Shown here: positions 1-64,000 of the stretch, one piece after another
Position numbering within the stretch: position 1 is the first letter of the stretch
How the letters are laid out: every line of letters starts with the position of its first letter
Source of the DNA: Diplonema papillatum
Lineage: Eukaryota; Euglenozoa; Diplonemea; Diplonemida; Diplonemidae
Length of the DNA: 64,000 bases
NCBI GenBank assembly: GCA_030068145.1
Contig: JAPJBO010000079.1
Location: forward strand, 124,001-188,000
Direction: 5' to 3'
Notes under the pieces: generated by a model
Databases searched by the model: none
What the model was told of the DNA's origin: nothing
Seen by the model: the letters and a program-made list of their open reading frames with translations, nothing else
Position numbers and translations under genes: made by a program

Positions 1-51
1 TTCTCGTGAACGGCTCGCTTCCTTGCCCTTAGAGTTCAGCGTCCGTTTGAT

Positions 52-384
52 CTATCTGTTTCGATACCGTGTTGTAAGTAGATCCAGCGTGTTAGAGATA
101 CAATCACCTTTCCATCCGTTCCTTTGGCAGCCACCGAAAAAGCCACCGAGGCGCTGTTGAAGCAGTTGACGAGCTAAGACGCCAGCTGCAGCCGTCAGAC
201 CTGAAATGCCGACACCGAACCCAATGGATTTGCCGCGCCCGTTAAATCGACGACTGGGGCGCGATATGTCCGCAGCATGAAGCTGCGGACATCTCCTGCA
301 CACGTGTCGACCCAAAGTCCTACGAGCGCCGTTATTCGCCGCCGCTGTCGACCCAGGAAACGTTGCGTCCCGGCTAGTCGTCAC
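52..384 (-). CDS. possible first exon of a small membrane protein (hypothetical)
   Basis: An open frame of about 110 codons starts with ATG at 384 and reads leftward. The N-terminal half is Arg-rich with several Ser/Ala residues, as in mitochondrial presequences. It is followed by a glycine-rich hydrophobic stretch (about residues 53-70) that could be one membrane span. A GT at the end of a Lys-rich stretch near residue 92 could be a splice donor, after which the reading looks non-coding. Against it, an 11-bp perfect inverted repeat at 266-292 lies inside the frame and I recognise no family. If real, it is transcribed divergently from the WW gene at 782. Confidence 0.28.
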   Translation of the reverse strand: MTTSRDATFPGSTAAANNGARRTLGRHVCRRCPQLHAADISRPSRRFNGRGKSIGFGVGISGLTAAAGVLARQLLQQRLGGFFGGCQRNGWKGDCISNTLDLLTTRYRNR

Positions 385-652
385 GCCTTCTGCTGAAACG
401 CATGTGAACGTGACTGTGGGCCCTCCATCACGACATACTTGCTACGCGGGCTCCGGGCAAATTGGAAAAACGTCTGCGCGCTTGCATGTCGAATCTGAGC
501 ACTCTGTGAGCATCGTCAAAGCGTGCCCATCGATAGTAGAAAGAGTCGCTGCTCATGGGGACTTGCCGGCCAGAATAGGCGGTGCGCCCTTTGGCAGCAA
601 CACAGCGTCCGCGTCCCCTTCGCTCGTTTCTTTATTCTATCCGCGGCATTTC

Positions 653-672
653 TTTTTTTTTTTTTTTTTTTT
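653..672 (+). promoter_or_regulatory. 20-nt poly-T tract upstream of WW-domain gene
   Basis: An uninterrupted run of 20 T lies 109 nt before the ATG at 782. A similar run of 21 T (5265-5285) lies 187 nt before the kelch gene. Both are followed within 25 nt by an A-rich run. They could be promoter elements, or polypyrimidine tracts for an upstream 3' splice site. The function is inferred. Confidence 0.35.
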
Positions 673-781
673 GGGCAAAAAAGGCCGCCGCGCGACAACC
701 ACTCTCCTCACTCTTCTCCTGGGCAGTCACACCGGTTCGCACTCCCTTTTTTCATCACACGAAATAATCGCTGGTTCTGCG

Positions 782-1540
782 ATGAGCGAAGCCGAGCTGG
801 CGGGCGTGATGGAGCAAGGCGAACCCGCTGACGGGCGGGACGTCGACGCCGGCGGCGAGTGCGACGACGAAGACGAGCAGCCCGTGTTCTGCCCCGGCCG
901 CATCGTCCGCGTCGCGGGCGGGCCGGCGGCCGGCAGCCACGGCGAGGTGCTCGACCGCGACGACAGCGGCAACGTGACCGTCATGTTCAACGACTGGCTC
1001 GGCGGGGAGCAGCTGGTGCGCGAAGACCAGCTGGTAGCGACGCCGTGGCACAAGGCGCTGAGCAACAGCACTTCGCCCGGGGACCACTACTGGTACAACT
1101 ACGACTCCGGCGCCTCCGTGTGGGAAGAGCCCGCGGAGGTCAAAAACGTCAACAGCCCCGCCGCTTCGACACCCACCGACTCGAACGACCCGGCGACCGC
1201 GCAGCCGAGCAACGAGACGAGCTGCACGTCGAGCGATTACGACGCGGACCCGCAGCCGGCGACCAAAAAGCGGAGCCTCTGCGCGGCGGCGGCGGACGCG
1301 CCGGGCCTCAGCAAGGAGGAGGAGCTCAACCAGCTGCGGCAGCGGCTCCTCGAGCTCGAGCGCGCGAAGAAGCGGAAGCTGAACAGGGACGCCGACGAGC
1401 GGCCGCGCCAGCACCCGGCTGACGAGCTCCCGGACGCCGCGAAAGAGTCGGCGGAGGCTGCTGCCCAGGAGCCGGAGTACACCGGCAAAGCGAACGTGGA
1501 AGTCGTTCTCCAGTCGCGCACGGTTCTCGATCAGAGATTG
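782..1540 (+). CDS. WW-domain / KOW-like protein, first exon
   Basis: The 253 codons from ATG 782 form one GC-rich open frame. Residues 1-35 are acidic. Residues 37-86 look like a KOW/Tudor-like small beta barrel (a G-x-I-V-x-V start, a Gly-rich turn, then a strand with V-x-V-x-F). Residues 88-117 resemble a WW domain, with the aromatic block WYNY and a closing VWEEP. Residues 170-210 are charged with heptad-spaced Leu, a likely coiled coil. WW domains bind proline motifs, so a nuclear adaptor role in splicing or transcription is plausible but inferred. At 1541 the frame runs into GTATGG, matching the window's other donors, and becomes non-coding. The exon is taken to end in phase 0 after LDQRL. 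The rest of the gene is not securely located. An in-frame start at 404 exists but its leader is low-complexity, so 782 is preferred. Confidence 0.72.
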
Positions 1541-1566
1541 GTATGGTGTCCTTCCGAGTTCTTAAT

Positions 1567-1625
1567 GCATGGTTGGTACTAAAAAAGTAGTGGCAGCGCA
1601 CTACACTAAATTTACCAAGCTTGCG
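1567..1625 (+). repeat. dispersed repeat, TTGGCAGCG family
   Basis: About 55 bp here (a GGTTGGTACTAAAAA block, then a GGCAGCGCACTAC block) recurs at 35248-35303. The GGCAGCG core recurs at 43290-43310 and in inverted form near 51530-51550. This is a short interspersed repeat of unknown type. Confidence 0.5.
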
Positions 1626-2384
1626 CTATGTTACCGATGCCCTGTATTCGCTCGCGTGGATACGCACAAAGATTTCCGTTCCGGAACTGCGGCCTCGTTT
1701 TAACGTGGCTCCCTCCTAGCAAACGTGGCTCCCTCTCAGCGAGAGTTGTGTCCACGTGGGGTGCGCGTGTGCGCGGGGGAACGACTTCCTCCTGTCGGAT
1801 TGTCTTGCCGCCCACTTGTGTGTCTCGTCTGTCAATAACACTAATTCTACCTGCTCGGCTCACAGTCTCAACAAGGGACGAAGTCTTTCCTGCATTACCT
1901 CGGTACGTCTAGCACCACAACTTCCCACACAGACTGCGCTTCTTCCGAAAGAGCACGGACTCAAGGCGATCCCCCACCTGTCAGTCCCGCTTGTGGACTA
2001 GTCCGAGCACTCGGGTTCCAGTGCAGCGACTGTTCTGTTTCCGACGGGAGAAAAGGCGTCGGGCCGCCCCGCAGTCCCAAGCCGGCGCGCGGCTCCAGGG
2101 TTCGCTGCTGGGGAAGTTGCTCGTGCCTCCCGGGGCGCGCGTGTGAAGACGCAGATGAGGGCCGCCAGACTGCGTGCCTCCGCTGGATACATGCATCCGG
2201 AGTTGGTGCCTGTATCCTTTGAGCAAGGCACCGCACCCCCCGGCGGGCTGCGCGGTGCGCACCGTAATACCTGCTGCAACCCCCCCGCCGGCAGCGGTGC
2301 CTTGCGAACGTAGACCTGCGGCAAACGCCGCCGACCGGGGACGATCCGGCGCGCGCTTTCGATCAACCACCGACGAATGGCCAT

Positions 2385-2510
2385 CTGCGAAAACCGTTTG
2401 CTGGGCGCAAGTCGGCAGCTTGCGCTGATTACGGCCCTGCCGTTTGTACACACCGCCCGTCGTTGCTACCGATTGGCTGTGGGATAGTGCTCGGGGTCTT
2501 TCTTGGCAAC
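2385..2510 (+). rRNA. 18S rRNA fragment (3' domain, decoding-site region), probably a pseudogene
   Basis: Positions 2402-2480 contain a GCGCAAGT...CAGCTTGCGCTGATTAC helix followed by TTTGTACACACCGCCCGTCG and then ACCGATTGG. This is the near-universal 3' segment of small-subunit rRNA around helices 43-44. Known 18S genes continue to GTCGTAACAAGG about 100-150 nt later, and that signature is absent, as are ITS and 5.8S. Upstream sequence to about 2240 shows only vague resemblance (a GGGCTGCGCG...GCGC block may correspond to the usual GGGCTGCACGCGCGC). I read it as a truncated, diverged 18S copy. A genuine fragmented rRNA gene is less likely but not excluded. Confidence 0.72.
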
Positions 2511-2751
2511 AAGTTCAGCGCCCGAATCCAAGGCGCGCCTACTAAACAGCAGCCGCGCGTTGCTGCCCAACCTGCAATGCTGCTTGCAGCATGGAACCGC
2601 TGCGGGCGGCACTTGACCGCTGCCAACGAGAACCAATCACTCCCCCCCGCGCTCAGTCCGGGGGTGGCCAAGAAATTAGCGGTTTTGGATCTCGAACGGC
2701 ACGCGCCTCGCCAGTAAGGTTAGCACCCACCCCTCCCCTTGATGCTAGCAT

Positions 2752-2812
2752 CAAACATGCATGAGAGGCAGTGTTCTGCCTGAACATTAAACTAAGTTTT
2801 CCCCCCCGCAAT
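2752..2812 (+). repeat. CATGAGAGGCAG stem-loop / CTAAG-pyrimidine repeat, copy 1
   Basis: The copy runs ATGCATGAGAGGCAG, a loop, CTGCCTGAACATTAAACTAAG, then TTTTCCCCCCC. Relatives lie at 12461-12505, 29511-29530, 29935-29985, 29999-30040, 56930-56985 and 61082-61140, and a partial one at 12965-13000. The AGGCAG/CTGCCT arms can form a hairpin. The CTAAG plus pyrimidine run resembles a branch point and polypyrimidine tract. Confidence 0.55.
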
Positions 2813-2977
2813 TGGAAAACCCTCCAGGGCGGGCGAACTTTGATTATCCGAAGCTGAATCGGAGGGTGCGCCAACCGTTTGAGGTCGCTGATTTCCTCCT
2901 AACGAGGATCCGGGGTCAAATGTGCTTGCGGGGACCCGAAAATCAGCTGGGCAAAGAGGGCTGGCGGCGAGGTCAGT

Positions 2978-3275
2978 CACTATACACGGCGGACTCCCCC
3001 ACTGGTTGGGGGAGTGAATGCGGGAGTGAAAACGCGCGGGAGCGATTTTGCGCAAAATCAACGCGAGTTTCGCCTGTTTTTGGCACCAAAAAATGGCGAA
3101 AGTGCTGCTCCCCGCATTGCGGGGGGAATACTCCCGCATGTCGCAGACGTGAACGGATGGTGCGACGCTCCCGCGTTGCGGGTGGAAACGCGAAAAAGTA
3201 AGAAAACAATACCGACCGCACGCAAACCACCGCACGAACACTCCCCCATGCGGTGGGGAAGTCTGCCGTGTAGTG
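2978..3275 (+). mobile_element. MITE-like element with about 37-bp terminal inverted repeats
   Basis: The ends 2978-3018 (CACTATACACGGCGGACTCC...) and 3239-3275 (...GTCTGCCGTGTAGTG) are imperfect reverse complements over about 37 bp. The interior has further GCGGGAGTG/CACTCCCGC half-sites. There is no transposase frame. A short relative with the same GCGGGAGTG words is at 24286-24395. This fits a non-autonomous DNA transposon. Confidence 0.6.
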
Positions 3276-3687
3276 AAGGTTTTCCACGTCCGTCGCCTTC
3301 GAACGGCAAGCCGGCACACTAAAATGTGCGGACTACCATCCGCGCTCTTGCTCACAGCGCACGCAGCGTGTACCAAAAACAATAACGCGTCTAGCCCTTG
3401 TCCGTGCGTTCCTTGGTCCCCATACCCCCCCCCACCTGTACCAGCGTCTGGTTATTCAGGGCCCACCTCGGCGGCAATTTTGTCAATGCGACGCCCAGTG
3501 GCTCGTCATTCAACACCCGAACTCCTCTGTTTTTCTCGGTCCATCTTCTGTCTTTTGTGGATGCATGCGCGCCTCGTGTTCTGCGTCAGCTTACGCTGTA
3601 CCGAGGATCTGGAGTCAAAAACGTACCCCGAGATACGGTGGTCTGTTTGTGGGTGTCCGGTATTCCGAAACCAAAAGCGTATTTCAA

Positions 3688-3801
3688 GACACTGTCAGAT
3701 GGTAGTTGCCTCAGGTCTTTCTCGATCTACCGAGCCAGACGGCAGACACTGTCAGATGGTAGTTGCCTCAGGTCTTTCTCGATCTACCGAGCCAGACGGC
3801 A
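3688..3801 (+). repeat. 57-bp tandem duplication (two units)
   Basis: Two perfect or near-perfect 57-bp units start with GACACTGTCAGATGGTAG at 3688 and 3745. The unit length is a multiple of three and both copies are open in one frame, but the surrounding frame has no start or known homology. Confidence 0.8.
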
Positions 3802-4373
3802 GGAGTGTAGTACATGATCATCAAATGTGTACTGCAAGCCTTTTGCAGTACACTTTTGAGCAAGACACCGCGGTTGGATTGTGCTTTTGAATCCTGTCTT
3901 CCCATTACCGGGCACTCCGATCAGACTGAGGGACCCCCTGCCCAGCTCGTCCGAGCTGGCGTCAACCAAAGGAGCGCCGCGTCGGGAAATAGCCGTCCCT
4001 CGTCTGTGCTGCAGCGCTGCGGTGAAGACCACCGCTGCCAGCGTATTGCGTATCCGCACCGACAACGATGCAATCAATTACCCCCACGACCCTGTGCCCT
4101 CTACGACTCGGTCAATGCAGCGGTATTTCAGTTCACCAAATCTAGTTGACCGGCGCACCCGAGGGGCTGTTCCGTCCTTGTTGAATTGCACCTTCCGCTG
4201 GTGAGTTGTGAGACATTCAAGCCCCGGAGGGAGCCGCCGATCCATGAGAGTGAACGTGCTCAATACGTGCCCGAGGCTAATCAGGCAGAGAATCTTCTGT
4301 TACCTACCCCCCATGTCCGCGTCGCCTCCACCTTCCTTGTATTGTGCCTGTCCGCCCTGCCGGCACACGACAG

Positions 4374-4513
4374 CTAATTGCATCAAAGCTCTTGCCGCTG
4401 GCCGGAGCACCCCCGACAGCGCCCACTCCGGCGCCGTCACCCACTGCAGCGGATCTGCAACCTGCAACGCCCCTCCGGAGCGGCTTGCACCCGCCTGCAG
4501 TACGAAGAGAAGT
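4374..4513 (+). CDS. candidate internal exon, Pro/Ala-rich (low confidence)
   Basis: After a CGACAG acceptor at 4373, a frame rich in Pro, Ala and Thr (LIASKLLPLAGAPP..., about 46 codons) has GC-ending codons like the surrounding genes. It would follow the WW exon in phase 0. The only donor nearby is GTGAGG at about 4514, unlike the GTNTG donors elsewhere, and a dispersed repeat starts directly after. It could be the second exon of the WW gene or a chance open frame. Confidence 0.2.
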
Positions 4514-4514
4514 G

Positions 4515-4580
4515 AGGAGACCGGAAACTCCCTGGAGAGATGGTCCCCTGCACTCTAACTCGTCTCTCTCTCTCTCTGCT
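4515..4580 (+). repeat. dispersed repeat GGAGAGATGGTCC...CTCTAACTCGTC, copy 1
   Basis: About 60 bp ending in a (TC)n tract recurs at 56712-56780 and, more diverged, at 37390-37445. All three share ACCGGAAACTCC-like, GGAGAGATGGTCCC and GCACTCTAACTCGTCTCTC blocks. Confidence 0.6.
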
Positions 4581-4835
4581 CTTGCTTACCCTGCCAATAC
4601 AATTGTTGCCATGTCAAAGAGGCGTTTGGGACACTGGCGAACAAACAGATTCCGGGTCTTTTTTACACCGCAAGCGGATCGAGGTGCCCGTCGCAAGTTA
4701 GGCAGATGCATGGTCCCTCCCGCCCCCCCCAATTTACCTCTCTGGTCAAAAGTCTATCTTATTTGCATCTACTTGACCGCGGTTATTCCTTTTCATCGGG
4801 AATTTCTACGTTCCTCATTCGGTGTGTGGCTGGAC

Positions 4836-4895
4836 TCCGCCGTGGATGTTGTTAACTCCAGCTTCTGAGGCTGTACTCCGCCGTGGATGTCGTTA
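4836..4895 (+). repeat. short tandem duplication with CTCCGCCGTGGATG
   Basis: CTCCGCCGTGGATGTTGTTAA is followed about 45 bp later by CTCCGCCGTGGATGTCGTTAA. Between them lies CTCCAGCTTCTGAGGCTG, which is the terminal inverted repeat word of the 42.65-kb MITE. Confidence 0.55.
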
Positions 4896-5264
4896 AGTGT
4901 TTCAGGGCCGTAGTTTCTTGGTGTATCCCTGTGAAAATCGCGTAAAATATATAATTCTAACCCATTTCCTCGTGTCCAGTCTCCGACCCGAATCTTCAAA
5001 AGAACCCCGCATGTCAGTCGGAGACTCAAGAACGCCGCCTTCTTAACTCTAAAAAAAACCCGCCAATAAAAGGAATCGACCGCCTCTGGGTGGGCTAGTC
5101 TGACACTTGGTGTCGTTGGGGGGAAGGAGGGGAAAAAAAAGAAAAGCGGGCGACGATCGCAACATCGACGACGTGCGCGTTCATCGGCCGCAGCTGCCCG
5201 TCCCGGGTCTCTTCAGGGGGGTGTGGGGAAGTTGGCGGGGCTGCTGCCCGTGTGCGACCGAGGG

Positions 5265-5285
5265 TTTTTTTTTTTTTTTTTTTTT
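5265..5285 (+). promoter_or_regulatory. 21-nt poly-T tract upstream of kelch gene
   Basis: A run of 21 T sits 187 nt before ATG 5473, paralleling the tract before the gene at 782. The function is unknown. Confidence 0.35.
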
Positions 5286-5472
5286 GCCTGCTCAAAAACG
5301 GACCTGGCGCTTCCTTTTGTTTGTGTGCGCACGTACGGTTCCGCTCGATAGCTCGAGAGAAGAGGTTGACGAGACGAGGAACCGCGTTCTTCCGGATTCG
5401 CCGCTCCTCCGGCAGTGACGTTGGGACGCGTTCACAGTGTCTCAGTGACCCCGGGGCGGGGCGTAGTGACGA

Positions 5473-8104
5473 ATGGGGCTCAATGGCGACGTTCGGCCGG
5501 CGAGCCAGCCGCCGCCCCCGCCGATGCGTTGGATGCGGCCCAACGTGAAAGGCAGCCGGCCCAGCCCCCGCTACTTCCACGCGATGACCGCCATCGGCGA
5601 CGCGGTGGTGATCTTCGGCGGGAAGGACGACCACTCGCGGTTCACGGACGTGCACGTCTTCAACAAGGAACCGAGGCGGGCGCTCTGGACGCAGCCGCAC
5701 ATACGTGGCATGGCCCCGAAGCCGCGTTCCGCACACTCCATCAACGTCGTTGGGATGCGCATCTACGTCTTCGGGGGGCATCGGGACGGGGAGAAGTTTA
5801 ACGACATCCACATCCTCGACACCACCAGCATGTCGTGGTCGTGCCCGAAGACGAAAGGGGTCCCGCCGGGCAAGCGAAACGCCCACGCCACAGCGACGCA
5901 TAAAGATAGCTTGATGATCTTCGGCGGATTCGACGGCGAAAGCTGCAACGACCTGCACGTCTTCGATACCCGCACTTTAACCTGGACGCAACCCAACTGC
6001 CGGGGGGAAGCGCCGCCTCGCAGGTGCTGTCACACATTCACTCTGGTTGCCGACAGGCTGTGGGTCTTCGCGGGGAAGAACAACGATTCGGGCGGGGTCA
6101 TTGAAAGGTACAACGACATCATCTCCCTCGAGCCTGAGTCGTTCACGTGGAGCAACCACGCGTCGCGTGTCACCGGAGCCGTCCCTTCCCGGCGGAATGC
6201 CCACACCGCGTGCGCCTACAAACACTACCTCCTCATCTTCGGCGGCTTCGACGGCGACTCCTGCAACGATCTCTACCTCTTCAACACCGAAACGTACTTC
6301 TGGGAAGAGGTGTGTTACCTCTTGTCGTTTTAATTGTCGTCTTGAACGAAAAAAAGTAACAACGCGCTCGGCGCTTTGGCTCGGCGAAACCGTGTCGAGG
6401 TAGTCCAGTGTTCGTTCAGACTGTTTGACTACAGAGAGTTCTTTGAATGCCGGATGAAAAAAAAACACGGACCACCGAAGCACTGGCTGGTTCTCTCAGC
6501 GTCTACACCAAGTGGCGTGCGAGAGCTATCGTCAGAGCAAGACTTTTTTCACCAAGTTCCCCCCTCAGAAGCGGGCCAGGTGCGAGCGATTGATGAGGGG
6601 CGACGGCAATGACGTCAGCCACACGTTCGTGCCTGTGGTCTCGCTTTTGCCTCGATCGTGCAGACTCCTCATTCTTCTCGTTGCTGCCTTTCGCGGGCGA
6701 ATGATGAGGGCGCTATTACGGCCGGACTCAGCCCTGCAAACGTTCATTCGCCGAAGCGTCACCGAGACTTTAAACCCCGCAGCATTCCACAACAAAAAGC
6801 GTGGGGGGCCCAAGACTAAATTCAAAGCGAATTTCTTCTTGGTGTCGGTCGCAACACTTACAAACATGGCTAGCCGTAGTTAAAGTGAATACACATACCT
6901 ACTACCCTCATACCACCCGCCTCACAGCCTCAATGGTCAACCGGAGACCCTAAAACACCGAACCTCTAAACCACAATAAACGCGAAAAAAACCCACAGAT
7001 ATTCAGCCAGTCCGTTGCTCCGAGTGCGCGATACTGCCACTGCGCCGTGTCGTATCCGACTACCGAAGGTGTGTTGGCGTTTCTTTTGTTGCACTTCCGG
7101 CCAGAAGCCAGACAAGCAAAAACATTCCAGTGCATGAAGAGATAGCAACAGCGATGGTCGTAGTCACGTCGGCGTGAACAAGGTACCATCCAAAAGCCGG
7201 TCGTACGTGGACATCTTCAGACTGTCGGAGGAAAAAATGACCAACAAATTAGATGTCACACGACATCTGGGCTGATGGTCGCCGTACGGAAACTCTACAG
7301 AGCACTACGAGGCACTACAAAAACACGCAGGAGCCTGGACGGTGCTCGTTTTCGGCGGGTGCGACTCGGATCACAACTACTCGGACATTCAACAGCTGGA
7401 GATTGGCGGCAACACGAACATCGCGCAAAAAAGCTGCGAACTCGAGGCTGAAACAAAGAGGTTGCAAGCCATCGTCGACGCGCAGCAAGACACCATCAAC
7501 ACATTGAAATCCAAACGTATGCCCGCCTAACGTGAGACGAGAGGCGCCGGTTCACTCTCAATCATCAACCATAAACCACATTATGCAACATCAGTTTACC
7601 CTAACACTAAACGTACGTCTCGGGACCCACGCAGCTGGAAAGATCCAGAGGGTTTAAGCAGCATTAGTCAGCATCATTGATCAGTTGATGCTGCTCGTCC
7701 GTTACTTTATAACTTTGAAGGAACCGCGAATCAACTCTCTTTCCGCAACCTGCAGTCGAACAGCTTGACAATTTGAGCTCAACGAAGGGCAATGAGGACA
7801 ATGTGAGCGACGACGAAGACGAAGAAGCGGAGACTCGGTCGCGGAAGAAGAAGAAGAAGAAGGGAAAGCACCGGCGGCGGAAAAAGTCGAGCGACAACGA
7901 CGACTACGCGAGCCCGCCGGAGGGCGAGGCCGGCTTCTTCGACGACAAGGCGGACACGCAGCAGTCGAACCCATACGGCACGGGCCGCATGCAGCAGCCC
8001 CGGCCCCCGGCGCACCTCGCTCCTCTCAACATGGGCCGCCTGCCGCAGCAAAAACCCTTGAACCCGCTGGATGCGAGTCCGCCGCAGCCCAACAGCTACC
8101 CGAC
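5473..8104 (+). CDS. kelch-repeat protein with C-terminal coiled coil (four exons joined)
   Basis: Exons are 5473-6309, 6999-7068, 7331-7516 and 7756-8104. Reading phases agree at every junction (0, 1, 1, then 2). Exon 1 holds five kelch repeats, each with a hydrophobic-hydrophobic-FGG (once FAG) blade motif and a following Trp. Exons 2-3 complete a sixth repeat (SARYCHCAVSY, then VLVFGG). Exons 3-4 continue into a coiled coil (QDTINTLKSK / LEQLDNL), then a Lys/Arg-rich basic block and a Pro/Gln-rich tail. Six kelch blades make a beta propeller, usually a protein-interaction scaffold. The basic tail could bind nucleic acid or microtubules. Donors are GTGTGT, GTGTGT, GTATGC and GTATGC; acceptors end CACAG, CGCAG and TGCAG. 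Exon 2 could instead start at 7011, also in frame. The coding part given is 480 codons plus two bases; the last exon is uncertain. Confidence 0.8.
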
Positions 8105-8411
8105 GTATGCAACCCTCCTCCGTGGTAAAGAAAGGCGAAGCAATAAACACGTTGGCTAGCCAAAGTGGGTCACGTAGCGAAAAGCTGGCATAGTGTGGTA
8201 CTCATTTGCTTGCAAATGACTCCCCACAACGCAACAAGAAGACGCCAAAGTGAGAGTGAAAGAGTACGTACAGTAGTGAGTAGAGAAGAGAACGAGTGCA
8301 AAAGAACGGAGGTAGCACAAACTACCGGACCAGTTCCTTATTATCCCTCAAAACCAGCGCCAAGAACAACGATCCCCCGAGGTGAAGAAAGGCGTGACAA
8401 CTCTCTCGATA

Positions 8412-9330
8412 CCCGAACCCTGCCACCCGGGTGGCCCCAAAAAGCTCGGGAAATCCAGAACAACTAGTCGGATGCTCGTTTTGGCTGGAATAACAGCTGT
8501 AGAATGTGAAAACAAGGCAAAATCACCTCCACAAGGCAATTCCTTAAGGAAAACCATCAGAAACCCAAACCGCGTCCAAAACGGCCTCGTAGCATCTCGT
8601 GCGACCTTACCAATTGCATCTGCGCGGTTTCGTAATGCTGCAAGCACCTAATCCACTGGCACACATGCCCGGTCATGTCCTCTCTCCTCTTCCTGTGTGC
8701 TCCCGTCCACGAGAGCCCGCTCACGGGCGTCATCAGAGATGACTCGGGTAACCAGGAACCCGGACCCGAACCCTACCACGGGTGGCCCCAAAATGCTCGG
8801 GACATCCATAACAACTAGTCGGATGCTCGTTTAGGCTGGAATAATAGCTGTAGAATGTGAAAACAAGGCAAAACCACCTCCACAAGGCAATTCCTTAAGG
8901 AAAAAACATCAGAAACCCAAACCGCGTCCAAAAAGGCCTCGTAGCATCTCGTGCGACCTTACCAATTGCATCTGCGCGGTTTCGTAATGCTGCAAGCACC
9001 TCATCCACTGGCTCACATGCCGGTCATGTCCTCCACAAGCTCTCCTCTTCCTGCGTGCTCCCGTCCACGAGAGCCCTTTCACGGGCGTCATCAGAGATGA
9101 CTCGGGTCACCAGGAACCCGGACCCGAACCCTACCACACGGGTGGCCCCAAAATGCTCGGGACATCCAGAACAACTAGTCGGATGCTCGTTTAGGCTGGA
9201 ATAGTGGCTGCAGAACGTGAAAACAAGGCAAAACCACCTCCACAAGGCAATTCCTTAAGGGAAAACATCAGAAACCCAAACCGACCTTTCGCGCGGTTTC
9301 GTAATGCTGCAAGCACCTAATCCACAGGCG
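8412..9330 (+). repeat. about 355-bp satellite, 2.6 units, inside or after the last kelch intron
   Basis: Units start with CCCGAACCCT at 8412, 8765 and 9123 (spacing 353 and 358). Each holds ACAACTAGTCGGATGCTCG, AAGGCAATTCCTTAAGG and CACGAGAGCCC landmarks. The third unit has an internal deletion near 9285 and stops at about 9325. Confidence 0.85.
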
Positions 9331-10259
9331 CCTCAATTCCTTGCCGAAGTCGCTTTTTCCGCCGTTGACCCAGAAATCACCGACTTGAGCCTTCGCTCCG
9401 CGAAGGCGGGTGGTCCAGCCGGTGGTCGTACTGATTCGTGCTCGTTCTGAAGCGCATGGTAGTCGCCTAGCGACTAATGCCAGCCCATCGCTACAGATAG
9501 TCTGCGTTCTAACCTCAACGATCAGCCGTCTATCACAGGCTATCCGCAGTCCATCAGCAAGGGGTGGACCGGCTCAGTATCGCGAGTGACTCTTCTTCTG
9601 TTGCTAGGCCGATCTAGGCTTCAGCGGACCCGTTGGCCGTTTCCGGCTCAAAAAGCCGGGAAGCCGACCACCTTGCAATAGGAAATCCTGTTTTCAAAAG
9701 GAGCGAGGGTCCGGGAGCCGAAGATGTTTACTCCAATGAGACTTCCAAGGCTCTGCAGGACAGCAGCGGCGCAGTTGGTCGTCGTGGCTGGTTATGCTCA
9801 CATATCACCAGAGCCCGGCAGGCGAATGGAGATGCTTTGTCTCGCAATCGACGGAAAGCACCCGCCATCTTCGATCGTACGTGTCGTGCTCCCAGGCCGA
9901 GCCGGTCCGTCCCTATCTCTTGAAACTGCATCAAAGTACCTGCCGCTGTTTATCACAGTGAATCACGGTCCACCACGGTCTATCAGGTCCATTCCTAGTT
10001 TCTCGAGCTGCATCGAATTGCCCGGTGCTGTACTCTTCGGTCTATCACGGTCTATCAAGAGGGGATGGACCGGCTCACAGGCGTTGGCACTCATTCAAAG
10101 CATCGTCTTCGGGCGGCCGCTTTGCGTTCTTTCCCTTCCTCTGCTGATAGACTCTAGACAGCAGCAGGCAACTCTATGCAGTTCAGGACATGACCGGCTC
10201 AGATACAGATTTTGGGAGTCGGTGGATCCGGGGGCAGCGCCTCTCACTATTTTTCCCAG
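9331..10259 (+). other. non-coding, degenerate CGGTCTATCA repeats
   Basis: No convincing coding frame. The words GGTCTATCA and GGATGGACCGGCTCA recur at about 9527-9590, 9965-9990 and 10037-10078, suggesting an old degenerate repeat. If the exon at 10260 is real, this is intron. Confidence 0.45.
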
Positions 10260-10326
10260 TCTCAGCCCTATGCGGACAGCGGCAACTACCCCTCTGCAGA
10301 ATTCCCCGTACCGAGGTATTAATTGA
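10260..10326 (+). CDS. candidate terminal exon of the kelch gene
   Basis: A good acceptor (CTATTTTTCCCAG, ending 10259) is followed by a short frame. Joined to the phase-2 end at 8104, it reads a threonine, LSPMRTAATTPLQ and a few more residues to TGA at 10324. The alternative frame starting SQPYADSGNYPS resembles the exon-4 tail in composition but needs phase 0, which exon 4 cannot supply without another exon. Confidence 0.3.
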
Positions 10327-10584
10327 CAGGATAGTGCCGCCCTGGTATCACCCCTAGAGCACCCCATATTTAGGGATGTATGGACCATCCAGCATCACCA
10401 GCCCGGTAGATCGGAACTTCAGAGAACCCCCTATCTCCAAGGAAACCCTGAAACTGCCAATTTTCTTTGCCGAAAGCACAAAAAGCGAATCCTTTGTTTC
10501 GCTCTTTTTGACGCCATGCGTGAAAGTCAACGAGACAGGACTGCTGCTACAAGGCTCAGACCCAGCTACACTTCGACTTCAACA

Positions 10585-10925
10585 CTCTGATTTTTCGAGA
10601 CTGGAGGTCCTATGAACATGCAATGTGAATAGCCTCTATTCGAGCCAACCCGGCTTTTCTTCATGAAAAAAGTGTATTGTTTTTGGAAAGAGCCGGGCAA
10701 GCTTTTTTTTTTCCTCGCAGAAGGTATGCGGGTGGCAGAGTGACCGGGCGCCGGCCTTCAGGCCGGTGAGTCCGGGTTCGAACCCCGCCCATGACATTTT
10801 TCCGGTCGAAGATTGTTTTCGAGGTTTGTTGCGTTTCGGGGTCAAATGTGCCCGAAAATTGCGTTTTTGGCGGAGTTTCTCAGTATCTCGCGGTATTTGG
10901 GTCACCCCGGGAAACGGAGTCGGGC
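10585..10925 (+). mobile_element. tRNA-related SINE-like element, copy A
   Basis: About 340 bp matches the reverse complement of 57905-58235. Matching landmarks in order are TCGAGACTGG, CCTATGAACATGCAATGTG, TTCGAGCCAACCCGGCTTTT, AAAAGTGTATTGTTTTTGG, a tRNA-like block (10727-10793), CCGGTCGAAGA and CAGTATCTCGCGGTATTTGG. The tRNA-like block has a box A (TGGCAGAGTGACCGG) and a perfect box B (GGTTCGAACCC). The middle folds as one 6-bp GC stem with a TTCA loop, so it is not a normal anticodon arm and the block is not a working tRNA. RNA polymerase III transcription and LINE-driven spread are inferred. Confidence 0.7.
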
Positions 10926-10964
10926 GGCCGAGCTTGCCATCACAGGCCAAACTTGCTACGAGAA

Positions 10965-11515
10965 CCGAACTTTGCTTCACCAGAACTCAGCTTCGTGCGA
11001 ACTTTGCTTCGTCCGAACTCAGCTGCGCCCGTACCAGAATTTAGCATCGCCCGAACTTTGCTTCGCCAGAACTTAACTTCGCCCGAGCGTTGCTTCGCCC
11101 GAACTCAGCTGCGCCCGAACTTTGCTTCACCAGAACTTAGCTCCGCCCGAACTTAGGATCACTCGAACTCATTATCGTCCGAACTGAGCTTCACCAGAAC
11201 TTAGCTCCGCCCGAACTTTTGCTTCGCCGGGGGGCGGCGGGGGGGGCGCCCACCCGGGTACCAGCGCCAAACTTTTCCCGCACTCGGTGGGTCGGGGGGG
11301 GTCCGGGGGGGGTGTCCCCCCCCGGGTACGAGCACCGACCTTGGCTTCACCCGGACTTTACACCCTGGCCGAACTTCGCTTCGTGCCCGAACTGTTTTTT
11401 AGTACCAGCGCAGCCTGAGCGCTTAGCAACGCCCGAACTAAGCATCACTCGAACTTAGCTTCACCAGCATTGCCCGAACTTAGCTTCGTCCGAACTTTAC
11501 TGTTCCCCGAACTTT
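10965..11515 (+). repeat. CGAACTTAGCTTCGCC minisatellite (SINE tail), interrupted by G-rich block
   Basis: Degenerate 15-18-bp units of the form CGAACTT(A/T)GCTTCGCC repeat from 10965 to about 11225 and again 11370-11515. A G/C-run-rich stretch (11225-11340) separates them. The same array, inverted, flanks the other SINE copy at 57650-57890, so array and SINE probably travel together. Confidence 0.75.
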
Positions 11516-12460
11516 AACTGCTGCCTCCAGTCTCGCCACGCGCCGGCCTTAGCCGAGCGCACGTACTTTCTTCTTCTTTCATTTTTTTTTTGAGTCGTGC
11601 GTTCCTCGCGCCTTCAGGCTTGTGTCCCCACAATGCAAGGAGGCGCAGCGGATTTGTCAGTAGACGTCATTTCCTGTGAGTCTGTTTGGCTCGGTAGTAG
11701 ACTGGTAGGTATGCGAGACGCGCATGTTCAAGACCTCGGATGGAGGTTGCACACGTCAAAGCAGGACGAAACCACTTCGCTCATGCGCACAGACCACCCG
11801 GGTCTGTTTATGAGAAAGTGGCATTGTCAAACAATGCAGGCAATTCCTCCCCCTTCCTTTGTTCCGATGGAACCCACAAACTCGAGAGTATCCTGAGGGC
11901 AACGGAGGTTTGCGGAGGTAGTTCGAACCACTGAGCACGCGCAAACAAACAACCGGGCGGGTTGCCTCCGTGCAGCCCCATTTACACAAGGCCGTCGGCT
12001 GTCTGCTGAATTGGCGCCTTTGCCCACTTGATCGCCGCATCGAGTTACCCGCACCACATAGTACAATACATAAAGAATGCTTGCTTCTTGCCACCCTCCC
12101 TCATCTTCCGTTCTCGCTGCTTTCACTCACGGTGACTTTTCCTTCGTTTGATGATATTCGGTTCGTGACAATCGAGAAGAAAGCAGACCGGGCTGAATTG
12201 TTCGATAGTGCAGAACCAATGTGCGGCTTGTGAACGAGGCGTGTACTGCTGGACTGCATCACGCCCAACTAGGGGAAGTCCAGTGGCTTCCAGGGGACAC
12301 AGACCGGCTTGAATAGTGACTACCGGCATCCTTCCTCCCGTGGTTCAGTTATTGATGCCTAACCAGTCCGTGGCAAGAGCACTCGTGGTCACCTTGTGCT
12401 GCTAATGCACATCATAGTGGGAAATCCCGGCGACACGAGTGTACGTCGCCCCCCTCTCCG
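11516..12460 (+). other. non-coding stretch, no gene recognised
   Basis: A short open frame near 11600-11890 has no ATG at a sensible place and no family. A T-run lies at 11582-11591. No RNA gene or repeat stands out. Confidence 0.4.
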
Positions 12461-12479
12461 AACATGCATGAGAGGCAGA

Positions 12480-12955
12480 CTGCACTGCCTACACCACATT
12501 AAACGACGGGGCGGGCGCCCTGTTCTTGCCGCCGCTGCCGCATCGCGACCGCAGCCAGCTGGCGGCTGCAGTGAGAGAGCGGCCGGCTGCCCGGCGGGGC
12601 CTGCACCGACATGGCGGTGCGGTGCGCCCTCGAAGGGGGGGTGCTTGGTGTCGGTCCCAAACAGTCCGGACATGACAAGACACAATCTGTATGCCCATGC
12701 GGCATCCTTGGTCCGTGTTTCAAGACGGGTAGTAGAAGATCGCTGACATGAGCCTGCGAGCGTTTAACCACGTCAGACCAGCCGGAGCAAGGACGTTGTC
12801 CGAAGACGCCGACACTTACCCTTCGCGCGGGCAGCGCCCGCATGCGCCGAGTGCTGCAACACGGCGGGCAGGGCCGGGTGCTGCTTGTGGCGCGCGGCAA
12901 CGAGACCGTCGCGGGCCAGAACGAACGCGTTCGCTTCCACCCCCGCATCCCCTAG
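12480..12955 (+). pseudogene. decayed copy of the 5' end of the secreted-protein gene at 13118
   Basis: 12500-12640 aligns to the start of the 13118 gene: GGCGCCCTGTT, the CTGCCGCC leader, GGCGGCTGCAGTG, and GGCGGGGCCTGCACCGA with CGGTGCGGTGCGCC. 12828-12935 aligns to the next part (GGGCAGCGCCC, CGAGTGCTGCAAC, GGCAACGAGACCG, GGCCAGAACGA). About 185 bp of unrelated sequence interrupts it and the frame is broken. It sits just upstream of the intact gene in the same orientation. Confidence 0.8.
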
Positions 12956-13117
12956 CAACTACACTGCCTACGCGTTAAACTAATATTTCTCCCTGAATCC
13001 CGATTTCGAAAAACAGCAGCTTTCTCGATATCGCAACCTCCAAAAATTCCAGAGACAGAAGAAGAGCAACCATGAAAAATCAAAACCCGCGAAGACTAGA
13101 GTAGCATCTAAACAACT

Positions 13118-16100
13118 ATGCGGGGGTGCGGCGCCCTGTTTTGGCAGCCGCCGCCGCTGCTGCTGCTGCTGCTGTTCGCGGCAGCAGCTAGCGGGCGGCT
13201 GCAGTGGGATTGCGGCCCGCTGGCCGGCGGGGCCTGCACCGAGATGTCGGTGCGGTGCGCCGCGGGCAGCGCCCTCGATTGCGTCGAGTGCTGCAACGCG
13301 GCGGGCCGGGCCGGGTGCTGCTCGTGGCGCGGCAACGAGACCGCCGCTGGCCAGAACGAGTCGGCGCCGGCGCCGCCGGACCTCTGCTGGTTCCACCCAG
13401 ACGGAGTGCTGTCGGGCGGAGCGCCTACCGGCCTCGCGCAGGTGTGCACGTCGTCCACGGAGACGGCCACCGCGACCCCGACGCTGTCGACGACACCCAC
13501 GCTGACCGTCCCCTTTGCCCACGCCACCTGCTCGGGCGGGAGCGACTTTTTCCCGAAGATCGCGCCCGTCGGCGTGAACTGGACCCTCACCGTGTACTGC
13601 CGGCGGGGCCTCGCGGGGGAGTCTGTGTTCCTCACCCGCAAGAAGGGGTCCTGCGACCCCGAAGCCGCGCTGCTGCTCGGCGACTACCCGACCGGCGACG
13701 TGGCCGCCGTCGTGCGGGCGTCTGGCGCGGATTCCGAGGGGCACCCGTTGTTCACCGTCCCGCCCCTGTACGAGGCGGGGACGTACCAACTCTGCCTCAA
13801 AACCCTGCAAGAGCACATGCACGCGTTCTCTTCACCCCTGCGGGTGCAGGGCACCTCGGTGCGGCCGTACGTCTGGTTCGACCCCGGGAGCCGGGAGTTG
13901 ATCGCAGACGGCTTCGCCCTCAGCCGGGACACGGTGCAGTTCACCGTGTCCCGAACGGCCGACTGCACGTCGCCGGTTTACCCTTTGGGTTCCGTCCCGT
14001 ACAGGGTGACCGGGGACGGGCGGTTCGCGGTGATGGGCGGCGTGGCGCTGGACCCCGGCCGGTACTACAGCTGCTTCCGCCCGTTCCCCGACGACCCGTG
14101 GTCGGCGCACGCCGCGGTGGCGGTGCCGGAGAGGCGGCTGCGCCGCGCGTCGACCGCGCCCGCGCGGGTGGCGGTGGGGCAGCCGTTTCTGCTGACGCTG
14201 TTCGGCGACTACGTCGCCAACGAGTCGGCGGCCTACTGCCGGGTAGTGCCCGTCGACGGGCACGACCCGGAGGACTGCCACCGGCAGGGCGTCTCCGCGG
14301 CGACCGTCAGCGTCGTCGCTGAGTACGCGGCGGAGGACGCCCGCGGGTTCGCCGAGCCGACCATCCAGCGCACGACCGTCACCTGCGACTTCCCGCACGG
14401 GACGGGCGACGCCGGGTGGCACTACGCGTGCCTGGGCGATCTGAACAGCAGCAGCCGCTACGACGAGCGCGGGTACCACAAGGCCTCCGCCGGCGGCGCC
14501 ACCTTCGAGGTGAAGCCCCGGGCGGCCCTTCCCGTGGCTTCCGTGGTGCCCGTGCAGCCCCTCTCGAAGGCATGGCTGAACGTCCTCCTCACCGGCGGCA
14601 ACATCGCCGTGCCCGAAGGCTCGCACATCAAGCTCCAAGAAACTCCCTGCGACGCGGAGCCCGACGAACTCAACAAGACCACGGAGTTCAACGCGTACAG
14701 CAACGAAGCCCGCGTGTACAAATGGCGAGGTCCCAAGGCGCTGGTGCCGTTTTCCGAACCGTGCCCGTTTCACACGGGGCACGTGAGCTTGCGGACAGTC
14801 GCCGACTCCGTCGACAAGACGTACCGCATTTGCTACACGTCGAGCCTGCCGAGCGCCGCATCGCCGGCGTACGGGTTCTGCGGGGAGAACGCCACTTTCA
14901 CGTCGACGAGGGTTGAGCGCGTGGGGGTGCGGGTCCGGCCCAGGGACGGGCCGGCGGACTGCAGCGCGTTGGGGGGCGTGTACAACCACGCCAGCCACCG
15001 CTGCGAATTGTGGCTCTGCCGCGGGTCGTTGAACCCGGAGACGTGCCCGGGACCGCTGTGTTCTTTGCTGGAGGTCACAGCTGTTATGGGGATTGGGGAG
15101 TGCTTGGCCGATCCCTTGGCCACCGTCGGGTTGCCTTCGCAGGCGGATGCTTGCGAAGCGTTTCGCGGGAAGTACGAGCGCGGACACTGTTGGTTCCACG
15201 TCTGCAGGGCGGATTCCCTGTCGAGTGCGGGTGACCCCGGATCCGGCTACGAGCGCATCAAGATGTCCGAGCCGATGATGATAAAACAGCGCACCTTCCC
15301 CGTGTACGTGTGCTTGCGCAGGATGTACACCGACGAATGGTTAAGCGTTGGGGGCTTCGGGGTCGACGACTCGTGCGAGCTGAAGAAGGCGAAGTACTGC
15401 CGGTACGTGTCGTGCGGCGATCACTTGGCGAACCCCGGTCCGTGTACGCTGTTGGGCATGGACGGGGCCGGCGGGCACTCGACCGTGGAGAAGACGGGCC
15501 TCGGCAATTACCAGCCGACGGGGCGCGCCTACGAGCCGTCGGCGCTCTCCGGCATCGCGTGGAACGCGGTCCTGCAAGGGCCGAGCAACCTGCTGCAGCA
15601 GGTGTGCCACGACATGGCGTGCCACGCGGACCGGTACGTTTTGGTGCGCTTCGAGAAGAGCGTCGCGCACCGGCACCCTTCTTGGGCGGTCAGTCCGGAT
15701 GGGCTGGAGGCTCGGTACGTCGGCCGCCACGTGCAGTACCAAGTGCCGGGGGCCGAAATCCACGCGTTGACGACCGAGCTTCCGCTGTCGATGGACCCGG
15801 TCACGGAGGTTACCGTCGGGTTCAACGTCGTGCACGGCGACGGCCACATCCTGAAGCTGGGCCTCGTCGCGAACCACAGCGCGCTGCCGTTCGAAAACTC
15901 GACGGCGACGCCCCTCCGGTTCGTCGCCGCGTTCGCCGCAAACGAAAGCAGGGCCGGGGTGGAGGCACCCCCGTGTTCGCTGCGGCGCGGCGCGTGGTAC
16001 CGGGCGGTCTTTCGGTCGGAGCCGAGCGAGATCACCGTCTGGCCGGACGGAGACGGAGCGGAAATCGCCCGGTCGCCCGCCTGCTACCTCCACCGCCCGA

Positions 16101-16219
16101 CGTCGTTCGACTTCTTCGCGCCGAGCACAGGCTGGCGGCTGGCCTTCGTGATCACGGTGCCGAGCGGCTGGGCCGACAGGCCGAAGGAAAACGAAGCCCG
16201 CGTCGCGCTTCGCCCCTGA
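13118..16219 (+). CDS. large secreted Cys-rich protein, unknown family
   Basis: The single uninterrupted frame of 1,033 codons starts at ATG 13118. Residues 1-26 are a clear signal peptide: short basic start, a run of leucines and alanines, then small residues. The mature protein has many cysteines, concentrated at residues 33-95 (a CVECC...CCSW cluster), 590-660 and 690-790. Several N-x-S/T sites also suggest an exported glycoprotein. Residues 880-1,030 form a beta-rich, lectin-like stretch by eye (alternating hydrophobic strands, Trp/Phe rich), ending without a transmembrane span or GPI-type tail. I do not recognise the family. It is intron-free, and both ends have decayed duplicates nearby (12480-12955 and 16220-16505), so this locus is prone to local duplication. 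A cell-surface or secreted adhesion/recognition role is a guess from signal peptide and Cys content. Confidence 0.82.
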   Translation: MRGCGALFWQPPPLLLLLLFAAAASGRLQWDCGPLAGGACTEMSVRCAAGSALDCVECCNAAGRAGCCSWRGNETAAGQNESAPAPPDLCWFHPDGVLSGGAPTGLAQVCTSSTETATATPTLSTTPTLTVPFAHATCSGGSDFFPKIAPVGVNWTLTVYCRRGLAGESVFLTRKKGSCDPEAALLLGDYPTGDVAAVVRASGADSEGHPLFTVPPLYEAGTYQLCLKTLQEHMHAFSSPLRVQGTSVRPYVWFDPGSRELIADGFALSRDTVQFTVSRTADCTSPVYPLGSVPYRVTGDGRFAVMGGVALDPGRYYSCFRPFPDDPWSAHAAVAVPERRLRRASTAPARVAVGQPFLLTLFGDYVANESAAYCRVVPVDGHDPEDCHRQGVSAATVSVVAEYAAEDARGFAEPTIQRTTVTCDFPHGTGDAGWHYACLGDLNSSSRYDERGYHKASAGGATFEVKPRAALPVASVVPVQPLSKAWLNVLLTGGNIAVPEGSHIKLQETPCDAEPDELNKTTEFNAYSNEARVYKWRGPKALVPFSEPCPFHTGHVSLRTVADSVDKTYRICYTSSLPSAASPAYGFCGENATFTSTRVERVGVRVRPRDGPADCSALGGVYNHASHRCELWLCRGSLNPETCPGPLCSLLEVTAVMGIGECLADPLATVGLPSQADACEAFRGKYERGHCWFHVCRADSLSSAGDPGSGYERIKMSEPMMIKQRTFPVYVCLRRMYTDEWLSVGGFGVDDSCELKKAKYCRYVSCGDHLANPGPCTLLGMDGAGGHSTVEKTGLGNYQPTGRAYEPSALSGIAWNAVLQGPSNLLQQVCHDMACHADRYVLVRFEKSVAHRHPSWAVSPDGLEARYVGRHVQYQVPGAEIHALTTELPLSMDPVTEVTVGFNVVHGDGHILKLGLVANHSALPFENSTATPLRFVAAFAANESRAGVEAPPCSLRRGAWYRAVFRSEPSEITVWPDGDGAEIARSPACYLHRPTSFDFFAPSTGWRLAFVITVPSGWADRPKENEARVALRP

Positions 16220-16505
16220 CCCCCGCATCACGGCGTACCGCACTCAATTCAACCCCGCCCCGGCGTCATAGTGCCCGACTGCTTGCTACGGCACGGCACG
16301 TGGCACCCGCGGCAGTGTTTCGGTCTTGGCTGCGAGATCACGGTGCCGAGCGGCTGTGCGGACAGGACGACAGAAAACGAAGCCCGCGTCGCACTTCGCC
16401 CCTGATCTCCGCGTCTCTGGCGTACCGCAGGCGCTTCCAACTCGCATTCGCAGCCATTCAACCGCGCGCCGGCGTCATGATGCCTGACTGCTTGCTGCGG
16501 GTGAG
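16220..16505 (+). pseudogene. decayed tandem copy of the 3' end of the 13118 gene
   Basis: The last coding bases and early 3' flank (16150-16320) are repeated at about 16325-16500. GATCACGGTGCCGAGCGGCTG, GAAAACGAAGCCCGCGTCGC, CTTCGCCCCTGA, GGCGTACCGCA and GACTGCTTGCT recur in order with small indels. Unit length is about 185 bp. The copy has no start and is not expected to be expressed. Confidence 0.78.
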
Positions 16506-17039
16506 TGCTTCTTCTTCGCTTAGCGCAATCCCGCGTCGCCAGTCCTGCTTCCCAGAAGTGGCCCACTTAGAACCAGGATTCTACGCCAGGGTTTGAAGTA
16601 ACCCCGAGCTCACGCCCATTTTTTGCGAATAGGTCGAGGACGTCAGTTGCAATGAGAGAGTTTTGGAGCCAACTGAGCTGTCTGTTGCACACACGTCCAG
16701 CAGATGAGTTATACAACAGGCGACACAGTGGCAGGGGGTTGCCGCACCTCTCGCCCAGTTTTGTAGCTCCGTTTCCCCACCTTTTCTTACCATTTACACG
16801 GAAAAAGCTGCTAGCCTAGCGGAACTCGACGAATAAGCATTTCTGTCTCCATCGTTCCTCGGTTTCCATCTGTCGCACACCGCGGCCTGCCTTCGGCATA
16901 ATCGGGTATCCATAGCAGCGGGGTTGTCTATTCGCTCTACAACAAGTGATTGTGCCCAGCGTAGCCAAGTCGCAATTACTGAACATTATACCGGCACGAA
17001 ACAAACAAGCGACCCTGCTATCCGTCCGTTTCACCGTTG
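16506..17039 (+). other. intergenic, nothing recognised
   Basis: Mixed composition with no long frame, repeat or RNA-like structure that I can support. Confidence 0.4.
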
Positions 17040-17270
17040 CGGCGATCAGCGCAACCGCGTTCTCATTACTTTGCCACCCGGCGTAGTCGCTCGCGAAGTG
17101 GGCAATCGCGCCCCCGCGTGCAGTTCGGTTCACGTGTAAAACGCGAGTTGAAATGGAAGCAGCGCAACCGCCTTCTCATTACTTCGCAACGGCGTAGTCT
17201 CTCGTGAAGTGCGCAATCGCGCCCCCGCGTGCAGTTCGGTTCACGTGGAAAACGCGAGTTAAAATGGAAG
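17040..17270 (+). repeat. tandem duplication of the 5' end of the GAS2-domain gene
   Basis: About 112 bp ending in the start codon is present twice. The first (17044-17158) and second (17161-17270) both contain GCGCAACCG, CTTCTCATTACTT, GCAATCGCGCCCCCGCGTGC, AGTTCGGTTCACGTG, AAAACGCGAGTT and AATGGAAG. The upstream copy keeps an ATG at 17152 but its frame is not continued as the gene. Confidence 0.85.
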
Positions 17271-17920
17271 ACGGCGTCGAGTCGGCGGACGAGGCAAGCT
17301 TGCCCGCCGCCCCCGGCAGCGGCGAGGAGGAGCTGGAGCCGCTCCTGCGGCTGCCGAAGGAAGAGCTGGCGGCGCTGTTGCTGGCCGAGCGGCGCGCCCG
17401 CGCGCACTTCGAGCGCGCCGCCGCCGCGCTGGGCGAGGAAACCGCCGACCTGAGGGCGCGGCTCGACAGAGGCAGCAGCGGCCTTCCGACGACGCCTGCC
17501 CGGCAGGTCATCGGCTACGATGCAGGTTCAGGTTCGTCGTACCGCACTCCCGGGTCGGGCGTGCTCGTGGGCGTCCAGCGGAAGACGGATCCGATAGCCC
17601 GCCTGCACAAGGCCCTCGTCCGCCCGCCGAGTCCGCAGGCCACCGAGCACGTGGTCGACTCGATGATGCAAGAGCTCGCGGGCTCGATGCCGTTCTTGCC
17701 GATTGCGAAAGTCTCCCGCTGCTGCTACACGATAGATCGCCCGGGCAAAACGTACAAGATGGCGGTGCACTCGGGGTCTCTGGTCATCCGCGTCGGGTGC
17801 GGGTACGAGGACGTCGTCACGTTCCTCGAGAAACGCGCCAAGCTCATGACCAGCCTCAGCGAGCGCTATCGGCCAACGCCCAAGGGGCATACTTCGCTGA
17901 ACGTTTCGAGCATTCGGTGA
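17264..17920 (+). CDS. GAS2 (GAR)-domain protein
   Basis: The frame is 218 codons from ATG 17264. Residues 1-75 are acidic then helical and charged, with a probable coiled coil at about 24-70. Residues 75-140 are Ser/Gly/Pro-rich linker. Residues 144-196 resemble the growth-arrest-specific-2 (GAR) domain: a Cys pair (SRCCYTI), a Tyr-containing strand, then LVIRVGCGYEDVVTFLEKR, which parallels the family's V-R-V-G-G-G-W...FL core. GAR domains bind microtubules, so a cytoskeletal linker role is likely. The usual companion calponin-homology domain is absent. The start was chosen over an in-frame ATG at 17204 because 17204 lies in the duplicated leader and encodes a non-conserved extension. The gene is intron-free unless the final CG/GTGAAA is a donor. 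Confidence 0.62.
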   Translation: MEDGVESADEASLPAAPGSGEEELEPLLRLPKEELAALLLAERRARAHFERAAAALGEETADLRARLDRGSSGLPTTPARQVIGYDAGSGSSYRTPGSGVLVGVQRKTDPIARLHKALVRPPSPQATEHVVDSMMQELAGSMPFLPIAKVSRCCYTIDRPGKTYKMAVHSGSLVIRVGCGYEDVVTFLEKRAKLMTSLSERYRPTPKGHTSLNVSSIR

Positions 17921-18896
17921 AAGGACTTACCTGGCACGAGCGAAACAACAACAGTGAACGCTCGCACAGCTGGCACCATGCCGGAGAGGACCGTTGCCCT
18001 GTTTTCGGCCAATTTCCACCAACGGTTGCATACACGCTAGCCTTCCGCCAGCTCTCATGCATTTCTGTCGAGTTTTGAGTGTATGGACGCCTCTCTGGCA
18101 CGCCACCCTGCTTGCCGACAAGTTACGCGAAAACCGCGGTCTAGAAGCGAACACACACCCGTGCGAGCAGTTGTACTGTACTTGTGGAATTTGAACGGAA
18201 TACATTCTAACATGCGTGTCTCGTTCCCTTCACTCTCGGGTGTTTCTCACACGCACAGCAAGCGCAAAGAGGTGCCCAGAAAGAGCCGTCAAGTTCATGC
18301 ATCCTGCCGCCAACTTGAATAAGCTATCAAGTATTACAAAACAACGTCGAACGCCAACGGGCATGCTCCAAGCAATCCACTGCTTTGGAATTCCAATCCA
18401 GAGACCTGATTGCCGACATCCCCGGGAATACAGCACCGCAACGCGCATTGCCAATAATATCTGCGACGACCAAATGAGCATCACAAAGGGGCCACATCTG
18501 CAGGGTTGGTACGGAGTATACCGTGCTTCGCACTTCTTCAGCGTCGGACCTACCACACCAAAACCAGGCATTTTTGTAGCCTCAAGTCCTCTTGTAGCCC
18601 ACATGCCTCCCGAGCACCAGGGACCCCATGCACGAGAGCTGCAAACCGGCCAGAAATGAGGTTTTGAGTGGTCTTCCTGGGTAAGTCTCGTTTGGCGTGG
18701 AAACCAGGCAACATCGACTGTTTCGCCGCTGTGGTCTGAGATACGACCCGAGTGTCTTGATGCTCAACCCGGTGCCTCCTTCAGGCGGCCCACCCTCCAT
18801 TCAGCCGACAGGGCGCAAACCTTGACGAGACACCTACGTAGGTTGGGGCGAGGGTACAATTTTGATCGCACCCAAGTGGTGGGTCGGCCTCTCATC
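17921..18896 (+). other. intergenic, no gene recognised
   Basis: About 1 kb without a convincing frame, repeat or RNA gene. Short frames at 18216-18659 have codon usage unlike the flanking genes. Confidence 0.4.
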
Positions 18897-20573
18897 ATGG
18901 CGCCGCCCGGCAGCGACGGCTGTTCGGCGACGGAAGAAGTAGAGCTGGGCTCGTCGGCGGTGAGCGACGCCGTCGAAAAGCTGAAGAACGCGCTGGAGAG
19001 GGCCAGCGGGGCTCAGCTGCGCATCGACCACGCGCGCTCTACTGCGATCATCCAGGGCGACGAGCGATCGTGCGTCGTGCAGTGCGTGCGGTATACCGAG
19101 CTCATGAAGGAGGCGGGAGAGCGCGGCGTCGCCGAGTTGAACCCCAAGGACACGTTCGACGGCGTCACCCTGCTCCCCGTCCCGGACGGCACGGACCTGC
19201 GGTCGACCGGCGACAGAGTGCACGCCCGCCTCGCCGAGGAGATGAACTACCCGAACGCAGGGTACTTCTTGGACGGCCACGCGGCCGTCGTGCTCGCGGC
19301 CCTCCCGGGCAGGCAGGGGGCGCCCCGGAAGGCGGCCGTGTTCGGCCGGTCGGCTGAGGCCCGGCGGCTGGTCTGCGGGCTGCTGCTCGAGCACATCGAG
19401 GCGCGGCGCGCGCAGAGCGTGGCCGGCGGCCTCGCGGAGGGCACCGCGCAGGACCTCTTCGGCGTGTGCAACCCGGGCGGCCGGCAGGCCCACGCCGCCC
19501 CCGCGGCCGCCAGCGTCGATACCTTCCGGCTCCCCGACCGGGAGCGAGGGGTCCTCGCCTCCCGCGGGAAACCCGGCACACCCCCGCGGCCCGCGCTGGG
19601 GTACTACTTGGCGTCGCGGGCCAGCGGAGCGGGCATCAGCGTCATCGGAGACCTCGTGCAGGTCTTCGGAACCGCGCAGCAGAAGAAGGCAGTCCGGGAC
19701 TACGTCTCCTGGCTCGCGTTCGAAGCCGAGAGCGCTTCTTCGGGCGTGAACCCGTTGGCGGCGCAAGCCTACCGGCAGCAGGTCAAGCACCAGAAGCTCG
19801 ACCCCTCCCTGGCCGGCGACCTCACCGCCGTGCAGGTGCCGGAGGGGACGTGGGAGGCGTTCACGCGGAGGACGAGCGCCGGCGCTTTCCTGGCGCCGTT
19901 CCCCTCGTGGGTGCGCGAGGCGCGCGGCGCGTGCTCCGCCGTCGAAGCGGAGGCTTCAGTGCTCTGCTTCAAAGGGGGCGCCGTCCCTTCGTCGGGGTTG
20001 GAGCTGGTCCTGATTGCGGGCCACGACGCGACCCTCAGGGACGCCGCCGCTTTGCGGCTGGTTGCCTTCGTGGAGAACGGCCGGCATTCCGGCTGCTTTA
20101 CGGCAGCAGGTGACGTCAAGTCGCAGGCACCGCGTGGTATCGACACCTTTGCGGTGTCGCAGGGCGAGTTGAGCGTCCTGACCCAGACGAAGGTGCGGCA
20201 CTTGGCTTCCGCGTCGGGCTGCCCCGCCGCCTTGTGCCGGAACGTGCTGCTCTTGAAAGGCAGCAAGGAGCAGCGTGCCACAGCCCGCGCCTTCGTCGCG
20301 ACTTTACTCAGAGCGGTAAACGGTGCCTTCGGCGGGGCGGACGCTCACGTCGCCGTGGCCGAGTCTGTTTCCGACGAAGCGCTCACGCGCATTCTGTCAC
20401 GCGTCGAGCGGGAACACGGCGTGTTCGCCGTGCACTACAAGCTTGGCGCATGCTTCGCTGTCCACGTCAGTGCTCGGGACGAAGCGAAGCGTGCCGCTTC
20501 CGTCGCCGCGGTAGCCGAGTACGCGGCTCCCCATCCCAAAAAACCCAGGAAGACACGGCCGAGCCAAACGTGA
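18897..20573 (+). CDS. protein with several degenerate KH-like units (putative RNA-binding)
   Basis: The frame is 558 codons from ATG 18897. Four segments share a KH-like pattern: a helix, then a short strand ending in a hydrophobic-x-hydrophobic pair and G, then a long amphipathic helix. They lie at about residues 24-65 (AQLRIDHARSTAIIQGDE...), 232-278 (AGISVIGDLVQVFGTAQQKK), 430-475 (CRNVLLLKGSKEQR) and 494-545. The signature GxxG loop is missing in all, so nucleic acid binding is inferred and could be lost. The C-terminus is basic (KKPRKTRP). Tandem KH proteins usually act on mRNA stability or translation. The in-frame ATG at 18822 is less likely because its leader lacks the gene's codon bias. 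Other repeated helical folds are possible. Confidence 0.5.
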   Translation: MAPPGSDGCSATEEVELGSSAVSDAVEKLKNALERASGAQLRIDHARSTAIIQGDERSCVVQCVRYTELMKEAGERGVAELNPKDTFDGVTLLPVPDGTDLRSTGDRVHARLAEEMNYPNAGYFLDGHAAVVLAALPGRQGAPRKAAVFGRSAEARRLVCGLLLEHIEARRAQSVAGGLAEGTAQDLFGVCNPGGRQAHAAPAAASVDTFRLPDRERGVLASRGKPGTPPRPALGYYLASRASGAGISVIGDLVQVFGTAQQKKAVRDYVSWLAFEAESASSGVNPLAAQAYRQQVKHQKLDPSLAGDLTAVQVPEGTWEAFTRRTSAGAFLAPFPSWVREARGACSAVEAEASVLCFKGGAVPSSGLELVLIAGHDATLRDAAALRLVAFVENGRHSGCFTAAGDVKSQAPRGIDTFAVSQGELSVLTQTKVRHLASASGCPAALCRNVLLLKGSKEQRATARAFVATLLRAVNGAFGGADAHVAVAESVSDEALTRILSRVEREHGVFAVHYKLGACFAVHVSARDEAKRAASVAAVAEYAAPHPKKPRKTRPSQT

Positions 20574-21075
20574 TACCAAGAACCCTGAACAATTTGGCCG
20601 TCTCTTTGGCGGTGACAAATTGTGGTCCTTCTGCCGGCCGTTTCCGCGGCCCCTACCTCTTCTTGCCTTCGGTGCGGGAATACCCAGCCACAAGTTCCCG
20701 TGCTGCTCGGAACTTGATACCGTCGACATCTGTCAAACTGCATCCCACTGTTCCCTCCTTTTTCTCACGTGTTGTCCCGTCAAGAAACCACTGCATACCG
20801 GGTAATACTGGACGCCAAAAAAATACCTGGCGCAAAATTACGTCTTCGGGGATAGACTTTGTGTGCTTTGTTTTAGAAATGGCGCATGCAAGAATGTACA
20901 TGCTAAAAAACTGAACTACACCAGGTCAACACCCACATTTTGCGAAAAAACAAGTTAAAACTCGCAAACGAAAAAAAAACAAGAGGAGCATACGCAACAT
21001 GATGCGCAGCCGCAACAGCCGTTCTTCCATCAGCAGAGGCAGCAGTGCAGCCAACGGGCTCACAAGGCTCTCTAA
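20574..21075 (+). other. intergenic spacer
   Basis: No gene recognised. It includes short A-runs near 20941-20985. The proximal promoter of the HSP70 relic would lie here. Confidence 0.4.
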
Positions 21076-23003
21076 GCGCTTGTTCTGTGCTTGGCGCTGT
21101 CGGCTTCGTTCGGCGGGTGCGCGGCTGCGGCAGCATGCTGCGGTTGGGGTTGTGGGAAGCCTGTTCTCGGAATCGATTTGGGCACGACGTATTCTGTAGT
21201 CGGGGTGTGGCAGAACGGCGGCGTGGATATCATTCCGAACGAAATGGCCTTCCGTCGTTGCTTTCACCGACACAGAACGGCTGATTGGCGACGGTGCGAA
21301 GAATCAGATCCATCAGAACCCCGCCAACACCATCAACGCGATCAAGAGACTCCTCGGCCGGCAGTACACGGATCCGGTATGCTGAGGTTTCAGATTGTGT
21401 GCAAGACGGAACGCTGAGCTGCATTCTTCTCGAGTTTTCTGTACACCCGGTTTCGATGTCCTCTCACCCACACACTCACTTAGCACAACACAGACGACAG
21501 CTGCCTCTTCGCAGATTCGCACGCCTGCCGTAGTCTCGCAACAGCTCCTGGGTTCTTCCTCACGTCCACTCCGTGCTTCCTCTCCACCACCTTCGCCACG
21601 TGCTCCACCATCCGATTGTCCAAGTCCTCTCCTCCAAGGTGCGTGTCCCCGTTCGTTGAGAGCACCTCGAAGAACCCGTTGTCCACATTCAGCACCGACA
21701 CGTCAAACGTCCCGTCCCCCCAGTCGAACACCAACACGTTCTCATTCCCGGTCTGCGACTTCTCGTCCAGTCCGTAAGCCATCGCTGCCGCCGCCGGCTC
21801 GTTCAACACTCGCAGGCACCGTCACCACCGCGTCTTCAACCGTCGTCCCCAAGTAGTCCTCCGCGATCTGCTTCATCTTCCCCAGCACCATCGCCGACAC
21901 TTCTTCCGCGCTGTACTCCCGAGCTTCTCCTTTGAACGTCACATCCACCTTTGCTTCCCCGTTCTTTCCCCGTACCACTTCGTATCCCAACAGTTTTCTG
22001 AAACGGAGGCACGAATCGAGGTGGAGGGGTTGATGGAGGGAGTGTCGGTGTCGGAGAAGATGACGCGGGAGAAGTTCGAAGAGCTGAACGACGACCTGCT
22101 GAAGGGGGCGCTGCGCTATGTGAAGGCGGCACTGGAGGACGCGGGTCTTGACAAGAGCGCGATTGACGAGCTGGTGCTGGTGGGCGGGTCGACGCGGATA
22201 CCGAAAATCCGACGTCTGATCAAAGAGTTCTTCAACGGGAAGACACCACACAAAGGCATCAACGTGGACGAGTCTGTGGCGTACGGAGCAGCGGTGCACG
22301 GTGCGGTGCTGAGTGGAGCCAGCGACGTGCACGCGTAGGTTACCGACGTGACGCCGCTGTCTCTGGGATTCGAAACAGCAGGCGGGGTGATGACGAACGT
22401 TGTCGACCGCGGGACTGGAGTGCCCGTGTCGAGACGAGGACGTTCTCGACGCACCACGACCAGCAAACAGGAGTTTCGATCCAAGTGTTCGAAGGCGAGC
22501 GCTCGCTGACGAAGAACAACCACCTGTTGGGCCGCTTCGAGCTCAGCGGCATCCCCGCTACTCCTCGCGGCGTGCCGCAGATCGACGTGACGTTCTCTGT
22601 TGACGAAGGCGGCATGCTGCAGGTGCGCGCAGAGGACAGAGCCTCGAAGTCGGCGAACGACATCACCGTCGAGAACGCCACCGGACGCCTCTCGCCAGCT
22701 GACATCCAGCGAATGGTCGACGAGGCTGCTGAACTCGCGGAAGAGGACAAAGTCGTGCGAGACAACATCGACGCCCGCAACGCGTTGGAATCCGCCGCTT
22801 ACTCCTGGAAGCTGCAGATCAACGATGAAGACAAGCTCGCCGGCAAGCTGCTTCCCGAAGAGGCACACGACATAGCCGCCGCCGTTGCTGACGCCGATGC
22901 CTCCAAACAGAAACTCGACCAGTTCAATGCCATCACGCATCCCATCGCTGCCAAGTATTATTCGCAGCATAGTGGTGCCGACGAAGAAGACGAACTCTGG
23001 TAG
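21076..23003 (+). pseudogene. ER-type HSP70 (BiP-like) pseudogene with internal inversion
   Basis: Three blocks of an HSP70 are present. Block 1 (21076-21376, +) has a hydrophobic signal-like leader without an in-frame ATG, then [18 protein letters not shown], and reaches [10 protein letters not shown]. It carries a small deletion and frameshift after IIPNE (about 21244). Block 2 (21492-21997) is on the opposite strand. Block 3 (22000-23003, +) resumes with [10 protein letters not shown], includes [26 protein letters not shown] and [18 protein letters not shown], and ends DEEDELW. Block 3 has a TAG at 22336 and a frameshift near 22425. The leader and the near-terminal EDEL point to an ER-lumen chaperone, although a Trp follows the EDEL. 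A stop, several frameshifts and the inversion mean it cannot encode a normal HSP70. Block 1 ends at GTATGC, matching real donors here. Confidence 0.85.
21492..21997 (-). pseudogene. inverted middle segment of the HSP70 pseudogene
   Basis: Read leftward from 21997 it gives [19 protein letters not shown], then a stretch ending EDAVVTVPA, then in another frame [48 protein letters not shown] and [11 protein letters not shown]. These are consecutive HSP70 ATPase-domain pieces that belong exactly between blocks 1 and 3. About 25 residues after VVTVPA (the usual YFNDSQRQATKDAG region) are deleted. The right breakpoint abuts block 3 with at most a few bases lost. The left is separated from block 1 by about 115 bp of unrelated sequence, possibly intron. 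Confidence 0.85.
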
Positions 23004-24285
23004 GATCATGCAAAATGACTATCGCCCGATATGAAAGACACCCGGCAGAAGAAACGTTTATGGATCGTCAGGAGTTCCTCGTTTTAGTACTAAAATATCT
23101 TTCTTATTGCCCTACGATGTAGTTAAACCGCAGTTGACAGCGTTTCGCTGAGGGTTGGTCAATGCTCTGCGACGCACGCTCTCCATGAACGGCATCCGCA
23201 GCGTCACCTTCGGCTTCATCTCTCCCCACTGCTCACGGCTGATGCAGCTGTCTTCAAACTTGATTCCACCCGTGGCAAGCGCCAACAACAGTTCTCAGCT
23301 ACGGCTGCTCTTCCTCTCTTTACGTCGCGATCTCATTGCGACCATGGCTGTTCCCTCCCACTCACGTTCCTTGTCCGGCCGGCTTTGTTATCGCAGCGAA
23401 TGTGGTAACCTGACCCAGCCAAAAGTTGTCCTGCCGGTGACGTCACTTAGTGAACAGTACACCGGTCTCTCCCTCCCTTCCTAAACAAACAGAACGTGGG
23501 CAGCGCCGAAGCTTTACCAGCTTCGGCTGACACCATTTGCTTTGCGCACTTAACCATGGTTAAGAAGACGACTGAAAGCACAGACACAAAGATAGCTCAA
23601 AGCATCTGCAGAATAACACGAAAAGCCTCTATGCTAAAACCCGTTTTTACACTTCTTCGTAGCCATCCAAGGTTGTGTGCACACGCGCCGCCCATTACTA
23701 CAGCGAATGCAGCAAACTGTGCGCCTTCTGTGCATGACAGCAGACGGCTGGCTACGAACCCCATAGCTTTCTACCTCCCCCTCTCTCTTTCTCCCTCCTT
23801 TCGGTGTCGTGTGGTAGTCACGCCAATGAGAATCACTGGATGAGAAGTGACCCCGAGTCTGCATGGACTTTTCGGCGACAACGAAAGCTATGTTGCACGC
23901 TTACTTGAACCGGGTCTGCTGTTCCAGCGAACGTTGCGACCAGACGGCGTTTTCACGGTTGCAAGTTGGTCTTCGGGGACGCCGCGCCCTCGTGGAACCT
24001 ACCTTCCAAAGTAGAATCCAGTGCACGAAATAAGAGCTCAGTTTTTCCACCACTGCCTTTTGTTCGTGTCCCGTAGCATCACTATGTTGTCCGCAGAAAA
24101 GATCCTGCCCTGCAGGTAGCGTTAGTCGGTGAGCTTCAAGTACCCGCTGGCTAGTTTGATTCCGCCAGGGGATCCAACCAGGACGGCACAACGAGATGCG
24201 TGGCCAGACGGTGCGACAGCAAGTCTACACGAATCAGCGCGCATCCGCGCAACATGTTGTACACCCCAGACAATACAAAGTCAAT
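23004..24285 (+). other. intergenic, no gene recognised
   Basis: Several short frames but none with the GC-ending codon bias of the genes. No known RNA or clear repeat. Confidence 0.4.
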
Positions 24286-24395
24286 GCGGGAGTGAAAAAG
24301 TGCGGGAGTGGCCACTCCCGCACTGAGGGAGTGAGGCCGGCCGCAGAAACGACCGCAAACCACTCCCGCAATCCGGAGTGGGAGTCCGGGGTTTC
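24286..24395 (+). repeat. GCGGGAGTG / CACTCCCGC palindromic repeat
   Basis: Multiple inverted GCGGGAGTG words occur, including the adjacent palindrome GCGGGAGTGGCCACTCCCGC at 24302-24321. The same words occur inside the MITE at 2978-3275, so this may be a truncated relative. Confidence 0.55.
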
Positions 24396-24398
24396 TAG

Positions 24399-24722
24399 CT
24401 GGACCTCCTGCTTCTGGAAGACTACCACGAGCAGGAAATCGGGAACCCGCAGACCCGTCGCCTGCACTCAATGCTCCAGAAGGTCCTCAAAAGCTTCGCT
24501 AGAACGCACGAGCCAACAAGAGGGAAAGGACAAGGCGGCCGCAGAGGACAGTGCCCCACTCCCCCTGTAGCAACGCATCAAACCCCCCCGCGTCCAACCT
24601 CTTGCGAAGCCCGTACCGAAGCAAGGGGGAGAAAAGAAGCAAAGCCACTTCCACCATCAAAAGAACGCGAAGTCGGTGCCGGCCGCAAGAGCTCCGGAAA
24701 TGACGAGACACATAGGAAATGA
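24399..24722 (+). CDS. probable terminal exon of an unidentified gene
   Basis: After a TTTCTAG acceptor (ending 24398), a frame of 107 codons runs to TGA at 24720. It opens LDLLLLEDYHEQEIGNPQT with strongly coding-like codons, continues as a helix (LHSMLQKVLKSFARTHE), and becomes a Lys/Arg/Pro-rich disordered tail. There is no suitable start, so it would be the last exon of a gene whose earlier exons I cannot place. No family recognised. Confidence 0.38.
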   Translation: MDLLLLEDYHEQEIGNPQTRRLHSMLQKVLKSFARTHEPTRGKGQGGRRGQCPTPPVATHQTPPRPTSCEARTEARGRKEAKPLPPSKEREVGAGRKSSGNDETHRK

Positions 24723-25090
24723 GACCGCTCTGAAGTAAGTCGAGTAGTCGGCAATACGCAACAACGACACCCACACACACAACGCTAGACTCCGCTCAGG
24801 GGTTACCCACTACTGAGATCACACACCAGCACACGTACTGCCACCGCAGACACGGTACGCACACTAGAATACGATACCTTAAAGAACCCTTTCGATAACG
24901 GTCACCCGGAGGCTTCAAAACCCCAGATCTCTGAGCCAACTCACACTCCAAAAGAAAGGTCCACCCCGGACGAACTGACTCAGCGGACAGAACGCGGAGC
25001 AACCGTCGCCAACAAACCCCAAAAACACGCAGGGCGCGGGGCGGGGGTGAGAAGAATTGTGGTCGGAAAACCGGGAAGGGTGTAGAGACA

Positions 25091-25651
25091 ATGCCGCCTT
25101 TGATACGCGCCCCCCGGGCGTCGCTGTTCCTGCTGTACTGGTACTTCATGGAGGTGTTCCTGAGTTTGATGGCGTGGTGGTGGTTCTACAGCCGGGAATC
25201 CGACCTGCTCGGAGAAACCATCGTGGGTTGGCACGTCGCCATTAATACAGTGGGGGCCGTGTTGTACGTCTTCATTGGAAGCGTCCTCATGTTCTGGCCT
25301 TACCGGTACTACCATCAAATGCTGGCGTCGAGTCGCAGGAACCGCATTATGGCCGGCGTGTACACAATTTTCCTTGTGCGCGACTTCCCGTGCTGGTTGA
25401 TGGAGTTCTGGATCTTGTGGAAGTACGGGTGGATGCACGTCCTGCAGGGCATTTCCGTCCTGCTGACGACGTTTTCCTTCGGGTTCGGGTTGATCATGTG
25501 CTGGCTCATTTACACCTGGAAGCTCGCGAAGGTTCTCGAGCAGCAGTTCGGCTCGTCGGAGACCAACGCCATCATGGCCACCGCCGCCCACGGCACACAA
25601 CCCGGCATCCTTGAGCAGGCCCCCAGAGGCATCCTCACGCGCTACTCCTAA
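25091..25651 (+). CDS. four-transmembrane protein, unknown family
   Basis: The single-exon frame has 186 codons. Hydrophobic spans lie at about residues 11-33, 46-69, 86-110 and 113-143, all aromatic-rich (WYFMEVFLSLMAWWWFY in span 1). Short loops carry positive residues after spans 2 and 4 (YRYYHQMLASSRRNR, KLAKVLEQQ). No signal peptide precedes span 1. The last 40 residues are soluble. I recognise no transporter or enzyme motif. It could be an organellar or endomembrane small integral protein. A MITE lies 15 bp after the stop codon. Confidence 0.72.
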   Translation: MPPLIRAPRASLFLLYWYFMEVFLSLMAWWWFYSRESDLLGETIVGWHVAINTVGAVLYVFIGSVLMFWPYRYYHQMLASSRRNRIMAGVYTIFLVRDFPCWLMEFWILWKYGWMHVLQGISVLLTTFSFGFGLIMCWLIYTWKLAKVLEQQFGSSETNAIMATAAHGTQPGILEQAPRGILTRYS

Positions 25652-25666
25652 GATTGCACGGGGGGG

Positions 25667-26033
25667 GCGCCGGCCCAGCGCTCTTGTTAAGGATCAGCCA
25701 CTTTGGCCGGATGGCCGGATAAACCAGACCCCCCCCCCCCCCCCCTCTACAGTGCAGTTGCCTTGGAGGCTGGGTGGTCAAATTCTCTAAGGTGAAATGG
25801 TCAAAATTCCCTGCCAAAAGTGTGCCCACAAAAATTTTTCCAAAGTGTGGTTTTTGGGGTATTTGGGGCAAAAAAAAAAATTTTTTTTTTCTGACCGCCC
25901 ACCGTGGTGACCACCTTAGAGAGTGACAGGTAGCGTCTCCCCCCTCCACAGTGAAAATAGCCTATGAGGGGGGGGGGGGGGTCAGCCGGCTGATGGATGG
26001 ATGGATGGTTCTTAACAAGATGCCTGCGCCGGC
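25667..26033 (+). mobile_element. MITE-like element with GCGCCGGC...CTTGTTAAG ends
   Basis: The left end (GCGCCGGCCCAG, TCTTGTTAAGGATCAGCC) and right end (GGCTGATGG..., TTCTTAACAAGA, GCGCCGGC) are inverted repeats of about 28-33 bp. The right arm is expanded by (GATG)n at 25992-26008. The interior has a C-run (about 25728-25745), an A/T-run (25870-25890) and a G-run (25967-25981), and no coding frame. Confidence 0.65.
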
Positions 26034-26630
26034 CACACTTAATGACAACAGACGCGTTTTGTCATCGTTAAGAAGAGGCGGTTGGCGGCGTATCGTGTTG
26101 TAACTGTCAACCAGGGGGGACTACACACACGTCCGCACGAACAAACACTCTCTCTCGCCCTGGCACTAGACCCAGATTTTTACCGTGTGTTTCGTGTGGG
26201 CTACCGTACATTTTCCTCCTTACCTCTTCTGGAATTTCTAGCCGGAGTCGGAATCTGCTGGGCGGCACAATCGCGGGGTGGCGCAAATAGTGCATGCAGG
26301 CGCCGTGTCCTTTACGTCTTCGTCGGGACAGGGTTGCAACTTCCGGCAGCTGCGAGCCGGTGCTTACGTTCTTCTGCTAGCCCAGCGCAGACGAACACTG
26401 TCGCCAACCGATAGGTTCAGGAAGATTTGCTTGTGGTTGTTGTAGCTGGCTGGGACAGACTGGAAACGTCGCTTGACGAAGCGAGACGTTGCCCTGTCTG
26501 CAGATACTCAGGCTCCGTGCTGGTGATGGCCCGCGTGTCTATGTCTCTAGCTTGGACCCAACCATGGTGCAGGTAGGACCCAGTCTTGGGTTCTTGCGAT
26601 CTGCTCGCGGGACGACCTTGAGCTGGAGTA

Positions 26631-26632
<2 letters not shown>

Positions 26633-26716
<84 letters not shown>

Positions 26717-26734
26717 GTGCGTGTGTGCGTGTGT
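26633..26734 (+). repeat. (GT)n microsatellite
   Basis: About 102 bp of GT dinucleotides, with three GC interruptions near the 3' end. Confidence 0.95.
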
Positions 26735-26855
26735 AGAAATACCCGTGGCAAACGGGGACGCCTCCTAGAATCTTCTTTTTTCACACAATTGATTTGTGTA
26801 CGTCCCACCCGTTTTTCCGAAAGTTGTTAGAAAAAGTTGGCGCGCGCCCGCGCAT

Positions 26856-26945
26856 CCAGCGAGTTTTGATGTTGTTTCTTTTTTTTTTTTTCTTATTTGG
26901 AAGTGTGCAAATCCTGCAGGGAATCGTTGACTAGACCTCTCGGCT
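26856..26945 (+). repeat. dispersed repeat GTGTGCAAAT(C/G)CTGCAGGGAAT, copy 1
   Basis: About 80-120 bp beginning with a T-rich tract is shared with 39866-39995 (GAAGTGTGCAAA, CTGCAGGGAAT, GTTGAC, CACGATTGCGGG, GACC landmarks). Confidence 0.6.
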
Positions 26946-27044
26946 TCGTGCTCCCCACGATTGCGGGCTAACGGCAGGGTCCGACCCCGTCCATTCGCAA
27001 GAAAAAGGCGAAGCATACGAGCACTTTTCAGTACTAGCAATCTT

Positions 27045-27165
27045 GCGGGTTGCCCATCCAGCAGCGTGTTTTGGTGGTTGATCAGAATTCCTTACCTGAA
27101 AATGACACGGGGTATATCCAAGTCGGAAACCGATCAAACCGGCACGCACAAACGAAACGCATGTC
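27045..27165 (+). repeat. dispersed repeat GGTTGATCAGAATTCCTTACC, copy 1
   Basis: Shared with 60700-60845 (CTTGCGGGTTGCC, TTGATCAGAATTCCTTACCT, AAACGATCA, ACGCATGTC-like). A shorter copy at 63706-63785 shares GGCAGCGTGTTTTGGT and TTGATCGGAGTTCC. Confidence 0.6.
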
Positions 27166-28164
27166 TTTTTTGTGTACTGTCAAGGCGGCGACTCAACTAA
27201 TCTTACAGTTCCTCTTCGAGTTAGAGAAGGGGTCCGTGTTCGTCTGTGTTTTTGTTGTGCTTCCTCAGTTGTCCGTTTCCTCTCCTCCTTTTGTTTAATC
27301 TTCAGCAATAGATGCAGTTTCCACAAAAAAAAAACGATGTTGCTCTTCGCTCGTCGCCGTTTCGGGGAACCCTCAACTTCAGGAGAGTTGCGAACGAGTC
27401 GGCTACCAGCCGACTAGAGCTCAGCACTCATATTGTGCGAACGGTGTTGGCAACATAGTTGGCCCTACTGTGACACGAAACACTTGGTGACCACTGCATC
27501 CGGACGGAGAAAGCGGCAGCGCGGAACGCACCTGCGCTCTGTACATCGATGTACGATCTTCGCGCGCCCTGGACAATTTAGTTCGTAGCCACGAGATAGC
27601 CAAGCCGCCCAGCATGTAGTGATGAGTTGCGCCTACTACATTCCTCATTCAAGGAGAATAATTGCAATCATCGATCCTCATGACGCACGTTCAAAAGATT
27701 TCCCATCCTCTTCAAGACAGGTAGCCGGAAGGCTCTCAAACTCGTGTAATGCGTCAGTGTAGTGCGCGTGCAGCCTAGGTCATTTAGGAGCATCACAGAC
27801 CTCGCTCTTCCGCGCGCTATAAGTACCATACCGGGTCGTGTGGCAGCCCCAGACATTTTTTCAGAAGCACGACCGCAGAAGGCGACACGATCTGCACCGG
27901 ATTGTCCGCGTGTCACTACTTCAGGTCTCTGTTTCCGAGTTGCGGAATGTTCACGCGCCTCCTTTCGGCAGTCCGTGGTAGTTCCGGGGCGAGAAATGCA
28001 CCTTGCCTTGGGATACGAACGACCCTCATTACTCCCTGACTTCGGCCTCCACTGTTTTCCCATTAACACGCTACTCCCGCGTGATTGTGTCAGTTCTGGC
28101 AAGCTCTTTTACTACGAGTGCGTCCGCACCGACGAGCGGGTCCATCCTTCTAGAGTCCACCGTG
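27166..28164 (+). other. intergenic, nothing recognised
   Basis: No supported gene. AATTGCAATCATCGATCCTCATGACGC at 27660 recalls the ATTGCAATCGTCGATCCTCGTCACGC block at 32196, a weak dispersed repeat. Confidence 0.4.
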
Positions 28165-28430
28165 TACACGGCGAAAATACTCGACGTGGCTACTTTGACT
28201 CCGAATGGAAGGGAGGAAATATGGAGGTAGAGGGGCAAATACAGTGCAAACACAATCTGATTTGTTCTTCGCTTACACCACTTGTTGTGTTCGTGTGTCT
28301 TGTCGTCTGGGAGTAGACCCGCATGACCTCACGTCCGTTCAACACGTGGTTCGGTAGTTACAGCACTTGGGATTCTTTGTCTCGCAGCTTTTGTCGTGCA
28401 TTTCCTTCCAAGCTGGCGCTTACTTAAAAG
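28165..28430 (+). repeat. about 265-bp dispersed repeat, inverted copy at 51665-51975
   Basis: Landmarks AATACTCGACGT, GACTCCGAATGGAAGGGAGG, CACAATCTGATT, GTAGACCCGCATGACCTCAC, GTTCAACACGTGGTT and ACAGCACTTGGGAT all reappear on the opposite strand at 51665-51975 in the same order. There is no coding frame. The AATACTCGA end recalls the MITE family at 39-43 kb. Confidence 0.75.
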
Positions 28431-28544
28431 TATGCCTGCCTGTGCCTGTACCGAGACGAAAACAAGAAAGGATCGACGTAGGGCTGCGGGCGGTGGGATA
28501 GCTAGGGGGCGCGTGGTGTTGACGACGCACGAGGCGACGTTGAC

Positions 28545-28618
28545 GCCCTTCCCCCTCTCCGCCACCCCCCCCCCCCTTCACCTCTCGCCCGTCCTTCCTC
28601 CCCCCTGCCGTTCGACCG
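28545..28618 (+). promoter_or_regulatory. pyrimidine-rich leader before the proline-rich gene
   Basis: A C/T-dominated stretch of about 70 nt ends just before ATG 28632. It could be a 5' UTR element or a 3' splice-site pyrimidine tract. Confidence 0.3.
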
Positions 28619-28631
28619 GTCCGCTGCGCGA

Positions 28632-31600
28632 ATGCGGCAGCACAGCGGCAAGCCTCCGCGGGACGGGAAGGAGCGCGTGAAGAAGACAGCGTCGCCGCTC
28701 GAAGGCAAGCGGGGGGGCAAGAGCCCCGATGACCTCACCGACACCACGCCGCCGCCGCCGCCGATCGGCGCGATGTGGGTACCCGCCGGCTACGGCGCGC
28801 AAGGCCAACCTATAACGGTGAGCAGCCGCAAGGTGAGACACGCCAGCGGCCTGTCCACGTGGGAAGACGGCAGTTCCTCCCGCAGCGCCCACCACCCGAT
28901 CCCCCACGACCGGACCCCCACGCCGGAGAGCAGTACGAAGTACAAGGACGTCGACTCGAAGGGCTCGCACCGCCAGGTTGCCACGTACGCTGACTCTTTC
29001 CTGCCCCTGCACAGCCACAGCAGGCACCACCCCGAGTTGCCTTCGCCGTCCAACGCGAGAGGGTGCCACTCGCAGAGTCCGGAGGCGATGAACGAGTCGC
29101 CTGTCGACGCCGCGCGGGAAACCGGGCGCGACCGGCTCAAAAAGGAGCGCGAGCGCGAGCCGCAGCCGGCGTCGAACATGGAGCTCTCCGACTTCCTCGT
29201 CGGCGAACCCAAAGGCTCCCGGCACGCGCCTTCGCCGTTTCCCCTCCCACAGGTTTGCCATCCCGTTTTTGTTTCATCCTTCCAATTCCCTTGAAGCCAG
29301 GCCAGTATACAGCAACCCCCCTTTCTTTTCTTCGAAGCAGACATTGCCATGGTGCTAGCGTCAAACTGGCAGGCACTGAACACCAACCCCCCCAGCTTTT
29401 CCCACCCCCTAGTCCCTCAAGGTTTCATACCCTGCCTGCGGAGTCTTATGCTCTCTGCTACCCTTTTCCCTCCTCTGCATTTTCTACGAAGAAGACTTGA
29501 TGCTGCATCAAACGTGCATGAGGGTGCCAGCCCCCCTCTAGCTTTCCCCTTCCCCGCCCGACTTTGGAATGGTCTGCGTTCAAGAGCAAACCCCGAGACG
29601 AAGAACGAGGTGCACACAACACCGCGGTGAAAATATTACGGGGCTAGTCCTTTCAGGGTTCATAGTAGAAGCTCCTGGAGGAAATACGAGACTCTCACCC
29701 TCTGTGGATACCCCACTTACCTTGACGCCAGTTGTGTCCCCAAGCAGCTTGCGTTGTGTCCCCAAGCAGCTTGCGCCACATTCCGGATATCCGTAGAACA
29801 CCGGTTCAGGCTTGGACTCTGCCCTGTTCACTCGCCGAGTCCCTTCCAGGATTCATAGAATTCATACCCCACTGGGAGCCGCACACTCCCCTTTTTCCAT
29901 GCAGCATCTTCTTCTAAGAAGACTTGATGTTAGCATCAATCATGCAAGAGGAGAAGCAGTGTTCTAACCCAATATTTTCCAAGACCCGATGGTATCATCA
30001 AGCGCGCATGAGAGGCAGCGTTTCGTCTCAACGCCAAACCAATACATTTCGATAACGGTAACATACCCAGCTTCACTGGAGTGCCCGTTCCCGGCGAGCT
30101 ACGAGGGAACGACAACCTGTAAGAGTGCCAACGCTACTCTTTCTATAACGCAGTCTATTCATGATAACCAACTACATATGAAGGGTGTCACGGGATAAGC
30201 CGGCAGCCGCTGCTTAACGGCGTGGAGTGAGTGCATGCAGATCCGTGTGGTCCGTGCACTTAAAAGTTCCCAATGCTTAACGGCAGTGAGTGCATGCAGA
30301 TCCGTGTGGTCCGTGCACTTAAAAGTTCCCAATGCTTAACGGCAGTGAGTGCATGCAGATCCGTGTGGTCCGTGCACTTAAAAAGTTCCCAATGCTTAAC
30401 GGCTTTATCACGTGGGCGGCCCTGAGAATACCCGCCTCAGGTGGCACCGGCACCACTTCATCGTTGTCTTTAGCCATCCTCCAACTCCCTTCCCCCCAGG
30501 CGCCCCTCGCGGTCCCCTACCAGCAGCAGCAGCCGCCCGCGCAGCAGTCGTCGTCGGCGCAGCCGTCGTCCGGCAATGCGGCGAGCCAGCCGACGAAGAA
30601 GACGTCGAGCACGGCCGCGGCGAAGGCGATCCCCGCTTCCCACCAGCGCCCGGTCCCGGGTCCCCCCGGCTGGTACCCCTACACGCCCGCATACCCGGCC
30701 TACCCGCCGCCCCACCCTTACCAGTACTTCGAGGCGCAGTACCAGCTGCACGGCTGCAAGAAGTGCAAAGCCAGCAAAAAGGAGAAGAAGGAGCGGAAGG
30801 AAAAGAAGACGCCCTCCGACGGCTCGGGCAGCGCGAAGGTGCCTACCGACCCCGCCGCCGAGCTCCGCCGGAACCTCGAAGCGATCCTGCGCGAGGAGAT
30901 TTTGTCCGCGAAGGAAGCCAACGGCGACTCACCTGGAGCCGGGAAGGACTGCCCGGACAAGACGGGGGGAGCCGACGAGCTTCTGGACGCCTCCGGCGTC
31001 GCGTCGAGCCCGGGGGAGTACGGCGTGGAAAACGGCGGGAAGGAGAAGTCCGCGGCGGTCGCGGGAGGGGGTCCTGGGGGTAGTTCGGCGCTGCCGACGG
31101 CCGGCGCTGCCGATTCGGTGGCGGCGAACACCGCGAGCAAGGTCAACTTCCGGATCCCGTCGACGGGGGAGGCGGCGAAGGCGCGGGACCAGACCGAGTC
31201 GGTGACGCGGGAGATCTCGCCGGCCACCATCAGCCACATGGTCGACCGGCTGATGTCGGCGTTCCGCAACTCGCGCAAGACGTTGGCGGTGCCGCCGCCG
31301 CCGTCGAGCGACGGGCTGTCGGCGAGCCCTTCGGAGACCGCGTCGAAGCACACCGACCACGGCCACCACCACCACCACTCGCACCAGCCGCTCCACCCGG
31401 CGTCCTACCCTCCCCACCCCCAGTATCTCTACTCTGTCGTCATGCCGCCCTATGACGCATGGGGATGCCACAGCAGCGCTTCGGCAAGTTCGGGCTCAGT
31501 CTTCTCGCAGAAGCTCGGCACACCGCAGGATTCGAGGGTATGTGTCCTGTTCCTGTAGTATATTGTAACTGTAGTACTGTCGGGGGAAACGTGCAACGAC

Positions 31601-32463
31601 AGCATCAACAGCTTCAACAGCTACTTACTACTACTGCTTTGTGTAAGAAATACTCGAGGAGGGCATCCGGTTGCGAATTGTGAATTCCTTCCTGTGATAC
31701 TCATCACAGTGCCGATGATTCCCCGCCAACGCAACGAGTATGTTATGTATTGTGTTTGCCTCCGCATACTGATAGGCATCGGGCGGCCGTAGCATGTCTC
31801 AAAAAATCCACGCGCAGAAAACGCAGCAACTGCACAAGCGGAAGCCGTCTATTCCGTCCCCGAGTTCGGCCTTCAGCTCCAAGACTGGAGGGAGCGGTGT
31901 CTCTTCTTCTTCCTGCGACAGCGGACCGTCGGTATGCCTACCATTTCGTTCACTTCAGCGCAAACGGTCAGACGCGACATGCACGTCGTGTTGCGCACCC
32001 GGCGGTTGTGACGCAGAGCAGCCACTTCACGAAACACAGCACCATCATCACTCCGTTGTCTGAGCCAACCCACCCCTGCTGACAGACCGTGCACCGTGCT
32101 TAGGCAGACAGTCCCGCCAACGAACTGTGGTACTTTTGATAGTGCAAAGTGGGCAGCCGTTAGAATGCAAAGTAAGCATCCATATTCAAGGGATATTGCA
32201 ATCGTCGATCCTCGTCACGCAAGCCTTGAAACCGCAAGCGGCCGCCTACGACACTGTGTCGTCTGTTTCTTGAAGGGAGCACGCAGGATTGTCATTAAAC
32301 AACCCGGACCCGAACAGCTCAAAGTGTCACTTGAAACCAAAAACCGCAGGCGGCCGCCTACTTCCCGCCGCAATGGTTCTGTCCGACCCCGTACCCGGTG
32401 CAGTGGATGCCCCACCACGGCTCCCACCCGCCGCCGCACTTCCACGGGGGCCCAGCCGGCTGA
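28632..32463 (+). CDS. proline/serine-rich protein, four exons joined
   Basis: Exons are 28632-29252, 30500-31537, 31818-31931 and 32350-32463. Every intron is phase 0 (207, 346, 38 and 37 codons; 628 residues). Donors are GTTTGC, GTATGT and GTATGC; acceptors CCCCCAG, CGCGCAG and ACCGCAG. The protein is largely disordered: a basic N-terminus, Ser/His/Pro-rich middle, a Gln/Pro stretch then PYTPAYPAYPPPHPYQYF at the start of exon 2, a Lys-rich block with one CKKCK, a His-rich run (near 31362), and a Trp/Pro/His C-terminus (FPPQWFCPTPYPVQWMPHHG). Two amphipathic helices in exon 2 (LRRNLEAILREEILSAKEA and SHMVDRLMSAFRNSRKT) may be binding sites. No family recognised. The composition suits a scaffold of RNA granules or cytoskeleton, which is a guess. 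The start follows a pyrimidine-rich leader. Confidence 0.72.
29495..30040 (+). repeat. three CATGAGAGGCAG-family copies inside intron 1
   Basis: Copies start near 29495 (GACTTGATGCTGCATCAAACGT), 29920 (GACTTGATGTTAGCATCAATC) and 29990 (GATGGTATCATCAAGCGCGC). Each has the imperfect GATG...CATC palindrome, then GCATGAGAGG or similar. Confidence 0.55.
30211..30400 (+). repeat. 59-bp tandem repeat, about three units
   Basis: The AATGCTTAACGG start recurs at 30272, 30331 and 30391. An earlier partial unit at 30211 differs by an insertion. It lies about 100 bp before exon 2 of the proline-rich gene. Confidence 0.85.
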
Positions 32464-32487
32464 GTGTGTAGAGCAGGGTCGCCGCTG

Positions 32488-33003
<516 letters not shown>

Positions 33004-34880
33004 GCTCGCAAGAGAAGACTCAAAAAAGTGCTGGAAAGGGAACCGCAGTGTGATCGACGTCGTGGGCTGTTGGTCTCGCGCTGCTTTGGCCAGGCCGGCC
33101 CAGCTGTGCAGCAGCTGGGAACAGCCCGCAATTGCCAGCTGTGCATCGGTCGTGCTCAGCGGTACACTTCGTCCGGTGACGTGCGCTAATAGCAGCAGGC
33201 CCCCCCCCTCAGTATGTCCGACCGATTGGACTCCTCTTCTGAGAGAGCAATGGCGGCCCTGCAGTGCGGTCTGATCCATCGCGAAAGATAAGCGGCCCCC
33301 GGCTCTTTGTTCCACCAGCATTTCGTCACCCCATCCGACCGCGGACGTTCGATTGTGCCGTCACTGCACCATCTTTGAATAACCTGTGTGTTCCGCGTCA
33401 TCCGCTGGCGACGCTCGTGTACACACTTTCGTTCAGCCGGGTGCTGTGGTTTTTGGGGTTTCCGCCATCGCCACCCGTCTCGTGCAAGGAGCCCGTCGTG
33501 CGGCGGTATCCTTTTTGTCGTCGTCCGAACACACGTTTCGGCGCCGCTTACGATGTTACTCGTTCCGTTTATGCCATCGCCCGCCTTCTTGCTACAAAGA
33601 CTGTTGCTCCCCCGTGCAGTATCCGGAATGTTGCGCAGAGCTGCACAACGAGCGGCACAACTGGCGTCGAGGTAAGTCTCCTGGAATGGGGTATCCTCAG
33701 AGGGGGTGAGAGCCCCGTATTTCCTCGACGCCCGTGTTGGTTAACTCCTTGCTAGCACGAGTCGCTCAGTTTGGGAATGCTGAGCTAACCGGCAGGTACC
33801 CCTGTACGCTGCGCCCAGCACACCGCACGTCCTACTGGCCGACATTTCTTCGGCAGCCCCTGCTAAACGAGCGCCACGTGGGGGGTGAAGTGAACGGATT
33901 CATCCCTTCCTTCAGCACCAAAAGTCCAGGAATACCGGTATTCCCAGCAATAGAGAGCAAAAGACGCATAAAAGGAGAGAATAGCCGTAAAAGGAACAAG
34001 AAGAAAGTTTACCACGATTACCATTTCTTCGGCGCGTTGAGTTTGCAAGCCTACATCTCTGAGCGAGTCTCCTCATATCCAGTCGTTGGAGGGAGGAAAG
34101 CAACCCACAAACTGACGCTAACAAACGCTTGTCTTCTGATTCGTTTTTTATGTTCTGTTTTTGAAAGTAGGCGGCTGCTGCCGGGAGTGTGCGCTGCTCG
34201 GGAGTCGGATGCGAGCTCCTCCCTTTCGTGAGAAAAAGAAGGAACTTTTGAATCGGATCAACTATTCCTATTTGCCTTTTCCGTTCCGTTGCTTTGCATG
34301 CATGATGGGAGTATACGCAGAGCATCCGGGCACTACAGGCTATTAGGGATGTGGACCGCATATCAGCAGGAAGGTGTTTGCCACGAACCACGACATCAGC
34401 AACAGCCAGGTGCTTGCGTGTAGCTAGAGCTTTGAGCTATTCTTGTTTGTCTTTTTGTGTTGAACACTCAGAACTGGAGAGCACCCGCCAGGGTGTAACG
34501 TGTTCGCATGAGTCGATGCTGGATAAAACAAAATTCAACTGCGGGGGGCGCTCGACGGGGCCCATCGGATATTTCTTCCGACCTTCTCCGCCCCCAGGAC
34601 AATCGAGCCCCCCCCCTCCCCCACAATCTACATGCACATGGTCAGCATTGCACTTCGCTGGGCGACCGGATTCGCCACTTCTTCGTGCCAGTCTCCAAAC
34701 TGTGACCAAGTGGCTCGGGTGAGATGTGCCGCCGTGTGCAAAGACACTCAGCTGTTACGGGCCAAAGCGTAGCACCGCACGATGAAAATAGAAGTCTTGC
34801 GTTGAATGCTGTCAACTTCCCCCCACACATGCACTCACACACACGCACACTTATACACACCCACACTCACCGAGTTGTGG
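33004..34880 (+). other. gene-poor region, one possible small exon
   Basis: 33630-33671 (after CCCCCGTGCAG, before GTAAGT) reads YPECCAELHNERHNWRR, coding-like but unsupported by neighbours. Nothing else is recognised. Confidence 0.3.
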
Positions 34881-35600
34881 CTGCGTGTGTATCCCTTAGC
34901 AGTTCTCCTCGCCCCCCCTCAGTAGAAAAAAAAAAAAAAAAAAAAAAACAGTTCTTTCTCCTTCGCTTTTCTTTTTTTTTTTTTTCAAATGAAACGGTAT
35001 GATCGTCGGAAGCACAATTTAAAGATAAACCTTGAAAAAAAATTATAAACAAAAAAATTTAAAAGACAAGGCAGCAGCGAAGCCTCCGGGCTAAACCACC
35101 TTTGTGAGCAAACGTTGGAACCACTCGAAGCAGCGGACAGCGGGTCCAGGCTGCAGAGGGAGTCGAACCCAGGCTGCAGAGGGAGTCGAACCCCAGAATC
35201 ACGGCGGAAGCCACCTTTTCCTGTTTTTTTTTTGTGTTAACACTGCATTGTTGGTACTAAAAATTAGTAGTTGGCAGCGTACTACATGAAACTTACCAAA
35301 GCAGGTGAGTTCCGCTAGTGCGCACAAACAAAAGAAAGCGCCATACTAATTTTTTTTATTGGGAAAAATAAATTCCCTCTGGTGGAAATGGCTGGAGGAG
35401 CGTGACGATAAATTTCGTTTATTTTTGGCAGGATTCCTTTGTGTTTACACAGGCCGGAAAAATAAACGAGTTTATTTTTGGAATTTATTTCGTGTGGCAG
35501 CATTTATTTTGTGCCGCCAGCCATTTTCAGGTGAAAAAAATAAACGAAATTTATTTTGTATCGCGAAAAAAATAAACGTTTATTTTTGCGTGGGGGTTAT
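34880..35600 (+). other. AT-rich island with repeated AAATAAACG/TTTATTT palindromes
   Basis: It holds runs of A (34925-34949) and T (34970-34985), then from 35345 at least six near-palindromic words of the type AAATAAACG...TTTATTT, for example AAAAAAATAAACGTTTATTTTT at 35565-35586. Base composition contrasts sharply with the GC-rich genes. Confidence 0.6.
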
Positions 35601-36068
35601 ACAGAGGAATCTGTAGGGGAGACCCCTCGCAAAATTTTTTTTCTCCCTGTGGTGAGTGAAATCGCGTGTTTTGAGCTCGTTTTGAGCCGAATTCATTGGT
35701 GTCTCATCCTCGGTGCTCAAAGGCCTGTGAAGAAAACCCCTCCCGTGAACGCTCCAGCCCAGTAAGTGTCAGATGAAGTTCACCGCCAGCGAACTCACCC
35801 ATGCTGAATTCCAGGTCCAAGTGCGTAGAAAACTTGTACCAATTCAGTGTGCTTGAGTCTCGTTGCAAGAACATCTGTGGGTCTGCCTGAGCACACTGGA
35901 TTCCAGCTGTCTGAGTTCATCTGCTGATCGCCTGCTGTGCATGTGCAAGCGGCCGAGCACTCGCGTTGCAAACTAACACCACATCAACTCCCCGCGACTT
36001 ATCAAAATTTCACGCCGTCCAAGCAACGATGTTTTGTTTCCACCCTCGGGAATTTAGTTTTCCCAATA

Positions 36069-36268
36069 AAATCATTTATTCGGCAATAATTTCCGCCAAT
36101 TTTGCCTCGGTGTCGGTTTTAGTCCCTCGGGAGGCCCTCGGGGGGGTTTGCAACCCCTCGCCACTCGCTCCGCTCGTGGCTCGGGGTTGCAAACCCCCCC
36201 TCGGGCCTCCCTCGGGACTAAAACCGACACCTCGACAAAATAAACGGAAATTATCTTGCCGAATAAAT
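36069..36268 (+). mobile_element. about 200-bp palindromic MITE
   Basis: The arms 36069-36160 and 36175-36268 are reverse complements for most of their length: ATTTATTCGGCAATAATTTCC versus GGAAATTATCTTGCCGAATAAAT at the ends, and GTCGGTTTTAGTCCCTCGGGAGG versus its complement inside. There is no coding capacity. It could extrude a large hairpin. Confidence 0.75.
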
Positions 36269-36299
36269 GCTTAATATTTGTTGTCGTGTGAGATCGACG

Positions 36300-37920
36300 G
36301 ATCTTCGAAGATTGGTACTATTCCTACGACCAACACGTTGTGCAAGGTTGCGCCGTTGCCATCCCGACGCAACATCGTTTCTTCACCCCTGGCTTGGATC
36401 GATTGGACGAGACGACAATCGTTCCAGCGGGCAAACCACCGGAAAACAGTCGTCGTGGCAGAGGTCGACCTGAGCAGCACCCGCAAACGTATTCGATATG
36501 GTGCACCGAGGCTGTAGCTTCGATTGCATTACGCAACGCGCCCGGCTTCGCCAAAAAGTTGCCTCGACGCAAAAAAAAAAAAGCAAACGCAAACTGGTGT
36601 GGTCGGTATAGCCAGGGGGAACTACGGGGGAACTACGGGGAACTGACCTTGGGGTGTCTTTTTTTTTTTGTAGTGGACTTTTTCAAACGCCACCAAACCG
36701 GGAGCTTTGGAGTGAGCAAAACGGTTCCTCTTGCTTGGGCTTTCCACAGAAGGGCCACGCCTTTTGAAAAATGGAGCCTTCGGGGTGTCGGGGGTGGTGC
36801 TTTCGTGACGCCGTGGCATGAAGGATTCGTTAGTAACGGAAAGTAGACTCGAACGCTACCGTAGGACTCGCAGATGTCGGTTAACTCACGCTCGCAGGAA
36901 CCTAAGTAAAGCTCGCTACCGGGCCCTTCAACGTTCCCCAAGAGGACTGAACGAAAAGCTCAGTTGCCACCATTGCGTGCTTGTCCTGGTCCTTGAAATA
37001 ATCGCGTTATCGTGACGGATGGCAGAGGCCTGGCCGATCGAAATCTGCAGGATATCTTGGACAGCCCACAGATAAAATTGGCAGCACGCAATCAAGAGTC
37101 CGGTGATAGACGGCAATATGTGCTTGAGTCCAACTGCATGCCCTCAGCATGTCATTCAAGGCTAATGTTGTTGTCGGCAAACTGCTCTACGATCTCTGGA
37201 TGCAGAGCCCGAAACCCCAAGGCTTTGCCGTGTCCGAAGTCTCCCTCTCGCCAGCGAAAGAAGCAAACAAGCCAGAGCCTCTCCTTGCGCGCCATTCCGA
37301 CACTCCAACCCCTCTTGATTTTGGGCAAGAAGGTGATCTGCAATCACGTTCAGAAGCCCAGGTGGCGTTTGCATCAGCTCCTCTACTCTGGGAGAACCCG
37401 GAAGCTCTCCGGAGATGGTACCTGCATTCCAATTCGTCCTCTTGGGAAAGGCCAGTCGACGGCTGTACGCAAGTGGGCGGAGGTCCTGGGACTGCGAAGG
37501 CGTAAGTCCCCCACAAGAAGGGCTCGCTGTCTCTCTGTTCTGCACCTGCCGCCATAGCCATCTTATCCTCGGCCAAGCACCAGTTTCTCCTCCTGCAACG
37601 CAACCTTGCCTTCAGCATGGCCATTATTATTCTGACCTGTCATTCTGGTTATCAACCTTACTCCTCGCTCGGGTTGCCGTCTTCGACCTCCTCTGATAGT
37701 TTGGGTTAGAATGCAAATAATCTGTGGCGATTTGCGGTGTCGCGGTTATCTCTTCGTACGTGATGTGTCATTCTTTCGCCTCTTTCGCTCGACTTGATCG
37801 TCGCGCTCAGGCGCGTTTGGTGCCTCGCTTCTTCTTCGATTGCTCGTCCAGGTTCATCGGTTGCTGCACCGGCGCTTTCACACGCCACACTTCACTTTCT
37901 GGTGCTCGTGGCACACCCGC
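36300..37920 (+). other. gene-poor region with repeat remnant at 37390-37445
   Basis: No supported gene. 37390-37445 is the third copy of the GGAGAGATGG repeat. Overlapping frames at 37012-37557 have no family resemblance. T-runs and A-runs lie near 36568-36580 and 36659-36669. Confidence 0.4.
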
Positions 37921-38523
37921 TCACTCCACTTTTCGTGTTCCGTAGCGTTGAACACCGCCCATCTCGCCGCACGCTCTGCCCTTCCACCTCCGTACGTAGG
38001 GAAAAGATCCATCCCCCACGCCTCGTCGCTGAACTCGTGCCGTCGTCAGCTGTGTCTCGAGCACTTCCATCGTCTCCGTACTACCACGGAAGATCGGCCT
38101 CATCTCGTACCCCGTGAGGCACGGCGGAGCTCCCACCGTTCTCAGCGACCCTATCTTCTCCAGTTTCCTGTCTGGCAGAAGCGGTCCGTCGCCGTTTCGC
38201 TCCAGCGCATCCCCGACGGTTTTTAAACGTTTTCCGAGAACCCTCGCACGCATGCTCAACGGTGTCCCGTCCGTCGTCGCTACGACACAGCCCGGAAGAT
38301 CCAGTTTGGTGCACACTTCAAAGTCGACGGCGAGCTCCGCCATCGAGACGTCACCCGCCACCGACCAGCACATCCCATCCAGCCAATACTGCAGAGCCCG
38401 GAACCACCTCTCTCCTCCGACCGCCGCGAATGTCTCCGGTCCCGCGATCGCTTCGAAACCCGGCGGGCGCGGGGCCTCTGGTAGAACATTTCCTGCTCTC
38501 CTTACCGCAGCCGATCCTGTCAC
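37921..38523 (-). mobile_element. possible non-LTR retrotransposon ORF remnant (region C-terminal to RT)
   Basis: A 200-codon minus-strand frame in a repeat-rich zone contains a Trp-rich segment (ALQYWLDGMCWSVAGDVSMA then ELAVDFEVCT), followed by an Arg/Leu helix (RARVLGKRLKTVGDALER) and a SLRTVGAPP stretch. This arrangement (W-L...W...S-x-x-E-L-A-x-D-F-E, then a basic helix, then S-L-R-x-x-G) resembles the region C-terminal to the reverse transcriptase in LINE-like proteins of protists, as I remember it. No reverse-transcriptase core is visible, so it would be a 5'-truncated relic. It could be an unrelated host gene fragment. Confidence 0.38.
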
Positions 38524-39002
38524 TACCTGTCAAACCGTGACTCCCAGTCCGTCCTTCCGTCTCATCCTTTTCCTTCCGCTTCGGGGCACGCATAGCACAT
38601 GGCCGCTCTGTGCAAGTTGGGGCCGTAATACTGCACCTTTGTAGCTCTTCCGCCCCAGTTCCTTCGCCAGGGCCGACTGCAGAAAGTGATCGCCACAAAG
38701 GAATTACCCCCCGAAATTCACCGATTTTGGCCTGGACCAGGTGGCTTGTCTCCTGGGGTCTTTGATCTTGATACGCTCGAATTACCCGAAATCGTCCTTA
38801 TTTTGTGACGAAAAAGTGCAAAGTAGCTCAGAAATGCTCTCAGGACCCAAGGCCGCATCCCTGAAGCACTCAGCAAAAAAACAAGAAACGAAAAAAAAAA
38901 AAAGACACCCCCCCCCCATGTTGAACTACGGGGGAACTACGGGGAACTGGCCCACCGACCACACCACAAACGATTTTTTTTTTGTATAAGCTCCTGCTTT
39001 GT

Positions 39003-39118
39003 AGGAAATACTTGAGGAGGCTGCCAGTTGCAAAGATCAAAGGAGGTAAATGTGCTGTAGCCCACACGAAACACAGGTGAATCTGGGTTTAGTGGCGGGC
39101 GTAAGCGTTCAACAAAAC
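39003..39118 (+). mobile_element. AAATACTCGAGG MITE family, copy 1 (disrupted)
   Basis: GGAAATACTTGAGGAGGCTG, CCAGTTGCAAAGATCAAAGG, GTGCTGTAGCCCACACG, GGGTTTAGTGGCGGGCG, GCGTTCAACAAAA. Almost identical to 43057-43172. A 57-bp satellite follows where the right half would be. Confidence 0.7.
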
Positions 39119-39437
39119 GCGTGCCTAGGGGTTTAGCTGACTAGACTGTAGGCAGGCACAGGTAGGCGCCCGGTATCGTGCCTAGGGGTTTAGCTGACTA
39201 GACTGTAGGCAGGCACAGGTAGGCGCCCGGTATCGTGCCTAGTGGTTTAGCTGGCTAGACTGTAGGCAGGCACAGGTAGGCGCCCGGTATCGTGCCTAGG
39301 GGTTTAGCTGACTAGACTGTAGGCAGGCACAGGTAGGCGCCCGGTATCGTGCCTAGGGGTTTAGGTAGGCAGGCACAGGTAGGCCGGTATCGTGCCTAGG
39401 GGTTTAGCTGGCTAGACTGTAGGCAGGCACAGGTACG
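39119..39437 (+). repeat. 57-bp satellite, about 5.5 units
   Basis: Units start CGTGCCTAGGGGTTTAGCTG at about 39118, 39175 and onward every 57 bp. The fifth unit is shortened. The array abuts a MITE copy on both sides. Confidence 0.88.
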
Positions 39438-39542
39438 CCCGGTAGAGGCGGTTGGCCCGCGTAGCAGGGGCGGACCGCTGTGCTCTCGCCCTCGGAGCGA
39501 ATTTTTTTTTATAGAAAAGAGCACCCTGCTCTTTTGTTGTAG

Positions 39543-39660
39543 TTGTAGGAAACACTCGAGGGGGACCGCCAGTTGTGCAGTTCTCAAGGGAGGACATGTG
39601 CTGTGGAGCCCGCACGGGAATCTAGGTTTAGTGCTGGGCTTAAAGCGTTCAACAAAAGTT
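39543..39660 (+). mobile_element. AAATACTCGAGG MITE family, copy 2
   Basis: GGAAACACTCGAGGGGGACC, GCCAGTTGTGCAG, TGTGCTGTGGAGCCC, AGTGCTGGGCTTAAAGCG, TTCAACAAAA. More diverged than copies 1 and 5. Confidence 0.6.
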
Positions 39661-40096
39661 GCCCCACGGCGACAGCAGCGCTTCTTTTCCCCGTGTTGCC
39701 GTGGGAGGGAGCCTCTAACGTGTGCTGCTCCGCTCCGGCAGCCATTCGTTCTTCAAACAACCGACCGGATCAATGTGCAGCTTTCTCACGCTGCCTACCT
39801 TTCAACCGCCAGGGGCGTCGCCGTAGAATGGTTGCTCAACAGAGCGAAGGTTTCGAGGAAGACACAATAGTATATATATTTGAAAGTGTGCAAATGCTGC
39901 AGGGAATAGTTGACCAGATCTCTTGAGTTTGTGCTCACGATTGCGGGTGTCGGAATACCTCGCGTCACCTAAATCAGGACCGAACCCTCTTTCGCGAGAA
40001 AAGTGAGAAATAAACGCACCCACTTTCTTCTATCTGGTTTGTCAAGAGTCGCGCACTCAGTCATTCTCTATTCTCTCCGAACCACCATGCTTTTGT

Positions 40097-40303
40097 CGGA
40101 AATACTCGGGAGGCTGCGCCAGTTGCAAACCACGAAGGAGAATTTGAGGCTGCAACCCGTGCGAAATACAGGAAAACGACCGATTTCAGTGGGGCGGGCG
40201 CAAGTGTTCGAAAACAAGGACCCATTTTGCAGAAAGAAACACTGCAACCCTCAAGCATCCACTGAATAATACGCACCGGGCGGTGCCTCCGAGTATTTCA
40301 TTT
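40097..40303 (+). mobile_element. AAATACTCGAGG MITE family, copy 3
   Basis: The left end GGAAATACTCGGGAGGCTGC and right end GGTGCCTCCGAGTATTTC are inverted repeats. The interior shares AGTTGCAAA, ACCCGTGCGAAATACAGG and AGTGGGGCGGGCGCAAG with other copies. About 205 bp. Confidence 0.68.
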
Positions 40304-41560
40304 TTCGAATCGGTTGTGCAGCAGGGGGGCTTCCATTCACTCGTGGTGAAAAACGATTGAGTCTCCGGCAGAAAGATGTTGTGCGGTCTGGGTCTGTCGT
40401 GACCCACCACGACCCCTCTACGCATCAAGCCCGTTCTCGGGTAACGTTAGGCATGTATATGTCGTTTCGAGTTCGAAACGCGTTCGAAATAGTGCTCGCC
40501 GATGATTTCTGATGGCAAAGAGCAAAGGCTACAAAATGGATTCTTTTTGCGGCACTATTCCAAGGCCAAACGCGGAAAAAGGTCGAGGTATAAAGTAGGA
40601 GGCAAAACTGCCCAGTCAACAGGGGGGGTGTAGTCGGGAAACACACCCTCCCCCATTGATACGACGACGCGTTGCAATCGTGCGTCAGGTGGGATGCTTC
40701 GCGCACGTTCGAATGACAGGTGGGGCACTTCGCTTTCGCGTGACGCGTTCACACAGAATCGAGCCCATCACACTCATGAACCATGGGCGACGTGTTTTGA
40801 CACTCGTGTCTAGAGCTTTCATGGGATGCGTTTGGCACTCGTGTCTGGAACACTCAACGGGATCAGGATTCGTATACACATACTTCGTGGCGTGGCGCAT
40901 TGGACAGAAACATGTGTCCAACCCTCACGATAGTGTGCACAATTCGCCTCCTGGTACTCTCGTCCCGTGTTGGCGTTTCCCCGACCCCCCCCGGTGCAGT
41001 GAAACTTTCTGAACCCTTTCTGTCATATCCTTAGCCCCATCCGTTCCGTTGCGAGTAACCCATCGAACTCGGCTCCCCAACCCCGAAAGAAACCCCCGAA
41101 AATTAAAACTAAACTGAAAAAAAAAAAAAAATCTGGAACAGAACTCACAACCCCTAAACATTAAACCAGGATACCCCCCCACATTGCAGGACGGTCGAAG
41201 TCGTTGTGCCGTGGCTTGAATGGCCGAGCCACGGCGCCGACGGATAGGACACGGCGTTGAGCACAGACCGTTCCAAGCACGTTCTTGCATTCATGTTCCT
41301 CCCATTTTTTGTCGGAACGCGCGGTCTCGCAGGGGCACCGGGTGGGAAAATCAACCACACAACAAAGCCTGCCCTCGCCCCTCGCCCGACTGGAACCCTC
41401 GTTGCTTTTTGTCCTCTCTCCGTTTCCTTTTTTCTTTTTTGCTTTATGCCGAGAAAATCTGCTTTTTGCTGGTCTGCCTTTGTGGTTGACGCTGCGTACC
41501 TTGTACTCCTGCAAAACTCCTCGTAGTCGAAGCCATGATGGGTGACACTGCGTACAGGCA
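40304..41560 (+). other. gene-poor region
   Basis: No supported gene. CGTTGAGCACAGACCGTTCCAAGCACGTTCTTGCA at 41252-41286 is a dispersed repeat also found at 61201-61236, immediately upstream of the Q-rich gene. Confidence 0.4.
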
Positions 41561-41594
41561 AAGATGAAGATAGCCGCGTCTGAAGTAGTGATCC

Positions 41595-41835
41595 ACCATC
41601 ACTCTCCGGAGTCGGTGCTCGCTAGGCGGCGTGTGTGTCCAGTCACACCTCTAGCTGACGGTGTCTTTGTGTGCAGCCACACATCAGGCTGTGGTACGCC
41701 ACCACTCTTCAAGAGCAGACAGCCACACATCAGGCTGTGCCACGCCTCCACTCCTCCGAGTATCGGTGTCTGTGTGTCCAGCCACACATCAGGTTGTGGT
41801 ACGCCACCACTCTCCAGAGTAGACGGTATCTGTAT
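41595..41835 (+). repeat. CCACACATCAGGCTGTGG tandem repeats
   Basis: The word CCACACATCAGG recurs at 41677, 41723 and 41782 (spacing 46 and 59), each followed by ACGCC(A/T)CCACTC. A degenerate earlier unit starts near 41595. Confidence 0.75.
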
Positions 41836-42195
41836 ACGTGCCAATCGCTCGGCTTCGGTCCGACATGGATCGTCTTTTGCACTTCGTGTGTGGCGCTGGC
41901 TGGCGATTGACCTGATTGCTGACACACGCGTCACATACCCGGAGTGAAGGAGTGCAGTGGAGATGAGGCTGAGTACATATACCCACCTATTCTGGAGTGA
42001 GGTATCGTGTAACTGTCTCAGCGAGAGCTGACATGAAGAGAGCCATGCCCCTCAGAATTCTTTAGCCCACAAAAGCAAGGTATCAGGACACCCGGGAGGG
42101 TTGTATTCTGAGCGAATACGTTTGCAGGGAAGTTACCCTACGAGGCTCCTTGTTAGTTCCTTTTTTTTATTCTTGAATACACACCTGCGTTGTGG

Positions 42196-42362
42196 GAAAT
42201 ACTCGAGAGAAGGCCGCCCGTTGCAGAAATCTCAAAGAAGCCCACAAAACACAGGCGAATCTGGGCTTGATGTCGGGCGTAAGCGTTCAGCAAAATGAGA
42301 CCCAAGTTGTTTCTCCCCCCCGTCGAAGTAAGCACCGGGCGGCCCCTCCGAGGATTCTTCTT
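42196..42362 (+). mobile_element. AAATACTCGAGG MITE family, copy 4
   Basis: The left end GGAAATACTCGAGAGAAGGC and right end GGCGGCCCCTCCGAGGATTC are inverted repeats. The interior AAAACACAGGCGAATCTGGG and GGGCGTAAGCGTTCAGCAAA matches the family. Confidence 0.68.
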
Positions 42363-42653
42363 TTTTTTTGTCCTGCAGTTTTTTTTTTTCACAGTTTTTT
42401 TTGTTTCTTTATTTTGCGTTACTTTTGTTTTCTCGCTTTCCCTATCTCCTCTTCTTTCCCTTCATTTCTTATTAAAAAAAGAGAGAACCAGTCCCCCCAC
42501 CCACATGTTGGAAATAGCTTGGGGCGCTCCCAGGTGCTGAGGTTCGTTTGTGTGCCTGACGGACCCCGAAGGCATTTCGTACCGGCAGTGGCACCGACGG
42601 GATACCACCCGAAAAGCTTTTCTTAAAGCTTTTGGTCTCCTGCACCGCGGCCA

Positions 42654-42828
42654 CACGGTGAGGTCCAGCCTCAGAAGCTGGAGTTAAAGAGTGTGTGCCC
42701 AAGTCACACCCGAAAAGCGGGCGTGCCACAACCAAAACGCGTGTAAATCCACACCCGAAAAAGCGGGTGTGACACCCGCTTTTTAACTCCAGCTTTAGCT
42801 CCAGCTTCTGAGGCTGGACTTCACCGTG
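42654..42828 (+). mobile_element. MITE-like hairpin element with CACGGTGA...CTGGAG ends
   Basis: CACGGTGAGGTCCAGCCTC, AGAAGCTGGAG at the left and CTCCAGCTTCTGAGG, CTGGACTTCACCGTG at the right are inverted repeats of about 30 bp with one mismatch. The interior repeats CACACCCGAAAA.GCGGG several times. The terminal word recurs at 4858-4876. Confidence 0.7.
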
Positions 42829-43056
42829 CACGAACTAGTATTTGCAACACTGCCCCCCCTCCCCCCCTTGCTCTCCTTCGCAGTGCAGAGAAGAAAAAAA
42901 AGAATTCGTTTACGTCTCAGTTCGAGCGCCTGCATCTTCGCTTCTTCTGTCCAAGTCCACCTTTCGCTAACAACCGGTCATTCTGCAACCGGGGGGTAGA
43001 GACTGAACGAGACCGCACAACACGAGTTTTTGTTTTTGCATATGCACCTGCTTTGT

Positions 43057-43249
43057 AGGAAATACTTGAGGAGGCTGCCAGTTGCAAAGATCAAAGGAGG
43101 TAAATGTGCTGTAGCCCACACGAAACACAGGTAAATCTGGGTTTAGTGGCGGGCGTAAGCGTTCAACAAAAAAGACCCATTTTCTAGTTGTATTGTTTCT
43201 CCCCCTCTAGCCTCCTTCGAAGTAAGCACAAGGCAGCCCCTCGAGTATT
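43057..43249 (+). mobile_element. AAATACTCGAGG MITE family, copy 5
   Basis: The left end GGAAATACTTGAGGAGGCTG and right end GGCAGCCCCTCGAGTATTTT are inverted repeats. Both outer flanks carry TTTGCATATGCACCTGC (43036 and 43248), a possible direct duplication. A further left end follows at 43270. About 190 bp. Confidence 0.7.
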
Positions 43250-43654
43250 TTTGCATATGCACCTGCTTTGTAGGAAATACTCGACGAAACTCAGTAGCTG
43301 GCAGCGCACATACAAAAGGAAGCATGTACCCAGACTGACCCAAGTTTACAAGGGCGCCATCCGCCTCATGAGAATATTATGTCAACCCGAGAGGCTCACA
43401 CAAAGCGACTTCACAACACAATGACCCCCGCCGTTTGCCCGCGCTTGACCTGGTCCCTCAGCGTTGACTCTCAGGGCACTGGGCAGAAGTTAATTACACC
43501 ACAGCATTTCGCTTCGTCACAGCGGTTGCTAGTGGAATGTGGCGAGTGGATTCCTCTTGTTCGTAACAGTTCCAAGCTGGAACTGCATTGTATGCGCAAG
43601 AACCAGTCCAAATAAGAGGGAAGAGGCAGGGTTTTGGAGGGGCAGTGTGCAACC

Positions 43655-45703
43655 ATGGCCCGATCCTGCGCCGCGCTGCTGCCCATCGCCGTTTTAATGG
43701 CGCAGCGCGCCGCGGCGGGGCCCTGCGGCGGGCTGGGCTGCGCCGGCGACATGCCGGACGCGGACGTATTTTTCGAGAGGATGCAGGTGCCGGCCTTCGA
43801 AGTGCCCCTCCTTGGCGGCGGCAGCTACGTCGTTGACCCTGCCTTCCCGCACAAGCCGGTGGTGGTCCTCGCAAGGAGGAGCGACGACCTGTTCACGGAG
43901 TTCATGACCACAGACCCGGCCGGCGTTGATACGTTCTTCCAAATCACCCCGAAGCCAGACGTCGACTTCATCTTCCTGTCCCACGACAACGCGTCGTGGA
44001 CGGCTGCGTTCCGGAACGTGCTCGACGCGCGCATCAAGGCCCTCGGCGAAGACCCAGCGTACTGGAACAGCCACCTGTTCTACGCTTCAGCCACCGTGCA
44101 GGAAATGGAGGCCATGGACCCAACGAACCGTGACCCAGCCGTTCCGTCCAGCAACGTGATCGCCCGCGTGATGCGGGCGCCCCCTTTCCTCAGCATCCAG
44201 AAGCTGCTCCTGTTCGAAGCGGCGCCCGGCGTCGTGGCCAACGTCTCGCGGTTGGACGGGCTCTTCCAGTTCACGAACCCGCAGGACTTGACGAATCACG
44301 CCCCGGCGAACCCGTTGAACGGCAGCCTGTTTGTGTACAACGCCAGCTCGCTCTGCGGGGGTCCGGCGCCGGGGGACCTGACCGGCCAGTTTCCGTTGAT
44401 TTTGCTGGAGGACGTGCCGTCCTCGTGCTCCATCGAACAGGTATTCGAGTACTTCCAGAACTCGAATGCTCCGGGCATCCTGTTCATGGGCCGCGAGGGA
44501 CAAGAAATCCGGCCCGTCGGCATCACAGTGACGGGGAACGTGGTCACCGGTTCGTACACAATGGGCACGACGCTCCCGTACAACCGCGCCCTTGCGAACG
44601 GGCCGGCTGCGGGTTCGGGCGGGGTGAAGGCCGTGTTGAAGTACCACTTCGCGGCGGGGCAGTACTTCGGCGTGACGCGCGACAGCCGGCTCCTCCAAAT
44701 AGGCTCGCCGATCAATCCGTACCTCGACACGGTGTCGTTCCAAGGGCAGTACCTGCAGTACCTCAGCAACCTGGGAGACCGCCTACGCGCCCCGGCTGTC
44801 GTCGTTCCGGTGTTCGAGGGCGTGGTGGGGAGCAACGTGACCACGGGGTCGACGGGCGCTGTGCGGACGTTGTCGAATTTGCCGCTCGCGCTGTTCGCTT
44901 CGAGTCTGTTCAAGAGGCTCGAGATCGAAATCGAGTTCGGCTGCGCGTCTGACTTCGAGTGCCCCGTGTGGGACCGTATCGTCACCGTGCAGATGACGTG
45001 TCCGGGGCAAGTTCAACCGCTCGAAATCGTCCGCTGGATCTCGCCCTACCGGAAGTCCGCGGGGCATTGGGTCGTCGACGTCTCGCCTCTCCGCCCGCTG
45101 TTCAACTCGACGGCGTGCTCTGTGGCGCTTTCCGGCTTTTCCTTCTCCCCGTACCACGAGCCGTGGGTGACCAGCCTGTCGCTCCGCCTCCTGCAGGGGG
45201 AGGCTTCGGACCTTGTCCCCAAAGCGGCGGTCCCGCTGTTCTCCGGAGGCACGTACGACGTCGGCTACAACAACCGCTCGGCCGTGACTGTGCCGATCCC
45301 CGCCGACACCGTGCGCGTCGAGCTTTACTCGGTCATCACCGGGCACGGGTCGGACGCCGACGGCTGCTGCGAGTTCGAAGCCATGCGGCACACGTTCGCG
45401 GTCAACCGGCAGGAGTTCAACGTCACGTTCATGGCCCCGCTCGACATGTACGGGTGCACCAAGAACGTGACCGACGGCACCGAGCCGAACGGGTTCGGCG
45501 CGTGGTGGTTCGGCAGGAACGGCTGGTGCAACGGAAACCGGGTCAAGCCGACCGTGCTGGACGTCACGAGCGTGGCGGGCTCGTCCGCCGTGGTCACCTA
45601 CTCGTCGCAGCGGTACGAACAGGCGACCAACACTTGGCGAAACCCCACGTGCAAACAGGCGTGTGGCAACGTTGTCATGTCCAGTTACTTAGTATTGTAC
45701 TGA
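43655..45703 (+). CDS. secreted PNGase F-like glycopeptide N-glycosidase
   Basis: The frame has 682 codons from ATG 43655; residues 1-21 form a signal peptide (MARSCAALLPIAVLMAQRAAA). The C-terminal 300 residues match the two jelly-roll halves of peptide-N4-(N-acetyl-glucosaminyl)asparagine amidase F. The first has FECPVWDRIVTVQM and EIVRWISPYRKSAGHWVVDV. The second has SVITGHGSDADGCCEF, a His and FAVN, then GCTKNVTDG...PNGFGAWWFGRNGWC, which I recall from eukaryotic PNGase F-like proteins. The N-terminal 350 residues are less familiar. The enzyme would cleave N-glycans from glycoproteins outside the cell or in a food vacuole. I did not map every catalytic acidic residue. The gene is intron-free. 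A decayed copy of its 3' part follows directly, and two chitinases lie downstream. The previous in-frame start is not ATG. Confidence 0.82.
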   Translation: MARSCAALLPIAVLMAQRAAAGPCGGLGCAGDMPDADVFFERMQVPAFEVPLLGGGSYVVDPAFPHKPVVVLARRSDDLFTEFMTTDPAGVDTFFQITPKPDVDFIFLSHDNASWTAAFRNVLDARIKALGEDPAYWNSHLFYASATVQEMEAMDPTNRDPAVPSSNVIARVMRAPPFLSIQKLLLFEAAPGVVANVSRLDGLFQFTNPQDLTNHAPANPLNGSLFVYNASSLCGGPAPGDLTGQFPLILLEDVPSSCSIEQVFEYFQNSNAPGILFMGREGQEIRPVGITVTGNVVTGSYTMGTTLPYNRALANGPAAGSGGVKAVLKYHFAAGQYFGVTRDSRLLQIGSPINPYLDTVSFQGQYLQYLSNLGDRLRAPAVVVPVFEGVVGSNVTTGSTGAVRTLSNLPLALFASSLFKRLEIEIEFGCASDFECPVWDRIVTVQMTCPGQVQPLEIVRWISPYRKSAGHWVVDVSPLRPLFNSTACSVALSGFSFSPYHEPWVTSLSLRLLQGEASDLVPKAAVPLFSGGTYDVGYNNRSAVTVPIPADTVRVELYSVITGHGSDADGCCEFEAMRHTFAVNRQEFNVTFMAPLDMYGCTKNVTDGTEPNGFGAWWFGRNGWCNGNRVKPTVLDVTSVAGSSAVVTYSSQRYEQATNTWRNPTCKQACGNVVMSSYLVLY

Positions 45704-45714
45704 ACTGCCCTCAG

Positions 45715-46195
45715 CAAGTGAACCCCATCGAAATCGTCCGCTGGATCTCGCCGGAAGTCCGCGGGGCATTGGGTCGTCGACGTCTCGCCTCTCCGCCCGC
45801 TGTTCAACTCGACTCATGCTCGGTGGCGCTTTCCGGCCTTTCCTTCGCCCCTGACCCACGAGCCGTGGGTCACCGGGCACGCGGGTCGGACGCCGACGGC
45901 TGCTGCAGTTCGAAGCCATGCGGCACTTTCGAGTGGAGCCGAACCAGGAGATAACCGTAGGAACCGGCTATAAGGCTCAAACCCTCGGAACAACAAGGCT
46001 CCTCAGTGCGTTACGCCCGCCGGTCCATTCGGACTCGTATACGTTCGCGACGTCACGAGCGTGGCGGGCTCGTCCGCCGTGGTCACCTACTCGTCGCAGC
46101 GATACGAACAGGCGACCAACACTTGGCGGAATCCCATGTGCAAACAGGCGTGTGGCAACGTTGTCATGTCCAGCTACTTAGTATTGTACTTTGAT
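45715..46195 (+). pseudogene. decayed tandem copy of the PNGase F-like gene 3' end
   Basis: 45715-45850 repeats 45009-45170 nearly exactly (GAAATCGTCCGCTGGATCTC, GCCCGCTGTTCAACTCGAC). 45868-45930 repeats 45337-45400. 46045-46195 repeats 45560-45703 with only a few changes. The intervening parts are deleted and the frame is lost. The 3' block is closest to the parent, so the event is recent. Confidence 0.9.
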
Positions 46196-47084
46196 TCTAC
46201 CCCGCTCGACATGTACGAGTGTTACGCTGTTGTTAGCCTGAGCGTCCTTCGTGCCGCCTTTGCAGCAGCTTGGTGGTCTGATATACTACAGTTGTAGTAG
46301 GTTTCGGGCATTTTATCACACGCGCTCGTATTCCTGAACGGACACGAAGCCGAATATGCGCTTCATTTCCCTTTTGGCAGCACTTTTTGACAGCAGGCAC
46401 GCCTCTGAACAAAGCCCCCCGTTTTCAACAGCTCGCTCGTGAGCGGAGAGGTGTCACGCACCTGCTTTACTTCATGGAGGAACAGCGTTTCTACAACGGA
46501 CTGCTGCCCCCGCACAATACGTGTGCTGCGTTGTCGTATCAGATCTACCGGAGGCATCTTACTGCGAAAACAGGACTTCCTCTCCTCGAAAATACTATCG
46601 CTCCACGTTCTCGCTCAACAGCCGTACGCAGCACGGTTGAATCAGCGGCGATCTTTGATTCGCCGTAGTACACCGTCGCCCATTTTCTTCTTCATTCCAT
46701 TTTGTCACTTCAAGTCTCTGCAGTTCGCAGTCAGAGTCCGACACTGAACCAGCCGGTCACACATCGAGACATGTTGCTTGCACATCTCATGCTCTGTGCT
46801 TCGATATGTGACAGCGTGCTATGTTTGCATGGTGTTGCCAATGACCTCGCGTCGTCTACTCGTCGTAGAACTGCATCTTGCATCTGAGGTTCAACGAGAG
46901 AGAGAGAGCTACATGTGGGCATTCCCGACGGGAAATTTACTTTGAATCTCTCGAACTTCTGACCTAGTTACCCCGGCACATGGCATTCGGTCCTCTTCCT
47001 CTGTTGAACTTCAGAGAGCCACAATAGAACGTGCACAACTACAGGTGTCCACGTCACCTCTATACTGTTCATACTGCAAAACAC
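46196..47084 (+). other. intergenic between PNGase relic and chitinase
   Basis: No gene recognised. Frames near 46387-46750 have no coding bias. A short (GA)n tract lies at 46890-46903. Confidence 0.4.
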
Positions 47085-48104
47085 ATGATGCAACGTCTGC
47101 TCGCAGCGCTGCTGGTGAGTAGCAGCGTGGTTACCGCATACGACTGCAGGTCTCTGGCACCGTGGGCCAGCGCGGCCGCGTACAACGGCGGGTTAAAGGT
47201 GCAGTTCGGCGGCAACGCGTACGAAGCGAAGTGGTGGACGCAGGGGAAGAACCCGGCCGACCATTCGGGGGAGTGGGACGAGTGGAAGCTTTTGGGGGCG
47301 TGCGACGGGGCCCCGCCGTCGGTACCGGTGCCACCGACAGGCACTCCCACTCCCCACAGTGTGCCGACACCGCCCAGCGGGCAGTGCAGCGGGCAGCTGT
47401 ACTCGGCGGGGACGTGGTACGCCACCGGCACGTTGGTGTACAGCAACAACCAGCAGTACGAGTGCATCGTCGGCGGATGGTGCTCGTCGGTTGCTGGTTG
47501 GGCGTACGCGCCAGGCACAGGCACCGCTTGGACCCAGGCCTGGGCGGATAAAGGCGCCTGCGGCTCGAACAACGGGCCGCCCACGTCTCCTCCAACAACC
47601 CCGGCGACTCCGAGACCTTCCACACCGCCTTCTACGCCACCTACCTCCCCACCTTCAACTCCACCAACACCACCTTCAACACCGCCGGCCAGCGGGGATA
47701 GCATGGTGATCGGGTACTTCGTGGAGTGGGGCGTCTACGGGCGGAACTACCACATCAAGAATATTGCGGACAGTGGATCAGCCAAGCGCCTGACTCACAT
47801 TGTGTACTCGTTCGGGAACGTCCAGAATGCTGAATGCAAGATCGGAGACTCCTACGCAGCGTACGACAAGGCGTACAGTGCCGCGGACAGTGTTGACGGC
47901 GTTGCGGACACGTGGGACACCGGTGCGCTCCGTGGCAACTTCGGGCAGCTGCGTAGGTTGAAGAAGTTGTACCCGAACATCAAGGTGGTGTGGTCCTTCG
48001 GTGGGTGGACGTGGTCAGGGGGCTTCGGAGCGGCGACGGCACAAGCAACGAGCTTCGCAGACAGCTGCTACAAGCTTGTGTACGACTCCCGATGGTCTGA
48101 CGTG

Positions 48105-48136
<32 letters not shown>

Positions 48137-49358
48137 GAACGACTGCGGGTTGAGCTGCGACACGAGCGGTTTCAGCGGGTACAAAACGCTGATGAAAGCA
48201 CTCCGGGACCGATTCGGAAAAGACAAACTCGTAGTTTCCGCCATTGGTGCAGGCGAGTCGAAACTGAAGGCAGCCGACTACGGAGGTGCAGCTCAATACG
48301 TTGACTTCTACAATGTGATGACATACGACTACTTCGGAGGTTTCAGCCCGACGGGACCAACGGCACCTCACTCGCCTCTGAACGACTACGACGGAATTCC
48401 GGTGGCAGGGTTCTACTCAAGCAACGCTGTGCAGGTGATGAAGGGCCTCGGCATTCCGGCAAACAAGATCAACCTCGGGATTGGGTTCTACGGTCGTGGA
48501 TGGACGGGTGTTACACAAGCTGCCCCGGGGGGGTCTGCGACGCAGGCAGCCGCAGGAACGTACGAAGCAGGCATTGAAGATTACAAGGTTCTGAAGACGA
48601 GCTGCCCTGCCACTGGAACCGTGGCCGGTACCGCATACGCTTACTGCAACGGCAACTGGTGGGGATACGACACGCCGTCTACCATTGCTGGGAAGATGAC
48701 ATACGCAAAGCAGCAGGGTCTTGGTGGGGCGTTCTTCTGGGAACTGAGTGGAGACACGACAACTGGCGAGCTCATCAATGCCATTGGCAATGGACTGGGG
48801 GGCGGAGCTCCACCTCCGTTCATCATCGTACTGCCACCACTGACACCGCCAACCACCCCCACGAATCCGACACCACCATCCACGCCTCCATCCACGCCTC
48901 CATCCACACCGTCTACGCCTTCGCAGCCAAGCACGCCGCCGACGAGCGGGGACAGCATGGTGATCGGGTACTTCGTGGAGTGGGGCGTCTACGGGCGGAA
49001 CTACCACATCAAGAACATTGCGGACAGTGGATCAGCCAAGCGCCTGACTCACATTGTGTACTCGTTCGGGAACGTCCAGAACGCTGAATGCAAGATCGGT
49101 GACTCCTACGCAGCGTACGACAAGGCGTACAGTGCCGCGGACAGTGTTGACGGCGTTGCGGACACGTGGGACACCGGTGCGCTCCGTGGCAACTTCGGGC
49201 AGCTGCGCAGACTGCGGAAGTTGTACCCGAACATCAAGGTGGTGTGGTCCTTCGGTGGGTGGACGTGGTCAGGGGGCTTCGGAGCGGCGACGGCACAAGC
49301 AACGAGCTTCGCAGACAGCTGCTACAAGCTTGTGTACGACTCCCGATGGTCTGACGTG

Positions 49359-49390
<32 letters not shown>

Positions 49391-50057
49391 GAACGACTGC
49401 GGGTTGAGCTGCGACACGAGCGGTTTCAGCGGGTACAAAACGCTGATGAAAGCACTCCGGGACCGATTCGGAAAAGACAAACTCGTAGTTTCCGCCATTG
49501 GTGCAGGCGAGTCGAAACTGAAGGCAGCCGACTACGGAGGTGCAGCTCAATACGTTGACTTCTACAATGTGATGACATACGACTACTTCGGAGGTTTCAG
49601 CCCGACGGGACCAACGGCACCTCACTCGCCTCTGAACGACTACGACGGAATTCCGGTGGCAGGGTTCTACTCAAGCAACGCTGTGCAGGTGATGAAGGGC
49701 CTCGGCATTCCGGCAAACAAGATCAACCTCGGGATTGGGTTCTACGGTCGTGGATGGACGGGTGTTACACAAGCTGCACCGGGGGGGTCTGCGACGCAGG
49801 CAGCCGCAGGAACGTACGAAGCAGGCATTGAAGATTACAAGGTTCTGAAGACGAGCTGCCCTGCCACTGGAACCGTGGCCGGTACCGCATACGCTTACTG
49901 CAACGGCAACTGGTGGGGATACGACACGCCGTCTACCATTGCTGGGAAGATGACATACGCAAAGCAGCAGGGTCTTGGTGGGGCGTTTTTCTGGGAACTG
50001 AGTGGAGACACGACAACTGGCGAGCTCATCAATGCCATTGGCGATGGACTCGACTAA
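47085..50057 (+). CDS. secreted chitinase with two chitin-binding modules and two GH18 domains
   Basis: The frame has 990 codons from ATG 47085. Residues 1-17 are a signal peptide. Residues 19-75 and about 105-162 are two aromatic CBM5/12-like modules (AYEAKWWTQGKNP; QQYECIVGGW). A Pro/Thr-rich linker follows, then GH18 domain 1 (about 205-570), another Pro/Thr linker, and GH18 domain 2 (about 623-990). Both GH18 domains keep the S-x-G-G-like strand (VVWSFGGW), the catalytic FDGIDIDWEYP with the acid Glu, the substrate MTYDYFGG and the closing AFFWELSGDT Trp. GH18 enzymes hydrolyse chitin by substrate-assisted retention. The two domains are nearly identical at DNA level (47698-48795 versus 48954-50045). 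The start was chosen over 47031 because the sister gene at 53188 starts at the same MM. Intron-free. Confidence 0.93.
48795..48950 (+). other. inter-domain Pro/Thr linker of the double chitinase
   Basis: Encodes PPLTPPTTPTNPTPP and repeated PSTPPSTP units. It is the only sizeable sequence separating the two GH18 copies and was probably derived from the linker before domain 1. Confidence 0.7.
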
Positions 50058-50532
50058 CAGTGCACGACACGGCACAATCCTTCCTGTACGACATTGCAGA
50101 GCGTCTGAACAAAAAACGAGAACCCACGTAAACTCAGTATTTCTCGCATTGCTCCAGAAAGCAATCACCCACCTAACGCACCGCTCCGTACAAGTGGCAG
50201 CATATCTGTTTTGACGATTTTTTAAAGAAGTAGGCAACGCTGCTCACGAAGGCAGTATCTCGGAACTAACCGAGACCTGTGTCGTGAGAGAAAAATGCGA
50301 GGAACATCTACGAATTCCCCTCTCTTCTGCAGCTCACAACGGAGAGACGCAGGTGCCCTGTTTCTATGCGAGAGCTCAACCTCATGAACCTTTCTCACAC
50401 CCAGTATTGTCTCTGTCACGACACGCCACGTGGGCAACCCTGAGACGTACTCAACCGTCATCAGGCGACAACAAAATAGCGCTAACGCCACTTCGACCCA
50501 TGCGTGCTTGATCTCATATATTTTTGTTGTTG

Positions 50533-50549
50533 TTTTTTTTTTTTTTTTT
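50533..50549 (+). promoter_or_regulatory. 17-nt poly-T followed by GCGCAG
   Basis: Resembles a strong 3' splice site but no exon with coding bias follows. Recorded as an unexplained tract. Confidence 0.25.
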
Positions 50550-50840
50550 GCGCAGACCCGTCGAACAGCCTCGGTCCGAGAATATCGCCGAGGGTGGGGG
50601 GAAGCAATAACTTAGTCGCGCACTGCCTTCCGCTCCTTTTCTTGCTCTGTCTGCGTCGCATGGAGAAAGGATGGGGGGGTCGGACACCGGGTTGCTCATT
50701 TGCCGAGATGTGGAAACTCGAGGTGGTACGTGATGTATTCCACCTCATCAGGAGCATCAGGAGGTGGGTGAGTACCGCATCTCCAAGTAGGGTACTTATC
50801 CCGAGGATCTCCCGATGCATGGTATCTACGTATATCCACA

Positions 50841-50915
50841 CACGTAGTACTACGTGGTGGTGTGTACACGTACACACCATCTGTAGGTAGGTACGCTACA
50901 CGTACCTACCTACAG
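50841..50915 (+). repeat. cluster of three near-perfect hairpins
   Basis: CACGTAGTACTACGTG (50841-50856) is a 16-bp perfect palindrome. 50858-50879 has 10-bp arms (TGGTGTGTAC / GTACACACCA) around AC. 50881-50915 has 15-bp arms (CTGTAGGTAGGTACG / CGTACCTACCTACAG) around CTACA. They are directly adjacent. Confidence 0.85.
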
Positions 50916-50949
50916 ATTACCTATATACCCTGTCGTGGTGGTATGTGGT

Positions 50950-52800
50950 GATACCCCTTGATTGCCGAAGTGGCATCCCTTTGTCCTTGTCTATGCGACC
51001 TTCGTGGAAAACCGTGTTGGGCGGCCGCGGCCACCTCTTTGCAGCAGAACTACGCAACCGGCCAACGGGTCGGGGTGAGAACGTTCTCTTGCACTCGAGC
51101 CTCGGGTGGGGGGCTCAGCATTCCCCCCTTCACTTTCCCGAACGCCTGCATCGGGAAGCTTCGGTTCGCGTCGACACGACTCCTGCAGACAAAAAAATCT
51201 TTCGAGAGACGAACCGTGCCGTGGACGCCAAGGGGCATCAATTTCAAGGAGGAAGTTCCAAACGGCGCTTGGGCAGCCGCACACGGCCCGCAGGGAACCC
51301 GCCGTGCGTTGCCCGCTTGGACTTCCACGGTCCTGTTCCGATCTCGGTCTCGTTGTTCCTCCCTTCCTTCCTATGCTCAGAATGAACAGAACCGTTCCAT
51401 GAATCCGGCAAGCAAAGCCCAAAATAAAGAGAATCTTTCGTAGCGGAAAATAATACAAATCAACCTCGCGTGTGAGGGGTGATGCGCCTAGTTGTTTGTG
51501 CGTATAAGTACTCACCCGTTTTGGTAATTCCCACAGTACGCTGCCAACTGTCACTTGTTTGATAGTGACAACCGCCGTTGTTACCATGTTAAATCTAAAG
51601 CGAGGCCGCCAGACGCCAGAGCGACGTAAAAAAAATCGACGACGGCACGCAGAAAACGGAGAATTGCAAATTGTTGTGTTACATACGCGCCAGCTTGAAA
51701 GGAAATGCTCGACGATGCTGCCCGACTAAGAACAGAAGGGATCCCAAGTGCTGTAACTACTGAACCAACCACGTGTTGAACGGACGTGAGGTCGTGCGGG
51801 TCTACCCCAACACGACAAATCACACAAACACAACAGGTCAAAGTCCTGAGTGAGAAAGCAACACACGGTGGTGTAAGCGAAGAACAATCAGATTGTGTTT
51901 GTATTGCATTTGCCCCTTGCCTCTATATTTCCTCCCTTCCATTCGGAGTCGAAGCAGCAACGTCGAGTATTTCAAGTCTGCATGCCGACGACTAGGTGCA
52001 CTCTCCCAACAAGATGAAAAAAAAGTATCCACCCAGGCAACCGATAAGCGTTCACCGCCGCCAGCACAAAGTCCCTCGGGATCGACGGTGCACGCGAAAA
52101 ATGGCAAACAGAAGGGGGGGAAGAAAGCAGCGAGCACAACACGTCAGGCCGACGGGAGACAGGGACGTTGCTCCTCAACCCAGGCCAAGTGGGCAGGGCG
52201 GGTCGATGTCCAGGAGTTCCTCGAGACACTCAAGGCTCTTCCTTTCAATGATTTCGCCAACCGTAGAATACTCGAGTCATGCATAGCACGCTCATCCCCT
52301 CCGTTGGTTTATTCCAGCCGCATTCAATGCGCGGAACTAACCGCAGAACAGAACACCCGGGGTGTACTAGTGCATCTGCTACCAGTTGCATGCTGAGAGA
52401 GCAGTACCCGGCTGCGAGATGGTGCGCGGTTGTGGTTCCTATAGGCATGATGCTATCGACGAGGGAGCTCTATAAGCCTCGCCCCTCTGCTCTCCTGTTA
52501 TCTTGTCTTGAGATGCTTGCAAATTCCACCGTGTCCCTTCCCCCCCCCCTTTAATATTCTTCGCAGTGGAAGGACGCCACGCGAGAGAGCCGAGCGGAGT
52601 GTTAATTTGGTTTCATCACTCCGTGCCGGCCGAAACTTCCCTCCCTCTCACAGAACTGAACAAATATCCCGCTGCGAAAGCACTTTTTCTTGAGGAACAA
52701 TACAATACAAAAAGTGTCTCTGCATCCGCCTTTTTCCACTCGACGCCCACATCTGCATCCCATGGGCAAGAATTCTCGGAACACCCGGGGAAAAAACTTC
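50950..52800 (+). repeat. segmental duplication, copy A (downstream of chitinase 1)
   Basis: Blocks shared in the same order with 55200-56330 include GATTGCCGAAGTGGC (here) / AATTGCCGAAGTGGC, CACGGTCCTGTTCCGATCTCG, GAACAGAACCGTTCCATGAAT, AGCACAAC(A)CG(T)CAGGCCGA, GTTAATTTGGTTTCATCACTCCG and TTTTTCTTGAGGAAC. This copy carries an extra insertion at about 51490-51975. No coding frame is supported, although one at 51893-52396 is open. Confidence 0.75.
51665..51975 (-). repeat. inverted copy of the 28.2-kb dispersed repeat
   Basis: Reverse complement of 28165-28430, interrupting copy A of the segmental duplication relative to copy B. It is therefore younger than, or lost from, the other copy. Confidence 0.75.
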
Positions 52801-53187
52801 GATAGTAGGGGGGGTCGATGATCTAGTTCGTTACCGGAATTAACCAAGCGTTTCACTCCATCAACCGGTCAGGGCCCGGTGGGTTTATTGTGTTGTTTGT
52901 GCGTATAAGTCGATCTTTGAGTGCGTGAGCCCCTCCGAAGAAAGGTCCATCACACTTGTGTTGTTTGTGCGGCTTTCGAACGCATCGAATGCGCAAAAAC
53001 GCCGCTGATTTTGCCATCGCCGCGGCTGAGGTAGCGTCCTACGTCACCCGCTGGCATGCACTGACTCCTGCCAAAGAGACACGAGAATTACAGGGCGTCG
53101 TCCTTCTGGCGCTTCAAGCTAGTTGTCCGCAACGATTTTTCCACAATCCCAGGTGCCAGGCACACTCTCTGTATTTCTACACTCTAC
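52801..53187 (+). other. intergenic upstream of chitinase 2
   Basis: TTGTTTGTGCGTATAAGT at 52891 repeats 51491-51508. No other feature seen. Confidence 0.4.
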
Positions 53188-54192
53188 ATGATGCGCCTGC
53201 TCGCGGTGCTGCTGGTGGGGACAAGCGTTGTTTCAGCGTACGATTGCAGCTCCCTGTCATCATGGGCCAGCGCGAGTGTGTACACCGGCGGTTTGAAGGT
53301 GCAACATGATGGCAAGGCGTACGAAGCGAAGTGGTGGACGCAGGGGAAGAACCCGGCAGACAATTCGGGGGTTGATGACGAGTGGAAGCTTTTGGGCACG
53401 TGCGCAGCGGTAACGCCGCCGTCAGTCCCTGTGCCGCCGACAACCACTCCCACTCCGCCCAGTGTGCCGACGCCGCCCAGCGGGCAGTGCAGCGGGCAGC
53501 AGTACTCGGCGGGGACGATGTACGCTCTCGGCGCTTTGGTTTACAACAGCAACCAACAGTACGAGTGCATCGTTGCCGGATGGTGCTCGAATGGTGCTGC
53601 TGCTGCTTGGTACGAGCCAGGCGTAGGCACCGCATGGACCGATGCATGGACAGCCAAAGGCGCCTGCGGCTCCAACAACGGGCCGCCTACGGCACCACCG
53701 ACAACCCCGACGACTCCGACACCTATCACACCACCCACCACGCCTTCAACAGAAACTCCACCTTCAACACCGCCGACGAGCGGGGACAGCATGTTGATCG
53801 GGTACTTCGTGGAGTGGGGCATCTACGGGCGGAACTACCACATCAAGAACATTGCGGACAGTGGATCAGCCAAGCGCCTGACTCACATTGTGTACTCGTT
53901 CGGGAACGTTTTGAACGCTGCATGCACGATCGGTGACACGTACGCAGCGTACGACAAGGCGTACAGTGCCGCGGACAGTGTTGACGGCGTTGCGGACACG
54001 TGGGACACCGGTGCGCTCCGTGGCAACTTCGGGCAGCTGCGTAGGTTGAAGAAGTTGTACCCGAACATCAAGGTGGTGTGGTCCTTCGGTGGGTGGACGT
54101 GGTCAGGGGGCTTCGGAGCGGCGGCGGCACAAGCAACGAGCTTCGCAGACAGCTGCTACAAGCTTGTGTACGACTCCCGATGGTCTGACGTG

Positions 54193-54224
<32 letters not shown>

Positions 54225-54891
54225 GAACGACTGCGGGTTGAGCTGCGACACGAGCGGTTTCAGCGGGTACAAAACGCTGATGAAAGCACTCCGGGACCGA
54301 TTCGGAAAAGACAAACTCGTAGTTGCTGCCATTGGTGCAGGCGAGTCGAAACTGAAGGCAGCCGACTACGGAGGTGCAGCTGAATACGTTGACTTCTACA
54401 ATGTGATGACATACGACTACTTCGGAGGTTTCAGCCCGACGGGACCAACGGCACCTCACTCGCCTCTGAACGACTACGACGGAATCCCGACGGCGGGCTT
54501 CTACTCGGACAAGGCTGTGCAGGTGATGAAGGACCTCAAAATTCCGGCAAGCAAGATCAACCTCGGGATCGGATTCTACGGCCGTGGGTGGACGGGTGTT
54601 ACCCAATCTGCACCGGGGGGGTCTGCTACGAAGGCAGCCACAGGAACATACGAAGCAGGCATTGAAGACTACAAGGTTCTGAAGACGAGCTGCCCTGCCA
54701 CTGGAACCATAGGCGGTACCGCATACGCTTACTGCAACGGCAACTGGTGGGGATACGACACGCCGTCTACCATTGCTGGGAAGATGACATACGCAAAGCA
54801 GCAGGGTCTTGGTGGGGCGTTCTTCTGGGAACTGAGTGGAGACACGACAACTGGCGAGCTCATCAATGCTATTGGCAACGGCCTGGACTAA
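53188..54891 (+). CDS. secreted chitinase with two chitin-binding modules and one GH18 domain
   Basis: The frame has 567 codons. Residues 1-17 are a signal peptide (MMRLLAVLLVGTSVVSA), followed by two CBM5/12-like modules (YEAKWWTQGKNPADNSG; QQYECIVAGW), a Pro/Thr linker and a GH18 domain from about residue 203. All GH18 landmarks are present (VVWSFGGW, FDGIDIDWEYP, MTYDYFGG, AFFWELSGDT). The layout equals the first half of the gene at 47085, so one arose from the other by duplication plus gain or loss of a GH18 unit. Much of the GH18 DNA is identical to both domains of the first gene, but patches differ clearly (for example 54483-54560), a mosaic typical of gene conversion. Intron-free. Downstream DNA is part of the same duplicated segment. 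Confidence 0.93.
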
Positions 54892-55199
54892 CAGTGCACG
54901 ACATGACAGCACACATTAACTTACAAACAACAACAACAACCATCAACGTTTCCGACGCTTTGCAGCAGTTCCCTTTCCCTTCTTCAGCTTACCCAAGAGG
55001 AAGACCTGGTTGCAACTCAAAGCTCTCGATTCGTCACGGGCGTCCCCAAGACTCGCCTGATCATGACAACTCGAATCTCGACCAACGCTTGCATTTTTCA
55101 TTTTCGCGCCGTCGATCAGCTCCGTTTCTCGCTTTATCTGCATCGCATGGCGAAGTTGGCAGTGGGCGGGCGCCGCCGGAAGCCGTGTGCCGCTCTTAT
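54892..55199 (+). other. 3' flank of chitinase 2
   Basis: Begins ACAGTGCACGACA, as after chitinase 1 (50058), so the duplication includes the immediate 3' flank. (CAA)n at 54925-54940. Nothing else seen. Confidence 0.45.
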
Positions 55200-56330
55200 G
55201 CCCACGCAATTGCCGAAGTGGCGTCTCCTTGTCCTTGCCCTCGCCCAGTTGACCGGTTAGTTCCGGCGGTCGCCGGCCACCTTCTTGCAGCAACTTACGC
55301 AACGACCAATCGTGTCAAGTAATGTTCACTTCCCTCAGCAGGTTGTCTGGCGAGGTGCCGGTGCCGCTCCAGTTGCCTTGACCCGGTTCCTGCGAAAATC
55401 CTTGACCTGTGCCGCGGAAGTGAGGGTACAATGCGGCGGGATCCTGAAGGTCGGACTGCGTAAACGAGCGCCGTCGGATCTTCCCCCCCGCCTGCAATGG
55501 ATGCCCGCCATCGGACTTCCGCGGTCCTGTTCCGATCTCGCTCTCTCGCTGTTTCTTCCATTGCTCATGAACAGAACCGTTCCATGAATCTAGCAAGCAA
55601 ATCCCCAACGAAAAAAGAACCTTTCGCACACACGGAATCAATACGAAGCAACACCACAGGGGGCGATGCACGTAGCTCATCAGCAAAAAAAGAAAACTCT
55701 CTTCTCGAACTCGATCGCCGGAAACACAAAACGGCGATTGTTCGTTTCTTGAGCTTTATCAAGCAGATGGAGAGAGTTTGCATGTCGATGACTCTTGCGA
55801 CAAACGGCCGAGTTGTTAAGTTTCTGCCAGAAAGACCAGGTGCATCGTCCCGATGAGGAAAAAAAGAAATGGTTGCTCCCCACAGGACGCGGAAAGAGAA
55901 GGGGAAGAAAAGGCAGAGCACAATACGCCAGGCCGATGGGAATGAAGTACGCTCCACGGATCCGAAACGGGGGAGGTCAATGACCAGATCCCCCTCCACC
56001 CCCGAGGTACCAAATAGCGTCTCCTCCGTTGAGTTTAACCCAAGCCGCATTTCCGGACGGAACCCGCTGCCGCAGGGCAGACGGCTCGGGACGTGTACGT
56101 CCAACGGCCACCGGTCGTATGTGCTTACTCTTGTCGGTCTTGAGGTACTCTCCGTCCCTTCCCCCATTCTGCGCTCAGTGGGAGGACACCACAGGGGCGA
56201 GCCTGGCGGAGAGTTAATTAGGTTTCATCACTCCGCGCCGGCCGGAACCCCCACGCTTCCCTCTCCCCCTCACTGAATCGAACGCACATCCCGTGGCGAA
56301 GGCAGTTTTCTTGAGGAACGCTTAAAAAAA
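55200..56330 (+). repeat. segmental duplication, copy B (downstream of chitinase 2)
   Basis: Partner of 50950-52800, with matching blocks in order and no 480-bp insertion. No supported gene. Confidence 0.75.
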
Positions 56331-56711
56331 AAGATATCGCTTCTGTCCACCTTTCTTCACCTATGACACCCTCTCCCGCATCGTCATGGAGCGCCACAAG
56401 GAACACCCTCAACGCTTCGAAAGCAACAGTGCTTCGATATAATATATAGCCCGAGCACATTCCTTCCAGACAACAACGGCGTAAAAGACAACGAACCCGG
56501 CTGATGATTAGCATCTGTACGAGCGGAGCGGTCGCCACCATCGGTGCAACAATCATCTTTGACTGGGCCACGGCTCGCTCCGCGCCCACGGCGAAACGAC
56601 TTAAGCCCGCCGTAGTAGTACGGGTCACGTTGTTGCCTTCCAAATGATGCACACCGTACCTTTACCTGGAGTATGACTCTCGTGTGATTACCATCCATTC
56701 GCATATTAGTG

Positions 56712-56780
56712 GGGCGACCGGATACTCCTCGGAGAGATGGTCCCTGCACTCTAACTCGTCTCTCTCTCTCTCTCTGAACT
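56712..56780 (+). repeat. dispersed repeat GGAGAGATGGTCC, copy 3
   Basis: Matches 4515-4580. It is followed by a tandem pair of about 73 bp (CTCTGAACTACGGTGCACCC at 56772 and 56850). Confidence 0.65.
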
Positions 56781-56905
56781 ACGGTGCACCCTCTCCAGGC
56801 GGACCCGAGAAAGGCGGAGGGCCCGGACTGACCCACCCACCGTCTCTCTCTGAACTACGGTGCACCCTCTCCAGGCGGACCCGAGAAAGGCGCAGGGCCC
56901 GGACC

Positions 56906-56985
56906 CCCCCCCCCCCCCCCCCCCCCCCCACATGAGAGGCAAGTAGCGCCTGAACACGAAACTAAGCTTTTCCCCCCGCCACCCC
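56906..56985 (+). repeat. poly-C run plus CATGAGAGGCA-family element before the 57020 gene
   Basis: A run of about 24 C is followed by CACATGAGAGGCAAGTAGCG, CCTGAACACGAAACTAAGC and TTTTCCCCCCG, ending 35 nt before ATG 57020. The same element precedes the gene at 61253. Confidence 0.55.
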
Positions 56986-57019
56986 CGCGCCCTCGCCCCA
57001 CTCACCCGCCGGCCGCGCC

Positions 57020-59446
57020 ATGCTGCGGCGGAGCGCCGCCGCGGCGTCGCGGCGCCCCTTCGCGCTGGCGAAGTGCCTCCGCCGCAAGGGCTCCGGCGCG
57101 GGCCGCGGCGACGACGGCCGGGGCGAGACCTCCCCTGCCCCTCCCCCCGCTCCTCCTTCTTCCCCGGAAGCGCCCGAGGCGACGTCGTCCGTTATGGTGG
57201 CGCAGGAGGCCGCGCTGACGGCGGAGGCGGAGGCGGGGCTGGTGATCGCGAAGCAGCTCGCGCAGCGGGAAAAAAACGAGGCCGCCCTGCGGGAGAAGTA
57301 CGACCCGAAGTACGTGTACTCGAGCACCAACGCGGACGGCACGTCGGAGATAGCGTACAAGCACAACCCGCCGGAGAACCCAGTGGCGCACCAAGAGGGC
57401 GCCGTCCTCGACTTCAGCGACTCCGTCGCGCACCCCATGCGCCACAACCCGTTCAGCAAGCTCGCCGCCGAAGCCAAGTCGGGCAACTGGCAGGACGTCA
57501 GCGGCGTGAGCATCGGCATCCCGGGCTCTCGGCAGCGGTCCCTCTACGGCTTCGAAAGGCGGAACAAGGTGTGTGCATTCTCTCCGGCTCGAAAGGCAAA
57601 ATACCCGCGCTGCGGCTAAAGACCGGCGCGGGGCGAGACTGGACGCAGCAGTTAAAGTTCGGGAAACAGTGCGAGCGAAGCAAAGCAAAGTTCGGGCGAC
57701 GCAAAGTTCTGGTGAAGCACAGTTCAGGCCGATGCTAAGTTCGGGCGAAGCAAAGTTCGGGGGGGTCCGGGATGGTCTCCCCCCCGGGTACTGGCGCCGA
57801 ACTTGCCATCACAGGCCAAACTTTGCTTCGCCCGAACTTGCTTCGCCCGAACTTAGCATCACTCGAACTTAGCGTCATCCGAACTGAGCTTCACCAGAAT
57901 CGCCCCCCGACTCCGTTTCCCGGGGTGACCCAAATACCGCGAGATACTGAGAAACTCCGCAAAAAACGTTAATATCGGGCACTTCCCCGGAACGCAACTA
58001 CCCTCGAAAACAGTCTTCGACCGGGAAAAGTGTGATGGGCGGGGTTCGAACCCGGGCCTACCGGCCTAAAGGCCGACGCCCGCTCACTCTGTCACCTTGC
58101 CAGGAAAACAAAGTTAGCTCCGCACTATTTTCTAGTCCAAAAACAATACACTTTTTTAGTGTAGACAAAAGCCGGGTTGGCTCGAATTGAGGCCTTTCAC
58201 ATTGCATGTTCATAGGACCACCCAGTCTCGAAACACAACACCCCGACAGTAACCCAAATGGACCTCAAAAGGACCACGTGGACCCCCCAAGAGGACCCAA
58301 AAAGGTCGTCCCTAAAGCGACCCCGAAAGAACCCCGAAAATTGGGCAGACCTTGCTTTTCCTGTCAACCGCTTTTCCCCACCCTCCGTTCACCCGCCTCA
58401 ACGGCCAACTGGAGACGCGAACAGACCGGCTTCTTGAAGCTCGAAACAGTCCAGAAAACATCGCTTCCCGGACATGAACTTGGCGTCGGTCAGATAGTCC
58501 CAGCTTGGCTATCCATCGTTGTTATTGAAAGCGTCCACCAAAGCAACACCACCCACCCCCTGCGGTGTGCGTTGGATGTGCGATCAGCTTTGTGGGGACG
58601 AGGTTTCGCGTACCTCCAGGGTCGTCGTGCGTTGTAGGTAGCGTCATGCGGGCAGCTGCACCTTCGTACTACCGACCCACGCGGCGCCGTGTGGTTGGTC
58701 TTCGTAAGGGCTGCCTTGGCGTTACTTTGAATCAAACTCGCACCCCAACCTGAAACCTCCGCACACCATCGCAGCACGAAGTCACGAATTACGGCCGGGA
58801 AAACGACTACATCTCCGCGACGCCGCCGGAGCTCGACGAAAGCGTCCAGCTGCACCTCGCGCTGGCACGGCTGCCCGCGTTCGACGCGACGCGGGAGTCG
58901 CTGTTCGACAAGTACGCGCTGCGGGACTACAACATGCAGCGCGACCTGCGGCTGATCGAGCGGGAAGCCCTGCTGCACGAGCGCGGTCTCGCCGAGTACC
59001 ACTCGGAGCTGCAGCTGCAAGAGGCGCGCGCAGCCCGCAAGATCACCATCCACGACGCGGTGATGCAGAACCCGTACAAGTGGCTCCCGCTCAAGCAGAT
59101 GGAGTCCGAAGACGCGTACGCGCGGCAGGGCGAAGATGTGCACTACTCGAAGTTGATGCTGCTGCAGGCCGGCGCCATCGCGGGGACCATTTTGTGCACA
59201 GTCGTATACCTGCACTTGTTCCTCGAAGACGGCACCCTCACAAAAACGCACATGGAAGCTGCCGGTGAGGTGTCGGGTATATCCGGCTTCGTCGGGCGCT
59301 CCGAGTTGTTCGGATCGTACAAGGAAGTCGGCGAAATGTACCGATTCCAGGACGCCGTTACCCGGCACACGCTGAAGCTGAACGGAGGCGACCACGAAAG
59401 CCTGCGGACAATTCGTCGATACGAATCCAGCATCCGCGAGTTCTGA
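57020..59446 (+). CDS. probable mitochondrial single-span membrane protein, two exons
   Basis: Exons are 57020-57568 (183 codons) and 58775-59446 (223 codons plus stop), joined in phase 0 with donor GTGTGT and acceptor CATCGCAG. The N-terminus (MLRRSAAAASRRPFALAKCL) is Arg/Ser/Ala-rich without acidic residues, a typical mitochondrial presequence. A Pro-rich linker and a long charged helix follow, then AVLDFSDSVAHPMRHNPFSK. Exon 2 is helical, with one membrane span at about residues 310-333 (LLQAGAIAGTILCTVVYLHLF) and a charged C-terminal tail. The layout suggests an inner-membrane assembly factor or a lineage-specific respiratory-complex subunit. I recognise no family. The 1.2-kb intron contains the inverted SINE and its minisatellite. 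Confidence 0.75.
57650..57890 (-). repeat. minisatellite tail of SINE copy B
   Basis: Inverted units of CGAACTTTGCTTCGCC seen as GGCGAAGCAAAGTTCG, lying on the 3' side of the inverted SINE exactly as in copy A. Confidence 0.7.
57905..58235 (-). mobile_element. tRNA-related SINE-like element, copy B (antisense, intronic)
   Basis: Reverse complement of 10585-10925. The tRNA-like block (58036-58100) has box B GGTTCGAACCC and box A TGACAGAGTGAGCGG. Different short insertions in the two copies show they are independent, moderately old insertions. Confidence 0.7.
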
Positions 59447-60699
59447 GACTGGCGCGGCAGCGTTCAAAACGGCACACCGCACCGTTGGGCATCGTCATGT
59501 TCGTGCAAGCAACTCAGCTTCGCCGACAACCAAATAACGAGGCCGCGGCTGCAGCGGGCGCTGACCAGATCCTCGACTCAAAACCTGGTCCCGGCCTTGT
59601 GGAGCCACTTTTTGCCGTTTGCGAACAGAGAACTAGACTTTCCAGAAGCTACCGTGTGTTGGTGTTGGTCTGGCGGCAAGCACCCTGAGACGATGGGAGT
59701 GGATATGACTCTCTTTGTCGGATCATAGCCGGCGGTGGACGCTGCCATTTAGCTGCCGAAGCCCCGCAGTTATGCCACGCGTGCCGCGCGGTGCTCTCCG
59801 GTCTTTGTGGTCCCCACGAACAGTGGCCGATCGATCCAACCTTCGATTTCTGCAGGAATTGAGTTCGCTCGATTGGACAACCGCAGCACACCAAGCTTGA
59901 GTGAATTGTGCTCTGCTGCGTGCGGTCGATCGTCTCTACGAGCTTGCTGCTAGTCCAGCCGCGAACCCTCGAAAGCACGGCTTTGCTTCGAGAAATCGGT
60001 AGTCAGTTGGCCCGTAGGCCCGTGATCGGACACGTCCCGTAGCAGGCTTTCCCCCGCACGGAGAGTCCCCGGTCCAGCAGAAGGAAAAAGTAAACGGAAT
60101 CAGCTGTCGCAGCGTGGCTTCGGCCTTTGTCTGCCACAAGTGGGTGTCTGCACCCGTCTCATTCAAACCAAAACGATAAAATATTTTGCCGTTCACTCTC
60201 GACTTTTTTTTGTGTTCGTCGAAGCAAAGCGCCAGACGTCTGCGAAAGCCAATGAAGAACATCTGGCCGAGGTCACTCGAACGTCAAGCGAAGCAATGGA
60301 AGACAGTTGCCCGTGGAAGCTTGGTGAGTGGGTCGAGAGCCAGAGCCGGCATGCCAGTGCATGTCAGCCCTTCTCTGCGCGACACCGGAACGGTCACTTT
60401 AGCCGCGCTTTCGTCGTGGCGCAGCTCTTTCCGTGACGTTTCGCAAGAACGTTGCGTGGAGGGCTAGATCTGCCATGTTCTGATTCAAGGCCGCAGTCAA
60501 AATCCTCGCTAGGCATGGAGGGCCGAGTTGGGCCACCTCTATTGAAAACCGCCACAAGGGTGTTGGTGGTGCAGGTGGGGGATGTGACAGAGGGGGAAGG
60601 GAAAGGTACAAAAGGTGCCACTTCACCTGCCAGATGCCAAGGGCATCGTCATGCGCTGTGTTTTGTGGTCAGAGGGTTGGAAAGCCCCTTTTTAGTACT
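59447..60699 (+). other. intergenic, no gene recognised
   Basis: No supported coding region or RNA gene. Codon bias is weak in all frames. Confidence 0.4.
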
Positions 60700-60845
60700 A
60701 AAACTCTTGCGGGTTGCCTTTATGTATTGTGCAGGCTTTCGTGGTTGATCAGAATTCCTTACCTGAATATACACAGAGTGGGAAAACGATCACCCGGCTA
60801 GCACAAACAAAACGACGCGCCTGTCTTTTTTAAACGAATCCTGCG
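60700..60845 (+). repeat. dispersed repeat GGTTGATCAGAATTCC, copy 2
   Basis: Matches 27045-27165, including the CTTGCGGGTTGCC start and the CTGTCTTTTTT end. Confidence 0.6.
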
Positions 60846-61081
60846 TGTGCGAACACGTGTACACCTAGTCAGCATCTGAATGTCAGTGGTCGCTTGTCGC
60901 AACTGCGCGACTTCTTTCCGCAGGAATCCTCACCGCAAGAGTTCGGGGTCAGCCGAACACACGGCGGTGTGCACGTTCGTTCCCTTGTGAACTTCGGCGA
61001 AGCCATGACTCTGACCCCACACACTATCTTCAGGAGATGTGACCATCCCTTCCACCACCCCAACGCCAAGCCCCCCGTCAA

Positions 61082-61145
61082 ACGTACATGAGCGGCAAGG
61101 GATTCTGCCCAAACGCTATAAGCTAAGATTTGTCCTCCCCCTCCA
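61082..61145 (+). repeat. CATGAGAGGCAG-family element before the Q-rich gene
   Basis: CGTACATGAGCGGCAAGGG, TTCTGCCCAAACGC, TATAAGCTAAG, TTTGTCCTCCCCCTCCAG. The end resembles a complete branch point, pyrimidine tract and AG 3' splice site, about 110 nt before ATG 61253. Confidence 0.55.
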
Positions 61146-61252
61146 GGGGGAGGACCGTGGGTTCAAGGATCGAAACACGGCGCTGACGGGACCAGTGCGG
61201 TGTTGAGCACATATCCATTCCAAGCACGTTCTTGCAAACCACCCTCCCCTCG

Positions 61253-63340
61253 ATGGGTGGAGTGTCGCGCGACAGCGCGAGCGAAGAGTCGCTCGTCGAG
61301 CTGCAGCCGCCGGCGTCGTTCTTCCAGGACGCGCACCGCAGCGCGCCGGCGCCGGTGCAGTGGCACCCATCGGCGGCGCAGTTCACGACCGCGCGGCAGC
61401 GCGAGGAGGACCCGTGGCTGGTCCGGTTCCAGTGGGCGCGGGCCGAGGCGCGCAGCGCAACACCGGCGCTGGAGGACGCCCGTCGGATCCCGTCGATCTC
61501 GGCGGTGTTCGCGCCCAGGCGGCGGCCCAGCCCCACCGGCGGCCCGGCGGCGGCGAAGCTGCCGTACGTCCTCAAGCGCCGCGCGAAGCGGCCGTCCTCC
61601 GCGGGCTTCGCGATCCTCTACGAGGGCTACAACACCACCGACAACCCGTTCTCGATCCCTCCCCCGGTACCCGCCCCCGGCTCGACCACCTTCATCACGC
61701 AGGCGGCTCCGTGCCAGGGCCCGCCGCCGCAGCAAGCCTTCCCGCGCGAACCGCCGCTGGCCGCGTTAAAGTCGGTTCCGGCGTCCCTTCGCCGGCTGCA
61801 CACGCCGCCCCCCCCGCCGCCGGAAGCCCCCGGCCCCGCCAGGAAGAAGAGGGACGCGGCGGCGGCCCTCGCGCAGAGCGGCGCCGACTCGGTCGCCGGC
61901 CGCGAAGCGGGCCGGCAGCAGCTGCAGCAGCAGCAGCAGACGCAGGGCCGGCGGCTGTTGCTGCTGCGGCAGCAGCAGCAACAGCCGCAGCCGCAGCTGC
62001 AGCAGCAGCAGCAACCGCAGCAGGCCCGGCGGCAAGACGTCGCGGCGGCGCTCGAGAAGAAGCTGCAGGCGCCGGCGTCCGACGCGGCGCGGCCGGGGCA
62101 GGCGGTGCTGCACGAGCGGATCCTGCAGCACTACCACGACGCGGCGAGGGACGGAGGGCCCCGGAGCCTCGCCGTCTGCGGCGCGAAGGAGCTGGCCGGC
62201 GCGTCCCTGTTCCTGCAGGGGCAGAGCGCGGCCCCGCCGCAGGAGGCCCCAGACGCCGGCGACCCGTGGGCGGCTGGTGCGAAGGACCCCTTCATCAGCT
62301 TCGAGGTGGTCCTCCCCGGGAACTCCCTTCAGCAAGGCTTCGCTGCCGAAGGCAGCGAGCCGAAGTCGCCGTCGTCGTGGTCGCTGCTGAGGACCAACGG
62401 CTGCCCGCAGCTCGCCCTCAAGACGGGCGCAGCTGGGCTTGACACGGGAGGTGATGTGGCGTCGGTGCGTGGTTCGATGCCGGCGTCGACCCGCCTCGAA
62501 GCCCGGGAGACGCCGCCTCTCTGCAGCCCAGCGAACTCCAGCCACGCGAAGCGGCGGGGCAGCCGGCTTGAGTCCCCGAACCCCAGCCCTTCGAACCTGT
62601 CGCGGCAGCGCCTGTACTCCGTGTACAAGCGGCAGGCGCCGCCAGCACACCCGCCCCAGCCGCGGAAGGCGACGGCGCCGTGGATCGAGCGGTACCCGGC
62701 CCAGTCGCTGAACGACATCTGCGACCTGTACGACGCCCTCGTCGTCGGGCAGCGGAAGCCGTGGGACGCGGTGCCACCCACCCGGCTTCGGTTCGCGGGG
62801 TTCCAGCCGCTCGCCGCACGCGTGCTGGACACGAACCCGAGCGCGAACGGCGTCCCGGGCGAGGAGGCCCTGCAGTTCTTCTTAAGCACCGCAGACACGA
62901 CCGACCCGTCCACCGGCGAGCCGGCGGCGACGCTCGGCGCGTTCGTCGAAGCGGTGAAGCACGCGTTTCCCGGCATGGTCGCATCCAGCACCGGCCAAAA
63001 GCAGGCCGTCAAATCGCCCGGCGGCGCGGCCGCCGCGCGGGTGGAGCTGCGGCGGGAGGTCCTCGAGGCGGAGGCTGCGCGGCTGTCGTTCACGCACTCC
63101 GCGGACCAGGTCGACTTCCTGCAGTTCTCGCAGGGCGCGGGGGCGTCGAAGGTCGGCGTCGAGCTGCGCGCGAACCCGTTCACGTCGCTCAAAGTCACCC
63201 AGCGCAGCATCTGCCGGAAGCTGCGGCACAGGCGCGGGCAGCCCCTTCGACCCATCGGGCAGCAGCCCCAGTCCCCCCCTCTCACCATCAAACAAAGCGA
63301 CGAACAACCTTCGTGCGCACCTCAACCCATGTGGGCGTAG
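61253..63340 (+). CDS. Gln-rich low-complexity protein, unknown function
   Basis: The frame has 695 codons from ATG 61253; upstream in-frame codons belong to a dispersed repeat (also at 41252) and contain no better ATG. Residues 1-60 are acidic. Residues 100-200 are Pro/Arg-rich. Residues 221-260 are Gln runs (QLQQQQQTQ, RQQQQQPQPQLQQQQQ). Residues 260-300 form a helix. The C-terminal third is more ordered, with WIERYPAQSLNDICDLYDAL, ALGAF-type helices and ARVELRREVLEAEAARLSF. No known domain recognised. The Q tract is encoded by mixed CAG/CAA, which limits slippage. It could be a transcription or RNA-granule scaffold, from composition only. Confidence 0.72.
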   Translation: MGGVSRDSASEESLVELQPPASFFQDAHRSAPAPVQWHPSAAQFTTARQREEDPWLVRFQWARAEARSATPALEDARRIPSISAVFAPRRRPSPTGGPAAAKLPYVLKRRAKRPSSAGFAILYEGYNTTDNPFSIPPPVPAPGSTTFITQAAPCQGPPPQQAFPREPPLAALKSVPASLRRLHTPPPPPPEAPGPARKKRDAAAALAQSGADSVAGREAGRQQLQQQQQTQGRRLLLLRQQQQQPQPQLQQQQQPQQARRQDVAAALEKKLQAPASDAARPGQAVLHERILQHYHDAARDGGPRSLAVCGAKELAGASLFLQGQSAAPPQEAPDAGDPWAAGAKDPFISFEVVLPGNSLQQGFAAEGSEPKSPSSWSLLRTNGCPQLALKTGAAGLDTGGDVASVRGSMPASTRLEARETPPLCSPANSSHAKRRGSRLESPNPSPSNLSRQRLYSVYKRQAPPAHPPQPRKATAPWIERYPAQSLNDICDLYDALVVGQRKPWDAVPPTRLRFAGFQPLAARVLDTNPSANGVPGEEALQFFLSTADTTDPSTGEPAATLGAFVEAVKHAFPGMVASSTGQKQAVKSPGGAAAARVELRREVLEAEAARLSFTHSADQVDFLQFSQGAGASKVGVELRANPFTSLKVTQRSICRKLRHRRGQPLRPIGQQPQSPPLTIKQSDEQPSCAPQPMWA

Positions 63341-63368
63341 CCGGAGTTATGTAGCAGCTTGATCGGAT

Positions 63369-63488
63369 TGCAATGCGCGTGCTGTTACTGACACTAGGTG
63401 CACGGGTTGAATACACAGTTAGTCCCGGCGCTTGGGTCGCAACGCGCGCGCTGTCACCAGTACTAGGTGCATGGGTTGAATACACATA
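63369..63488 (+). repeat. 67-bp tandem duplication
   Basis: GCAATGCGCGTGCTGT...TACACTAGGTGCA-type units start at 63370 and 63437 (GCAACGCGCGCGCTGT). Both contain ACTAGGTGCA.GGGTTGAA. Confidence 0.75.
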
Positions 63489-63705
63489 CACGCACCGTGC
63501 GGCTTTCCCCCCGAAAGGTCGGCAGGGGAGTTCTCTCGCTTTGCACTAGCTTCCAATTCTTATTTGACTGCTTCGAAAGCCGCCTGCTTTTTCCAAAGAG
63601 GCTCCGATGCAGTCCAGCCAAAACGCCACCTTCCTCTTCGCCCTCCTCGGCACTGACCAATTGAACGATGAGCTAGCAATATTGCGCGCAGACGAAAAAG
63701 ACGCA

Positions 63706-63785
63706 GGCAGCGTGTTTTGGTAGTTGATCGGAGTTCCGAGCCTGATAATCAAAAACACGGCAATTTCAAGCCGGAAAACAAGCAG
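63706..63785 (+). repeat. dispersed repeat GGTTGATCAGAATTCC, copy 3 (diverged)
   Basis: GGCAGCGTGTTTTGGTAGTTG, ATCGGAGTTCC and a CCGGAAAAC block parallel the copy at 27060-27140. Confidence 0.5.
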
Positions 63786-64000
63786 GAGGTGCAATGGTTG
63801 AGTGCATTGCGAAGTCGAACGAGAACGCTGGCCAGCGGCGAGATGGGTTGCCGGCTGCCTCCGTCTCGGACTGACCAGGATAGGGATAGGTTGAGGAGGT
63901 GGTCCGCGGCATCACCAGTAAAGGGTAGTGCGTTGGTTTACTGTCTGTCAGCTGACATTGATACACTGCGAGTGGTGTACGTAATGCTGTAAACCCCAGA

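Follow-up and report, generated by a model that had tools for sequence, protein, structure and literature searches.

In Diplonema papillatum, two neighbouring chitinase genes are, by their sequences, tandem duplicates of one gene, and the upstream copy (chitinase A) has in addition doubled internally. Comparison with bacterial enzymes supports a bacterial ancestor for the pair and a single acquisition, which makes these chitinases a clear case of gene transfer in a species for which transfers of this sort have been reported before. The account as a whole, in which a bacterial chitinase gene was acquired, duplicated in tandem and partly converted, and in which the nearby PNGase F-type amidase gene (PNGase below) is a separate neighbor in the gene array, is very probably correct.

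Layout of the locus and duplication of the chitinase genes

The window (the whole stretch of 64,000 nucleotides that was analysed) carries the following features:

43655..45703, + strand: PNGase F-type amidase gene, 682 aa, long form, Ngly2-like (PF09113, 1.2e-23)
45714..46221, + strand: fragmentary, broken copies of the 3′ half of the PNGase gene, order scrambled (matches of 88-96% identity)
47085..50057, + strand: chitinase A, 990 aa, with signal-like N-terminus, CBM5/12, second binding module and two GH18 domains
47706..48755, + strand: chitinase A, GH18 no. 1 (PF00704, 241.6 bits)
48960..50009, + strand: chitinase A, GH18 no. 2 (PF00704, 241.2 bits)
51310..51440, no strand: piece of the chitinase A 3′ flank, 78% like 55502-55626
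53188..54891, + strand: chitinase B, 567 aa, with signal-like N-terminus, CBM5/12, second binding module and one GH18 domain
53794..54843, + strand: chitinase B GH18 (PF00704, 241.8 bits)
55502..55626, no strand: piece of the chitinase B 3′ flank, partner of 51310-51440

A sequence-only reading had described a PNGase and two chitinases here, intron-free and on the same strand, and this description holds; each gene is a single open frame on the + strand, at 43634-45703 (PNGase, ATG at 43655), 47031-50057 (chitinase A, whose start is taken here as the ATG at 47085) and 53188-54891 (chitinase B). Pfam likewise bears out the enzyme identities that it gave: the PNGase matches N-glycanase_C above its cut-off, chitinase A matches Glyco_hydro_18 (6.1e-143, in two stretches) and CBM_5_12 (7.2e-07), and chitinase B matches the same two families (6e-71 and 5e-08). 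The signal peptides that it proposed are putative, in line with a hydrophobic stretch near the N-terminus of all three proteins (Kyte-Doolittle 11-mer maxima of 2.57, 2.29 and 2.55). It had missed the two GH18 domains of chitinase A, the chitinase duplication and the broken PNGase 3′ copies; the last match 45007-45172, 45336-45391, 45435-45456 and 45560-45701. The window also contains an Hsp70-like piece on the - strand, and there are pyrimidine runs upstream of genes, which from DNA alone give no pointer to a spliced-leader acceptor.

All three GH18 domains are near full length (profile positions 2-317 of 317), and the catalytic DxxDxDxE motif of the family is intact in each as DGIDIDWE. The second GH18 domain of chitinase A is 98.9% identical to the first in DNA over 1101 nt, and the chitinase B domain is 95.6% identical to that first domain over 1101 nt. 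The coding match between A and B spans from 2 nt before the ATG to 12 nt past the stop, and the 3′ flanks share four collinear matches; the flank piece tested (51310-51440) matches the genome solely at the two chitinase flanks (own-genome searches covered the 271 Mb assembly in 2910 contigs). The two 5′ flanks do not match each other. The duplication is thus plain in the DNA, and so is the uneven divergence of the copies: dS between them is 0.46 in the N-terminal part vs 0.107 in GH18, and their differences are clustered along the sequence. The GH18 parts appear to have been partly homogenised by gene conversion.

Bacterial relatives of the chitinases

Among the best 80 of 591 GH18 relatives, the top match is a Reinekea protein (77% identity) and the remaining ones are 66-74% identical. 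The close kinship with bacterial enzymes is equally evident in the trees, where the three GH18 domains form one clade (100/100) nested among bacterial rows and, when rooted on actinobacteria, lie within a set of gammaproteobacteria and Chloroflexota (95/94). The GH18 phylogeny that had been proposed as a check on horizontal origin therefore gives bacterial nesting, with eukaryotes represented by one fungal row; this sequence, 6igy, the sole eukaryotic row beside the window domains, falls far off in the 104-row tree (which omits L097-L100, the same genes as L017, L018, L021 and L037, and the weak or partial L121-L128). Elsewhere in its own genome, the whole chitinase protein finds nothing above 24.8 bits. 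The GC3 of the chitinases is 0.70-0.71 vs 0.79-0.90 in five other ORFs measured; they lie in a 436,817-base host contig, flanked on either side by other ORFs, and are not a contaminant. Among solved structures the best relative is a Streptomyces chitinase (4w5u), which matches GH18 end to end at 518 bits; the next solved relatives reach only 192 bits, and unlike the window proteins the entry is a catalytic domain, with no binding modules matched.

The accessory modules add to this picture. Among the relatives listed, a CBM5/12-like match is present in all 11 of the close gammaproteobacterial proteins vs 11 of 73 actinobacterial ones, and the second binding module in eight of 11 vs none of 73, counts that rest on stop-to-stop frames, some possibly clipped at contig ends. 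Reinekea L017, Gilvimarinus L021, MAG L025 and Exilibacterium L067 have GH18 domains 69-77% identical to those of the window and an N-terminal CBM5/12-like module in all four, and L021, L025 and L067 have the same order of CBM5/12, second module and GH18. There are differences: Reinekea L017, though closest among the relatives listed, is without the second binding module, the linkers of the gammaproteobacterial chitinases hold PKD-like repeats (by eye) whereas those of the window chitinases are Pro/Thr-rich, and the second GH18 domain is a feature of chitinase A.

The donor was most likely a gammaproteobacterium, whose gene may have passed through an intermediate eukaryotic carrier. An actinobacterial donor, acting directly or through a eukaryote that had acquired the gene, seems unlikely, even though actinobacteria supply 73 of the 80 top-ranked relatives (out of 591), a grouping of the GH18 clade with actinobacteria is not rejected (AU p 0.068 and 0.116) in two trees that sampled the actinobacterial rows at one in three (25 of 73), and orthologues of Streptomyces chiJ are described as having reached fungi by transfer (PMC3506478). 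Against it are the gammaproteobacterial top match in that set of 80, the lack of the second module from the actinobacterial proteins listed, and the 95/94 branch that separates the clade from the actinobacterial rows. Regarding a carrier, one stretch in a scan of viral contigs (viral_contigs) fit a pattern and none encodes a relative of the chitinase. GH18 is matched by 86 plasmid-collection records, the best being an 11.85-Mb Nonomuraea record at 70%; matches of that sort say nothing specific to a plasmid carrier.

Bacterial CAZyme transfers in D. papillatum are already in print, in four families of which the main text names GH115 (PMC10161547). They resemble the chitinases in species, bacterial origin and tandem expansion, and the GH18 family found here may be one of the four.

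The PNGase and its place in the gene array

The horizontal origin that the sequence-only reading had raised for all three genes is supported for the chitinase pair, in a single event, and on this evidence does not extend to the PNGase. The PNGase has a host-like GC3 of 0.87, and its best solved relative is zebrafish Ngly2, an acid PNGase (9lwg; E 3.7e-57); in a six-sequence tree the window and zebrafish proteins group at 73/75, and two alternatives are not rejected (AU p 0.35 and 0.14). The gene is the single PF09113 match in a profile search of its own genome. N-glycanase_N scores 0.011, below its cut-off, and the N-terminal 262-residue piece has no match in Pfam or among solved structures. 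An AlphaFold model from single-sequence input is poor (mean pLDDT 37.9).

The two proteins share 32% identity over 436 aligned positions and the same C-terminal end. Taking the residue roles described for zebrafish Ngly2 in PMC12753239 (Asp421, Glu555, His422 and His546), Asp421 and Glu555 align with Asp440 and Glu573, the putative catalytic residues of the window PNGase, and His546 aligns with His564. On the other hand, His422 is replaced by Arg441, as by Arg61 in PNGase F, and residues before 258 are unmatched. Ngly2 was taken to be defined by a PNGase F fold with catalytic Asp and Glu, thioredoxin-like and PA domains ahead of it, both active-site histidines, and acid-only, lysosomal activity. 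The window PNGase has the fold domain with aligned Asp and Glu and one of the two histidines (His564), and because Arg441 stands in place of His422 it is named Ngly2-like, not Ngly2. Its length is similar to that of Ngly2-type proteins and it has an alignable PA-like stretch, with no PA domain found by Pfam. A PNGase F-related Deinococcus radiodurans protein (WP_010889584.1) is also of the long form (32% over 305 positions), but it scores 124 bits vs 202 bits for zebrafish, and a PA domain is found in it. The equivalent of PNGase F Glu118 is placed differently by two PNGase alignments. With a PNGase F-type Arg by the catalytic Asp and an Ngly2-type His near the catalytic Glu, the protein may, as a tentative suggestion, be a natural hybrid of neutral PNGase F and acid Ngly2.

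Nothing found links the PNGase to the chitinase donor. An origin of all three genes in one bacterium with a PNGase-chitinase cluster is highly improbable: bacterial PNGase F relatives do occur, both long-form and short, one of them on a plasmid beside GH27 and fucosidase genes, but none of the 369 genomes searched from the Gilvimarinus genome's class has a match to the whole PNGase protein, and none of 398 from its phylum has one to PF09113 (neither search with an internal positive; recovery of the own-genome PNGase is a positive control for the PF09113 search), and the host-like GC3 and the zebrafish best match also argue against it. PF09113 is found in none of 296 genomes of the phylum of an actinobacterium, and, in the phylum of a Chloroflexota genome, in two of 301, with one scoring above the cut-off. 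The sequence-only reading had further viewed the three genes as a functional cluster. A cluster was taken to consist of several independent related genes beyond the array background, and what is present is one duplicated gene and one neighbor; since the two chitinase genes arose by tandem duplication, one juxtaposition is left to explain. All 17 coding-like ORFs in 144 kb lie on the + strand (four of them trained the coding score, so 13 are independent), and one-directional gene arrays are reported in D. papillatum (PMC10161547), so the common orientation is expected; the Hsp70-like piece on the - strand speaks against a strictly one-directional array. The lack of introns, which had been read as a pointer to horizontal origin, carries little weight because ∼41% of genes contain introns according to the same report. 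Flanking ORFs with a Pfam match over the cut-off are of mutually unrelated kinds, and beyond the window a scan of 10 ORF pieces shows no CAZyme domain. Selection for joint transcription of the PNGase and the chitinases, as an aid to digestion of glycoprotein- or chitin-bearing food, is accordingly improbable; the adjacency, common strand and signal-like N-termini are consistent with it, as are the nearly 500 CAZymes reported for this predatory species among about 32,000 genes (PMC10161547), but those figures give an estimated ∼3% of genes a directly adjoining CAZyme by chance, and one-directional arrays carry unrelated genes. The chitinases and the PNGase thus probably lack a joint role.

Proposed history and its meaning

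We propose that one bacterial chitinase gene, with binding modules and GH18 and most likely gammaproteobacterial, entered the diplonemid nuclear genome and was then copied in tandem along with its 3′ flank; GH18 would have doubled in the upstream copy, and gene conversion would have partly homogenised the GH18 parts of the copies. The chitinases are predicted to follow the secretory route, where the binding modules may hold the enzyme on chitin, to be cut by the GH18 acid (the last residue of DGIDIDWE) through the family's substrate-assisted mechanism. The neighboring long-form, Ngly2-like amidase, whether secreted or delivered to the lysosome, would release N-glycans from food glycoproteins by means of Asp440 and Glu573, and would be present as one of many unrelated genes in a one-directional array.

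In arrays of this kind, little can be read from a shared orientation or a lack of introns. The PNGase could serve to test what lets a PNGase fold work at acid pH: if the hybrid reading is true, the range of Ngly2-type enzymes would take in a deep-branching protist as well as animals and some bacteria, and if the protein is also active, it would show which of the two histidines is responsible for the acid optimum. The chitinases would be a concise example of an entire modular enzyme from bacteria in a nuclear genome, then duplicated, doubled internally and homogenised, and predicted chitin digestion would join the predatory toolkit reported for D. papillatum.

The three genes and their surroundings

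The genome searched comprises 271,365,524 bases in 2910 contigs, and the window occupies positions 124001-188000 of contig C79. Open frames and Pfam domains agree with the sequence-only reading in placing a PNGase F-type amidase gene and two chitinase genes here:

43655-45703, + strand: PNGase (ATG at 43655), 682 aa
47085-50057, + strand: chitinase A, 990 aa, CBM5/12 and two GH18 domains
53188-54891, + strand: chitinase B, 567 aa, CBM5/12 and one GH18 domain

All three proteins have a hydrophobic N-terminus that is signal-like by hydropathy; further along, the highest mean hydrophobicity of any 19-mer is 1.0-1.25, which does not point to a membrane anchor. The contig is 436,817 bases long and carries other ORFs on both sides of the chitinases, which argues against contamination. 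Elsewhere in the window, bp 21,742-23,003 carry two Hsp70 parts in opposite orientation: the C-terminal one on the + strand (PF00012 positions 417-591, 5.3e-39), the N-terminal one on the - strand (positions 81-142, 3.2e-16). They resemble fragments of an Hsp70 gene that has been rearranged. At 32215-32925 a long dinucleotide repeat reads on the - strand as an open frame in which Cys and Val alternate.

Origin of the chitinases

A search of a genome-contig collection gave at least 591 confirmed GH18 relatives; the best 80 of these are from Actinomycetota (73), Pseudomonadota (6) and Chloroflexota (1), and the top relative among them is from Reinekea sp. (77% identity). In Reinekea's order 33 of 293 genomes contain a match and seven a close type (>590 bits); for its family the counts are 9/22 and 3/22. 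Six named proteins and five from genomes of the order form a close gammaproteobacterial set (n = 11), all of which have a CBM5/12-like match, as do 11/73 actinobacterial and 6/15 distant gammaproteobacterial proteins. The second binding module found beside CBM5/12 in chitinases A and B is present in 8/11, 0/73 and 3/15 of these, respectively, and the lone Chloroflexota protein has both. Module order in proteins from Gilvimarinus (L021), a MAG (L025) and Exilibacterium (L067) is identical to that of the protist chitinases, whereas five further bacterial proteins have the two modules swapped and the Reinekea protein lacks the second. These bacterial genera are marine. The module make-up is further evidence for a bacterial, most likely gammaproteobacterial, origin.

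A bacterial origin, for which the sequence-only reading had named phylogeny as the check, is supported by GH18 trees that nest all three domains among bacteria, with eukaryotes represented by one fungal row (6igy, first tree only); given that single row, the gene may have come through another eukaryote. The three protist domains form one clade (100/100) among bacterial rows in the second and third trees. They group with Reinekea and two order-mates in the first tree (SH-aLRT 93), a fork that is unresolved in the second, and in the actinobacteria-rooted third tree they lie within nine gammaproteobacterial rows and one Chloroflexota row (95/94). Grouping them with actinobacteria is not rejected by the AU test (p 0.068, second tree; p 0.116, third). 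GC3 is 0.70-0.71 in the chitinases, 0.87 in PNGase and 0.79-0.90 in five other measured ORFs. The whole chitinase protein has a single weak match (24.8 bits) in the rest of the genome, and eight other GH18 family matches reach at most 64.8 bits, vs ~241 here, with exons searched one by one. Two more GH18-like ORFs (L012 and L014) lie about 6 kb apart at C164:49157-56145, possibly a second chitinase-like tandem pair. The published genome analysis of D. papillatum reports at least 96 genes acquired from bacteria, some tandem-expanded, and four bacterium-derived families that are CAZymes, with 17 members (PMC10161547).

Duplication and probable gene conversion

Self-comparison of the window aligns 47083-48798 with 53186-54886 and 48844-50069 with 53693-54903, so that the A/B match runs from 2 nt 5' of the start codon to 12 nt 3' of the stop. 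The 3' flanks share four short collinear matches (78-90% identity), one of which, checked genome-wide by a search that passes over very common words, occurs at these two sites only; the same self-comparison found no match between the 5' flanks. A coding match that extends past both gene ends, with collinear 3' flanks, argues for segmental tandem duplication of A and B. Their divergence is uneven: dS is 0.46 in 195 N-terminal codons and 0.107 in 370 GH18 codons, where three 40-codon blocks have zero synonymous change and codons 441-480 have a dS of 0.43. Third-position differences number 24/73 in the CBM5/12 block and 27/370 in GH18 (Fisher p 3.6e-08), and A's first GH18 domain shares with B an identical run of up to 200 nt, whereas the longest run averages 94 nt when the differences are placed at random 10,000 times (p 0.0017). 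This pattern is best explained by gene conversion between older duplicates. Within A, the GH18 domains share 98.9% DNA identity (dS 0.039), so the internal doubling is recent or recently converted; catalytic domains are also doubled internally in pectin-degrading enzymes of D. papillatum (PMC12697944). Values of dN/dS (0.08, 0.29 and 0.32) point to purifying selection.

PNGase, its neighbors and likely roles

Among solved structures, PNGase has its best relative in zebrafish 9lwg (E 3.7e-57), described as the acid PNGase Ngly2 in a report that also supplies the residue roles in Ngly2 and PNGase F (PMC12753239). Chain and paper numbering differ by a constant 25 at 4/4 residues checked. Catalytic Asp421 and Glu555 align with Asp440 and Glu573, and His546 is conserved as His564, whereas His422 is replaced by Arg441, matching Arg61 of PNGase F. 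The N-terminal 262-residue piece matches nothing in Pfam or among solved structures. Deinococcus radiodurans (with a PA domain by Pfam) and one Chloroflexota genome have long-form homologues, so the family extends beyond eukaryotes; a tree of six sequences gives no clear answer on where the gene came from. It is the genome's sole PF09113 match, and as a full-text search for "diplonemid" and "N-glycanase" brought up a single paper, on cyanobacterial cell death, it seems undescribed within the literature searched. Directly 3' (45714-46221) lie scrambled, broken, out-of-order partial copies of its 3' half, resembling gene-end repeats known from this species (PMC10161547). On a Hymenobacter plasmid (L141, 954-5684) a PNGase F-related gene is flanked by GH27 and alpha-L-fucosidase genes, a bacterial glycan-degradation cluster.

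The sequence-only reading took the adjacency and shared orientation of the three genes as signs of a functional cluster. Orientation does not carry that weight: of the coding-like ORFs picked across 144 kb, 17/17 lie on the + strand (four trained the score; 13 are independent), although the window also has the Hsp70-like piece on the - strand. For this species, gene arrays running in one direction, from five to as many as 120 genes long, are reported in nearly 90% of contigs >50 kb, and introns in about 41% of genes (PMC10161547). The chitinases, as tandem copies, count once, which leaves a single PNGase-chitinase adjacency. Ten ORF pieces within 40 kb either side of the window have no CAZyme domain by Pfam (three above cut-off, of inositol-phosphatase type, methyltransferase and cyclin; one below; six without match). 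As nearly 500 of about 32,000 genes encode CAZymes (other sections give about 37,000 genes; PMC10161547), a CAZyme neighbor is unremarkable (about 3% by our own estimate). A functional cluster is thus very improbable, and we have good confidence in a bacterial chitinase gene, tandem-duplicated, beside a separate PNGase. For D. papillatum as a species, detection of a lysosomal chitinase is published (PMC12697944). Chitinases A and B likely digest chitin-bearing food, either extracellularly or in lysosomes, and release of N-glycans would be a separate step.
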